DNA of 33,541 nucleotides from an uncultured Spirochaetaceae bacterium (lineage in GTDB: Bacteria; Spirochaetota; Spirochaetia; Sphaerochaetales; Sphaerochaetaceae), in the NCBI GenBank assembly GCA_944392705.1, contig CALXXO010000008.1:1-33541 (forward strand). The letters are read 5' to 3'. Within the stretch, counting starts at the first letter, position 1, and the number at the start of each line of letters is the position of its first letter. Under the pieces are notes generated by a model. That model was not told where the DNA came from and searched no databases. It saw only the letters and a list, made by a program, of their open reading frames with translations. Shown one piece after another: positions 1 to 33,541 of the stretch. The position numbers and the translations under genes are program-made.

Positions 1-891
1 ATTGTGGTGACAGAACCTCTGAAGAACCTTCTGACAACAGAGCTTGCTGCACTTGGCTACGATGTTAAGAATGTAAATATCTCAGTCGGAACAAATTATG
101 AGGCTGTAGGTATCGCACTCTCTGCAGGAACTGCAGACGTGGCAGTAGGTATGCCTGCAAATACATACATCCTCTATGAGGATGGCTGTGATGTAATCCT
201 TACAGCAACCCGCGATGGTCTTTCCGTCGATAGCGATGATCCAAGGGTATGGAATGAGAATGAGCCTATCACAGCCAGTGCAAACCAGGCAGTAGGTTAT
301 CGTGCGCTCATTATCGCAGGACCTTCAGCAAAAGGACAGGAACTTGCTGCAAAGGTCAATGCTGGTGAAGCCCTCACATGGGAGGACCTCGATTCAGCCA
401 ACTGGGCAGTGATGAGCTCAACAAGCTCTGCAGGTTATGTCTATCCTACAATCTGGCTTATGAATAACTATGATGGAAAGACAATCGGTGATCTGCAGCA
501 CACTGTACAGGTGGATTCCTATCCATCAGCATTTGCCCGCCTTGCTTCCGGTCAGGTTGATGTGCTCTGTACATTCGCAGATGCAAGAAGGGATTACGAG
601 GGCGACTGGACAACAACATTCGGACGCACTGCGGATATTTGGACAGAGACAGATTTAATTGGTGTAACACCGATGATTTACAACGACACAGTATGTGTAT
701 CAAAGACAAGTCCTACCATCACTCCGGAGTTTGTTTCAGCTCTTCAGACAGCATTCATGAACCTCAACAAGACAGAGGAAGGAAAGGCTGTCATCGCAAT
801 CTACAGCCACACTGGATACCTTCCAGCAAAGTCCTCTGATTACGATAATGAGAGAGTTGCTCAGGAAATCATGAGAAATTCAGGTGTATGA
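1..891 (+). CDS. phnD: PhnD-like substrate-binding protein of a phosphonate/phosphate-ester ABC transporter (5' partial)
   Basis: This is the extracytoplasmic solute-binding protein of the transporter encoded by the next three genes. The frame is open from the first base and starts mid-protein (I-V-V-T-E-P-L), so the signal peptide or lipobox lies outside the window; about 296 residues are visible. The pattern of a start resembling VTEPLKNLL, then VGTNYEAVGIAL, then DVAVGMPANTYIL matches the first lobe of the PhnD family, where a phosphate- or phosphonate-binding loop follows. The second lobe includes SSTSSAGYVYPTIWL and GQVDVLCTFADAR, also PhnD-like. The ligand cannot be read from sequence: members bind phosphonates, phosphite, phosphate esters or other oxyanions. 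It is first in an operon with phnC, two phnE genes and a phosphoesterase. A stable hairpin follows its stop codon, which may raise its expression over the downstream genes. Confidence 0.87.
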   Translation: MVVTEPLKNLLTTELAALGYDVKNVNISVGTNYEAVGIALSAGTADVAVGMPANTYILYEDGCDVILTATRDGLSVDSDDPRVWNENEPITASANQAVGYRALIIAGPSAKGQELAAKVNAGEALTWEDLDSANWAVMSSTSSAGYVYPTIWLMNNYDGKTIGDLQHTVQVDSYPSAFARLASGQVDVLCTFADARRDYEGDWTTTFGRTADIWTETDLIGVTPMIYNDTVCVSKTSPTITPEFVSALQTAFMNLNKTEEGKAVIAIYSHTGYLPAKSSDYDNERVAQEIMRNSGV

Positions 892-900
892 CACCTTCCC

Positions 901-922
901 GGCGGAGGGGCAACTCTCCGCC
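901..922 (+). other. intercistronic hairpin with GCAA tetraloop between phnD and phnC
   Basis: GGCGGAG (901-907) pairs with CTCCGCC (916-922). The stem extends by a G-U and a G-C pair to enclose a GCAA tetraloop (910-913), giving nine pairs. No T-tract follows, so it is not a good intrinsic terminator. In other ABC operons such stems just after the binding-protein gene protect the upstream mRNA end from exonucleases and give excess binding protein; that role is inferred here. Confidence 0.5.
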
Positions 923-938
923 ATATGAGTTCTGAAAG

Positions 939-1691
939 ATGATTATTTTCAAAGATGTAACAAAGATTTACCCAAACGGTACAGTAGGGCTTAAAGATGT
1001 TGATCTCACCATTTCCGATGGTGAGTTTGTCGCGATTATAGGGCTCTCCGGAGCTGGCAAATCGACTTTGATCAGGGCGATAAACAGGATGCATCCGATT
1101 ACGAGCGGTGTGCTTACCGTTGATGGCACAGATGTAAACAAGCTCTCCGGCAAGGCACTCAGAAAGCTCAGAAGAAAGATCGGAATGATTTTCCAGTCGT
1201 TCAATCTTGTGACAAGGACGAGTGTTATAAGGAATGTGCTTACTGCCTTTGTTCCCGACCTTCCGCTTTGGAGGAGAATCCTCGGAATATTCCCGCGCAG
1301 CGATAAGCTCAAGGCTCTTGAAGCTCTGGACAAAGTTGGAATCCTCGAGAAGGCATATATAAGAGTCGACCAGCTTTCCGGTGGTCAGCAGCAGAGGGTC
1401 GCTCTTGCCAGGACTCTTGCTCAGAATCCTTCTATAATCCTTGCAGATGAGCCTGTTGCAGCGCTCGATCCTGTGACAGCGAAGGCTGTCATGGATGATT
1501 TCAGGAATATAAATAAGAACATGGGGATTACGGTAATCATCAACATCCACCATGTTGAGCTTGCCCTTGAGTACTGCGACAGGGTAATCGGAGTGAGGGC
1601 AGGGCAGGTAGTGTTCGACGGCCCATCATCTGCTGTTGATAAAAAAGCACTTGCCGCTATTTATGGAGATGAGAGTTATGAAGCGGTCTGA
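939..1691 (+). CDS. phnC: PhnC-type ATPase of the phosphonate/phosphate-ester ABC transporter
   Basis: This cytoplasmic ATP-binding subunit powers the PhnE permeases. It has 250 residues, the usual length for PhnC. The Walker A motif GLSGAGKST lies at about 35-43, the Q-loop at IFQSFN (about 84-89), the signature LSGGQQQRVALA at 146-157, Walker B ILADEP at 167-172, and a switch His in NIHHVELAL. The ATG at 939 follows the phnD stop by 47 nt and has only a weak GAAAG ribosome site, so it probably depends on the phnD transcript. Its end overlaps the phnE start by 14 bp, which implies translational coupling. The LVTRTSVIRNVLTAF stretch after the Q-loop is characteristic of PhnC over other importers' ATPases. 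Confidence 0.93.
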   Translation: MIIFKDVTKIYPNGTVGLKDVDLTISDGEFVAIIGLSGAGKSTLIRAINRMHPITSGVLTVDGTDVNKLSGKALRKLRRKIGMIFQSFNLVTRTSVIRNVLTAFVPDLPLWRRILGIFPRSDKLKALEALDKVGILEKAYIRVDQLSGGQQQRVALARTLAQNPSIILADEPVAALDPVTAKAVMDDFRNINKNMGITVIINIHHVELALEYCDRVIGVRAGQVVFDGPSSAVDKKALAAIYGDESYEAV

Positions 1692-2514
1692 GCTGGGTAT
1701 TTATGACCGTATCTTCAAGCCATATAGCTACACCCTCCCAAATGGGAAGAAAGTGGACGAGAAGCGGTCGAGGCTTCCTATGGTTCTTCTGATTCTCCTT
1801 CTTGCGACCATCGTTTCGGGAGAAGTGACAGGTTTCAGGATTTCCACTCTTGTAAGGCGCATCAACTACTTCTTCGTCATGCTCTTCGATATGTTCCCAC
1901 CTGACTGGTCGTATATGGCCCAGGTATGGACACCACTTTGGGATACGATAAAGATGAGTCTTCTTGGATCTGCAATAGGTGCAGTGCTTTGCGTGCCGTT
2001 CGCAGTCCTGTCCAGCAGTAATCTCGTGAAACAGAAAGCAGTCACCGCATTCTTCAAGTTCTTCTTTTCAGTAGTAAGGACACTGCCGACTCTTGTTGTG
2101 GCACTTATTGCTACCTATGTATTCGGGCTTGGAACGCTTGCGGGTACAGTGGCTATTGCAGTCTTCACTTTCGCATACTGCGGGAAGATTCTCTATGAGC
2201 AGATAGAGACTGTAGATATGGGGTCGCATGAAGCGCTTGAAGCACTTGGGATGGGAAGGCTTTCGGCAATCCGCTACTCTGTATGGCCACAGGTGCTTCC
2301 TTCTTTTCTGTCCACAGTCCTTTTCTGCTTCGAAGGAAATGTACGCTACGCATCAATCCTCGGTTATGTCGGTGCCGGCGGCCTTGGCCTTATCCTGAAC
2401 GAGAAGATTGGCTGGAGGGAATACTCGAGGGTTGGTATGATACTCATCGCGCTATTCGTCGCCGTTGTTGTCATTGAGACGCTGAGCTCATGGCTCAGAA
2501 GTAAGCTTACTTGA
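1678..2514 (+). CDS. phnE: PhnE-type permease, first copy
   Basis: This is an inner-membrane permease subunit of the PhnCDE importer, 278 residues. I chose the ATG at 1678, inside the end of phnC, because MKRSELGIYDRIF opens the typical cytoplasmic N-terminus and GGAG sits just upstream; the frame is open further upstream, but those codons lie inside phnC. A basic N-terminal tail precedes a first helix (MVLLILLLATIVSG). Further helices flank the coupling loop EALEALGMGRLSAIRYSVWP, which is the EAA motif that contacts the ATPase. The C-terminal block with YASILGYVGAGGLG is conserved in PhnE. A second, different PhnE follows, so the membrane pore is probably a heterodimer, a common arrangement in this family. 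Confidence 0.91.
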   Translation: MKRSELGIYDRIFKPYSYTLPNGKKVDEKRSRLPMVLLILLLATIVSGEVTGFRISTLVRRINYFFVMLFDMFPPDWSYMAQVWTPLWDTIKMSLLGSAIGAVLCVPFAVLSSSNLVKQKAVTAFFKFFFSVVRTLPTLVVALIATYVFGLGTLAGTVAIAVFTFAYCGKILYEQIETVDMGSHEALEALGMGRLSAIRYSVWPQVLPSFLSTVLFCFEGNVRYASILGYVGAGGLGLILNEKIGWREYSRVGMILIALFVAVVVIETLSSWLRSKLT

Positions 2515-2524
2515 GGAGGGGATT

Positions 2525-3343
2525 GTGACAGAGATTAAACTTACACCTGCAGAGACCCTTTCTAAAGAGCCGAAGAAGTGGATAGCTTCTATATTCGTAG
2601 CCTTGATAGCTCTCTTTCTTATGCTTTGGTCGGGAAGTGCCCTTGAGTCCAATTCTACAGGAGGTTCCGGGCTTTCCGTTGCCAAGGGTATTGTCCTTGG
2701 AATCCTGCATCCTACTACGGATATATTGTTCACCATCCAGAGCAATGGTGTTCCGTATCTCCTGCTTGAAACGATGTGTATTGCTTTCCTCGGAACACTT
2801 GTCGGAGCAGTAATCTCTATTCCGCTTGCATTCCTTGGCGCTGGAAACATCGTGCCGAAACCCGTCGCTGTCCTTTTCCGCGTGGTTGTAATGGCAATCC
2901 GTACGATACCATCATTCGTCTATGGACTTATGTTCATAATGGTCACAGGTCCAGGTGCATTTGCAGGTCTTCTGACCATGTCTGTATGTTCGATAGGGAT
3001 GCTTTCGAAGATGTTCATTGAGACAATAGAGGATCTCGATAAAGGTATTCTGGAATCTCTTTCCGCTGCAGGTTGCAATACATTCGATAAAATAAGGTAT
3101 GGAATCATTCCGCAGCTCATGCCTTCATTTGCATCTACTTTGATTTACCGCTTTGACATGAATCTCCGCGATGCGACAGTTCTTGGTATTGTCGGAGCTG
3201 GTGGTATAGGTGCTCCGCTTATTTTCGCAATGAACTCGTACAGGTGGAATGATGTAGGGGCAATACTTCTTGGTCTTGTTGTCCTTGTCCTCATTGTGGA
3301 GTGGTTCTCCTCCCGGCTCAGGACGTTGTTGATGAGAGGATAA
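2525..3343 (+). CDS. phnE: PhnE-type permease, second copy
   Basis: This is the second permease subunit, 272 residues. It starts at a GTG (2525) with a strong AGGAGGGG site at 2514-2521 that begins in the stop codon of the first phnE. It has about six hydrophobic segments. The EAA coupling loop is ESLSAAGCNTFDKIRYGIIP, and ATVLGIVGAGGIGAPL follows near the C-terminus. It differs clearly from the first copy, so this is an old paralogue pair and not a recent duplication. It is followed after one base by the phosphoesterase gene, which makes the two part of one transcript. The substrate is not determined by sequence. Confidence 0.91.
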   Translation: MTEIKLTPAETLSKEPKKWIASIFVALIALFLMLWSGSALESNSTGGSGLSVAKGIVLGILHPTTDILFTIQSNGVPYLLLETMCIAFLGTLVGAVISIPLAFLGAGNIVPKPVAVLFRVVVMAIRTIPSFVYGLMFIMVTGPGAFAGLLTMSVCSIGMLSKMFIETIEDLDKGILESLSAAGCNTFDKIRYGIIPQLMPSFASTLIYRFDMNLRDATVLGIVGAGGIGAPLIFAMNSYRWNDVGAILLGLVVLVLIVEWFSSRLRTLLMRG

Positions 3344-3344
3344 T

Positions 3345-4829
3345 ATGGCAGATCTTTACTTCACCAGTGATACACATTCATATATCTATCCTACTGATTA
3401 CATCTCTCAGGGGCGGAAGAATATGGGGTATATGGCGCTATCTTCGTCTTTCAAGGAAGGTGCTGTCATAGCCGATGGTGGCGATGTGCTTCAGGGTTCA
3501 CCGCTGGTCCGGTACGAGATGAAGAATCATATAAGGCCGTTTCTTTCATCTGTTGCTTTCAATAGGGCAGGGCTTTCTGTATATACACCGGGTAATCATG
3601 ATTTCAATTTCGGCTATGATGCTCTCCGCGATTTCCTCACATCCCTCAATGCCGATAAAGTCGCCGCCAATCTGAGGGATATAAGAGGGGAACTGGGGGT
3701 AAAGCCATTCACCGTAATTGAAACATCCGATGGGATGAAGCTGCTTTTCGTAGGTGTCATTACAGACTATGTCAATGTATGGGAAAGCAAGGAGAACCTT
3801 GAGGGGCTGGAAATAACGGACTCTGTGGAAGCTGCTGCAAGAGCTCTTGAAGAAGGGCGTAAGCTATCCCCGGATTTCACAATCTGCATCTATCATGGAG
3901 GATTCGGAGAAGAGGAGGGGGATATAAAGGAGAACAGGGGTTCTGAGCTTGCCGAGCTCGGCTTTGATGTTCTCCTCACAGCCCACCAGCACGCGATAAT
4001 AGAGCCGAAGCATATTGGTACGGCACTTACGCTGCAGACAGGGTCAAAGGCTATGCACGCAGCCCACCTTGTATTCAGCAAGGATGGTTCAATCGATGCT
4101 GAGATCATAACACCAGATGCTTCGCTTCCTTTGAAAAAGGAGATGGAAAGCATCCCTTCTGATACAGAGGAAAAGGTGCTTGCATCGCTTGCAGAGCCAA
4201 TCGGGTATGTTGATGGAAATCTTGCGGATTCATCGAAGCTTGAAAGTGCAGTCCATGGCTCATCGCTTGCGGATTTCCTGAATGATGTTCAGCTTAAGTT
4301 TTCTGGAGCGGATGTATCGGCAGTGTCTCTCTTCAATGATCCTGTCACCCTTGGTGGCGAGGTGACATTGGGAGGGCTTCTATCGGCATATCCTTTTGCA
4401 AACACACTCCTCAAACTCAAGGTGACAGGGAAAATCTTGAAGGATGCTATGGAAAGATCCGCTTCCTATTTTGATGTGGAGAATGGGCGGGTCAGAATCA
4501 GCGACAGGTTTATAATCCCCAAGGAAGAACATTATAACTACGACTACTACCGTGGTGTTTCCTATTCATTTGATATAAAGAAGCCTCTGGGGGAGAGGGT
4601 TGTCCGCCTGATGCTGGGCAGTGTCGATTTGCTGGCTAATCCCGATCACGCTTTCACGATGGTTGTCAATAGTTATCGTGCAACAGGAACTGGTGGCTAT
4701 GGATCATACTGCAAAGCTTCTGTCCTTGAGCGTTACAGTCAGGATGTGCAGGAACTGCTCATTGAATACTTTGAATCTGTCCGCCCTGTCAGGATTCCGG
4801 AAAAGACGGACTTTCTTCTTATACTCTGA
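3345..4829 (+). CDS. 5'-nucleotidase/metallophosphoesterase family protein, apparently cytoplasmic
   Basis: This is a UshA-type two-domain phosphoesterase of 494 residues. The metal-binding set of the N-terminal domain is complete: D9 and H11 (SDTHS), D47 (GGDVLQGSP), N84-H85-D86 (GNHDFNFG), H184 (YHGG), and H214/H216 (AHQH). The C-terminal nucleotidase domain ends with NSYRATGTGGYG, close to the substrate-binding loop of 5'-nucleotidases. UshA relatives are usually exported, but this one begins MADLYFTSDTHS with no signal peptide, so it should act inside the cell. It starts one base after phnE and is the last gene of the transporter operon. I infer that it dephosphorylates whatever the transporter brings in, perhaps a nucleotide, cyclic nucleotide or other phosphate ester. 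Its stop lies 11 bp inside the convergent ECF ATPase gene. Confidence 0.88.
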   Translation: MADLYFTSDTHSYIYPTDYISQGRKNMGYMALSSSFKEGAVIADGGDVLQGSPLVRYEMKNHIRPFLSSVAFNRAGLSVYTPGNHDFNFGYDALRDFLTSLNADKVAANLRDIRGELGVKPFTVIETSDGMKLLFVGVITDYVNVWESKENLEGLEITDSVEAAARALEEGRKLSPDFTICIYHGGFGEEEGDIKENRGSELAELGFDVLLTAHQHAIIEPKHIGTALTLQTGSKAMHAAHLVFSKDGSIDAEIITPDASLPLKKEMESIPSDTEEKVLASLAEPIGYVDGNLADSSKLESAVHGSSLADFLNDVQLKFSGADVSAVSLFNDPVTLGGEVTLGGLLSAYPFANTLLKLKVTGKILKDAMERSASYFDVENGRVRISDRFIIPKEEHYNYDYYRGVSYSFDIKKPLGERVVRLMLGSVDLLANPDHAFTMVVNSYRATGTGGYGSYCKASVLERYSQDVQELLIEYFESVRPVRIPEKTDFLLIL

Positions 4830-6495
4830 CGACTGATTCCAGAAATTCGTTTTCGTCGAGCAGGATGCTTTCCGCCCCCAGTGCTTTCCCGAGCGCTGTG
4901 ATGTGCGGGAGCTCCAATCCTGCTTTTTCGAGCGATTCGGATGCTGCAAAGACCTCTCTGGCATTTCCATCCTCCAGAACCTTTCCACCAGCCATTACGA
5001 TGACTCTTTCGAAAGAGTCTGCAACGAGATCCATGTCGTGAAGTATTGATACAACGAGCATTCCTTGCTCGCTCAGTTTCCCTATTATTTCACGGATCAT
5101 CGCCTTCCCCTCATCATCCTGCGCTATAGTAGGTTCGTCGAGGATTATCGCATCGGGGGCCATGGCTATCACAGAGGAGAGTGCTACCATCTTCCTTTCG
5201 TGAAGATCGAGGTCGTAGGGATTGCGTTCGGCTTTGTCTCCAAGCCTTACCATCTCGAGAGCTGCCATAGCTTTTTCCCTTGCCGTTTTCTGATTCATCC
5301 CTATATTCAGCGGTCCGAACATTACCTCGTCTATTACCTTAGGCTTGAAGATCTGATCGTCCGGGTTTTGAAATACATATCCGATTGAAAAAGCAAGGGA
5401 GGCAACCGTGGCTTCTGCTGTATCCTTTCCTTTGAAAAGTATCCTTCCTTTCCCTGGTTTTAGAAGGCCTTTCATGAGTTTTGCCAGCGTGGTCTTTCCA
5501 GCTCCGTTCTGCCCTATTATAGCGGTAGGGCGGTTGTCGAAAGAGAGATTCAGGTCCGAGATTACATCGTGCCCCGGTGTATAGCCGAAAGAGATATTCT
5601 CAAGCCTGAATACTTCATTTCCCTTCGGTGATGGAGTACTCTGGACTTCTTTGAATGAAAGCCTTCCATCCATCAGTTCTTTCGCTTCGGAGACTGTGAC
5701 AGGGTAGGAGGAATCGGGTTTTCTGAAGGAAAGGGCCTTTGCAATCCTTGTAACGGCAGGAGCCTTTACCCCATGGCTTTCCAGCATTGTACTGGAAAGT
5801 ACTTCAGAAGGAGTGCCGGATGCTACCACTTCTCCTTTATCGAGGAGGATTATCGAGTCAGAATAGCTTGCGATTTTGTCGATTTTCTGTTCAATCATGA
5901 TGATTGTTATGCCGCTTTTCCTCAGGTCCTCTACGACGCTGAAGACCTCCTCGGAACCTGCTGGATCCAGCTGGCTTGTAGGTTCGTCGAGAATGAGAAC
6001 ATCTGGTTGAAGAACAAGAATGGATGCTATTGCGACACGCTGCATCTGACCACCGGAAAGATCGAATGGGTTTCTATCCCTGTACTCATAGATTCCAAGG
6101 CGCTCCAGCGTGCTGTCCGCTCTTTTCCTCATTTCCTCCGGTGGTATTGAGAAGTTCTGCATCCCGAAGCAGACCTCATCGTATACTCTGTCTTTTGCTC
6201 CGGAAAGCTGGTTGAATGGGTTCTGAAAGACAAGCCCAACGCTTTTTGAGAGCTCTGAAACTGGTGTTGTTGCAGCATCCTGGCCGCCTACTATCACAGA
6301 GCCCCCATATGCGCCTTTGTAGAACTGTGGAACAAGTCCTATTATTGCGCTGGCCAGCGTTGATTTCCCTGACCCGTTTTTTCCGATTATCCCAGTGAAG
6401 CTTCCTTTTTCTATCGAGAGGGAAATTCCGTTCAGCGCGAGATCCTTTGTTTTGGGATAGCGGTATTTGAGGTTCTTTATTTCTATATAAGCCAC
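4819..6495 (-). CDS. Fused dual-ATPase subunit of an ECF-type transporter
   Basis: Two ABC ATPase domains lie in one 558-residue chain, equivalent to EcfA and EcfA' of energy-coupling-factor importers. Domain 1 has Walker A 38-46, Q91, signature LSGGQ 146-150, Walker B D170-E171, and Gln203 where a switch His is expected. Domain 2 has Walker A 328-336, Q376, a degenerate signature DLDLHERK (428-435), Walker B D453-E454, and switch His486. The frame opens at an ATG at 6510, but I place the start at the GTG at 6495: TGGAGGG lies correctly spaced before it, while the ATG has no ribosome site. It overlaps the T-component gene by 13 bp. The linker (about 255-295) is ordinary. The last 11 bp overlap the convergent phosphoesterase gene. 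Confidence 0.92.
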   Translation of the reverse strand: MAYIEIKNLKYRYPKTKDLALNGISLSIEKGSFTGIIGKNGSGKSTLASAIIGLVPQFYKGAYGGSVIVGGQDAATTPVSELSKSVGLVFQNPFNQLSGAKDRVYDEVCFGMQNFSIPPEEMRKRADSTLERLGIYEYRDRNPFDLSGGQMQRVAIASILVLQPDVLILDEPTSQLDPAGSEEVFSVVEDLRKSGITIIMIEQKIDKIASYSDSIILLDKGEVVASGTPSEVLSSTMLESHGVKAPAVTRIAKALSFRKPDSSYPVTVSEAKELMDGRLSFKEVQSTPSPKGNEVFRLENISFGYTPGHDVISDLNLSFDNRPTAIIGQNGAGKTTLAKLMKGLLKPGKGRILFKGKDTAEATVASLAFSIGYVFQNPDDQIFKPKVIDEVMFGPLNIGMNQKTAREKAMAALEMVRLGDKAERNPYDLDLHERKMVALSSVIAMAPDAIILDEPTIAQDDEGKAMIREIIGKLSEQGMLVVSILHDMDLVADSFERVIVMAGGKVLEDGNAREVFAASESLEKAGLELPHITALGKALGAESILLDENEFLESVVRV

Positions 6496-7259
6496 GTTGC
6501 AACCCTCCATACAGCTGCCGAGACGATGATCAGGGCGAGGATGATAGTCATTGGCTTGTCACCCCTATGCTTTTCCCATTCCTTTAAGTAGCTTCTCTTT
6601 CCTTTTCCCCCGAATCCTCTGACTTCGAGTGCGATTGCCCTTTCCCTTGTGTTTATCAGAGAGCTGGTTACTACAGGTGTGATCAGAGGAATGAAAGCCT
6701 TCATTCTTTTTATAAGGCTTCCCTCTGTTTCCATTCCCCTGCTTCTCTGTGCATCGGTTATCGTGTCCATTGTTCCCATCATCTGTGGAATGATACTGAA
6801 CACAGAGGATATTACATAGCTAAGGCGAGGGGAGAATCCGTGGCGTTCAAGTTCATCCGCGATATCCTCGGGTTTTGTTGTAAGCACAAGTATGGAGAAG
6901 GACAGGAGCATATTGATAATCACACATCCCGTCCTCAGCGCTTTCATCATTCCTTCCCTGTAAAACACCACCGACCCGATGGAGAAGAGCGGTGTAAGGT
7001 TATCAGCATCGAAAAGTCCTTTGATGATGAATATTGTCGCTATGATCGTGAATGAGAAGATAATCAAAGCTCTTGCACGCTTCAATGATTTGCCGCTGAT
7101 AAGCAGGGCTATATCGAGCGCTATTGCCACAGCATATGCCCATAGCGTACCCAGGAGGAGGGGGACAATGATTGCTGCGGCAATATACATCAGCTTCGTG
7201 AAGGGGTGGACACGGCAAAGCCATGTTCCGTTATCCCGATAAAGGCTGATACTCTTCAC
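6483..7259 (-). CDS. ecfT: ECF transporter T component (EcfT), transmembrane coupling protein
   Basis: This is the membrane scaffold that joins the ATPase pair to the substrate-binding S component; 258 residues. It starts at a GTG at 7259 that shares one base with the TAG stop of the S-component gene. Hydrophobic segments near residues 25-50, 55-85, 100-125 and at the C-terminus fit the five to eight helices of the family. Two coupling-helix motifs with a conserved Arg-Gly are visible: AQRSRGMETEG and ALEVRGFGGKGKRS, which in EcfT plug into the ATPase grooves. Gene order S-T-A with overlaps suggests a dedicated (group I) ECF module, not one sharing a distant general module. Confidence 0.89.
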   Translation of the reverse strand: MKSISLYRDNGTWLCRVHPFTKLMYIAAAIIVPLLLGTLWAYAVAIALDIALLISGKSLKRARALIIFSFTIIATIFIIKGLFDADNLTPLFSIGSVVFYREGMMKALRTGCVIINMLLSFSILVLTTKPEDIADELERHGFSPRLSYVISSVFSIIPQMMGTMDTITDAQRSRGMETEGSLIKRMKAFIPLITPVVTSSLINTRERAIALEVRGFGGKGKRSYLKEWEKHRGDKPMTIILALIIVSAAVWRVATWLI

Positions 7260-7867
7260 TAGTCGAGCCTTTCCACTTCATCTGAAGCATCGTAGAGGGC
7301 TGTAAGTTTCTCAGGAAGAGCTTTCAAGATGATGAAGGTAAGGATGAGTGTTATGATCTTGTCCGGAACATCCACTATGATTTCATCGATAAGAGATGAG
7401 AACCAGAGAGGAAGCGACGCGGCCTGTGCTGCTGCAAATGCTGCATCTCCCCAGACATTTCCAGTCTGTCCACCCCAGAATATGATGTTCAGCGGTGTTG
7501 ATATAACAATAGCTACAGCTCCTGCAACAAGCGCAGTGATTATTGATTTCGGGAAGCTCTTCATGAATCCCGCTCTTGCCATGATGCCGACAAAGAATCC
7601 GATAAAAAGGCTTGTGAGGGCATAAATCAATGTGATGGAGTCTCCGGTTGTAAGACCGTAAATAAGATTGTTTGCAGCTCCGCAGATACCTCCGATGATA
7701 GGTCCGCCAAGGCAGGCTCCAAGACAAGTTCCGATTGAATCGAGCCAGAGAGGTAGTTTCAGAGCAGAAGCAAATAGCTTGCCTATGTAATTGATTCCAA
7801 TACACGCCGGTATCAGAACGATTGAAGCGACGTCGAATTTTGTCCTGAAAATGCTTTTTCCGTTCAT
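7259..7867 (-). CDS. ECF transporter S component, substrate unknown (nucleoside-linked by context)
   Basis: This is a small hydrophobic protein of 202 residues with about six membrane segments, the size and layout of ECF substrate-binding S components. Gly-rich helices (GTCLGACLGGPIIGGICGAANNLIYG) and an early LPLWLDSIGT stretch resemble ECF S proteins of unassigned specificity. It is encoded between a nucleoside phosphorylase and EcfT. The start ATG at 7867 overlaps the phosphorylase stop as ATGA, with GGAG in the preceding codons. Context suggests a nucleoside or nucleobase as substrate, but that is inference; vitamins are the commonest ECF substrates. The protein lacks a recognisable RibU, ThiT or BioY signature as far as I can see. 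Confidence 0.78.
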   Translation of the reverse strand: MNGKSIFRTKFDVASIVLIPACIGINYIGKLFASALKLPLWLDSIGTCLGACLGGPIIGGICGAANNLIYGLTTGDSITLIYALTSLFIGFFVGIMARAGFMKSFPKSIITALVAGAVAIVISTPLNIIFWGGQTGNVWGDAAFAAAQAASLPLWFSSLIDEIIVDVPDKIITLILTFIILKALPEKLTALYDASDEVERLD

Positions 7868-8598
7868 ACAACACTCCTTAATGCTTCAAGAGCAAGTATA
7901 ATCTCATTCTCTTCGCCAGTCATGGCAAGTTTCTCCGAATCTGCGTATTTTCCAACAGATGATGGTACATCGCTCTGGAAAGCTGAGACCGTGTTTAGTA
8001 CCGATGCTGCATGAAGACCCCTGAGCGATGCGACTGTAAGTATAGTAGCGCTCTCCATATCGGACGCGATTGCCGGGGTAGCAGCCCATTTCCTGTAAAG
8101 CTCCGGATTCCTGTCGCTGTACATTGTGTCGTGGCTACGGCAGATTCCAAGATAGTGGTTCATCCCAAGTTCATCTGCCTTTTCCTTTAGTCTCTGAACA
8201 AGGGAGAAATCCGCAATCGCAGGGTATTCTGGATCGATATATCCTCGGCTTGTGCCATCGTTTCTTATCGCACCTGTGACTATAACCAAGTCTCCGATAC
8301 CTATATGTTCCTTCAGAGATCCAGAGCTTCCGATTCTTATCATGTACTCGACACCGAGCTTTCCCAGCTCTTCCACGGCGATTGCCGCAGATGGTCCGCC
8401 CATGCCTGTGGACATCGCAAGGATTCTAGTTCCTTTGTAGGTTCCGGCAATGCTTCTGTATTCGCGGCTCATCCCGAAATCCTCTGCATCCGTGAAATGC
8501 CTGGCAATGCGCTCGACTCTCGCCGGGTCGCCTGGAAGTATCGCAAGCTTTGTGTTTATATTCCGATCAAGCCTTATATGTGGCATTCTGTCGCTCAT
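7864..8598 (-). CDS. Nucleoside phosphorylase, uridine phosphorylase-like
   Basis: This cytoplasmic enzyme would split a nucleoside with phosphate into a base and (deoxy)ribose 1-phosphate. It is 244 residues from the ATG at 8598, chosen because AGAGG sits six bases upstream and MSDRMPHIRL aligns with the N-terminus of uridine phosphorylases. An in-frame ATG at 8613 would add five residues. Family features are LAILPGDPARV (phosphate site), the signature STGMGGPSAAIAVEELG, IRIGSSGSL, and DMESATIL, where the Glu contacts ribose. The pattern is nearer uridine phosphorylase than purine phosphorylase, but base specificity is not certain. It leads the ECF transporter operon, so it likely acts on what that system imports. 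Confidence 0.86.
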   Translation of the reverse strand: MSDRMPHIRLDRNINTKLAILPGDPARVERIARHFTDAEDFGMSREYRSIAGTYKGTRILAMSTGMGGPSAAIAVEELGKLGVEYMIRIGSSGSLKEHIGIGDLVIVTGAIRNDGTSRGYIDPEYPAIADFSLVQRLKEKADELGMNHYLGICRSHDTMYSDRNPELYRKWAATPAIASDMESATILTVASLRGLHAASVLNTVSAFQSDVPSSVGKYADSEKLAMTGEENEIILALEALRSVV

Positions 8599-8615
8599 AG
8601 TAATCCTCTGCATTC

Positions 8616-8647
8616 ATTGTACTCCAATCCAGCAATCGGAGTACAAT
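8616..8647. promoter_or_regulatory. Symmetric divergent promoter/operator: 10-bp perfect inverted repeat
   Basis: ATTGTACTCC (8616-8625) and GGAGTACAAT (8638-8647) are perfect inverted copies around a 12-nt centre. Read rightward, TTGTAC (8617-8622) is -35-like and TACAAT (8642-8647) is -10-like, with a 19-nt spacer. By symmetry the same pair exists leftward. The right -10 ends 6 nt before the isochorismatase ATG. The left one ends 17 nt before the phosphorylase ATG at 8598. The repeat could equally be a regulator's operator; the two roles are compatible. Confidence 0.6.
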
Positions 8648-8653
8648 GCTTAT

Positions 8654-9211
8654 ATGAGAGATCTTCTACTTGTTATCGATATGCAGAATGTCTATACACC
8701 TGCCATGCCTTGGGCCTGTGGCAGTATCGAGAGATGTGAGGAGAATATATTGAAACTCCTCGGCAGCGGCATCGATTCAGCCTTTACTATGTTCCTACCT
8801 CCCCAGAATCCTCAGGGTCGATGGAAAGAATACTCAGCTGTGAACAGGGAGATAAACGAGAACGCCTGGATGAATGAACTCATCCCAGCATTCAAACCTT
8901 ATGTGAATGAAAACAACATCTTTTACAAAAGCACTTACTCCTCCCTTCATGCAGAAGGTCTTCTTGCAAGAATAAAAGAATATGATAGGGTAGTCGTTTC
9001 AGGGGTTGTGGCGGAATGCTGTGTACTTTCCACTGTATTCTCATTGATAGATGAAGGAATCCCTTTTGTGTATCTTTCAGATGCTGTATCCGGACTGAAT
9101 GAGAAATCGGAGAATGAAGCTGAAGCTATTGTTTCATATCTTGTCCCTGTTCACGGTGAAATAATGTCAACTGAAGCGTATATCTGTTCGAGTTTGCGTC
9201 GGCTATGTTAA
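8654..9211 (+). CDS. Isochorismatase-family cysteine hydrolase
   Basis: This is a 185-residue member of the isochorismatase/nicotinamidase superfamily. The catalytic triad is visible: D9 (LLVIDMQN), K92 (FYKSTYS) and C123 (VVAECCVLST), with an early DMQN motif and the non-proline loop around 118-120. Substrate is unknown; relatives hydrolyse nicotinamide, carbamates, ureidoacrylate or isochorismate. I start it at the ATG at 8654, since the upstream in-frame stretch runs through the divergent gene. There is no well-placed ribosome site; a -10-like TACAAT lies 6 nt upstream, suggesting a leaderless message. It diverges from the nucleoside phosphorylase-ECF operon, so a role in base or vitamin salvage is possible but unproven. 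Confidence 0.87.
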   Translation: MRDLLLVIDMQNVYTPAMPWACGSIERCEENILKLLGSGIDSAFTMFLPPQNPQGRWKEYSAVNREINENAWMNELIPAFKPYVNENNIFYKSTYSSLHAEGLLARIKEYDRVVVSGVVAECCVLSTVFSLIDEGIPFVYLSDAVSGLNEKSENEAEAIVSYLVPVHGEIMSTEAYICSSLRRLC

Positions 9212-9362
9212 AAGAATATGAAAAATTTTGGCTGAAAGGCTAAGTTTTCATTTGATTTCCAGTCAATTCCGTGCGAGAATACTTTCCGTGATGGGAAGAC
9301 TGATAGACCCAGCAGCTTCCCTGATGGCTCTCATTATTCAAAAAGTGGGAACAAGGAGGTTT

Positions 9363-9394
9363 GCCGCTGGTTTGCTCCAGCGGTGATTTTTTTT
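9363..9394 (+). terminator. Intrinsic terminator after the isochorismatase-family gene
   Basis: CCGCTGG (9364-9370) pairs with CCAGCGG (9377-9383) around TTTGCT, followed by TGA and a run of eight T. It is oriented for + strand transcription and ends the upstream transcript just before the epimerase promoter. Confidence 0.82.
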
Positions 9395-9416
9395 CTCTCA
9401 TACGGCCTTTCTTTTC

Positions 9417-9425
9417 TGATATAAT
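9417..9425 (+). promoter_or_regulatory. Extended -10 promoter of the aldose epimerase gene
   Basis: TGATATAAT is a perfect extended -10 (TG at 9417-9418, TATAAT at 9420-9425). No good -35 lies upstream, as expected for extended -10 promoters. Predicted start of RNA is near 9432, leaving a 13-nt leader that contains AGGAG (9434-9438) before the ATG at 9445. Confidence 0.7.
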
Positions 9426-9444
9426 TCTCCTTCAGGAGAAGAAA

Positions 9445-10407
9445 ATGACCGAAATCAGGAAAATCGATGATAAAGTCTCGGAAGTTGTAATCACTGCCGG
9501 CGATTACAGGGCATCTATATATACTTATGGAGCTATACTCCATTCGTTCTCTCACAAAGACAGGGATATAGTACTAGGTTATGACAGCTACGAGCCATAT
9601 CTTACAGCTCCAGGACACCTTTCGGAGGTTGTGGGCCCTTATGCAAACAGAATTGCAGATGCAACCTTCGGGATGGATGGAAGGAAATATGTTCTTGAGA
9701 AGAATAATGGACCCAATAATCTTCACTCAGGATCCAAGAACTTCGGATCGAAATTCTGGAAGATCGATGAAACCACTGATAACAGCGTAAAGCTTTCCCT
9801 GGAATCTCCTGAAGCTGGAGGTTTCCCAGGCAATCATCATGCCGAGATAACCTACACGCTCACAGATAAAGGAGACCTCTCTCTGCACTACTATGTAGAT
9901 AGCGATAAGAAGTGCCCGGTTAATGTCACAAACCATGCATATTTCAATCTCAATGGTTGCGGCGATATTAAGAATCATAAGGTCATGCTGACCTGTCCTG
10001 AGTACCTTGCTGTTAATGATGTGCTCATTCCTGTCGAGAGAAAGTCTGTCGAAGGTACAGCCTTTGATTTCCGTACACCTGCGGTTGTAGGTTCCCGCAA
10101 TGATGGCGCTTATGACCATTGCTTCATATTCGGAGATGAGAAGAGGGTTGTTGTGGAAGGCGATGATTATATCCTTGAGATGACTACGGATCTTCCATCT
10201 GTGCAGTTCTATACGGCTTCCTCCCTTTCTTCCGATGTGCCAGCTAAGGGCGGCAAGATGCTGTTCCCATTCCAGGGCCTTGCGTTGGAGACTGAATTCT
10301 TCCCCGATTTCCCAAATCAGAAGGATTTCCCCGGCTCATACACAGAGCCTGGAAAGCCGTTTGAGACGACGACCACGTATTCTCTGAGAAAAAAGGCTAC
10401 TGTGTAG
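9445..10407 (+). CDS. galM: Aldose 1-epimerase (mutarotase family)
   Basis: This cytoplasmic enzyme would interconvert the alpha and beta anomers of aldoses such as galactose or glucose. It is 320 residues, close to the family's usual 340. Conserved features are GPYANRI (64-70), NNLHSG with H94, the catalytic base region VTNHAYFNLNG with H164, a YDHCF motif with D224, and ALETEFFPD with the catalytic Glu282. The open frame extends back to a TTG at 9361, but the ATG at 9445 has AGGAG at ideal spacing and lies just after the promoter. It is a single-gene unit between a terminator and the lipoprotein gene; no sugar kinase or transporter is adjacent, so the preferred sugar is not indicated. Confidence 0.9.
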   Translation: MTEIRKIDDKVSEVVITAGDYRASIYTYGAILHSFSHKDRDIVLGYDSYEPYLTAPGHLSEVVGPYANRIADATFGMDGRKYVLEKNNGPNNLHSGSKNFGSKFWKIDETTDNSVKLSLESPEAGGFPGNHHAEITYTLTDKGDLSLHYYVDSDKKCPVNVTNHAYFNLNGCGDIKNHKVMLTCPEYLAVNDVLIPVERKSVEGTAFDFRTPAVVGSRNDGAYDHCFIFGDEKRVVVEGDDYILEMTTDLPSVQFYTASSLSSDVPAKGGKMLFPFQGLALETEFFPDFPNQKDFPGSYTEPGKPFETTTTYSLRKKATV

Positions 10408-10432
10408 TTTGCAAGAAGAATCCAGACAGTGC

Positions 10433-10461
10433 TTGCAACCACGTTTATTTACTGATAGATA
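10433..10461 (+). promoter_or_regulatory. Possible promoter of the lipoprotein gene
   Basis: TTGCAA (10433-10438) and TAGATA (10456-10461) are separated by 17 nt. The -35 half lies in one arm of a TTGCAAG/CTTGCAA inverted repeat (10409-10415 and 10432-10438), which could be an operator. The match to consensus is moderate. Confidence 0.35.
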
Positions 10462-10476
10462 TTGAATTGCAGTTCA

Positions 10477-11280
10477 ATGAGAAAAGTATTTGCATTGCTT
10501 CTGGTTTTAGTTCCGCTATTCATAACCGCCTGTGCAACATCAGGCGGTAGTTTCGTTGGACCGAAGGACCGCACTGAATCGCTTATGGAGGCCCTTGCAG
10601 AGAGTCCTACAGGTGTTGAAGAGGAAAGGGCGGAGATAGTTCTTCCGACTCCTGAAACTGTAAGGCAGGAGACGGAAGAGGTTGAAATTCCGGAAGCTAT
10701 CGAAGAGCCAGAAGCGCCTGTTGTTCAAACGGAGGAAACAGCTCCTTTGGCGCCAGAGGAGGTCCCTGCAGCTCCTGAAACTGTTGATACTCCGTCTCCA
10801 GAGGTCTCCGAGAGCGAGGAGATTGCCAGTGAAGAGGAGCCTGTTGTGATTCCGCTTCCACCGGTTGAGGAAGAGAGTACGGCTGTTATAGAACCACCTG
10901 CAGAGCCGGATGATTCAGAAGGTGATGTTATCCCGGTTTCAGGCAATGCAGAGGAAACGCCTTCGAGGATTTTCCCCGCTGGAAACCAGTCCTCTCAATC
11001 GCGCAATATAATGGATGAGCCGATGCACCCATGGATGATCCGGCTTATGGTAATACTTGTTGTCGTAATGATTCTGTTCACTGCGGCAGCTGCTATCCGC
11101 AATGCATATAAAGCACCGCTCAACAGGCTTGTGTCGCTTGCCATTGCAGTGCTTCTTACAGCTCTTTCGTGGATACTTTCATATATAATCGCGGGACCAT
11201 CTCCCCTTTATTTCATCTATCTGGTCCTGTTGTTCACTTATATAATCCTCCGCTCAACTGGAAGAAGCCATAATGTCTAG
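10477..11280 (+). CDS. Acidic proline/glutamate-rich lipoprotein with C-terminal membrane helices, function unknown
   Basis: I do not recognise a family. The 267-residue product begins with a lipoprotein signal (MRKVFALLLV, lipobox FITAC with C19). Residues 45-165 are low-complexity and very rich in Glu, Pro, Val and Ala, with many Glu-Glu and Pro-Glu steps, and are probably extended and disordered. The C-terminus then has three hydrophobic segments at about 187-207, 219-239 and 243-259. A lipid anchor followed by an acidic linker and polytopic helices is unusual. I use the ATG at 10477, which starts the signal peptide; an in-frame TTG 15 nt upstream is less likely. No clear ribosome site is present. 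Its TAG stop shares a CTAG palindrome with the stop of the convergent ROK gene. Confidence 0.82.
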   Translation: MRKVFALLLVLVPLFITACATSGGSFVGPKDRTESLMEALAESPTGVEEERAEIVLPTPETVRQETEEVEIPEAIEEPEAPVVQTEETAPLAPEEVPAAPETVDTPSPEVSESEEIASEEEPVVIPLPPVEEESTAVIEPPAEPDDSEGDVIPVSGNAEETPSRIFPAGNQSSQSRNIMDEPMHPWMIRLMVILVVVMILFTAAAAIRNAYKAPLNRLVSLAIAVLLTALSWILSYIIAGPSPLYFIYLVLLFTYIILRSTGRSHNV

Positions 11281-12317
11281 AAGTAATTCTGCAGTGCGTT
11301 GAGCTTCCTGAGAAGCTGTGTCCTGTAGAAGAATACATCCAGCGCTGCGATTGCTGCACCTTCCCTGGTTCCGTTCTCTCCGGAAAGCGCTCTGTATACT
11401 ATGACATTTCTCGAAGGAGGCAGGAGCGATGATAGCAGATTCTGCAGATAGGCATATGCGGAATCCGGGAGGGCCGAGAGCTCTCCTGTAATCATGACGC
11501 TGTCTGCAGATGTTGCCTGGACAGCTTCTGAAAGTGCCACAGCTATAGGCCTGAGCGCTTCCTTTACCGCAGCTGCATATCCTGTATTCCTCACAAGATC
11601 CTTTACAGAGAGCGCGCCAGTTCTTTCCATCAATGTTTTCCCGGATGCTGCGACCTCCAGACAGCCTTTGCCGCCACAGGAGCAGATTCCATCCTTCTGT
11701 GCTTTCATATGGGGAAGTGTCGGCAGAGGTATTATCTCTCCTTTGTAGAGTGCTGCATCGAAAGTATCTGACCAGGAGAGGAACAGGAATCCGTCCAGGT
11801 GCTCTGTCTTTGCAATCTCTGCTTCAGCTTCTGCCATTGCCCTTGGTACCATCAGAATAGGTTTCGGGAAGAATGATGTATCGAATGTGTCGTCGGATGA
11901 GATGACAGCGCTGCCGAATATCTTTGCATCGCTTCCCGCGCTCATCTTCTCTACAGCGTGCCTTATGTTCTTCTCGGCATCTTCGTTTCTAGGGAATCTT
12001 TCGAATCTCAGGACATGGCCCAGGGTGTCTGACACAGAGACTGATACAGAGCGGGGACGCAGGTCGAAAGCAAAAACTCTACCTGCTGACCGGTTTATAG
12101 AGACAAGCGTCCCTGGACGGCCTGGAGCTGACATATCCTTTTTCCCTTCTGTGACAAGGCCTTCGCCAATCATATCCTGGATCATATCTCCGATGGAGAC
12201 TTTGTTTATCCCGAGCCGTCTGGAGAGCTCTGCCCTTGAGCATTCCCCCTTCCTGAGCTCCGACAGGACCTTGAGCCTGTTTATTGTCCGTGCGTTATCG
12301 GGTTTTGAGAAATCCAT
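11277..12317 (-). CDS. ROK-family transcriptional regulator with degenerate sugar-kinase domain
   Basis: This 346-residue protein has an N-terminal winged helix-turn-helix (about 10-60; CSRAELSRRLGINKVSIGDMI) joined to a ROK domain. The zinc motif is present as H followed by CSCGGKGCLE, the hallmark of ROK repressors. The kinase part looks inactive or reduced: the usual GE-x-GH segment is missing before the zinc site, and the catalytic Asp region reads SDTFDAALYKG. It is therefore probably a sugar-responsive repressor rather than a kinase. Ligand is unknown. It diverges from htpG with 102 bp between starts. A -10-like TACAAT lies 7 nt before its ATG, so it may be leaderless. ROK repressors commonly autoregulate. 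Confidence 0.89.
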   Translation of the reverse strand: MDFSKPDNARTINRLKVLSELRKGECSRAELSRRLGINKVSIGDMIQDMIGEGLVTEGKKDMSAPGRPGTLVSINRSAGRVFAFDLRPRSVSVSVSDTLGHVLRFERFPRNEDAEKNIRHAVEKMSAGSDAKIFGSAVISSDDTFDTSFFPKPILMVPRAMAEAEAEIAKTEHLDGFLFLSWSDTFDAALYKGEIIPLPTLPHMKAQKDGICSCGGKGCLEVAASGKTLMERTGALSVKDLVRNTGYAAAVKEALRPIAVALSEAVQATSADSVMITGELSALPDSAYAYLQNLLSSLLPPSRNVIVYRALSGENGTREGAAIAALDVFFYRTQLLRKLNALQNYF

Positions 12318-12324
12318 ACCAATG

Positions 12325-12330
12325 ATTGTA
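12325..12330 (-). promoter_or_regulatory. Candidate -10 element of the ROK regulator gene (leaderless)
   Basis: On the - strand TACAAT ends 7 nt before the ATG at 12317, and no Shine-Dalgarno lies between them. A good -35 is not obvious; TGGAAA lies 17 nt upstream. The same intergenic space holds a tandem ATTGCCG repeat at 8-nt spacing near 12349-12364. Confidence 0.4.
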
Positions 12331-12419
12331 TACGCCTATCTCCGGTTTTTCCATTGCCGTATTGCCGATTCTCTCCAGTGTTAGTATCTTCCAGTTTGGT
12401 AAACCCTAGGGAGGGAATT

Positions 12420-14294
12420 ATGTCTAGCAGAAAATTCAAGACCGAGGTTGCTGATTTACTGCACCTCATTATTCATTCACTATATTCAAACAAGGAAATC
12501 TTTCTCAGAGAGCTTATCTCGAACGCATCCGATGCTATAGACAAGCTGAGGTATCTTTCCCTTACCGACGAGAAGCTTAAAGGCTTCTCCTTCAGCCCAC
12601 GGATTGATATCTCCTTCACAGAGGAAGGAACCAGGACTCTTGTTATAAAAGATAATGGAATCGGTATGAATGAAACCGATCTCAATGATAACCTTGGAAC
12701 AATCGCATCATCTGGAACGAGGAAGTTCCTCGCTTCTCTTACAGAAGACCAGAAGAAGGATTCAAACCTTATCGGGCAGTTCGGCGTCGGATTCTATTCT
12801 GCTTTCATGGTTGCAAAGAAGATTACGGTAATTTCCAGGAAAGCCGGGGAGGACAAGGCCTGGAAATGGGAATCAGATGGTGAATCATCATATACAATCG
12901 AGGAAGCAGAGCGCGATGGACAGGGCTCTACGATAATCCTTACTCTCAATGAGGAAGGCGAGGAATTTGCTAATCGCTGGCAGCTTGAGACGCTGATTAA
13001 GAAGTATTCAGATAACATTGCGTATCCGATTTATCTTGAGTACGACCAGGTCCATTATGACAACGAAAAGAAGGATGAGAATGGAAATGCTCTCAAGACC
13101 ACTGAGCATAAGTGCGAGCAGATAAATACCGCATCTGCCCTGTGGAAGAGACCGAAGTCATCGATAAAGGATGAGGATTACAAGGAATTCTACAAGAATA
13201 CCTTCTACGACAGCGAGGATCCTCTCTTCTATATCCATACACAGGCAGAGGGTACTACGGAGTACACTACGCTCTTCTATATTCCGGCAAAGGCTCCTTT
13301 CGATATGTACTATGCTGATTATCGTCCGGGGGTGAAGCTCTATGTTAAGAGGGTTTACATAACGGATGATGACAAGGACCTTTTGCCTACATATCTCCGC
13401 TTCGTCCGCGGTATCATCGACAGCGAGGATCTTCCATTGAATGTATCAAGGGAGATTCTTCAGGAGAACAGGGTAATGGCTTCGATTAGAAGCGCATCCG
13501 TCAAGAAGCTCCTCGGTGAATTCAAGAAGATTTCGGAGAATAATCCAGAGCTATATGCCAAATTCATCGCAGAGTATAACAGACCACTCAAGGAAGGCCT
13601 TTATTCCGATTATGCTAACCGCGATACGCTCCTGGAGCTTGTCAGGTATAAGAGCAGCACGGAAGATGGCTATGTTTCGCTGAAGGATTATAAGTCCAGG
13701 ATGAAGGATGGTCAGAAGGCTATCTACTACATCTCTGGAGGTAAGGAGGATGTTCTCAGGACTTCTCCTCTGGTAGCGGCTTATCGTGAGAAGGGTTATG
13801 AGGTTCTCATAATGGGCGATGATATCGACGATATCGTTGTCTCCACGATAGGTGAGTATGATAAAACACCTCTGAGGGCTATAAATAAGGCCGGAGCTCT
13901 CGATGATCTGAAGAGCGAAGAGGATAAGGCGAAGGAAGAGGAGAAGAAGCCTGTTGCAGAGAAAATCAAGAATGCTCTTGGTGACAGGGTCAAGGATGTT
14001 GTCATATCGTCGCGACTGTCATCATCCCCTGCTGCAGTTATCCTTGGCGATGATGATCCTTCCGTTCAGATGCAGCGTCTGATGAAGCAGATGGGCGGGG
14101 AGATGCCGGAGGTGAAGCCGCTTCTTGAAATCAATCCAGATTCGCCTGTTATCGCGAAAATCGAGAACAGTAGCGACGAGGATTATGTTAAGGCTCTCAG
14201 CAGCGTGATCCTTGATCAGGCACTTCTTCAGGAAGGTGTAATGCCATCCGATCCGGCGGCATTTGCTGCTAATCTTACGAAGCTCCTTTCTTGA
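12420..14294 (+). CDS. htpG: Hsp90-family molecular chaperone HtpG
   Basis: This cytosolic ATP-dependent chaperone has 624 residues, the same length as the E. coli protein. The N-terminal GHKL ATPase domain shows E31 and N35 (FLRELISNASDA), DNGIGM at 78-83 and the lid-region GQFGVGFYS at 119-127. The middle domain has the catalytic-loop Arg region (PLNVSREILQ), and the C-terminal dimerisation domain is complete. The ATG at 12420 is preceded by GGGAGGG. I see no CIRCE (HrcA) operator upstream. It diverges from the ROK regulator and is followed by a hairpin before mscS. Confidence 0.97.
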   Translation: MSSRKFKTEVADLLHLIIHSLYSNKEIFLRELISNASDAIDKLRYLSLTDEKLKGFSFSPRIDISFTEEGTRTLVIKDNGIGMNETDLNDNLGTIASSGTRKFLASLTEDQKKDSNLIGQFGVGFYSAFMVAKKITVISRKAGEDKAWKWESDGESSYTIEEAERDGQGSTIILTLNEEGEEFANRWQLETLIKKYSDNIAYPIYLEYDQVHYDNEKKDENGNALKTTEHKCEQINTASALWKRPKSSIKDEDYKEFYKNTFYDSEDPLFYIHTQAEGTTEYTTLFYIPAKAPFDMYYADYRPGVKLYVKRVYITDDDKDLLPTYLRFVRGIIDSEDLPLNVSREILQENRVMASIRSASVKKLLGEFKKISENNPELYAKFIAEYNRPLKEGLYSDYANRDTLLELVRYKSSTEDGYVSLKDYKSRMKDGQKAIYYISGGKEDVLRTSPLVAAYREKGYEVLIMGDDIDDIVVSTIGEYDKTPLRAINKAGALDDLKSEEDKAKEEEKKPVAEKIKNALGDRVKDVVISSRLSSSPAAVILGDDDPSVQMQRLMKQMGGEMPEVKPLLEINPDSPVIAKIENSSDEDYVKALSSVILDQALLQEGVMPSDPAAFAANLTKLLS

Positions 14295-14318
14295 TGGTGC
14301 TTCCATCTGTGATACAAT

Positions 14319-14348
14319 AATGGGCGGGTTTTCCGCCCATTAGTTTTA
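14319..14348 (+). terminator. Terminator-like hairpin between htpG and mscS
   Basis: AATGGGCGG (14319-14327) pairs perfectly with CCGCCCATT (14333-14341) around GTTTT, followed by AGTTTTAA. The T-tract is short and interrupted, so termination may be partial. A TACAAT at 14313-14318, with TTGATG 16 nt upstream, could be a promoter for mscS, which would put this hairpin in the mscS leader. Confidence 0.68.
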
Positions 14349-14358
14349 AGGAGGGCTT

Positions 14359-15216
14359 ATGCTTTTGCTGGAATCTTCTGCAGCCAGTTCTGGAGTTGAG
14401 GATGCAGTGTCGGAAATCGTCTCGGCATTCCACATTCCCCGGATTGCTGTGTCTGTTATCGTTGCAGTCTGCATTTTCATTGCAGCGAAAGTTGTAACAT
14501 CCGTTGTCAGAAAGTTCTTTTCCAGAATCCCGGAGCGTAAACCCAAATTTACCCCGATAATGGCATCGCTTGTTATCAGGATAATCAATGTGATTGTCTG
14601 GATAATAGCTGTGGTTGCTATCCTTGGGGCATTCGGTATAGATCTCACCCCCGTGCTTGCCGGCCTTGGGATAACAGGTGTTGTGCTTGGCTTTGCGCTT
14701 CAGGAGTCCATAGGCTCCCTTTTCAGCGGAATCATGATAGCAATCAACAATCCATTCAGAGTCGGGGACTGGGTTGAGATAGGGCAGGATGGTGTTGCAG
14801 GGACTGTCGTGGATATGGATTTGATGTGTGTCACCCTTTCGACCGCAGATAATAAGAAATACACAGTCAGCAATAATTACGTCTGGAATAATACCATCCT
14901 CAATGCTTCCTATACAGATAAGCGCCGTCTGGATATGACGGTCTCTGTTCGCTATACGGATGATATAGAGAAGACTAAAGAAGTGCTTGAAGCACTTATC
15001 AAGAAATATCCAGAGATTCTCCCGGATCCTGCTCCTATGGTGGAGGTCGGGTCATATGCGGATTCTGCAATCATCTTCTATGTCAGGCCATGGGTACGTC
15101 CTTCCGATTATTGGACTGTGTACTGGAGATTCAATGGCGAGCTTCTGGATACTCTAAGGGCAAATGGCATAGATATGCCTTATAACCAGCTTGTTGTGCA
15201 GCTGGATAAGGGTTGA
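14359..15216 (+). CDS. mscS: MscS-type small-conductance mechanosensitive channel
   Basis: This inner-membrane channel opens on hypo-osmotic shock to release solutes. It is 285 residues, essentially the E. coli MscS length. Hydrophobic helices lie at about 29-50 and 68-92. The pore helix TM3 is clear (GIDLTPVLAGLGITGVVLGF, then ALQESIGSLFSG), with the small-residue packing typical of MscS. NPFRVGDWVEI begins the cytoplasmic beta domain, and the cage ends with residues around NGIDMPYNQ. AGGAGGG precedes the ATG. It has a similar Ser/Ala-rich N-terminal tail to other spirochaetal and clostridial members. Its TGA abuts the stop of convergent rlmE with no gap. Confidence 0.92.
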   Translation: MLLLESSAASSGVEDAVSEIVSAFHIPRIAVSVIVAVCIFIAAKVVTSVVRKFFSRIPERKPKFTPIMASLVIRIINVIVWIIAVVAILGAFGIDLTPVLAGLGITGVVLGFALQESIGSLFSGIMIAINNPFRVGDWVEIGQDGVAGTVVDMDLMCVTLSTADNKKYTVSNNYVWNNTILNASYTDKRRLDMTVSVRYTDDIEKTKEVLEALIKKYPEILPDPAPMVEVGSYADSAIIFYVRPWVRPSDYWTVYWRFNGELLDTLRANGIDMPYNQLVVQLDKG

Positions 15217-15816
15217 TTATTTCTTGTCCAGCCCAATTAGGAAAATCTCGAAAGAGTCATCTCTTGAAGCCTTCGGTTTGAAGGCTTTTGCTTTCGCGAA
15301 GATTGTCCTCATCTTTTTGAGTATTTCCTGTTCTCCGCCGCCCTGGAAGATTTTTATCACCATGTTTCCATGTGTCTTCAGCTGCTCTTCTGCAAGCAGC
15401 ACCACCTGTTCTGCAAGGTATTCGGACCTTGTCGTATCGACAATCCTGTTGCCTGTGGTCATCGGAGCGGCATCGGAGATTATCGCATCGTATGGCCCTT
15501 CTTCTACGAGTTTTGCCCTGATTTCCTTGGAGAAAGCATCCCCTGTGAATTCTGTCACTGTAGGAGGGATTGGATCCAGGGATAGTGGATTCAAATCTAC
15601 CGATACAATCTTTCCTTTTCCTTTAATAAGCTCTCTGTGAGTGTATAGCGTCCATGAACCGGGAGCCGCTCCTACATCAAGCACGCTGTCTCCTGGTTTT
15701 ATAAGGTGTGCGGATGCGTTTATCTCTTCCAGTTTATAGACAGATCTTGCCGGATATCCTTCCTTGTGGGCTCTCTGTGTATAGGAATCTGCTTTATCTC
15801 TTCTTGAATTGGCCAT
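15217..15816 (-). CDS. rlmE: 23S rRNA 2'-O-methyltransferase RlmE (FtsJ/RrmJ)
   Basis: RlmE methylates the ribose of a uridine in the A-loop of 23S rRNA (U2552 in E. coli), using S-adenosylmethionine, late in large-subunit assembly. It is 199 residues against 209 in E. coli. The SAM-binding motif VLDVGAAPGSW lies at 45-55. The K-D-K-E catalytic tetrad is K28 (ARSVYKL), D115 (ISDAAP), K155 (VIKIFQG) and E190 (FEIFLIG). No Shine-Dalgarno precedes the ATG at 15816; a TATAGA element lies 8 nt upstream, so the mRNA may be nearly leaderless. In many bacteria rlmE is upstream of ftsH, but here it stands alone. Confidence 0.94.
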   Translation of the reverse strand: MANSRRDKADSYTQRAHKEGYPARSVYKLEEINASAHLIKPGDSVLDVGAAPGSWTLYTHRELIKGKGKIVSVDLNPLSLDPIPPTVTEFTGDAFSKEIRAKLVEEGPYDAIISDAAPMTTGNRIVDTTRSEYLAEQVVLLAEEQLKTHGNMVIKIFQGGGEQEILKKMRTIFAKAKAFKPKASRDDSFEIFLIGLDKK

Positions 15817-15824
15817 GGTGTGAG

Positions 15825-15851
15825 TCTATACGCAGTGCCTAATATGGTCAA
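15825..15851 (-). promoter_or_regulatory. Possible promoter of rlmE
   Basis: On the - strand TTGACC (15851-15846) is followed after 15 nt by TATAGA (15830-15825), which ends 8 nt before the ATG. The spacer is short, so strength is uncertain. Confidence 0.38.
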
Positions 15852-16009
15852 ATGGAATAGTGGCGACTATGGCTTCTTATGAATTTCAAGCAGGAAAAAG
15901 GCTTTAAAAGAGGGTGGTGCATACTAGTGAAAAAGGTTGCTATTACAAAGGCTTTGATATGCCACGCTTGCGTCTTTTGGGTCGGAAACAGGACATTTAT
16001 AAAAAAATC

Positions 16010-16056
16010 ACCGGGCAGCTTATGGGGTGGGAGAGTGCTGTCCGGTGTAGTTTTTT
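16010..16056. terminator. Bidirectional terminator-like hairpin in the AT-rich island
   Basis: ACCGGGCAGC (16010-16019) pairs with GCTGTCCGGT (16037-16046), with one G-U in the + RNA and one A-C mismatch in the - RNA, around a 17-nt loop. TTTTTT (16051-16056) follows on +. Seven A just before the stem give a T-tract on -. Confidence 0.55.
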
Positions 16057-16152
16057 CACACGTTGCAAAGGAGGTATGAAAAACTGTTGCTCTGTATTAA
16101 TTTTGTTGCATTATTCGTGCCAAGCCGGACAGATTTTGGAAATTTTGATTAT

Positions 16153-16187
16153 AAAAAATCAAAGACGCCAACAAATGACGTCTTTGA
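16153..16187 (-). terminator. Minus-strand terminator downstream of antisense rhomboid region
   Basis: TCAAAGACG (16159-16167) and CGTCTTTGA (16179-16187) form a perfect 9-bp stem around 11 nt. On the - strand it is followed by TTTTTT (16158-16153). No - strand gene ends close to it; the nearest is adenosine deaminase, ending 823 nt away across the rhomboid gene. Confidence 0.6.
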
Positions 16188-16353
16188 ACACACTAAAAAG
16201 GAGGTTTGTTGAAAAAACTGTTTGCTCTACAGCTTTATTGCAAGTACCGTGCCAACTTTTGACTGTTCTTATTTCATATATTTCTTGGAATATGCCAAAT
16301 TTGCTGTGTAAAATTTTCACACACTGTGAAGATTTTTCCAGATTAATACAGGT

Positions 16354-16382
16354 TTGACCATTACTTTTTTCCTGCTTATTTT
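16354..16382 (+). promoter_or_regulatory. Promoter of the rhomboid gene, predicted leaderless
   Basis: TTGACC (16354-16359), a 17-nt spacer and TATTTT (16377-16382). The -10 ends 6 nt before the ATG at 16389, and no Shine-Dalgarno is present, so transcription would begin at or next to the start codon. Confidence 0.5.
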
Positions 16383-16388
16383 CAATTA

Positions 16389-17015
16389 ATGAATAGTATA
16401 ATCAACAGGAAATTCCGTTATACATACTCAAATGCGACACTTATGCTGATTGTTGCAAACTGTGTTGTCTATCTTGTTGCATATCTGGTTTATCCGGCTT
16501 TGACGTATATCCTTTCGCTGATTCCTTCTGCGATAATCTATGGGCATTATTACTGGCAGTTCGTCACTTATATGTTTGCCCATTCCGGGATGTGGCATCT
16601 TTTCTCTAATATGCTTGGACTATTCATCTTCGGAACAGCTGTAGAGAGGACAGTAGGGACAAGGGAGTTCCTTCTTTTTTACTTCCTGACAGGTACTCTT
16701 TCCGGCATTGCAAGCTTCTTCGTCTATCTTTTCACGGGGACAAATGCAATCCTTCTTGGTGCTTCCGGAGCCCTGTATGCGGTAATGCTCCTTTTCTCTG
16801 TTCTATACCCAAGGGCAATAATTTATCTCTTCGGTATATTCCCCGTCAGGGCACCTGTGCTTGTTATCCTTTATTTCATAATAGAGCTTTACAGCCAGAT
16901 GGGATCATATGGCGGATCTGTTGCACATATGACCCATCTGTTCGGCCTGTTGTTTGCTGCTCTGTATTGTGTTATTAGGATGCGAATAAAGCCATGGCAG
17001 GCCTGGTTCTCATGA
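16389..17015 (+). CDS. Rhomboid-family intramembrane serine protease
   Basis: This is a 208-residue polytopic membrane protease that would cut helices of other membrane proteins within the bilayer. Six hydrophobic segments fit the basic rhomboid fold. The catalytic Ser126 is in GASGALY, and the catalytic His183 is in HMTHLFG. The second-helix signature with H65, H70 and N74 (AHSGMWHLFSNM), which builds the oxyanion hole, is intact, and the loop ERTVG follows. It should be active. Substrates are unknown. It starts at an ATG without a ribosome site, immediately after a plausible promoter. Its TGA shares the palindrome TCATGA with the stop of the convergent adenosine deaminase gene. Confidence 0.92.
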   Translation: MNSIINRKFRYTYSNATLMLIVANCVVYLVAYLVYPALTYILSLIPSAIIYGHYYWQFVTYMFAHSGMWHLFSNMLGLFIFGTAVERTVGTREFLLFYFLTGTLSGIASFFVYLFTGTNAILLGASGALYAVMLLFSVLYPRAIIYLFGIFPVRAPVLVILYFIIELYSQMGSYGGSVAHMTHLFGLLFAALYCVIRMRIKPWQAWFS

Positions 17016-18092
17016 TAATCCGTATTCCTCTCTGAGCTCTTTGTAGCCCCTCTTTATAACATCATAGATGATTTTCAGCCGCTTCTCATGATGGATGAAG
17101 GCGCTCTTCATCGCGTTTAGCGTTATTTTCTCGATATCGTGGATATCAAGGTCGTACTCCTTTGATGCAATAATCAGCTCTTTTGATAGTGAGGTGTTGC
17201 TCATGAGCCTGTTATCAGTGGATAGAAAGACTCTGAAATGGTTGCGGAAGAATATGGGGAATGGGTGCTCTGCATAGCTAGGGGCTGCTCCTGTCCCTAT
17301 ATTGCTTGTAAGGCACATTTCAAGCGGGATTCTCTTATCCAGGACAAAGTGTGCAAGCGAACCCATTTTCTGGATTTCTCCATCTTTTATTGTCATATCA
17401 TCGGTGAGCCGCGTTCCATGCCCGATTCTCTGTGCCCCGCAGATCTGTATTGCCTGCCATATTGATTCCAGTCCGAAAGCTTCACCGGCGTGTATTGTTA
17501 TGTTGAAATTCTGTGCCCTGATGAATTCGAATGCCTTGATATGTTTCTTCGCGGGATTGCCTGATTCATCTCCCGCAAGGTCGAATCCTACGACTCCCCG
17601 TTCCGAGAAGGCCACTGCCAACTCTGCGGTTTTGAGTGAAATCGCGGGGCTCTGGTCGCGCATCGCGGAGAGGATAAGGCCGAATTCTGTACCTGTTTCC
17701 TTCTTTCCTTCATAGAGCCCGTCCAGGACTGCCGTCACAACTTCTTCCATGCTGAGCCCTTCTTTTGTATGAAGGATAGGGGCGAAGCGTATTTCTGCAT
17801 ATACAACACCATCGGCAGCAAGATCTTCCATTTCCTCCCTTGCTATTCTCCTGAGGCTGTCCTTGTCCTGCATCAGTGCTGTTGTGATGTCGAAGGCTTT
17901 CAGATAAAGGGTTAGGGATTTTTCTTCAGAGCCTTTGGAGAACCATGCGGCGATGCCTTCTTCCGTGTCAGAAGGAAGCTGGATTCCTTTTTTTTCAGCC
18001 AGCTCGAGAACTGTCTTGGGGCGCAGTGATCCGTCCAGATGCTCATGCAGCTCCACCTTTGGTGCTTTCCTGATGATTTCCTCATTCAACAT
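17010..18092 (-). CDS. add: Adenosine deaminase
   Basis: This zinc hydrolase deaminates (deoxy)adenosine to (deoxy)inosine in purine salvage. It is 360 residues from the ATG at 18092. Zinc ligands and catalytic residues are visible: H16 and H18 (ELHEHLDG), H201 with catalytic Glu204 (HAGEAFG), H225 (RIGHGTRL) and D293 (STDNRLMS). The TDN form instead of TDDP occurs in some authentic adenosine deaminases, so activity is likely, though a related aminodeoxyfutalosine or adenine deaminase role is not fully excluded. The frame extends to a TTG at 18113, but a TACAAT -10 lies in that stretch and ends 6 nt before the ATG, arguing for a leaderless mRNA. Confidence 0.93.
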   Translation of the reverse strand: MLNEEIIRKAPKVELHEHLDGSLRPKTVLELAEKKGIQLPSDTEEGIAAWFSKGSEEKSLTLYLKAFDITTALMQDKDSLRRIAREEMEDLAADGVVYAEIRFAPILHTKEGLSMEEVVTAVLDGLYEGKKETGTEFGLILSAMRDQSPAISLKTAELAVAFSERGVVGFDLAGDESGNPAKKHIKAFEFIRAQNFNITIHAGEAFGLESIWQAIQICGAQRIGHGTRLTDDMTIKDGEIQKMGSLAHFVLDKRIPLEMCLTSNIGTGAAPSYAEHPFPIFFRNHFRVFLSTDNRLMSNTSLSKELIIASKEYDLDIHDIEKITLNAMKSAFIHHEKRLKIIYDVIKRGYKELREEYGLS

Positions 18093-18098
18093 ATAGAG

Positions 18099-18127
18099 AT
18101 TGTACACTGACAATCCGAGAGATGCAA
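18099..18127 (-). promoter_or_regulatory. Promoter of adenosine deaminase, predicted leaderless
   Basis: On the - strand TTGCAT (18127-18122), a 17-nt spacer and TACAAT (18104-18099) lie 6 nt before the ATG at 18092. No Shine-Dalgarno lies between. Confidence 0.5.
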
Positions 18128-18269
18128 AAATCTGAATATTTTCATAATGTTATGCCTAACTTTTTAAACGAAAGAAACTTATATTCATAAAAACAATGAT
18201 TTTCCTCTTTACAATATGTTTTTTTCACGACATTATCCTAATTACCATGGCATGGAGGTTATTTTAGAA

Positions 18270-18782
18270 ATGGCAAAAACATCTGAGACTATCAACAAAA
18301 AGCTTCTCGCTGCGGCTATCAGCGCAACGAAGGCAAGGGATATCAAGGAACTTCTCGATAAGGGAGCTGATATCAACACACATAATGAGTGGGGACTTAC
18401 TCCTGTAATGCTTGCAGCTCAGTACAATCATTCCGTAGCTGTTCTTAAGGCACTTATCGAAGCTGGCGCGGATATCCATGAAGCTGAGCCAAAGTACAGA
18501 TCAAATGCTCTCCATCTTGCAGCAAACAGCTCAAAGAATCCAAAGGTCATCGAAGCTCTTCTCGAAGCTGGAGCAAACATCGATGCAAGGAACTACCTCG
18601 GTGAGACAGCTCTCATCATGGCAGTAAACAGCAATGACGAGACAAAAATCACAACCCAGCTTATCAAGTCTGGTGCTGATATCAACGCTCGCGATTATCA
18701 GGGACATTCCGTTCTTGATTACGCAAAGAACGCAAAGAAGACATATATTGTCAACCTTCTCAAGGACAAGGGAGCTGTGTGA
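18270..18782 (+). CDS. Ankyrin-repeat protein
   Basis: This is a 170-residue protein made almost wholly of ankyrin repeats. About four to five units are recognisable by their DIKELLDKGADIN, GLTPVMLAAQ, ALIEAGADIHEA, NALHLAANSS, ALLEAGANIDAR, GETALIMAV, LIKSGADINARD and GHSVLDYA segments. There is no signal peptide or membrane helix, so it should be a cytoplasmic binding or scaffold protein; the partner is unknown. The frame opens at 18216, but the ATG at 18270 has GGAGGT upstream and begins MAKTSETINKK. Upstream lies an AT-rich divergent space shared with adenosine deaminase, with a TTTACAAT stretch that might be a -10. A terminator follows, so it is transcribed alone. Confidence 0.9.
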   Translation: MAKTSETINKKLLAAAISATKARDIKELLDKGADINTHNEWGLTPVMLAAQYNHSVAVLKALIEAGADIHEAEPKYRSNALHLAANSSKNPKVIEALLEAGANIDARNYLGETALIMAVNSNDETKITTQLIKSGADINARDYQGHSVLDYAKNAKKTYIVNLLKDKGAV

Positions 18783-18858
18783 TTCTTCTCGGAGGAGGAT
18801 TACGGAGCAGAATGAATTGTTGTACAAAAAGGCCTTAACTACAGTTCATCAACAAACG

Positions 18859-18889
18859 CCGAGGGATAACGCCCCTCGGTTTTCTTTTT
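18859..18889 (+). terminator. Intrinsic terminator after the ankyrin-repeat gene
   Basis: CCGAGGG (18859-18865) pairs with CCCTCGG (18873-18879), followed by TTTTCTTTTT on the + strand. Confidence 0.83.
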
Positions 18890-18908
18890 GCAGGATTCAT
18901 CTGTTTTT

Positions 18909-18936
18909 TAGAAAGCCGAGGAAGTTTTCCCCGGCT
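18909..18936 (-). terminator. Terminator of the phosphohexomutase gene
   Basis: AGCCGAGGAA (18914-18923) and TTCCCCGGCT (18927-18936) form a stem that is fully paired, with one G-U, in the - strand RNA. A short T-rich stretch follows. The mutase stop is 6 nt upstream. Confidence 0.6.
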
Positions 18937-18941
18937 GATTC

Positions 18942-20726
18942 TCACTTGTTCAGGACTCTCTCATCTGCACGCTTTACCATCTCATGCTGCCATGAGAGCA
19001 GTTCGTCATGCAGTTTCATGTCGCTTCCTTTTATATCGACCATTGTCCTGATTACAGGTTCTGTCCTCGATTTCGAGAGCCATAGATAGCCTGTGGCTTT
19101 ACCATCTTCGTCGTAGAATTGGACCTTCAGTCCGCCCGTTGAGTCTGGAGCGCGATGTTCTGTACCGATCCCAACATCCTCTTCGGAACCTTCGTACTGC
19201 CTGACTTCCCACCTTGAGAAGGCTTTTGGCATCCTTCCGTTTCCTTCATACTGGAGTATATCCTCGTATTCGGCTTTGAGCTTGTTGTAGTCCGTACTGC
19301 TGATATGCATTACAGCTTCTTTGGAGAATGCGGATGTTGTAATGTACTTAGGAAGTGCAGAGACTACGGAATGCAGTGAAGGCTCCGAGTCTGCTTTCTT
19401 CCCGAGTTTTTCCATCACGAATGCATAAAGCCCTTCGACAGACCATAGCTTGGCAAATGTCATGAGGGAGTTCATTGGATCTCGGACTTTTGCAGGATAG
19501 GTTATATTCCCTCCGTTGCTTCCTTCTCCGCAAACGCGGCAGGTATATCCTTTTTCTCTGAGAATCTGGGACAGTGTGACAACATTTGCTTCTCCGATAT
19601 CCGAGCGGAAAACCTCTGCCCCGATTTTGCCTGCAATCTCATCGATAAGGAGGGATGTTGGCCCGTTCACAGCAATTGCGATTTTACGTTTGCCCATCAT
19701 TGCATCATGGGAAAGCTCGATGACTGCAACAAGTGCAAATACTGTCTGCGCACTCAGGATTCTTGCCTTTCCTTTCTTATCTGTATAGACGAAATTGCCC
19801 CTGTCCCCATCATTATCCGGCATATATCCGATGATGAAAGACGGATCTTTGCTATGTACTTCTTCCAGAGTCTTCCGGACCCATTCAAGGTTTTCTCCCT
19901 CTGGTACTATTGCGTGCTCAATCTGGCGTGGAGATGAGTTGATGGCCCAGATTTTCGCATCATGGCTTCTCAGGAATGGCATATCAATTGATGCCGCTCT
20001 TGCGGAGCCGTTGAAATCTATTGCAACGCCAAAAGGCAGTGTGAATGATGAGTCGGCGTGTGCTGTTCGCATTACAAATGCTCTGTAGGTTTCAAGTGCA
20101 GCTCTCTTTGCAAGATTATGATTATGGAGAACTTCTTCTACTTTTTCCTGTTCGACAGAATCCAAAAGTGATCTTAACTCGGCTGCAGCTCCTTCTTTCT
20201 CTATCATTGCTTTGAATGGAGGGATTATCTTATCCATCTCTTCTTTCGGGTAGACACCACCTTCAACTCCGAACTTGTATCCATTGTGTCCCACAGGGTT
20301 GTGAGATGCTGAGATATAGAAGAAGCCATCGTAGCGGTGCGATGCCGCCATGATTTCTGGAGCTGATGATATATAAATGTCATCAAGTTCTGCTCCTTTG
20401 GCTATCATTGCGCGCCTTACTGCTGCCGATAGAAGCCTTCCGGTAGGTCTTGCGTCGGAGCCGAGGATTATCCTTGGATTCTCTTTTCCCAGATAGTTGA
20501 GGAATGCCACGGCAGCCGCTGCTGCGATTAAGAGCATCTCTTCATTGACATCTTCTTTGCTATCTTCCTCGTCGCCGGATGCTGCCATGACAGCTCTCCA
20601 ACCCGATGCTGATAATATACATTTCGAGAGAGCAGCTCTGAGACTTTCATCCGTAGCTGTCCCTGTTGTTATCTTCAAACTGCTGTCCTCGATGAAAAGG
20701 CCAGTATTTCTATCATAGAATCTCAT
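18942..20726 (-). CDS. Phosphohexomutase (phosphoglucomutase/phosphomannomutase family)
   Basis: This cytoplasmic alpha-D-phosphohexomutase would interconvert sugar 1- and 6-phosphates. It is 594 residues, longer than typical phosphomannomutases (about 460). The active-site loops are present: phosphoserine loop SASHNPVGHNGYK, metal loop DNDGDRGN, sugar loop GEGSNGGN, and phosphate loop SKSRTEPVIR. The metal loop has Gly in place of the last Asp of DGDRD, and the sugar loop has NGG rather than GH, so substrate preference may differ. AGGAG precedes the ATG. The upstream - strand region has TTGCTC and TAATCT separated by 17 nt as a weak promoter candidate, and a 10-bp palindrome CTCCATGGAG. It stands alone between two terminators. 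Confidence 0.9.
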   Translation of the reverse strand: MRFYDRNTGLFIEDSSLKITTGTATDESLRAALSKCILSASGWRAVMAASGDEEDSKEDVNEEMLLIAAAAAVAFLNYLGKENPRIILGSDARPTGRLLSAAVRRAMIAKGAELDDIYISSAPEIMAASHRYDGFFYISASHNPVGHNGYKFGVEGGVYPKEEMDKIIPPFKAMIEKEGAAAELRSLLDSVEQEKVEEVLHNHNLAKRAALETYRAFVMRTAHADSSFTLPFGVAIDFNGSARAASIDMPFLRSHDAKIWAINSSPRQIEHAIVPEGENLEWVRKTLEEVHSKDPSFIIGYMPDNDGDRGNFVYTDKKGKARILSAQTVFALVAVIELSHDAMMGKRKIAIAVNGPTSLLIDEIAGKIGAEVFRSDIGEANVVTLSQILREKGYTCRVCGEGSNGGNITYPAKVRDPMNSLMTFAKLWSVEGLYAFVMEKLGKKADSEPSLHSVVSALPKYITTSAFSKEAVMHISSTDYNKLKAEYEDILQYEGNGRMPKAFSRWEVRQYEGSEEDVGIGTEHRAPDSTGGLKVQFYDEDGKATGYLWLSKSRTEPVIRTMVDIKGSDMKLHDELLSWQHEMVKRADERVLNK

Positions 20727-21268
20727 CTGAAGCTCCTTTTCTTTAGATTATCCTCCATGGAGTACAAGAGCAACTTATTTTAGATTGGCCAGTACTATGG
20801 CTGTCTTTCCAAGTGCTGCTTCTATGATGGCTCTTGTTTGACAATCCCACAATTCATTTCCAGCTTGTTACTCCAAAATGGAAGAAGAAACCTGCGTTTT
20901 CGTGCATAGGACGATGGCATTCTGGTATGAATCTCGAGAAAGCATATCAGCAGTTAGTTGAATTGAAGACGAAATACAAAGGGGCTAGAAGTCTTCTTTT
21001 TTACGGTGGTTCGGCGTGTAGAAAAAACCTGGCTTGTTAGAGAATTTGGAAAGTAAGAGTATAAATCATGTCTCTTCATTAATTCATTCAAGCAAAGATG
21101 TATTTAGTCTTTTGAAGATACTGGAAGTTCCATATTCAATACGGACTATATGGATAAGATGGAGTGCGTTCACCTCCCGATATACATGGCTTCTATACTT
21201 ACTTTGATTGACGCAAAAAACCTCCAGATCATTAGTTCGACCTGGAGGTTCGCTATTGTAATGCTGGT
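20727..21268. other. Gap of about 540 bp with no recognised gene; probable remnant
   Basis: The stretch separates the phosphohexomutase and proS genes. It holds a 67-codon + frame opening at a TTG (20834-21040; segments such as VTPKWKKKPAF and ARSLLFYGGSA) with no ribosome site, no family I recognise and no promoter. A second frame ending at 20841 contains FPSAASMMALV. Bases 20815-20834 match 9312-9331 at 17 of 20 positions, both encoding AAS-x-MAL, which hints that both are scraps of one element, possibly a transposase. The first 50 bp are upstream of the mutase gene, and the last 54 bp contain the proS terminator. The rest shows stop codons in all frames. Confidence 0.5.
21215..21250 (-). 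terminator. Intrinsic terminator of proS
   Basis: AACCTCCAG (21219-21227) and CTGGAGGTT (21242-21250) pair perfectly. On the - strand the stem is followed by a run of T (21220-21215), overlapping its own end. It lies 19 nt after the proS stop codon. Confidence 0.85.
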
Positions 21269-23029
21269 TCAGTCTTCCAGCTCTTTCTCTACGATGTTCT
21301 CGTCAATCTTTGCCATTTCTCTGGCAATTTCTGCTTTAATCTCCTCTGCGAGATCTGAGATGAGGTAGCTTGTCTCTTCGCCCGTGCTTCTGAGCTTTAC
21401 CTCGACCTTACCTTCCTTCAGGCTCCTGTTTCCAAGTGTAATCCTGATAGGAATACCGATGAGATCTGCGTCTGCGAATTTGACACCAGCTGTTTCCTTT
21501 CTGTCATCATAAAGTACTTCGATACCCTTTGCAGTAAGCTCGCTATAGATTGATTCAGCAACGGCTGTATCCTTTACAAGCGATACAAGGTGCACCTGAT
21601 ACGGTGATACAGAAATAGGGAGCTTGAGTCCTCCTTCATCATTGTATTCCTCCGCAAGGCAGGCGAGGAGCCTTCCGACGCCGATGCCGTAGGAACCCAT
21701 GACAACAGGAATCTGTCTTCCTTCCTCATCCTGATAAGTTGCATTCATTGCTTCGGAGTACCTTGTGCCGAGCTGGAAGATATTTCCAATCTCTACGCCT
21801 TTCGATGCCTTGAGTGGCTTGCCGCAGTGAGGGCAGAGAGCGCCTTCGCGCGCAGAAGCTATATCTGCGACTATACCGGAGTAGTCACGGCCATAGTTGG
21901 TGTTCAGAAGATGATAGCCTTCCTCGTTTGCACCAGCCACGAGGTTATTGGAGTTTGCTACAGTCTCATCGACGACTGTGATGAAGTCTCCTATTGCTCC
22001 AATAGGGGATGCAAAACCTGGAACCATCGAGTGTGCTTCAATTTCCTCTGTGCGTGCGGGGCGCAGTGAGTTTGCTTTTACTGCGTTGGAAAGCTTCGAC
22101 TCTTCAACTTCAAGATCACCTCTGACAAGAGCAACGATGAGTTTGTCTTCCTCTTCACCATTCTTGTCGTTGATGAAGGATCCGACCATGAAGACGCACT
22201 TTGCAGTCTTCCTTGAATCTATCTTGAGGTACTCGGCGAGCGCTTCGATTGTCTTTGCTTCAGGAGTCTTCACCTTCTCTATAGCCATCATCTCCTCGGG
22301 GAAGTACTCCTTCTTCATCTTTGCAACCTGTCTGTTTGCTGTGTACCCGCATTCAGGGCAAAGAATGATTGTATCTTCTCCGATAGGGGAGAGATACATA
22401 TATTCGTGAGAGACTTTTCCTCCCATCATTCCTGTATCTGCAGCGACAGCTACACAAGGAAGAGCACAGCGGGAATAAATTCTGAAGTATGCGTTGTAGT
22501 GGGCAGCATACTGCTTCTTCAGTCCTTCGTAGTCCTTATCGAATGTATAGGAGTCCAGCATGGTGAATTCACGTACTCGGATAAGACCAGCCCTTGGTCT
22601 TGGATCATCCCTCCATTTCGTCTGGATATGGTAAACAAGAAGCGGAAGGCGCTTATAGGAATCAATGAGGTTCCTTGCAAGATCTGTAACAGCTTCCTCG
22701 TGTGTCATGGCAAGGACCATATCGCGATTATTGCGGTCCTTGAATCTGCCCATCTCCTTATCGATGGAGTAGAATCTTCCTGTTTCCTTCCAGATATCCG
22801 CAGGATTCACGACCGGCATCAGAAGCTCTTCAGCTCCTATTCTGTCCATCTCTTCCCTTATTATTGTCTCAATTTTCTGGGTTGCCCTGAATCCCAGTGG
22901 AAGAAGGGAAAAGATTCCTGCTCCCATCTGTCTTATGTACCCAGCTCTTAAAAGGTATTCATATCCTTTTGTATCTGCTCCGCTCGGTGCTTCCCTGAGC
23001 GTTTTCGAAAACATCCTGGACATTCTCAT
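21269..23029 (-). CDS. proS: Prolyl-tRNA synthetase, bacterial type with editing domain
   Basis: This class II synthetase charges tRNA-Pro. It is 586 residues, near the 572 of E. coli ProRS. Features in order: N-terminal catalytic domain with GAGIFSLLPLG and RDDPRPRAGLIRVREF (motif 2); a YbaK-like editing insertion at about 225-400 that removes Ala from tRNA-Pro; a return to the catalytic domain with MGSYGIGVGRLL (motif 3); and the C-terminal anticodon-binding domain (VHLVSL to VEVKLRS). Presence of the insertion identifies the prokaryote-like rather than the archaeal-like form. AGGAG lies 10 nt before the ATG. The gene has its own promoter and terminator, so it is monocistronic. Confidence 0.97.
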   Translation of the reverse strand: MRMSRMFSKTLREAPSGADTKGYEYLLRAGYIRQMGAGIFSLLPLGFRATQKIETIIREEMDRIGAEELLMPVVNPADIWKETGRFYSIDKEMGRFKDRNNRDMVLAMTHEEAVTDLARNLIDSYKRLPLLVYHIQTKWRDDPRPRAGLIRVREFTMLDSYTFDKDYEGLKKQYAAHYNAYFRIYSRCALPCVAVAADTGMMGGKVSHEYMYLSPIGEDTIILCPECGYTANRQVAKMKKEYFPEEMMAIEKVKTPEAKTIEALAEYLKIDSRKTAKCVFMVGSFINDKNGEEEDKLIVALVRGDLEVEESKLSNAVKANSLRPARTEEIEAHSMVPGFASPIGAIGDFITVVDETVANSNNLVAGANEEGYHLLNTNYGRDYSGIVADIASAREGALCPHCGKPLKASKGVEIGNIFQLGTRYSEAMNATYQDEEGRQIPVVMGSYGIGVGRLLACLAEEYNDEGGLKLPISVSPYQVHLVSLVKDTAVAESIYSELTAKGIEVLYDDRKETAGVKFADADLIGIPIRITLGNRSLKEGKVEVKLRSTGEETSYLISDLAEEIKAEIAREMAKIDENIVEKELED

Positions 23030-23054
23030 GGTGGTTATCTCCTAAACATTCCGG

Positions 23055-23083
23055 ATTATATGGTTAAGAAAAGAATGGGGCAA
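23055..23083 (-). promoter_or_regulatory. Promoter of proS
   Basis: On the - strand TTGCCC (23083-23078), a 17-nt spacer and a perfect TATAAT (23060-23055) precede proS by 25 nt, with the ribosome site between. Confidence 0.78.
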
Positions 23084-23096
23084 TAGACCCTATTTG

Positions 23097-23105
23097 TGAT
23101 ACTAT
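23097..23105 (+). promoter_or_regulatory. Extended -10 promoter of the aldolase-transketolase operon, predicted leaderless
   Basis: TGATACTAT (TG at 23097-23098, TACTAT at 23100-23105) ends 6 nt before the ATG at 23112. There is no Shine-Dalgarno. It overlaps the upstream side of the divergent proS promoter. Confidence 0.5.
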
Positions 23106-23111
23106 CTACAT

Positions 23112-23732
23112 ATGTCAATTGAGACCGGTAAAACCGAGGTTGCGGCATTCATGAAGCGATGTTATGACAGAGCTCTCACAACTGCAACAGGCGGGAATAT
23201 AAGTATGCGTTTTGGAGCCGTGATGCTCATAACCCCTTCTGGGAAGGATAAGGCTTCGCTTACAGCTGACGATATTGCTGAAGTCAGGATTTCCGATGGC
23301 AAGAACCTTACACCAGATAAGAAGCTCAGCATCGAGAGCGATATGCACAGGAGAATATACATCTCCAGGCCTGATGTTGGGGCCGTGGTACATTCCCATC
23401 CTACATTCTCGTGTCTGTTTGCCGCGTCGGAGGAGAGCATCAATACAGCCCTCGTAGCTGAGAACTGGTTCCTACTGGATAAGGTCGAAAAGGTGTCGTA
23501 TGCTTTAATGGGTTCTGAAGCATTGGCAGAGTCTGTTGCTGCGGCAGCAGAAACGCACGATGCGTTGCTCCTTGAAAACCATGGAGCATTGGCTGTAGGC
23601 AGGACACTTCTTTCCGCATTCGACAGACTGGAGAGCCTTGAGCAGGCTGCCAAGCTCACATATCTGTCGCATACTGTGAGATGCCGTAGCCTTACTGTGG
23701 AAGAACGGGCAGAGATTGCCCTTATGAGATAG
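23112..23732 (+). CDS. Class II (zinc) aldolase/epimerase family protein
   Basis: This is a 206-residue member of the family that includes L-fuculose-1-phosphate aldolase and L-ribulose-5-phosphate 4-epimerase. Zinc ligands H94 and H96 (HSHP) and H157 (ENHGAL) are present, as are the phosphate-binding TGGNIS (26-31) and TPSGKDK (41-47), and the catalytic-type Glu75 (SIESDMH). The exact substrate cannot be assigned. It is first in an operon with both transketolase halves, which suggests pentose or deoxy-sugar phosphate metabolism; an aldolase yielding dihydroxyacetone phosphate or a pentose 4-epimerase would both make sense. The ATG has no ribosome site and lies 6 nt after an extended -10. Confidence 0.87.
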   Translation: MSIETGKTEVAAFMKRCYDRALTTATGGNISMRFGAVMLITPSGKDKASLTADDIAEVRISDGKNLTPDKKLSIESDMHRRIYISRPDVGAVVHSHPTFSCLFAASEESINTALVAENWFLLDKVEKVSYALMGSEALAESVAAAAETHDALLLENHGALAVGRTLLSAFDRLESLEQAAKLTYLSHTVRCRSLTVEERAEIALMR

Positions 23733-23741
23733 GAGAAAAGT

Positions 23742-24578
23742 ATGGATAAAGCAACCCTTGAGGCCCTGAAAGACCGGGCATTCGAGATAAGATGCAGCAC
23801 AATCCGCGAGATAGCTTCATTCGGTTCGGGGCATATCGGTGGAAGTATGTCGATAGTTGAGATTCTCTCATACCTCTATTACAAGGAGATGGATATAGAT
23901 CCGTCCAATCCTAAGAGGGAGAACAGGGATAGGCTTGTTGTTTCCAAAGGCCATGCTGGTCCTGCTGTCTATGCAACTCTTGCATCGAAGGGGTTCTTCC
24001 CATCGGATTGGCTCTGCACGCTCAACCAGGGTGGAACAAAGCTTCCTTCCCATTGTGATATGACCAAAACTCCCGGCGTGGATTTCACCGGTGGTTCTCT
24101 TGGCCAGGGATTCTCTGCTGCTGTCGGAATAGCGCTTGGACAGAGGGTAAAGAAGCTTGGTGCAAGGACATTTACGATTATCGGGGATGGCGAATCGCAG
24201 GAAGGACAGATTTGGGAAGCTGCTGAAGCTGCTGGTGCATGGAAGCTGGATAATCTTTACGCTTTTCTCGATCTCAACGGTCAGCAGCTAGATGGCTACA
24301 CAAGGGACATAATACCCCAGATCCACATTCCTGAAAGATGGAAGTCGTTCGGCTGGGATGTCCATGTGATAAACGGACATGATTTCTCCGAGATTGAAGA
24401 AGCGATAGAGAGCGCAAAGCGCACGCCAGGGCTTCCCCATATGATTATAATGAACACGATAAAGAGCTATGGTTACATTCCTGGCGAAGGCATAAAGAGC
24501 AATCATTCGATGCCAATTACTCCGGAAGGAGCTGAAGAAGCTATAAAGGCACTGAAGGAAAGGGAGGGAAGAGTATGA
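23742..24578 (+). CDS. Transketolase, N-terminal (thiamine diphosphate-binding) subunit
   Basis: Split transketolase in two polypeptides is common in anaerobes. This 278-residue half carries the pyrophosphate-binding part: SFGSGHIGGSMSIVEIL, SKGHAGPAVYA, GGSLGQGFSAAVGIAL, and the ThDP motif GDGESQEGQIWEA ending in FLDLN. The ATG follows AGGAG, nine bases after the aldolase stop. Its stop overlaps the next start as ATGA, so the two halves are made together. The enzyme would transfer two-carbon ketol units between pentose phosphates and aldoses. Confidence 0.94.
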   Translation: MDKATLEALKDRAFEIRCSTIREIASFGSGHIGGSMSIVEILSYLYYKEMDIDPSNPKRENRDRLVVSKGHAGPAVYATLASKGFFPSDWLCTLNQGGTKLPSHCDMTKTPGVDFTGGSLGQGFSAAVGIALGQRVKKLGARTFTIIGDGESQEGQIWEAAEAAGAWKLDNLYAFLDLNGQQLDGYTRDIIPQIHIPERWKSFGWDVHVINGHDFSEIEEAIESAKRTPGLPHMIIMNTIKSYGYIPGEGIKSNHSMPITPEGAEEAIKALKEREGRV

Positions 24579-25522
24579 AGGATGCACACGTGTTTTCCCA
24601 CTATAAGGAAGCTGTGATTGGAGCTGTTGTCGATCTTGCTGCAGAGCATCCAGAGGTGGTCTTCCTCGATGCTGACCTCTCTTCGTGTATAGGAAGCACA
24701 ACTTTCCAGAAAGCTTACCCTGACAGGTTCTTCAACTGCGGTATCGCAGAAGCGAACATGGTAGGCGTTGCTGCAGGCCTGGCATCGACGGGGCTTGTTC
24801 CTTTCATCCATTCTTTCGGCTGTTTCGCATCCAGGCGCGACTATGACCAGCTTTTCATCTCCGTTGGTTATACCCACCAGACTGTTCATGTAATCGGTTC
24901 AGATCCGGGAATCACGGCGCAGTACAATGGCGGCACACATATGCCTTTCGAGGATATCGCTCTAATGAGACAGATTCCAGGAATGGTAATCGTAGAGCCT
25001 TCTGATGGTCAGTCCTTGTATGAGCTGACACTCCAGGTCTATGAAAATGGTCACTCATCTTACATAAGGACACCACGAAAAGGAATCTGCTTCAGATATT
25101 CCCCCGACGACAAGATAGAGCTCGGAAAGGGCATTGAGCTTGCTAGCGGAGAGGATGTTGCAATCATAGCAACAGGCGCATTGATGGTGGATGCTGCAGT
25201 GGAAGCTGAGAAGATGCTTTCTGCAAAGGGTGTAAAGGCAACTGTCATAGATCTGCATACTATAAGGCCGCTCGATACAGCCCTCATCGAAAAAGTCGCT
25301 TCCCGTACAGGCCATGTCATTGTATGCGAGAATGGCCGCTATGCAGGTGGAATAGGCGAGATGATAGCTGCTCATCTTGCCCAGACAAACCCTGTGAAGA
25401 TGGGCTTTGTAAATGTTGGTGAGAGATTCGGAGAAGTAGGAAACCTCAAATATCTTTCAGACGCTTTCGGCTTTACCGCAGAGAATGTTGCTCAGAAAGC
25501 AGAGGAGCTTATCAGAAGGTGA
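24575..25522 (+). CDS. Transketolase, C-terminal subunit
   Basis: This 315-residue half carries the pyrimidine-binding and C-terminal domains. The conserved acid that activates thiamine is in FNCGIAEANMVGVAAGLA (the Glu of IAEAN). HSFGCFASRRDYDQ, GSDPGITAQYNGGTHMPFEDIALMR and the C-terminal VICENGRYAGGIGEM segment are typical. It starts in the ATGA overlap with the N-terminal half and ends in a GTGA overlap with the next gene. The two halves together give about 593 residues, slightly shorter than fused transketolases. Confidence 0.94.
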   Translation: MKDAHVFSHYKEAVIGAVVDLAAEHPEVVFLDADLSSCIGSTTFQKAYPDRFFNCGIAEANMVGVAAGLASTGLVPFIHSFGCFASRRDYDQLFISVGYTHQTVHVIGSDPGITAQYNGGTHMPFEDIALMRQIPGMVIVEPSDGQSLYELTLQVYENGHSSYIRTPRKGICFRYSPDDKIELGKGIELASGEDVAIIATGALMVDAAVEAEKMLSAKGVKATVIDLHTIRPLDTALIEKVASRTGHVIVCENGRYAGGIGEMIAAHLAQTNPVKMGFVNVGERFGEVGNLKYLSDAFGFTAENVAQKAEELIRR

Positions 25523-26259
25523 GACAGCAGCTTCAGCTGGAGACAATCCCCGTATGGGATGGCGTTAAAGAGGGGAGCGAATGCTTTATATGCTCCCTTA
25601 TGAAGAAGGCGGAGGAGGATGGCGTAAGGTACTACCTCTCCTCTGCTGTTATGACTCCTGAAGTCAGGGTGGAGATGAACAGGCATGGTTTCTGCCCCCA
25701 TCACGCTGCACTTCTTGCAGAGAGCGGCAAACCTCAGTCGCTGGCGCTTGCTATGGATACCTACTACGATGAGAACAAGAAACTCTTTGCTCCTCTCATG
25801 GAGAAAGTCAGAAGTGCTGGCAATGCAAGGAAGGCGGAGAAAGCGGCAAATGAACTCTTCGAAGCCGCTCATGGCAGGGAGAAGGGTTGCCTGATCTGCT
25901 CCAGAATGGAAGAGCGCCTGTTGCGATACTGCTATACAGTCGCTTCGCTCTGGGAATCCGATTCGGACTTCAGGAAAGCCCTGATGGAGTCGAAGGGATT
26001 CTGCCTGCACCACACTGAAGCGCTTGTAAAGACAGCAAAGGAAGCTCTCTCAGGGGACAATCTTGCTGCTTTTATCAAGGATATGATTTCTCTTCTCCAG
26101 ACCAATCTCGACCGTGTTCAGCATGATGACTGGTGGATGACTCAGAAATATAAGAGCGAGAATAAGGACAAGCCATGGAATGGCGCTGAAGATGCCCAGA
26201 AACGCGCAGTCTACAAGCTAATAGGAGAGGGCAGGGTTCTCGATCCTGTCGGGAAGTGA
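25519..26259 (+). CDS. DUF6062-like Cys/His-rich protein of unknown function
   Basis: This is a 246-residue soluble protein starting at a GTG that overlaps the transketolase stop. Two matching halves each have a CxxC followed by a GFCxxH: C-F-I-C with GFCPHH, and C-L-I-C with GFCLHH, likely two zinc or metal sites. The C-terminal block with WWMTQKYKSENKDKPWNGAEDAQKRAV strongly recalls proteins annotated DUF6062 in anaerobic bacteria; that family call is from memory. No enzymatic motif is visible. Being fourth in a transketolase operon it may serve pentose metabolism or simply be co-transcribed. Its TGA is one base from the convergent gene's stop, inside GAAGTGA-T-TCACTTC. Confidence 0.85.
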   Translation: MRQQLQLETIPVWDGVKEGSECFICSLMKKAEEDGVRYYLSSAVMTPEVRVEMNRHGFCPHHAALLAESGKPQSLALAMDTYYDENKKLFAPLMEKVRSAGNARKAEKAANELFEAAHGREKGCLICSRMEERLLRYCYTVASLWESDSDFRKALMESKGFCLHHTEALVKTAKEALSGDNLAAFIKDMISLLQTNLDRVQHDDWWMTQKYKSENKDKPWNGAEDAQKRAVYKLIGEGRVLDPVGK

Positions 26260-26260
26260 T

Positions 26261-26758
26261 TCACTTCTTCCTTCTGTGCAGCGGCAGCAAGAGCTGGCCG
26301 TCGTCCTTCTTCCCCTCGTCGATAGTACACCTTCTCATGACTTCTTCGGAGAAGGTGTTCTTGTCTGCATGGAGATACTCGATATAGCCCTTCTCAATCC
26401 TGTAAATCAGGAATTTCTCTTTGTCGGGAAAGAGGGAGAAAGCCAGTGTAAGAGGAGAGTTCTCCTTTTCGTGGAATGCTATTGCTTTCTTTTTCCTGTC
26501 CTTTGCAAGATATGAAGAAGACCAGAAGAGCGCAAGCAGAGGACCCTCATTGTCCCAGATCAGGATATCTGCCCCCATGATATCCGTGTCGACATGGACT
26601 GTGCTCGGAAAGAAAGGGCGCAGTGCCATTGCAAGGCGCGTCGATGTGCACCCGCGCTTTGGCTTGAGAGCCTTAGGAACGGGGGAATCCTTGAAATAGG
26701 TCTGCATACCCTTCCTGAATGATTCGTAGATATCCAGGATATCTTCTGGCTTCGGCAT
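26261..26758 (-). CDS. Hypothetical protein, about 165 residues, possibly a degenerate PD-(D/E)XK-like fold
   Basis: I do not recognise this family. The protein is soluble and basic, ending in LLLPLHRRKK. A central block HVDTDIMGADILIWDNEGPLL, followed by ALFWSSSYLAKDRKKKAI, resembles the Asp strand and the strand-plus-turn of PD-(D/E)XK nuclease-like proteins, but the Glu-x-Lys is not evident, so any nuclease activity is doubtful. I start it at the ATG at 26758, four bases after the OsmC-family stop, without a ribosome site; translational coupling is likely. A TTG at 26776 would add six residues. It is probably last in the OsmC transcript. Confidence 0.7.
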   Translation of the reverse strand: MPKPEDILDIYESFRKGMQTYFKDSPVPKALKPKRGCTSTRLAMALRPFFPSTVHVDTDIMGADILIWDNEGPLLALFWSSSYLAKDRKKKAIAFHEKENSPLTLAFSLFPDKEKFLIYRIEKGYIEYLHADKNTFSEEVMRRCTIDEGKKDDGQLLLPLHRRKK

Positions 26759-26762
26759 AGTC

Positions 26763-27143
26763 TTATTTATACTCAATCTTCCATTCCATCTCGCTTACAG
26801 CGCTTATTGTTGTGTAAACAGAGCAGGCCTTTGTCGCTTTCTCGACAAGCGATTCAAACTCCTCCTTGTCTTGTGCATCGTGGACTGTTATCAAGAGGGT
26901 TGTTTTCTCCAGTGTGGTCGGAGTTTCGGAGCGCTTGTTGCCTATTACCTCTATATCCACGTTTCCCCATCTGCTCTTGTGTTCCAGCGATAGAATCGTC
27001 AGATAGAAGCATCCTGATAGTGCTCCCAGAAGATATTCATAAGGACCTGTGGAAGCAGTAAAATCGAATTCCTTTCCTAGCGAGTTCTCGAAGTAACGTC
27101 GCTCTGATGTGAAATGTGCTGTTATTGTTCTTATCTGTCCCAT
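26763..27143 (-). CDS. OsmC/Ohr-family protein
   Basis: This is a 126-residue OsmC-fold protein. Members reduce organic hydroperoxides through two cysteines, or have lost that activity. Both family cysteines are present: one in GALSGCFYLTIL and one in ATKACSVYTTIS, which supports peroxidase activity of the YhfA/OsmC type. It is shorter than OsmC or Ohr (about 140). The ATG at 27143 has no ribosome site and lies 6 nt after a TGCTATACT extended -10, so it may be leaderless with its own promoter in the 24-bp gap behind the flavoprotein gene. Confidence 0.88.
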   Translation of the reverse strand: MGQIRTITAHFTSERRYFENSLGKEFDFTASTGPYEYLLGALSGCFYLTILSLEHKSRWGNVDIEVIGNKRSETPTTLEKTTLLITVHDAQDKEEFESLVEKATKACSVYTTISAVSEMEWKIEYK

Positions 27144-27149
27144 ATGAAG

Positions 27150-27158
27150 AGTATAGCA
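27150..27158 (-). promoter_or_regulatory. Extended -10 promoter of the OsmC-family gene, predicted leaderless
   Basis: On the - strand TGC (27158-27156) followed by TATACT (27155-27150) ends 6 nt before the ATG at 27143. No Shine-Dalgarno is present and no good -35. Confidence 0.48.
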
Positions 27159-27167
27159 CAGTGCGCG

Positions 27168-28283
27168 CTATTGCTTCATCGATTTTGCAGCTATCGCAGC
27201 CGTTGCGAAAGCCCAGGTCAGGCTATAGCCCCCGCAGTCAGCATCCACATCGATTATATCTCCGGCAAAGTACAGCCCAGGAACTATTCTCGATTCCATT
27301 GTTGCCGGATTGATTTCATCAGTTGAAACCCCTCCAGCTGTCGACATTGCGCTTGAAGCAATTGGAGCAGCCATGAACTTGTGGCGGGAGAGACACTCTG
27401 TAATGGTGTTCTCCTCTTTCTTTGAGAGATTTGCGGCTTTCCTGTCAGCAAGTTCTCCTATTAGCGCATAGGATAGACGAACGGGAAGTGGCAACGCATT
27501 CTTGACCAGCATCGAGCCCTGGTCTCTCCGGATTGCTTTCATATCGGCATCGGAGAAGGATATTTCAATCTCCTCCTTGCCATTGAGAAGATGGGAGAAA
27601 TTCTCTGCAGCAGGCCCTGATATACCCTTTCTTGTTATGACGGCCATACCGCTGACACATTTTCGTCCTTTCTTTAGCGTGATATAAGTGCTTACGCCTT
27701 CGCTTTCGCCGAGAGATGGGGTAAGGGCAATGGCGGCAAGTGCCGGATGCTGTGGCTTTATGCTATGCCCGAGTTTTCTTGCGATGTGGTATCCCAATCC
27801 ATCGGATCCTGTCTGTGGATAGGCATTGCCGCCTGTTGCGATGAGGATTTTCCTCGCGCTGTATTCGGAGTCTTCCGTCTTTATCTGGAAGTAATCTCCT
27901 CTTCTCTCTACATCGACAACTTTGCCAAGGATTATCTTGGGATTATGCTTCAGAAGCGCTGAAAGGATATCGTGGGAGCTTTCAGTTTCCGGGAATATCT
28001 TCCCGTCCTCGTCCTTCTCTTTGATTCCGAGCTTCCTGAACCTGTTGATTATATCTTCAGGAGTGTGTGAATAAAGAACCTTCCTGATGAAAGGAAGGCT
28101 TCCATGGTAGTGCTCAAGAAGCTCCGGCACAGAGGATGCGTGTGTATAGTTGCAACGTCCACCTCCTGTAAGCAGAAGTTTCCTGCCGCAGCTTTCTCCC
28201 CGCTCTATGACAGCAGCTTCCGGGAGGAGGGAAGAGCAGTAAAGGCCTGCCGCTCCTCCTCCGATAATCAGAAGATCAGTCAT
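27168..28283 (-). CDS. HI0933/YhiN-family NAD(P)/FAD-dependent oxidoreductase
   Basis: This flavoprotein of 371 residues has the N-terminal Rossmann dinucleotide site LLIIGGGAAGLYCS, then the HI0933 hallmark GRKLLLTGGGRCNYT, an ATGGNAYPQTGSDGLGY block, and a C-terminal FAD contact (LYFAGDIIDVDADCGGYSLTWAFATA). The physiological reaction of this family is not established; related folds act in flavin-dependent RNA or cofactor modification. The ATG at 28283 is inside the last codons of aspS (8-bp overlap) and preceded by GGAGG, so it is coupled to aspS. The longer frame starting at a TTG (28298) is not needed. Confidence 0.9.
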   Translation of the reverse strand: MTDLLIIGGGAAGLYCSSLLPEAAVIERGESCGRKLLLTGGGRCNYTHASSVPELLEHYHGSLPFIRKVLYSHTPEDIINRFRKLGIKEKDEDGKIFPETESSHDILSALLKHNPKIILGKVVDVERRGDYFQIKTEDSEYSARKILIATGGNAYPQTGSDGLGYHIARKLGHSIKPQHPALAAIALTPSLGESEGVSTYITLKKGRKCVSGMAVITRKGISGPAAENFSHLLNGKEEIEISFSDADMKAIRRDQGSMLVKNALPLPVRLSYALIGELADRKAANLSKKEENTITECLSRHKFMAAPIASSAMSTAGGVSTDEINPATMESRIVPGLYFAGDIIDVDADCGGYSLTWAFATAAIAAKSMKQ

Positions 28284-30063
28284 TCTCCTCCCTGACAACG
28301 CTCAGGTGAAGTTCCTCAAGCTGCTTCGGGTCGACATATGACGGGCTGTCATCCATCGGCGAGAGCGCTGCTGTATTCTTCGGGAAGGCAATTACTTCCT
28401 TGATTGACTGCTCATTTGCGATAATCATGCAGAGCCTGTCGATGCCCGGTGCGATTCCTCCATGTGGTGGTGGGCTGAAGCGGAATGCATCGAGAAGAAA
28501 TCCGAAACGCTCTTTGGATACATCATCTGGGATGTTGCAGATTCTGAAGATTCTCTTCTGCAGCTCCACATCATGGATTCTTATCGAACCGGAAGCGAGC
28601 TCGTATCCGTTGAGTACCAGATCGTAAAGATCTCCCTTAACTGAACCAGGGTCGGATTCCAGAGTATCAAGATACTCGACCTGCGGCATTGAGAACATAT
28701 GGTGTGCTGCTTCCCAATGTCCTTCATCCTCGTTGTATTCAAAGAGAGGGAAGTCGATAATCCAGCAGAATTCATAGCCAGGTTTGATCAGATTGAGATC
28801 TGCGCCAAGACGTGAGCGCACAGCTCCCATCGACGTGCAGCACTTCTTCCAGTCTTTCTCCGCGATGAGGAGAATCACATCACCGTCTTTTGCGCCAGTT
28901 GCTTCCAGCACTTCGCTTTCCATTCCCTGGAAGAACTTTGAGACGCCCCCTGACACAGTGCCATTCTCACACTTCATCCATGCCAGTCCATGAGCTCCGT
29001 AGATCTTTGCAGCGCTCTCAAGCTCTGCAAGGTACTTCCTCGTATACTCATGTCCCTCTGTTTTCGGAGCAACTATGTATTTCACATAGCCACCTTCCTG
29101 AAGTGTCTCTGTGAATGCCTTGAATGTAGACTTCGAAGCAAAGGCTGAAGCGTCTTTTATTTCCACTCCGAATCTTAGATCCGGTTTATCTGAGCCATAT
29201 GTGTTCATGGCATCGTGGTATGCGATACGGCGGAATTTAGGAGGAAGGTCAATGTTCAGCACTTTCTTGAAAACAGAGCCGAAGAGATCTTCCATGAGGT
29301 TGAGAACATCATCCCTCTTCACATAGCTCATCTCGATATCGAGCTGAGTGAATTCGAGCTGCCTGTCTCCTCTCGGATCCTCATCCCTGTAGCAGCGGGC
29401 AATCTGGAAATACTTGTCGAATCCAGAAACCATCAGAAGCTGCTTGTAAAGCTGTGGCGACTGAGGAAGGGCAAAGAACTTTCCAGGATATATTCTCGAT
29501 GGAACGAGGAAGTCCCTGGCCCCTTCGGGTGTGCTTCTTATAAGGGTAGGTGTTTCTATCTCGAGGAAATCAGTATTGTAGAAATATTCCCTTATAGCGC
29601 GCACGATATCGTGGCGCATCTTTATCCTCTTCTGCATTCCGAAGCATCTGAGATCGAGATAGCGGTACTTGAGTCTCAGGTCCTCTCTGGAATTATTCTC
29701 TTCATCTATCATGAATGGCAGTGTGTCGCATTTGGAGAGAATTTCGATTTTCTCCGCCTTCACTTCAACTTCACCTGTTGCCATTTCTGGATTGATCATC
29801 TCATCTGGACGGCGCCTTACCGTTCCCTTGACGGCGATGCAGTATTCGAGCTTGAGCTCATTTGCCTTTGCCTGCAGGGCTTCATCGGCATCATCATCGA
29901 CCACGACCTGGGTTATTCCGTATCGGTCACGAAGATTGATGAAATGAAGAGCTCCGTGATTCCTGTTTCTGTGCACCCATCCGTTGAGTACTACCGTCTT
30001 TCCTTCATCCGCAGCTCTCAGACTGCCGCAAGTGGCTGTACGCTGCATGAATGCTTCTTCCAT
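28276..30063 (-). CDS. aspS: Aspartyl-tRNA synthetase, bacterial type
   Basis: This class IIb synthetase has 595 residues, similar to E. coli AspRS (590). The N-terminal OB-fold binds the anticodon (LNGWVHRNRNHGALHFINLRD, residues 26-46). Next come motif 1 around IEIETPTLIRSTPEGARDF, motif 2 in FQIARCYRDEDPRGDRQLEFTQ, a bacterial insertion (GAD) domain around 290-410, and motif 3 HGGIAPGIDRLCMI ending near residue 547. I start at the ATG at 30063, which has GGAGG five bases upstream; an in-frame ATG five codons later is an alternative. A GATAAT about 25 nt upstream may be a -10. A hairpin with a T-tract lies in the leader, so expression may be attenuated. Confidence 0.96.
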   Translation of the reverse strand: MEEAFMQRTATCGSLRAADEGKTVVLNGWVHRNRNHGALHFINLRDRYGITQVVVDDDADEALQAKANELKLEYCIAVKGTVRRRPDEMINPEMATGEVEVKAEKIEILSKCDTLPFMIDEENNSREDLRLKYRYLDLRCFGMQKRIKMRHDIVRAIREYFYNTDFLEIETPTLIRSTPEGARDFLVPSRIYPGKFFALPQSPQLYKQLLMVSGFDKYFQIARCYRDEDPRGDRQLEFTQLDIEMSYVKRDDVLNLMEDLFGSVFKKVLNIDLPPKFRRIAYHDAMNTYGSDKPDLRFGVEIKDASAFASKSTFKAFTETLQEGGYVKYIVAPKTEGHEYTRKYLAELESAAKIYGAHGLAWMKCENGTVSGGVSKFFQGMESEVLEATGAKDGDVILLIAEKDWKKCCTSMGAVRSRLGADLNLIKPGYEFCWIIDFPLFEYNEDEGHWEAAHHMFSMPQVEYLDTLESDPGSVKGDLYDLVLNGYELASGSIRIHDVELQKRIFRICNIPDDVSKERFGFLLDAFRFSPPPHGGIAPGIDRLCMIIANEQSIKEVIAFPKNTAALSPMDDSPSYVDPKQLEELHLSVVREEND

Positions 30064-30098
30064 AGATTCCTCCGGATACCGTGGATATTATCATCTCA

Positions 30099-30171
30099 GA
30101 AGACAAAAGAAAAGCGAGCACGCGCTGTTTGTCCGTGGGGGGATCTGAGGTTTTCTGCGTTCATGCTCGCT
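30099..30171 (-). terminator. Large hairpin with T-rich tail upstream of aspS (attenuator, small-RNA end or dispersed repeat)
   Basis: AGCGAGCA (30113-30120) and TGCTCGCT (30164-30171) are perfect inverted copies enclosing 43 nt. Weak pairing (GCG near 30121-30124 with CGC near 30157-30160) extends the stem. On the - strand it is followed directly by TTTTCTTTTG, as in a terminator, 36 nt before the aspS ATG. A 22-codon frame (30164-30096) runs through it but lacks a ribosome site. Confidence 0.45.
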
Positions 30172-30412
30172 GTCTGTAATATCGCATTTTTCTGGCTATT
30201 TGAAAATGAAGATATGATGAATTTTTATACAGTGTTTTGTTAAGGAAATCTCGCTGTGAATGCCTTGAAAGCATTAAACTCTTCCCTTCTGTTATGAAAA
30301 TGCCCCTGTAAACGGCTATTTTTGTTTAGATTCCAAACAATTGTCGTGTATTTTAGGATTCCTCAAAAACAACTTAATAAATATTAAGTACTAATAATTG
30401 TTTAGTTCTATT
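30172..30412. other. AT-rich non-coding part of the aspS-carB gap
   Basis: No gene is supported here. A near palindrome ACTTAATA-AA-TATTAAGT lies at about 30372-30389. AAACAATT and its inverse AATTGTTT flank it at about 30332-30339 and 30396-30403, so the region looks like a protein-binding site or promoter area for - strand transcription toward aspS. A TATAAA on the - strand near 30226-30231 is a weak -10 candidate with no convincing -35. Confidence 0.35.
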
Positions 30413-30446
30413 ACGGAAAGTGGCAACGCATTTTTAACGTTGCCAC
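30413..30446 (-). terminator. Terminator hairpin after carB
   Basis: GTGGCAACG (30420-30428) and CGTTGCCAC (30438-30446) pair perfectly around 9 nt, 17 nt after the carB stop. On the - strand it is followed by TTTCC, a short T-tract, so efficiency may be modest. Confidence 0.65.
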
Positions 30447-30463
30447 TGAGTGAAAGCTGTGTG

Positions 30464-33400
30464 CTAGTTGCGTCCTTTTGGAAGCTCTCTGACGATGAAG
30501 CGGTTCTCCTGAAGATACCTTATGGCTTCAACAGCGGCTTTTGCAGCGCTTGTAGTCGTCGTGTATGGGATATGGGCCCGTACAGCTTCCGTTCTTATAT
30601 CATCATCGCTCTGCCTGGATCTGAAACCCATTGGAGTGTTGATAATCAGGTCGGCTTTCTTCTCCCTGATATAATCGACGATGTTCGGGTGTCCATCCTG
30701 AGTCTTCAGAACGACATCGGCAAGAATCCCTTCGCTGTAGAGATCCCTTGCGGTTCCCTTTGTCGCGAGGATGTGGAAGCCAAGCTCCTCGAGCGCTTTT
30801 GCTATTGGGACAATTGTCTTCCTGTCCTTGCTGTTCACGCTTATTATTACACGCCCCGATGTAGGCAGTTTGTTGAATGCGGCCGCCTGGCTCTTTGCGT
30901 AAGCTTCTCCGAAAGTCCTGCCGTATCCGACAACTTCTCCGGTGCTTCTCATCTCAGGGCCAAGTGCAGGGTCGACATTAGGGAAGCGGTCGAAGGAGAA
31001 TACAGCTTCTTTTATTGCCCAACCCGTTATACAGCGGCCTTCGGAATAGCTGCCTTCCTCTTTGACAAGTCCCTGCGATACAAGATCCTCGCCCTGCCAT
31101 ACCCGCACTGCGGCTTCTACGAGATCGACTCCGCTCGATTTCGAGATGAACGGAACGGTGCGGCTGGCTCTGGGATTCACCTCGATGATGTAAAGCTTTC
31201 CGTCTTTTTCCGCGAACTGTATGTTCATCAGGCCCTGAACGGATAGATGCCTTGCGATTTTAAGCGTCCATTCCTTCATCTCCTTGAGGATTTCAGGTTT
31301 GCTTTTGTATGGAGGAAAGACTGCGGCGCTGTCGCCTGAATGTATGCCTGCCGCTTCAATATGCTGAAGAATTCCCCCGATATACACTGATTTTCCATCG
31401 GAGACAGCATCCAGGTCATACTCAAAGGCATCTTCGAGGAACTGGTCGACAAGCACCGGCGCGGAAGGAGATACTGTCACTTCGGGCTTCCTGATGAATT
31501 CCTCCAGCCCCTCATCGTCGTATGCGATGAACATGGCCCTTCCTCCGAGTACGAATGATGGGCGTAAGAGTACCGGGAATCCGATTTCGTGGGCTTTCTC
31601 TTTTATTTCTCCAATGCTTCCTGCGCTTCTGTTCTCAGGCTGCCTGAGCCCCAGTTTCTTCACCAGCGCAGAGAATAACCCTCTGTCCTCCGTCTCGTCG
31701 ATGCTGCTAAGGGATGTTCCGATTATATGAGCACCGTTCTTTTCGAGTTCTGCCGCCATATTCAGTGGCGTCTGGCCGCCGAGCTGGACGACAACATCGT
31801 TTGTTCCTTCCTTCTTCATTATTGCAAGGACATCCTCTGCTGTCAGCGGCGCGATATAAAGCCTGTCGGATGTGTTGTAGTCGGTGGATACTGTTTCCGG
31901 ATTGCTGTTAATCATGACAGTCTTTCTGCCAAGGCGTCTGAATGCCTTTGAGGAGAGCGTACAGCAGGTGTCGAATTCCAGTCCCTGTCCGATTCTGTTC
32001 GGGCCGGATGCGATTATTATCACGGCATCTTTTCCAAGCCCTTCACCTTCGTCCTCTTCTCCATAGGAAGTGTAGCAGTAAGGTGTGAGAGCTTCAAACT
32101 CTCCTGCGCAGGTGTCGACGTAATGGCGCGCAGGAATGAGCGAGAGAGGAGGGTTTGTTCCGGAAAGCTTCTTGATGTATTTGTCTGACAGCCCGGCTTT
32201 CTTTGCCTTCAGATAAAGCTCTTCTGTAAGCGTAGAGCTCTCGAGCTCTTCTTCAAGGGCCTTTTGCTGCATGAGGATATCGAGGAAGTAGATATCGAAA
32301 CCTGTCTCCTTTGATAGCTTGGAGAGGTCTGTCTCTCCCTTTTTCATCGCAGTGAATGCGGCAAGGTATCTGAGAGGATGCGCCGACCTGAGGATAAGAC
32401 CCGTGTCGAATTTCTTCTCGTCGAGCGGCATGATTCCTTCTAGTTTCTGCTCGGAGGAACGGAAAGCCTTGTTCATGGCTTCGAGTGCTGTGCGCCCCAG
32501 GGCAAGAGTTTCTCCGACGGACCTCATCTGAGTGCCGAGCGCAGATGCTTCAAGCGGAAACTTCTCGAGTTCAAACCTCGGGACTTTTACAGCGACATAG
32601 TCCAAGGCAGGTTCAAAACACGATACCGATTCGCCGGTTATCTCATTCTGAACTTCATCCAGCGTATAGCCGACAGCCAGCTTTGCGGAGATTCTGGCGA
32701 TTGGGAATCCCGTTGCCTTGCTTGCCAGGGCTGAAGATCTAGAGACTCTGGGATTCATCTCGATGACTATCATCCTGGAGTGGTCAGGCGATAGGGCAAA
32801 CTGTACATTCGATCCGCCACAGTCAACACCTACAGCTCTGAGTATCTCTATGGACGCTGTCCTCATCTTCTGGTACTCGTCATCGTTGAGCGTCTGTATT
32901 GGGGCAATCGTGATGCTGTCGCCTGTATGAACACCCATCGGGTCCACATTCTCTATTGAGCAGACGATTATAGCGTTGTCCTTCCTGTCCCTCATTACCT
33001 CCATCTCGAATTCCCTCCATCCGATAAGGGATTCCTCGATCAGGATTTCATTGACAGGGCTCATCTGGAGTGCGTGTTCGCAAAGAGGAATGAAATCCTC
33101 TTCTTTCTCAGCAATGGAACCTCCCATTCCACCGAGGGTGAATGATGGTCTTATTATCAAGGGGAGGGGGATATTCTTCTTTATCTCAAGGGCTTCCTCG
33201 ATGCTGTGGGCGACTCCGCTTCTTGCGCTCTCGTAGCCAAGCGATGTTACGATATCCTTGAATTTTCCCCTGTCCTCTGCCTTTTCAATTGCATCGGCGG
33301 ATGCTCCGATTACCTTCACTCCATATTTCTCGAGTATTCCTTCCTTCTCGAGTTCCATTGTGAGGTTGAGCGCTGTCTGTCCACCCATTGTTGAGAGAAT

Positions 33401-33541
33401 CGCATCCGGACCTACTTGGTCGAAGATTCTCTCGATGTACTCTTTCTTTAGAGGTTCGAGAAAGATATGGTCAGCGAGGCCTGGTGTGGTCATAACGGTT
33501 GCAGGATTCGGGTTGATCAGGGAGACTTCATAGCCCTCTTC
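30464..33541 (-). CDS. carB: Carbamoyl-phosphate synthetase large subunit (5' partial)
   Basis: CarB makes carbamoyl phosphate from bicarbonate, ammonia (supplied by the CarA glutaminase) and two ATP, for pyrimidine and arginine synthesis. The visible 1025 residues lack about the first 38 compared with E. coli CarB (1073), the frame being open to the window edge (EEGYEVSLINPNPATVMT). The two ATP-grasp halves are clear: first with MGGQTALN, IRPSFTLGGMGG and IEMNPRVSRSSALASKATG; second with GSGPNRIGQG-like ASGPNRIGQGLEFD, VQLGGQTPLN, LRPSFVLGGRAM and IEVNPRASRTVPF. An oligomerisation region lies between, and a C-terminal MGS-like allosteric domain (ATKGTARDL, IINTPMGF) follows, where UMP and ornithine act in E. 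coli. carA is expected just upstream, outside the window. Confidence 0.97.
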   Translation of the reverse strand, partial: EEGYEVSLINPNPATVMTTPGLADHIFLEPLKKEYIERIFDQVGPDAILSTMGGQTALNLTMELEKEGILEKYGVKVIGASADAIEKAEDRGKFKDIVTSLGYESARSGVAHSIEEALEIKKNIPLPLIIRPSFTLGGMGGSIAEKEEDFIPLCEHALQMSPVNEILIEESLIGWREFEMEVMRDRKDNAIIVCSIENVDPMGVHTGDSITIAPIQTLNDDEYQKMRTASIEILRAVGVDCGGSNVQFALSPDHSRMIVIEMNPRVSRSSALASKATGFPIARISAKLAVGYTLDEVQNEITGESVSCFEPALDYVAVKVPRFELEKFPLEASALGTQMRSVGETLALGRTALEAMNKAFRSSEQKLEGIMPLDEKKFDTGLILRSAHPLRYLAAFTAMKKGETDLSKLSKETGFDIYFLDILMQQKALEEELESSTLTEELYLKAKKAGLSDKYIKKLSGTNPPLSLIPARHYVDTCAGEFEALTPYCYTSYGEEDEGEGLGKDAVIIIASGPNRIGQGLEFDTCCTLSSKAFRRLGRKTVMINSNPETVSTDYNTSDRLYIAPLTAEDVLAIMKKEGTNDVVVQLGGQTPLNMAAELEKNGAHIIGTSLSSIDETEDRGLFSALVKKLGLRQPENRSAGSIGEIKEKAHEIGFPVLLRPSFVLGGRAMFIAYDDEGLEEFIRKPEVTVSPSAPVLVDQFLEDAFEYDLDAVSDGKSVYIGGILQHIEAAGIHSGDSAAVFPPYKSKPEILKEMKEWTLKIARHLSVQGLMNIQFAEKDGKLYIIEVNPRASRTVPFISKSSGVDLVEAAVRVWQGEDLVSQGLVKEEGSYSEGRCITGWAIKEAVFSFDRFPNVDPALGPEMRSTGEVVGYGRTFGEAYAKSQAAAFNKLPTSGRVIISVNSKDRKTIVPIAKALEELGFHILATKGTARDLYSEGILADVVLKTQDGHPNIVDYIREKKADLIINTPMGFRSRQSDDDIRTEAVRAHIPYTTTTSAAKAAVEAIRYLQENRFIVRELPKGRN

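Follow-up and report, generated by a model that had tools for sequence, protein, structure and literature searches.

Overlapping divergent bacterial promoters, which stand back to back, consist of two promoters that point outward from a short gap between divergent genes, with overlapping polymerase footprints. Promoters of the MerR-activated type have spacers of 19–20 nt, and known MerR operators are closely spaced dyads. In another class, the bidirectional promoters, a symmetric −10 element is shared by both directions, transcription starts are most commonly separated by 10, 18 or 23 bp and the opposing polymerases exclude each other (PMC12825309). Leaderless mRNAs, with the start site at or beside the start codon, are known from mapping in Leptospira interrogans (PMC5243855); in a 2011 survey they averaged 3.9% in those spirochaete genomes where they occur at all (PMC3160421).

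Compact divergent promoters are already known, as are leaderless genes; in one conserved locus of an uncultured Spirochaetaceae bacterium the two appear to be combined. The window, as we call the whole 33,541-nt stretch of DNA that was analysed, belongs to a draft genome of 2.12 Mb in 199 contigs (about 75% complete), about half of which (1.09 Mb) underlies the genome-wide statistics on gaps and gene starts. The genes on either side of the locus are as follows:

4819–6510, minus strand: ECF transporter double ATPase (TIGR04520, E=4.2e-136)
6483–7259, minus strand: ECF transporter T component (PF02361, E=2e-24)
7259–7867, minus strand: ECF transporter S component, CD3073-like (NF045596, E=9.5e-27, below the curated cut-off)
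7864–8598, minus strand: uridine-phosphorylase-like nucleoside phosphorylase, 244 aa (PF01048; TIGR01718, E=1.2e-61, below its cut-off)
8654–9211, plus strand: isochorismatase-fold hydrolase, 185 aa (PF00857, E=1.4e-21)

The start codons of the divergent pair, at 8598 (−) and 8654 (+), are 55 nt apart, and the solved structures nearest to the phosphorylase are uridine phosphorylases. An alternative phosphorylase start at 8613 is unlikely, because homologues align from 8598, a GAGG motif lies just upstream of 8598 and the predicted minus-strand transcription start (8609) is downstream of 8613. We consider the 55-bp gap likely to hold a compact, overlapping pair of divergent housekeeping (sigma-70-type) promoters, the plus-strand one giving a leaderless transcript; this would make it a neat but rather commonplace example of a compact divergent promoter rather than an established new switch.

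The phosphorylase–ECF operon and the isochorismatase gene are inherited together. Among the 48 genomes of the genus, 13 carry the hydrolase, and the same 13 carry a close phosphorylase; the phosphorylase relative in the other genomes is only roughly 40% identical, or less. The operon and the hydrolase gene co-occur in all 13, and in 12 of these the pair is directly divergent with the ECF genes behind the phosphorylase. The same arrangement is found in some Lachnospiraceae and related Firmicutes, with longer gaps (149–332 nt) and, for the most part, purine-rich Shine–Dalgarno-like sequences upstream of the hydrolase genes. Within this co-inherited pair, one gene is predicted to be translated leaderless and the other from a Shine–Dalgarno sequence, from starts about 45 bp apart. 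The locus thus offers a natural setting in which polymerase competition, and leaderless as against Shine–Dalgarno-led translation, could conveniently be studied in spirochaetes.

The gap contains an inverted repeat at 8615–8648, CATTGTACTCC AATCCAGCAATC GGAGTACAATG, with exact 11-bp arms around a 12-nt centre. The perfect symmetry claimed for 8616–8647 in a preliminary description is borne out: the core arms ATTGTACTCC (8616–8625) and GGAGTACAAT (8638–8647) are exact inverted copies with 12 nt between them, and the flanking pair C8615/G8648 extends each arm from 10 to 11 bp. The promoter elements in and around this repeat are:

8605–8608, minus strand: Shine–Dalgarno GAGG of the phosphorylase gene, read from the sequence (AGGAG- or AGGTG-like in relatives)
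8609, minus strand: predicted start site of the phosphorylase operon, from the −10 position, with a leader of about 11 nt
8616–8621, minus strand: −10 hexamer TACAAT of the phosphorylase–ECF operon (ATTnTA in 6 of 6 aligned sequences, TAGAAT in relatives; kept in genome G033, which carries an insertion here)
8617–8622, plus strand: candidate −35 TTGTAC, spacer 19, weak and not conserved (top in the promoter model; TTC and longer gaps in relatives)
8641–8646, minus strand: candidate −35 TTGTAC, spacer 19, weak and not conserved (promoter model)
8642–8647, plus strand: −10 hexamer TACAAT of the isochorismatase gene (unchanged across all 6 aligned sequences; survives the insertion in G033)
8654, plus strand: predicted start site at the A of ATG, leaderless mRNA (from the −10 position and a genus-wide peak at −12/−13)

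In the arrangement that we favour, the right arm supplies the −10 of the isochorismatase gene, making the A of its ATG the expected first transcribed base; the left arm supplies that of the phosphorylase–ECF operon, whose promoter would drive a Shine–Dalgarno-led mRNA with a short leader. The inverted repeat would then follow from the two −10 boxes facing outward, each being the inverse of the other. As the promoters point outward, overlapping and back to back, the earlier wording 'face-to-face' is a misnomer. The reading of −10 elements in both arms, with starts near 8654 (+) and 8609 (−), gains support from hexamer conservation and promoter-model ranking, the starts themselves being predictions. 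These predicted starts are 45 bp apart. Polymerase footprints, whose sizes are established, exceed what such a separation allows without overlap, so two RNA polymerases could probably not sit there together, and the two genes would compete or alternate for polymerase. Mutually exclusive binding is therefore plausible, judging from the overlapping footprints.

The locus resembles ordinary overlapping divergent promoters in having a −10 for each direction within the shared gap, conserved in the closest relatives and scored by the promoter model; it differs in the predicted absence of a leader on one product and in a perfect inverted repeat that, in this species alone, runs on past the hexamers. 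Across these genomes, 4 further divergent pairs among the 71 scored have −10s 20–21 bp apart. A bidirectional promoter with a shared −10 was also considered. As in that class (PMC12825309), −10 symmetry underlies the divergent arrangement, but there a single −10 serves both directions, whereas this gap has two separate −10s 20 bp apart with predicted starts about 45 bp apart, so the locus does not fit that class.

The evidence for a leaderless plus-strand transcript comes from the position of the −10. In 13 of 13 orthologues of the genus, a TAnnnT hexamer ends 6–7 nt upstream of the hydrolase ATG, which sets the −10 some 12 nt upstream of that codon; none of the 13 has a Shine–Dalgarno sequence upstream of that ATG. 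On these grounds the isochorismatase mRNA is predicted to be leaderless, a property overlooked in the preliminary description. The arrangement recurs across the genome: TAnnnT stands at −12 in 75 and at −13 in 38 of the 551 gene starts whose upstream sequence is free, whereas other positions have it about 13 times each. Shine–Dalgarno sequences precede 2 of the 113 starts with TAnnnT at −12/−13 and 208 of the 438 others. Genomes G013 and G040 show this peak too, and two further genera of the family have it in weaker form. Gene starts were taken from a simple dicodon model run on the 1.09 Mb, and some are misplaced (the isochorismatase start was put at 8840), an error that should blur rather than create the peak at −12. 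The 113 starts, about a fifth of the 551, suggest that predicted leaderless genes are widespread in this genus of spirochaetes. Compared with the mapped transcripts of L. interrogans (PMC5243855), which likewise start at or beside the start codon, these cases belong to another spirochaete family and are predicted from sequence alone.

To see what is conserved in the gap, we aligned six sequences, the window and its five closest relatives with an intact pair. Besides the coding start, the main invariant blocks in all six are ATTnTA, the minus-strand −10, and TACAAT, the plus-strand −10. The left hexamer in relatives is ATTCTA (TAGAAT on the minus strand), and the distance between the two outward −10 hexamers is 20 bp in the window and 21–22 bp in the relatives. 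In contrast, the inner flanking positions (GGAG/CTCC) pair at 4 of 4 positions in the window and, counted by eye, at 5 of 20 in the five relatives, which is the chance rate. The perfect repeat is thus best described, from this alignment, as a symmetric couple of −10 boxes to which five further symmetric pairs, peculiar to the window's genome, are added.

A natural rearrangement bears on the same point. In G033, two contigs overlapping by 141 bases reveal a 3.3-kb insertion between the phosphorylase and hydrolase genes, after which ATTCTA remains beside the phosphorylase and TACAAT-N6-ATG beside the hydrolase. Retention of each −10 is, as read from these contigs, independent of the other arm. 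The insertion (contig C99, 124–3420) appears by eye to encode a HigB/RelE-type toxin, an HTH antitoxin and a DUF3800-like protein. The preliminary description took the repeat as such for the functional unit and proposed that both arms should be kept with the gene pair in relatives. We ran this comparison: symmetry outside the −10s is missing in relatives that keep the pair, and only the −10 hexamers are retained, a result that tells against the claim on its own terms.

The repeat exceeds chance, yet it is not unique in kind. Dinucleotide shuffling of the 55-bp gap gave arms of at least 10 in 1 of 20,000 trials, and 126 divergent gaps in the 1.09 Mb hold 6 such repeats where 0.7 are expected. 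Given symmetric hexamers, five extra symmetric pairs have a chance of about 1 in 1000, and promoter elements do not explain them. The CTCC/GGAG and outer C/G symmetry may be accidental, or may reflect a mutational template switch or a recent operator. The relatives' hydrolases are 42–64% identical to that of the window, a distance at which fine-scale history is invisible; a search for relatives above 64% protein identity found none, so the extra symmetry is not datable. One of the six repeats in divergent gaps, a 41-bp inverted repeat on contig C34 (15634–15674) with 14-bp arms and outward TATAAT at both ends, resembles the 8615–8648 repeat in layout.

The −35 elements are the least regular part of the locus. 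TTGTAC (8617–8622) stands 19 nt from TACAAT (8642–8647), with the same geometry on the minus strand. A promoter model trained on leaderless promoters of this lineage, with the window locus excluded, ranked TTGTAC-N19-TACAAT first in both directions, with a score of 8.9 each, near the 25th percentile of the promoters used for training. The best putative −35 of both promoters is at 19 nt and weak, with nothing good at 16–18 nt; at the usual 17-nt spacing, matches are poor in the window and in most relatives, and a generic promoter scan with 16–18-nt spacers did not detect the repeat site. The 113 leaderless promoters have a TTGaca-like −35 at 17 nt, with TTG at spacer 17 in 21 of them and at spacer 19 in 1. 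The −10s and the geometry, rather than the −35s, are our basis for classing the divergent pair as sigma-70-type, a −35 at 16–18 nt being usual rather than indispensable. The promoters would be either intrinsically weak or read by a polymerase aided by something else.

These data bear on a stricter reading, in which each arm serves as the −10 in one direction and the −35 in the other, so that all contacts are shared across a 19-nt spacer in a symmetric either–or switch. It fits the window's own genome, where the composite site scores top in both directions and TACAAT is a −10 variant whose complement holds TTG, and to that extent the earlier proposal is possible. It does not extend to the relatives, where −35 scores are poor because ATTCTA lacks TTG and the gap has lengthened to 21–22 bp; moreover, the −10s in G033 outlast the insertion that separates them, and TTG is far rarer at spacer 19 than at 17. 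We therefore regard strict sharing of the arms as possible but doubtful.

A second alternative is an operator, with a repressor dimer or tetramer bound to both arms and controlling both genes. The above-chance symmetry of the gap, the enrichment of inverted repeats in the genome's divergent gaps and the space that weak −35s leave for an activator are consistent with it. Against this, motif searches found the full repeat nowhere else in the window or in the 2.12-Mb draft genome; a search for a regulon with the full site and with single arms gave a full match at this locus only, and arm sequences occur at chance frequency. As the symmetry beyond the −10s is unconserved in relatives with the pair, the site was neither conserved with the pair nor recurrent in a regulon across the genome and relatives searched. 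No regulator gene adjoins the locus in the window, and an operator, which would be specific to this species, seems improbable. Somewhat more speculative is the idea that the repeat evolved in this species into a fully symmetric promoter with every polymerase contact shared, a regulator-free switch at which one polymerase would choose between a leaderless and a Shine–Dalgarno-led mRNA of the same pathway; we hold this to be a long shot.

A MerR-family activator kinking the 19-nt spacer, a spacing that the preliminary description had likened to that of MerR-type promoters, is very improbable: the spacing of the best-scoring reading matches such promoters and the genome has three MerR-type genes in other places, but none of the three is in the window or near the locus, only CTCC-N12-GGAG lies inside or at the edge of the spacer where a compact operator dyad would be expected, the 19-nt spacing is missing in relatives and a single leaderless promoter in the set has TTG at that distance. 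An RNA hairpin, attenuator, terminator or riboswitch is equally hard to credit, because the 11-bp stem, which could form if transcribed, lies upstream of both predicted start sites, and the repeat has no terminator-like site and no Rfam match.

The 9-mer GGAGTACAA does recur at 20759–20767 upstream of the phosphohexomutase gene, as the preliminary description had reported; its recurrence carries no meaning, since 8 copies are seen in 1.09 Mb against 8.8 expected. On contig C5 (14763–14785), TTATTGATAATCGTTATCAATAA forms a Fur-box-like palindrome between divergent genes. By alignment and by eye, the hydrolase (8654–9211) retains the isochorismatase-fold candidates Asp (VIDMQN), Lys (YKSxYSS) and Cys (VAECCVLST), and nicotinamidase metal-site histidines are seemingly absent from it. 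Finally, the ECF S component (7259–7867) shares 71–76% identity between these spirochaetes and the Firmicutes with the same gene order, exceeding the identity of its neighbours, a level of similarity that may reflect transfer between phyla.
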